Assembly (NCBI GenBank): GCA_011192055.1
Contig: DUES01000178.1
Coordinates: 7,746-13,428, forward strand
DNA from: Dehalococcoidia bacterium
GTDB lineage: Bacteria > Chloroflexota > Dehalococcoidia > Dehalococcoidales > Fen-1064
Direction: 5' to 3'
Length of the DNA: 5,683 bases
The position numbers were made by a program, and so were the translations under genes. Positions 1 to 5,683 of the stretch are shown in pieces. Within the stretch, counting starts at the first letter, position 1. Each line of letters opens with the position of its first letter. The notes under the pieces were generated by a model, which was not told where the DNA came from, made no database searches, and was given only the letters and a program-made list of their open reading frames with translations.

Positions 1-308
1 ACACTCTTGGAGGCAGAACTCAGGAGCATGTCGCCATCCATGAGGTAGCGCATGCACTTACCGGGGTCAGCCTCTGGTACTACTCGGATAGCCATACCGG
101 TATCAGCTTCCATAACTGATGCCCAGCTGACGTACTTGGCAAGTCCGCTCTGGCCTGCAGCCGCGATATGCACCCGCTCAGGCCATTGCCACTCCTGATT
201 TACTTCCTCTGGCTGGACCACATCCTGAGCACAACTGGCAAACGTCAAAGTACTGGTAATCACAATCAGTAAAGCTATTACCAATGGTTTTAAAAAGTTT
301 CTACTCAA
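1..308 (-). CDS. TAXI/NMT1-like TRAP-type solute-binding lipoprotein, N-terminal part (runs off the left edge)
   Basis: The first 102 codons are visible and the rest lies outside the window. The start is TTG at 308. It is preceded by a clear ribosome-binding site (AGAAGGGA at 318-325, 9 nt away), and an in-frame TAG lies just upstream, so no earlier start is available. Residues 5-25 form a lipoprotein signal peptide: a basic start, a hydrophobic run (LVIALLIVITSTLTF), then a lipobox FASC with the acylated Cys at residue 26. The mature part begins with an acidic linker and then HIAAAGQSGLAKYVSWA and TGMAIRVVPEADP. This resembles the opening beta-strand and small-residue ligand loop of TAXI-family receptors (the extracytoplasmic subunits of TRAP transporters). 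The ligand cannot be inferred. It lies 40 bp downstream of ahbD with no terminator between, so it is probably co-transcribed. Lipoprotein assignment is strong; the family is moderately sure. Confidence 0.65.
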   Translation of the reverse strand, partial: MSRNFLKPLVIALLIVITSTLTFASCAQDVVQPEEVNQEWQWPERVHIAAAGQSGLAKYVSWASVMEADTGMAIRVVPEADPGKCMRYLMDGDMLLSSASKS

Positions 309-348
309 CTTATAAATTCCCTTCTAACCTGCTTCATTCGTTTATTGA

Positions 349-1443
349 TCAACGCAGTGGTTCGTATATACAGTAAGGTTCCGTTTCCAGATAATCGCCG
401 GTGGCTTCATACGCTCTTGCCCGGCAGCCACCGCATATTCTTTTATACTCACAGGCACCACACTTGCCTTTGATATTAGACAGGTCTCTCAGTTGCCTGA
501 ATAAAGGAGCGTTAGCCCATATTTCGCTAAAGGGCTGATTTCTGATGTTACCTGCTTCGACATCCAGGTAGCCGCAACCCTGTACTCTTCCCTGATGCGA
601 TACAAAACAGAAGCCGGTACCAGCAAGACAACCTCTGGTGATAGTCTGCATAGGATGATTGGTGGACATGGAATTCGAGGATTGATAGTCATGTGCTTTA
701 ATTTGCCTCTGTTTCAAAATCCTCATATAGTGGGGCGCGTCTGTAGGTTTAAAAAATATCCTGTCCCCCAGCTCCTTCTGTTTGTCGTATATCCAGTTCA
801 AGGTTTCCTCATATTGCTGTGGGGACAGCTCTTGAGATTCGAGATCTTTGCCCCGCCCGGTGGGAACAAGCATAAAGGGGTGGAAAGCCATGGCACCAAC
901 TTTTAGAGAAAGGTCCAGCAGGTCGGTCAGGTAATTAACGTTTAGCTTGGTTATAGTGCTGTTAATCTGAATTTCAATGCCTGCATCGAGAGCGTTGGCG
1001 ATACCATTCAGTGCTTCCTGATAAGCTCCCTGTCTACCACGAAACTCATCCTGAAGCTTGGGAATGGGGAAATCTATGCTTACCGCCAGGCGGGACACCG
1101 GCACCTTTTTCAGTTCAGTTGCCAGTTCTCTGGACACTAGAGTGCCGTTGGTACCCATGACCACCCTGAGCCCTTTACCCACACCATAGCCCGCTATCTT
1201 CAGGACATCCGGTCGCACAAGCGGTTCACCACCGGTGAGAATAAGTATCGGTTTTCCGACTTTGATAATCTCATCGATGAGTTGATAGCACTCTTCAAGG
1301 GAGAGTTCATCTTCATATTGTTCGTTTTCTGATGAGCCACGACAGTGGGCACAGAAAAGATTGCAGCGGCGGGTAATTTCCCAGGCTACGAGATGCAGTC
1401 TTGGTTCAATGATATCCTTATTAAGTTGTTTGCCAATGCTCAT
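349..1443 (-). CDS. ahbD: Heme b synthase AhbD (radical SAM/SPASM Fe-coproporphyrin III decarboxylase)
   Basis: This is a 364-residue radical SAM enzyme. In the alternative heme pathway, AhbD oxidatively decarboxylates two propionates of Fe-coproporphyrin III to vinyl groups, giving heme b in the anaerobic cytoplasm. The [4Fe-4S] motif CNLFCAHC supplies Cys27, Cys31 and Cys34, and GGEP at 71-74 is the SAM-binding motif. The N-terminal context LHLVAWEITRRCNL is AhbD-like rather than AhbC-like. The C-terminal SPASM/twitch part has Cys272, 279, 290, 328, 331, 337, 340 and 358, with CGGCRARAYEATGDYL near the end, enough for auxiliary clusters. Length is normal and nothing is broken. The start ATG at 1443 is chosen over an in-frame TTG 33 nt upstream because a GGGGAG site precedes it and because it overlaps the stop of the preceding ahbC remnant as ATGA. 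NirJ or another heme-modifying paralogue is possible but fits less well. Confidence 0.9.
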   Translation of the reverse strand: MSIGKQLNKDIIEPRLHLVAWEITRRCNLFCAHCRGSSENEQYEDELSLEECYQLIDEIIKVGKPILILTGGEPLVRPDVLKIAGYGVGKGLRVVMGTNGTLVSRELATELKKVPVSRLAVSIDFPIPKLQDEFRGRQGAYQEALNGIANALDAGIEIQINSTITKLNVNYLTDLLDLSLKVGAMAFHPFMLVPTGRGKDLESQELSPQQYEETLNWIYDKQKELGDRIFFKPTDAPHYMRILKQRQIKAHDYQSSNSMSTNHPMQTITRGCLAGTGFCFVSHQGRVQGCGYLDVEAGNIRNQPFSEIWANAPLFRQLRDLSNIKGKCGACEYKRICGGCRARAYEATGDYLETEPYCIYEPLR

Positions 1444-1667
1444 TTGATTCCAATCTCCCCGTCGGTAAGATAGCAAACGGGGTCTTCTGCCTATATGTCA
1501 CCATAGACTACCTCTACACGCTCGCGAAGGTTACAGCGGCTGGTGCAATTCCAGATAACCTTTGGTGCAGGATTTAATTCATTTATGGAACTGTGTGACA
1601 AATCACCGTAGTGAAAGCTGTTGCTTGGGCTGTAAGTATCATACAGAAGGCGGTAAATAGAAATCAC
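1440..1667 (-). pseudogene. ahbC: Internally deleted ahbC remnant (radical SAM 12,18-didecarboxysiroheme deacetylase)
   Basis: A single 76-codon frame runs from GTG at 1667 to TGA at 1442-1440, interrupted once by TAG at 1493-1491 (codon 59). Residues 1-48 look like the N-terminus of AhbC: ISIYRLLYDTYSPSNSFHYG, then PKVIWNCTSRCNLR, where Cys45 is the first cysteine of the radical SAM motif. The following residues, RERVEVVYGDI, stop, AEDPVCYLTD, align without gaps to the C-terminal tail of AhbD in this window (RARAYEATGDYL ETEPYCIYEP; shared R.R, GD and P.C). Thus the head and tail of one enzyme are joined near codons 46-48 (about 1524-1532), and roughly 300 codons are missing. Intact AhbC removes two acetate side chains to give Fe-coproporphyrin III, the AhbD substrate. 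The gene begins with a GTGA overlap with the regulator and ends with an ATGA overlap with ahbD, so its place in the operon is original. The product cannot be active. AhbC identity is from remembered family features. Confidence 0.8.
1455..1460 (-). promoter_or_regulatory. Ribosome-binding site deciding the ahbD start
   Basis: GGGGAG lies 11 nt before the ATG at 1443, slightly long but the only purine-rich site nearby. It sits inside the last codons of the ahbC remnant, as expected for translational coupling through the ATGA overlap. The upstream TTG at 1476 has no such site, so it is not used as the start. Confidence 0.6.
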
Positions 1668-2314
1668 AGAGACTTATACTCTTTCTCAACGTTAGGAAAT
1701 TGTCTATGTTGCTGATGCGTTGCTACCAGAGAAACCAGAGCTTCATCCATTACCCGTGCTACCAGTGGAATGGATGCTGCAACCCGGCTACTGTGAGCCT
1801 CTCTCTTCTTCATTAGATGGGCTATCGCCTTCATAATCGGGTCACGATGAAGGATAAACGCCTCTACTGAGTCGGTGAGCGGTAAACCCAGACTAGCCAG
1901 GGTTTCTCCAAACCCTCGCCCCACCTCGCAGGCACGCTCCAGGGTACGCTCCCTTTTCGCAGGTTCGTTAATATACCTGATAATAACATCGAGCATATTA
2001 CGACCAAGGTGTGCCAGACCAAACTTTTCTTCTTTATTAAGACAGCTATACCAGTCCTTTGTAGAAAGTGATGTCCGTCCAATCTCGCCGTGCAACTTAC
2101 TAGTAGCCTCAAGTTCGGCAATCAAGTCCTTTACACCAACAGCTTTCGGGTGTGAATTCATAAATTTCTTTAGTTCTGTTTTCGAGTAACGACGATGGCC
2201 TCCCGGTGTAACAAAGGCTTTAATCCTGCCTTCATCTGTCCATTGCCGCAGAGCTACCTCACTTACTCCCAGGATGCCGGATGCTTCACTTATAGTTACC
2301 AGAGTTTCATCCAT
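1664..2314 (-). CDS. MerR/excisionase-type HTH regulator with an RsbRD_N-like helical C-terminal domain
   Basis: This is a 216-residue predicted transcription factor. Residues about 6-53 form a winged HTH of the MerR/excisionase type: VTISEASGILGVSEVALRQW followed by the wing motif TPGGHRRYS. Residues about 86-205 are helical; LGRNMLDVIIRYINEP, VGRGFGETLASLGLPLTDSV and AFILHRDPI resemble the RsbRD N-terminal sensor-like fold, as I recall it. No cysteine-rich metal or cluster site typical of classical MerR proteins is present. The ATG at 2314 has a GAGAGG site only 4 nt upstream. An in-frame TTG at 2326 is the alternative but lacks a site. The stop overlaps the start of the ahbC remnant (GTGA), making this the first gene of the ahb operon and a likely pathway regulator. 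A perfect promoter with an inverted repeat lies directly upstream, suggesting autoregulation. The ligand is unknown; heme or a precursor is only a guess. It is not AhbA/AhbB, which are AsnC/Lrp-like. Confidence 0.8.
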   Translation of the reverse strand: MDETLVTISEASGILGVSEVALRQWTDEGRIKAFVTPGGHRRYSKTELKKFMNSHPKAVGVKDLIAELEATSKLHGEIGRTSLSTKDWYSCLNKEEKFGLAHLGRNMLDVIIRYINEPAKRERTLERACEVGRGFGETLASLGLPLTDSVEAFILHRDPIMKAIAHLMKKREAHSSRVAASIPLVARVMDEALVSLVATHQQHRQFPNVEKEYKSL

Positions 2315-2351
2315 TAGCCCTCTCAAATTAGCTGGAAGAGCATGTAATATC

Positions 2352-2378
2352 TATAATAATCTACAAGAGATTATAATA
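2352..2378. promoter_or_regulatory. Inverted repeat (candidate operator) over the -10 and start site of the regulator promoter
   Basis: Two 11-bp arms, TATAATAATCT and AGATTATAATA (plus strand), face each other across a 5-bp centre (ACAAG) with one mismatch. The repeat covers the -10 hexamer and the expected transcription start, where a bound dimer would block RNA polymerase. The adjacent HTH regulator is the obvious candidate ligand, which is inference. The AT-rich composition makes some of the symmetry cheap; the position is the stronger argument. Confidence 0.5.
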
Positions 2379-2398
2379 AACTAAAAGGAAGATGTCAA
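2370..2398 (-). promoter_or_regulatory. Sigma70-type promoter of the regulator-ahbC-ahbD operon
   Basis: On the minus strand TTGACA (2398-2393) and TATAAT (2375-2370) are both exact consensus hexamers with an ideal 17-bp spacer. Transcription should start near 2363, giving a leader of about 50 nt before the regulator ATG. The spacer is 17 bp, not the 19-20 bp of classical MerR-activated promoters, so simple repression is more likely than MerR-style untwisting. Confidence 0.85.
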
Positions 2399-2455
2399 CC
2401 AGATGGAAATAATTTGTCTGAGATTGCTAGAGGAGGGGAGATACCTTGATCAGAT

Positions 2456-2965
2456 TCAGACAAAGCGGGATATATGTTCGGATAGAAATCGGGCTACCCG
2501 GGTGCTATCAAACGGCCATGCGTATACTATCGTTACTTGTGGATGGAGTTTACTGAATTCATCAATTATAGATGGTATATCCTTTTCAGCATGTTCACCG
2601 CCTCTGGTCATCATCGGCGTAACGACGATTATCTTACTGGTATTCATATTCACAGCAGATTGCAGAGCTACATCCAGACTTGGAGCACAAAATTCATTGT
2701 ATCCCACAATCACTTCGTACCCTGTAACCTCACTTAGACGTGTTGCCAGTTCCTGAGACGCAGCGTGGAAAGGATCATTCCGGGCATTGCGTGGCCAGTT
2801 TCTCATCTTGGTATCAAGTAAAGAATACCGGTCTTGAAATGATTCATGGTTACTGCCATTCACTTCTGCAACACGCGAATGCAGTCTGAAGAATTCAGCG
2901 AGTTCCTGTCTGGGAAAATCCCTGGGAGGCGTGCCATGCATAGCCAGTACAATAACTGTTTTCAT
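2456..2965 (-). CDS. CbiX/SirB-family sirohydrochlorin chelatase (Fe or Co)
   Basis: This is a 169-residue cytoplasmic class II chelatase-like protein, inserting Fe2+ (siroheme) or Co2+ (cobalamin) into sirohydrochlorin. Two conserved histidines fit the active site of small CbiX: His10 in VLAMHGTPP, and His125 in TPMMTRGGEHAEKDIP. GYNEFCAPSL (88-97) corresponds to the family's conserved E.PS(L) segment. Compared with minimal CbiX (about 120-145 residues), there is an extra stretch of roughly 40-45 residues after the first histidine (about 17-63). The ATG at 2965 is the first start after an in-frame TAG; its ribosome-binding site is weak. It sits just upstream of the ahb operon, so making the siroheme that feeds the Ahb route is a reasonable inference. 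The metal cannot be read from sequence. The operon promoter lies after its stop, so it has a separate or shared upstream promoter that I could not identify clearly. Confidence 0.8.
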   Translation of the reverse strand: MKTVIVLAMHGTPPRDFPRQELAEFFRLHSRVAEVNGSNHESFQDRYSLLDTKMRNWPRNARNDPFHAASQELATRLSEVTGYEVIVGYNEFCAPSLDVALQSAVNMNTSKIIVVTPMMTRGGEHAEKDIPSIIDEFSKLHPQVTIVYAWPFDSTRVARFLSEHISRFV

Positions 2966-3410
2966 ATAACATATATTAACCTATCTTCATCCGTTCTGAA
3001 AATACAGATTCTTAAGCAATAGCATGTGTCAAACAAAACTTGTAATGTGATTAGACATAGGCAAAGGTCTTAGGGAAGGTTTGGTGTCCACTATGGATAT
3101 TCAACTTCAGTAGTCGAGGAAAAGTGCCTTGTCAAAGCACTACGTAGTGGTAAAATCACCAAGTATATATTACTGTACGAACTTAAAAACCTTGAAGTTT
3201 AGCGCAAGCGCAACTTGACGCCCTGCTACAGGCTAAAAACCAAGCGGTATATCTGGCCGACGTCGAAACCATGATAGATGTATTTTATCAGGATGTACAG
3301 ACCAACCTGGATAACTGCCCTTTTAAGACAAGCGACTGGCGCTATTCACTGGTATGTTCCTGTAATTCTGTCCATTGCAACGGGACTTTCTGATTTCTAA
3401 TTGAAATCCA
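2966..3410. other. 445-bp stretch without a confident gene; possible decayed plus-strand coding remnants
   Basis: No RNA gene or convincing promoter was seen. Two plus-strand open stretches have protein-like composition. The first, 3074-3199 (TAG at 3200-3202, 42 codons), contains VVEEKCLVKALRSGKI, which resembles the VVDE.ALVEAL.SGKI segment of D-2-hydroxyacid/phosphoglycerate dehydrogenases. It has no ATG and the residues after it do not follow the family. The second, 3196-3390 (TGA at 3391-3393, 65 codons), is in another frame and reads AKNQAVYLADVETMIDVFYQ and then CPF...CSC...HC; it is not recognised and its only ATG is internal (about 3271). Both run opposite to every gene here. They may be parts of one frameshifted pseudogene or of two, or chance. 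Confidence 0.35.
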
Positions 3411-4547
3411 CTACCACTGCACAAACATCGGCATAACCACGTGGGTATAATTGTCCACGTCGACAGGCCGGATAACGCCGGGGCTGGAAGGATTGGTTGT
3501 TTCCAGTATCACCTGTTTTTCACGAAGGACACTGAGTACGTCGATAAGATATCTGCCATTGAAAGCAATCTTTGCTTCTTCTCCTACAACCGTAGCATCC
3601 AGCTCGCCTACATCCTCACCAAGTTCTTCGGAACGGGCAGAAATGGTTACCTTACCTGTTGTCAGTTCACCATTCCCGGGTGTCGCCACCAGGCGTACGA
3701 TACCGCTGCCGTCACGGGCAAATATTGATGCCGTACGTGTTGCCCTCAGGAACTCGGCCACATCCACTACTACCCTGGTGTTATAACTCTGTGGAATTAA
3801 CTGGTTATACTGGGGGAATGTTCCCTGGACAAGCTGTGACACCAGTTCCGTATTCTTCATGTGAAACAGGACCTGGCTTTTGTTAGGGTTGACTGTTATG
3901 TCCACCACTTCTTCATCATCGGCAATCAAACGGTTTACTTCGGCCAGGGTCCGTCCCGGGATAATGACCTCAACCTTCTCGCTGACAGGAGCGGCCAAGG
4001 GCAGTTTGCATACGGCCAGCCGGAACCCGTCGGCAGCAGCCAGTGTCAGCATATCACCTTCAAAGATAGCATCGACACCGGTGAGTACGGGACGTGACTC
4101 TTCCGTGGCAACCGCTATAACAACCTGGGTAATAGCCTGCCTGAGAATGTCCACTGCTACCTTGGTATTGATACCTTCGCTGACCTTGGGTATCGGCGGG
4201 AAGTCCTTAGCATCAACTCCACTGATTCTCGCTTCGAACCGGGCACACTTGACCTCAAGGGTTTTTGCACTCGCCGGCAGGTTCATATCTACCTTGTCGC
4301 TGGGCAGAGAACCAACGAACTCGGTGAGCAGTCGTGCCGGAACCGTGATGTCCCCCTCTTCTTCTACCTTAGCCCCAATCCAGTGGCTAATGGCCATTTC
4401 CAGGTTGGTAGCAACCAGCTTCAAGCGGGACTCATCGGTAGCCAGAAGCACATTATTGGTTATTGGTAATGTGGTCCTGGTAGCAACTGCTCTCTGAACG
4501 ATACTGAGACCGCGGTTTAGATTTTCCTGCAGACATGATAATTTCAT
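3411..4547 (-). CDS. dnaN: DNA polymerase III beta subunit (sliding clamp)
   Basis: The 378 residues make a full-length beta clamp, the ring-shaped dimer that holds DNA polymerase III and other polymerases and repair proteins on DNA. Three repeated domains are expected at about 1-122, 125-250 and 253-378. Recognisable motifs are MKLSCLQENLNRGLSIVQRAV at the start, EESRPVLTGV (149-158), AADGFRLAV (171-179), GTFPQYNQLIP (242-252), FNGRYLIDVL (329-338) and the C-terminal HVVMPM (369-374), which contributes to the partner-binding pocket. The chain ends in four further residues (FVQW) after MPM, where many clamps end with RL or similar. The ATG at 4547 is supported by GGGGG 6 nt upstream. It has its own promoter at 4587-4615 and follows rdgB after 120 bp. 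No dnaA or recF is next to it, unlike the common origin arrangement. Confidence 0.97.
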   Translation of the reverse strand: MKLSCLQENLNRGLSIVQRAVATRTTLPITNNVLLATDESRLKLVATNLEMAISHWIGAKVEEEGDITVPARLLTEFVGSLPSDKVDMNLPASAKTLEVKCARFEARISGVDAKDFPPIPKVSEGINTKVAVDILRQAITQVVIAVATEESRPVLTGVDAIFEGDMLTLAAADGFRLAVCKLPLAAPVSEKVEVIIPGRTLAEVNRLIADDEEVVDITVNPNKSQVLFHMKNTELVSQLVQGTFPQYNQLIPQSYNTRVVVDVAEFLRATRTASIFARDGSGIVRLVATPGNGELTTGKVTISARSEELGEDVGELDATVVGEEAKIAFNGRYLIDVLSVLREKQVILETTNPSSPGVIRPVDVDNYTHVVMPMFVQW

Positions 4548-4586
4548 GGTAAACCCCCGAACTAGTACTGTAACGTGTAATCAAGT

Positions 4587-4615
4587 AGTATATACCAACT
4601 GAACCAGATACTCAA
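4587..4615 (-). promoter_or_regulatory. Likely sigma70-type promoter of dnaN
   Basis: On the minus strand TTGAGT (4615-4610) and TATACT (4592-4587) are separated by exactly 17 bp. The -10 matches the consensus at 5 of 6 bases and the -35 at 4 of 6. Transcription would start near 4580, about 33 nt before the dnaN ATG. It lies in the rdgB-dnaN gap, so dnaN can be expressed apart from fbp-rdgB. Confidence 0.65.
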
Positions 4616-4667
4616 TAGCACCCGGCAAAAACGTATGAATTTGTATCCCTCAGACTCATAACTATAG

Positions 4668-5285
4668 CTATTTCCCATTGGTCCGGTTACTTTTCCCTGA
4701 CTCTGTCAGGGCACGGTAAACTTCTTGTGCAGCCAGACCCCGGTGGCTGATACGGTTCTTTGATTCCATGGTTAACTCCGCCATGGTCCTGTCCATAGAC
4801 GGAATGTAAAATACAGGGTCATAGCCAAAACCGCTCTCACCCCTCGGCTCGGACAGTATCAGTCCGCTGCAATCCCCGTAATAAAGCTCAATTTCTTTTC
4901 CGGGTGAAGCGAGAGCAATTACACAGCGGAAATGTGCCGTTCGCTCCGACCATGGAACATCCTTTAACCTTGAAAGCAGGTAATCAACCCTGTCCCTGTC
5001 CGTGGCATTTTCTCCGGCAAAACGTGCTGAGAGCGGGCCGGGTCTCCCGTCCAGGGCATCCACTTCCAGCCCCGAATCATCGGCCAGGGTCAGCAGTCGG
5101 CTCTCTTTTACAATGATACTTGCTTTCAGGCTGGCGTTCTCTTCCAGGCTGCTCCCTACTTCTTCAACTACAGTTGTAATACCTTCATCCGCAAGTGATA
5201 CTATCCGATAGGGTATTCCTTCAAGCAGGCTCCTGTACTCACGAACTTTGCCTTTATTACCGGTCGCCAGGAGCAGTTTAGGCAT
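4668..5285 (-). CDS. rdgB: XTP/dITP diphosphatase (RdgB/HAM1 family)
   Basis: This 205-residue house-cleaning enzyme hydrolyses the noncanonical nucleotides dITP, XTP and ITP to monophosphates and pyrophosphate, keeping deaminated purines out of DNA and RNA. Family motifs appear in order: the nucleotide/phosphate motif LLATGNKGKVRE (5-16), EENASLKA (48-55), the metal and catalytic segment LADDSGLEVDAL with Asp69/Asp70 (67-78), GRPGPLSARFAG (80-91), FGYDPVF (153-159) and KNRISHRGLA (176-185). Length is typical (about 190-205), with a short polar C-terminal tail. The ATG at 5285 has GGAG 9 nt upstream. It follows fbp by 62 bp with no evident terminator or promoter, so the two are probably co-transcribed, and precedes dnaN, a sensible nucleotide-quality and replication pairing. 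Confidence 0.96.
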   Translation of the reverse strand: MPKLLLATGNKGKVREYRSLLEGIPYRIVSLADEGITTVVEEVGSSLEENASLKASIIVKESRLLTLADDSGLEVDALDGRPGPLSARFAGENATDRDRVDYLLSRLKDVPWSERTAHFRCVIALASPGKEIELYYGDCSGLILSEPRGESGFGYDPVFYIPSMDRTMAELTMESKNRISHRGLAAQEVYRALTESGKSNRTNGK

Positions 5286-5347
5286 TCCCTTTAACTCCGA
5301 CAGTCAAGTCGCTGCAGGCGTGCAGTTTCCTGGATATCGCAGATACC

Positions 5348-5683
5348 CTAGATACTGGTAAATCTATCGCCAATCTTCTCCATAACCTGCGGCATCGTGG
5401 TATACTCCATCTCGTCCAGAGGCAAACGGTGCGGCTCAAACGGACCGTGCTGCCTCATGTAGTCGGCGACGTCATTGGCACGCTGTCGAGCATTATCATA
5501 TGATTTATCAGCGAACATATCACGTGGTCCAACCAGCTTTCCATTGCTCAACTGGAAGCCTGCAGCCACCACCCTTGGAGGACCGTCAAATCGAGTCGGT
5601 ATGCTGTCCGGAATTGATACCGGCATCAGAGGACCGTAGTGTGAGCCCCTCATCCAGCCTTCTACCAGCAGCGGAAAAGCGAA
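5348..5683 (-). CDS. fbp: Fructose-1,6-bisphosphate aldolase/phosphatase (type V, archaeal-type), C-terminal 111 residues
   Basis: The frame is open to the right window edge, so only the C-terminal part is seen (full members are about 360-400 residues). This bifunctional gluconeogenic enzyme condenses dihydroxyacetone phosphate and glyceraldehyde-3-phosphate and then dephosphorylates the product to fructose-6-phosphate, Mg2+-dependent and in the cytoplasm. Diagnostic segments are EGWMRGSHYGPLMPVS, PTRFDGPPRVVAAGFQLSNG and the tail GPFEPHRLPLDEMEYTTMPQ, which are highly conserved in the family. The methionine at 5653 is internal, not the start: codons for FAFPLLVEGW precede it in frame. The enzyme occurs in archaea and in thermophilic or anaerobic deep-branching bacteria, which is part of the case for a Chloroflexota-like host. 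Confidence 0.93.
   Translation of the reverse strand, partial: FAFPLLVEGWMRGSHYGPLMPVSIPDSIPTRFDGPPRVVAAGFQLSNGKLVGPRDMFADKSYDNARQRANDVADYMRQHGPFEPHRLPLDEMEYTTMPQVMEKIGDRFTSI

Follow-up and report, generated by a model that had tools for sequence, protein, structure and literature searches.

The window analysed here, a stretch of 5,683 nucleotides of Dehalococcoidia DNA, carries on its minus strand, in order of transcription, the C-terminus of fbp, rdgB, dnaN, a CbiX-like chelatase gene, a MerR-like regulator gene, a remnant of ahbC, a complete ahbD and the start of a putative TAXI gene. The features are as follows.

5348..5683, - strand: fructose-1,6-bisphosphate aldolase/phosphatase, C-terminus (flank; truncated by the window end)
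4668..5285, - strand: rdgB/ham1 (flank)
3411..4547, - strand: dnaN (flank)
2456..2965, - strand: CbiX-like chelatase (PF01903, E=1.1e-13)
1664..2326, - strand: MerR-like/HTH_17 regulator, immediately upstream of ahbC in relatives
1440..1667, - strand: ahbC pseudogene remnant, 48 N-terminal and 27 C-terminal codons fused, followed by the original stop
1524..1532, - strand: deletion junction in Asn-Leu-Arg codons, with 942 bp absent relative to 26 relatives
1491..1493, - strand: TAG codon in frame, at a position that is Trp in 142 of 142 intact AhbC compared
349..1443, - strand: ahbD, full length, with TIGR04545 heme b synthase as its top family
3..308, - strand: putative TAXI-type TRAP solute-binding protein, N-terminal part only (window edge), 72% identical to that of locus L001

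Comparison of 2966-3410 with the related loci introduced below gave no useful match. Within the gap between the CbiX-like gene and dnaN, 3023-3410 has no frame of 50 amino acids or more and is possibly decayed sequence. Upstream of the regulator, the 62 bp at 2346-2407 are 76% identical to their L001 counterpart and may be a conserved promoter or operator.

The ahbC remnant

A search with AhbD, one genome per species, was used to collect loci: the best 80 of 231 relatives gave 80 loci, and 29 Dehalococcoidia loci (L001-L029) were examined closely. An ahbC frame lies directly upstream of ahbD in 27 of the 29; it is full length in 25, and interrupted by a contig end in L003 and L024. The contigs of L002 and L019 hence lack the ahbC position, as they start just ahead of the AhbD match, by 24 and 143 bases. 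The frame at 1440-1667 occupies this orthologous place, with ends homologous to those of ahbC, which is more than a chance resemblance.

An earlier note, made from the letters of the window alone, had described a short frame whose two ends overlap the stop of the regulator (GTGA) and the start of ahbD (ATGA), and had read it as ahbC cut to its two ends; both the frame with its overlaps and the reading hold. Codons 1-48 resemble an AhbC-type N-terminus, and the remaining codons an AhbC-type C-terminal tail. Alignment with L001 and L004 places the missing sequence in a single block of 942 bp (314 codons, against the roughly 300 estimated in the note), and in each of the 26 relatives in which both Asn-Leu-Arg (NLR) sites are present, they lie 942 nt apart. 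Because both sites share one frame, the deletion is in frame without any need of selection, and to that extent the claim of an in-frame deletion stands; the resulting frame, however, is not open, and the TAG that closes it had been overlooked. The translation of 1440-1667 spans 75 residues, and since codon 59 is TAG (1491-1493), the predicted product has 58 amino acids instead of 75. Identical stretches at the two deletion ends measure 10 bp in L001 and 5 bp in L004, and range from 1 to 11 bp among the 26 relatives; a deletion between short repeats, by slippage or recombination, is thus plausible. Of the radical SAM cysteine motif, the first cysteine alone survives before the junction, and a full-length radical SAM plus SPASM protein, as a functional AhbC would be, is no longer encoded (314 codons gone, TAG in frame).

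Family models recognize the N-terminal end poorly: the 58-amino-acid frame matches NCBIfam weakly (TIGR04054, E=0.0016; TIGR04347, E=0.018; TIGR04546, E=0.025) and has zero matches in Pfam. A direct comparison with the L001 AhbC, by contrast, gave a strong match (58% identity, E=1e-14). The C-terminal end is AhbC's own tail. It aligns locally to the L001 AhbC tail with a score of 108, whereas its top local score against the AhbD of the window is 27 and falls outside the AhbD tail; the gapless alignment to that tail claimed earlier was not borne out. A search with the 58-amino-acid frame for other truncated ahbC proteins returned zero candidates, and a further copy of the deletion was therefore not seen. 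The start of ahbD sits 47 nt past the TAG, and the ahbC tail retains a G-rich stretch resembling a ribosome site, for which reason it may have been kept for translational coupling to ahbD.

The surviving ends have also decayed. Relative to 31 surviving columns that are invariant in 25 relatives, the remnant differs at seven (C to Y, G to S, D to N, R to H, two A to V, and W to stop). When each relative was held out in turn as a control, 22 of the 25 differed at 0/31 and the other three (L018, L020, L029) at 1/32. Each of the seven changes goes back to a G:C to A:T transition in its codon, and some of these codons carry additional silent third-base changes. A wider comparison used 142 intact AhbC, made up of 117 of the 120 matches listed (of 7867) and 25 locus proteins, the two sources overlapping in part. 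At 30 columns conserved in at least 98% of these, the remnant differs at eight, while 129 of the 142 differ at none and 13 at one; its identity to any of the 142, among the matches listed, does not exceed 69%. A codon branch model gave an omega of 0.205 for the remnant branch against a background of 0.079 (2dlnL 3.87). As this signal is weak and a control branch, L004, gave a similar one (4.84), we do not treat the model as main evidence. Neutrality along the whole remnant branch was rejected (2dlnL 7.10), and therefore inactivation of ahbC appears to have come late on the branch.

With disabling changes and lost constraint in homologous ends at the orthologous place, it is near certain that 1440-1667 is an inactivated ahbC pseudogene. 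The remnant alone is an ordinary pseudogene; its interest lies in the surrounding ahbD-transporter cassette.

AhbD and the operons of its relatives

The ahbD gene of the window is intact, as the note had stated: it is full length, and its product shows 0 changes at 104 columns that are invariant in 28 relatives. The difference from the remnant (0/104 versus 7/31) is significant by Fisher's test (p=1.9e-5). Both genes have had the same time since the death of ahbC, so AhbD has been held under constraint while ahbC decayed. The omega of the AhbD branch leading to the window (0.096) equals the background. Among 83 families, TIGR04545 scores highest (469.1 bits), and the scores are alike (469-473 bits) for the window, L001, L007, L008 and genome G076. 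The curated cut-off of this family is 500 bits, of which the window AhbD falls short, as do those of L007 (470) and L008 (473), both of which belong to full operons. AhbD enzymes convert Fe-coproporphyrin III to heme b (PMC10452713 and PMC11306076, in excerpt), and their motif is given in the excerpted text of PMC10452713 as CX3CX2C plus C-terminal CX2CX5CX2CX17C cysteines. The window AhbD carries the corresponding cysteines 27, 31, 34 and 328, 331, 337, 340, 358; like the L001 and L007 proteins, it lacks the first of the cysteines that make up a full SPASM set. No relative of AhbD was found in a viral collection.

Intact AhbC proteins of L001 and L004 score highest with the NirJ1 family TIGR04054 (547-548 bits) and next with the AhbC family TIGR04546 (529-531 bits; cut-off 650, which both fall under). 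The product of AhbC, a 12,18-didecarboxysiroheme deacetylase, is Fe-coproporphyrin III, and the JGI name of protein P0018 agrees with this function.

What follows ahbD differs between the relatives and the group to which the window belongs. The operon of L007 reads regulator-ahbC-ahbD-ahbAB-met8-hemA-hemC-cobA/hemD-hemB-hemL, and each of the genes after ahbD (a fused ahbAB, a met8 of CysG N-terminal type, and hemA to hemL) exceeds an NCBIfam cut-off. In L007, AhbA and AhbB form a single protein (9117-10097); most relatives have two PF17805 stretches close together. An AhbAB match follows ahbD in 22 of the 29 loci, L007 among them, and is absent in L001-L004, L013, L015 and L025, the contig of L015 stopping inside ahbD. 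The gene after ahbD in L001-L004 and L013 encodes instead a TAXI protein, and the TAXI start of the window lies at the equivalent place. A TRAP permease comes next in L001, L002 (partial), L003 and L013; the contig of L004 stops inside the TAXI gene. In the AhbD tree, these five loci group with the window in a single clade (support 100/99, or 99/97 with extra outgroups). The window shares with the known Ahb pathway (AhbC/NirJ1, AhbD) the order regulator-ahbC-ahbD, and its AhbD matches in type and score those of Dehalococcoidia that have the complete operon; it departs from the pathway in having a dead ahbC and a TAXI gene instead of ahbAB after ahbD. L025 (genome G220) has an intact ahbC-ahbD pair and no TAXI gene at the locus; its genome gave no AhbAB, HemB or HemC match, and an IS1595-type transposase lies about 1.3 kb downstream.

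Profile searches of 28 whole locus genomes (5 of the clade, 23 others) extended this contrast, with completeness unstated and the clade genomes not independent of one another. AhbAB (PF17805) was matched in 0/5 clade genomes versus 22/23 others, HemB in 1/5 versus 21/23, and HemC in 1/5 versus 20/23. Four clade loci (L001, L003, L004, L013) nonetheless retain AhbC in genomes without AhbAB. Genome G001 keeps, on contig 128 (L119), met8-hemA in one frame, hemC, cobA/hemD, hemB and hemL, with no ahbAB, and is therefore not a full tetrapyrrole auxotroph. This set adjoins a cbiD truncated by the contig end, which suggests that G001 is probably a corrinoid producer.

The CbiX-like gene is less regular. 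Close relatives (66-71%) were found in G001 and G201 among the 28 genomes searched, and genome G076 has one (56% identity) beside its regulator and ahbD, while three of the five clade genomes (G202, G123, G211) gave no match. The gene may therefore be optional, or misleading as a guide to function.

The transporter paired with ahbD

Among 197 genomes of the class, 28 have an AhbD of at least 480 bits; 25 of these also have AhbC, and 23 have AhbAB. The three without AhbC are G053, G076 and G121. In G053, AhbAB follows AhbD, and because the contig is short, with AhbD beginning at its base 399, this genome is uninformative on AhbC. A further nine genomes have an AhbD of 300-480 bits, of which only G015 lacks AhbC, its AhbD lying at a contig end. 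Matches below 300 bits, which might represent radical SAM enzymes of another kind, were excluded from the AhbD count; when all 79 genomes with any AhbD match are taken, 17 lack AhbC at E<=1e-60. At that threshold, AhbC occurs in 64 genomes of the class.

G076 and G121 have neither AhbC at E<=1e-60 nor a PF17805 match, and both place ahbD beside the transporter. In G076 (a contig 1,725,728 bases long, for a stated genome size of 1.7 Mb) a CbiX-like gene is followed by the regulator, ahbD, the permease and TAXI; in G121, ahbD, permease and TAXI stand together. The order of permease and TAXI is reversed relative to the window clade, and the AhbD tree places these two genomes on a branch separate from that clade. 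To explain the pairing of ahbD and transporter, two or more changes on this tree are hence required, which could be separate gain, transfer or loss. Across the 197 genomes, the TAXI subfamily (E<=1e-30) occurs in four (G001, G123, G076, G121), and in 4/4 it lies beside ahbD. AhbAB is missing in all four of these genomes versus 1/24 of the other genomes with AhbD (p=2.4e-4, the genomes being related and not independent). The subfamily is rare, with 132 proteins at E<=1e-20 among 5.8 billion (120 of the 132 listed). Members of this subfamily (P0148, P0150) also occur in spirochaetes, including Oceanispirochaeta, whose TAXI gene (P0148) is 62% identical and for which a closed genome has been announced (PMC7380536, in excerpt).

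The assignment to the TAXI type draws on a predicted structure of the L001 protein (pLDDT 92.6, from a 71-sequence alignment). The best seven PDB matches of this model include the TAXI proteins 8u79, 9ibo, 1us4 and 8s4j, with 4ddd and 9ibp ranking ahead of them; TM scores normalized by query length are 0.49-0.55, and glutamate is present in several of these structures. A sequence search of solved structures with the TAXI protein found nothing. Together with a single fused permease (TIGR02123), above cut-off in L001, L003 and L013, the modelled fold points to a TAXI-type TRAP system like those of TtGluBP and VcGluP, of which the window itself holds the N-terminus of the binding protein alone. 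The subfamily differs from these in its rarity, in its link to ahbD, in falling below the TIGR02122 cut-off of 84.35 bits (L001, 68.1; L013, 64.5; the G076 protein unmatched at E<=1e-50), and in some 90 extra C-terminal residues, mostly helical in the L001 model.

Source of the AhbD substrate

A clade without AhbAB that keeps AhbD, and at four loci AhbC, beside an importer suggests salvage of an intermediate. The reading we tentatively favour, which may well prove wrong, is that AhbD performs the last step by itself and makes heme from imported Fe-coproporphyrin III or coproporphyrin III, ahbC being dead. The clade would obtain its heme by letting a late tetrapyrrole intermediate enter through the TRAP-TAXI system. 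In the window lineage this would be Fe-coproporphyrin III, or else coproporphyrin III, into which the CbiX-like chelatase would load iron, and AhbD alone would turn the Fe-coproporphyrin III into heme b. Because its product would be supplied from outside, AhbC would become dispensable, and ahbC would have lost its 942 bp by slippage or recombination between the short NLR-site repeats. Uptake of the intermediate was among the options named in the earlier note, which was right to count it; what the note did not see is the wider setting, in which the clade has a TRAP transporter where ahbAB and the early tetrapyrrole genes would otherwise stand, along with the decay of invariant residues and the other genomes that have ahbD and the transporter with no AhbC. 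One bacterium fed by the coproporphyrins of another has been reported in the excerpted text of PMC11139205. A literature search, covering papers in excerpt, found none linking AhbD with a TRAP transporter. Against a porphyrin ligand stands the fact that the TAXI ligands described in PMC11574862 (in excerpt) are small acids, for example glutamate, far smaller than a porphyrin.

The small-acid ligands would sit better with recruitment of the AhbD and AhbC of the clade to other chemistry, for instance another tetrapyrrole or another TRAP-imported compound, and so would the persistence of AhbC in L001, L003, L004 and L013 despite the loss of AhbAB from their genomes. We consider such recruitment decidedly improbable, as the TIGR04545 scores of the window, L001 and G076 are like those of L007 and L008, and the C-terminal cysteine motif of AhbD is retained. 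An ordinary end-stage loss of the pathway, in which finished heme is taken up or little needed, ahbD is next to go and the transporter is unrelated, is unlikely, if somewhat less so. Heme auxotrophs are common, also among Chloroflexota (PMC11139205, in excerpt), and Dehalococcoides is stated to have lost tetrapyrrole synthesis completely (PMC7506110, in excerpt); aquatic and sediment lineages are further examples of heme auxotrophy. The clade resembles them in lacking AhbAB (5/5) and HemB or HemC (4/5), and the cytochrome c assembly family PF01578 is found in 1/5 clade genomes versus 16/23 others (p=0.06). It differs from auxotrophs by pathway loss in that AhbD is kept, is tied to a specific transporter and has lost none of its invariant residues while ahbC has lost seven; moreover, AhbD persists in two other genomes without AhbC or AhbAB matches, and the transporter tracks ahbD.

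That an unlinked second AhbC, or a NirJ-like paralogue, feeds AhbD in a pathway that still runs seems very improbable to us. Two copies do occur in 2 of the 64 genomes with AhbC (G030, G108), but the other 62 have a single one, the clade genomes G001 and G123 having one each, and AhbAB, which such a pathway would also require, is unmatched in all five clade genomes. The least credible account, by a wide measure, is an assembly collapse, which the note had put forward as the plain alternative, or a chimera, either of which would have joined the two NLR sites in an intact ahbC. Short sequence common to both ends exists in the relatives; at 11 bp or less it is short for a collapse by an assembler, the surviving ends hold a nonsense codon and six further invariant-residue changes that arose independently of the deletion, and none of the 142 intact AhbC, drawn from the best 120 of 7867 matches and the locus proteins, is more than 69% identical to the remnant.

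A broader version of the salvage reading is rather doubtful as it stands: that the locus belongs to an undescribed heme salvage cassette, made of a dedicated TAXI-TRAP importer, in some lineages a CbiX-like chelatase, and AhbD alone, which would have taken the place of the siroheme-dependent pathway in two or more separate groups of Dehalococcoidia, one of them caught, in the window, while it is losing AhbC. If salvage is true, heme synthesis would erode from the front in these bacteria, with the last enzyme alone retained. It would also put a name to the transporter and the traded intermediate for a group of uncultured anaerobes, and would thereby offer an explanation of cross-feeding that can be tested, along with a candidate culture supplement.
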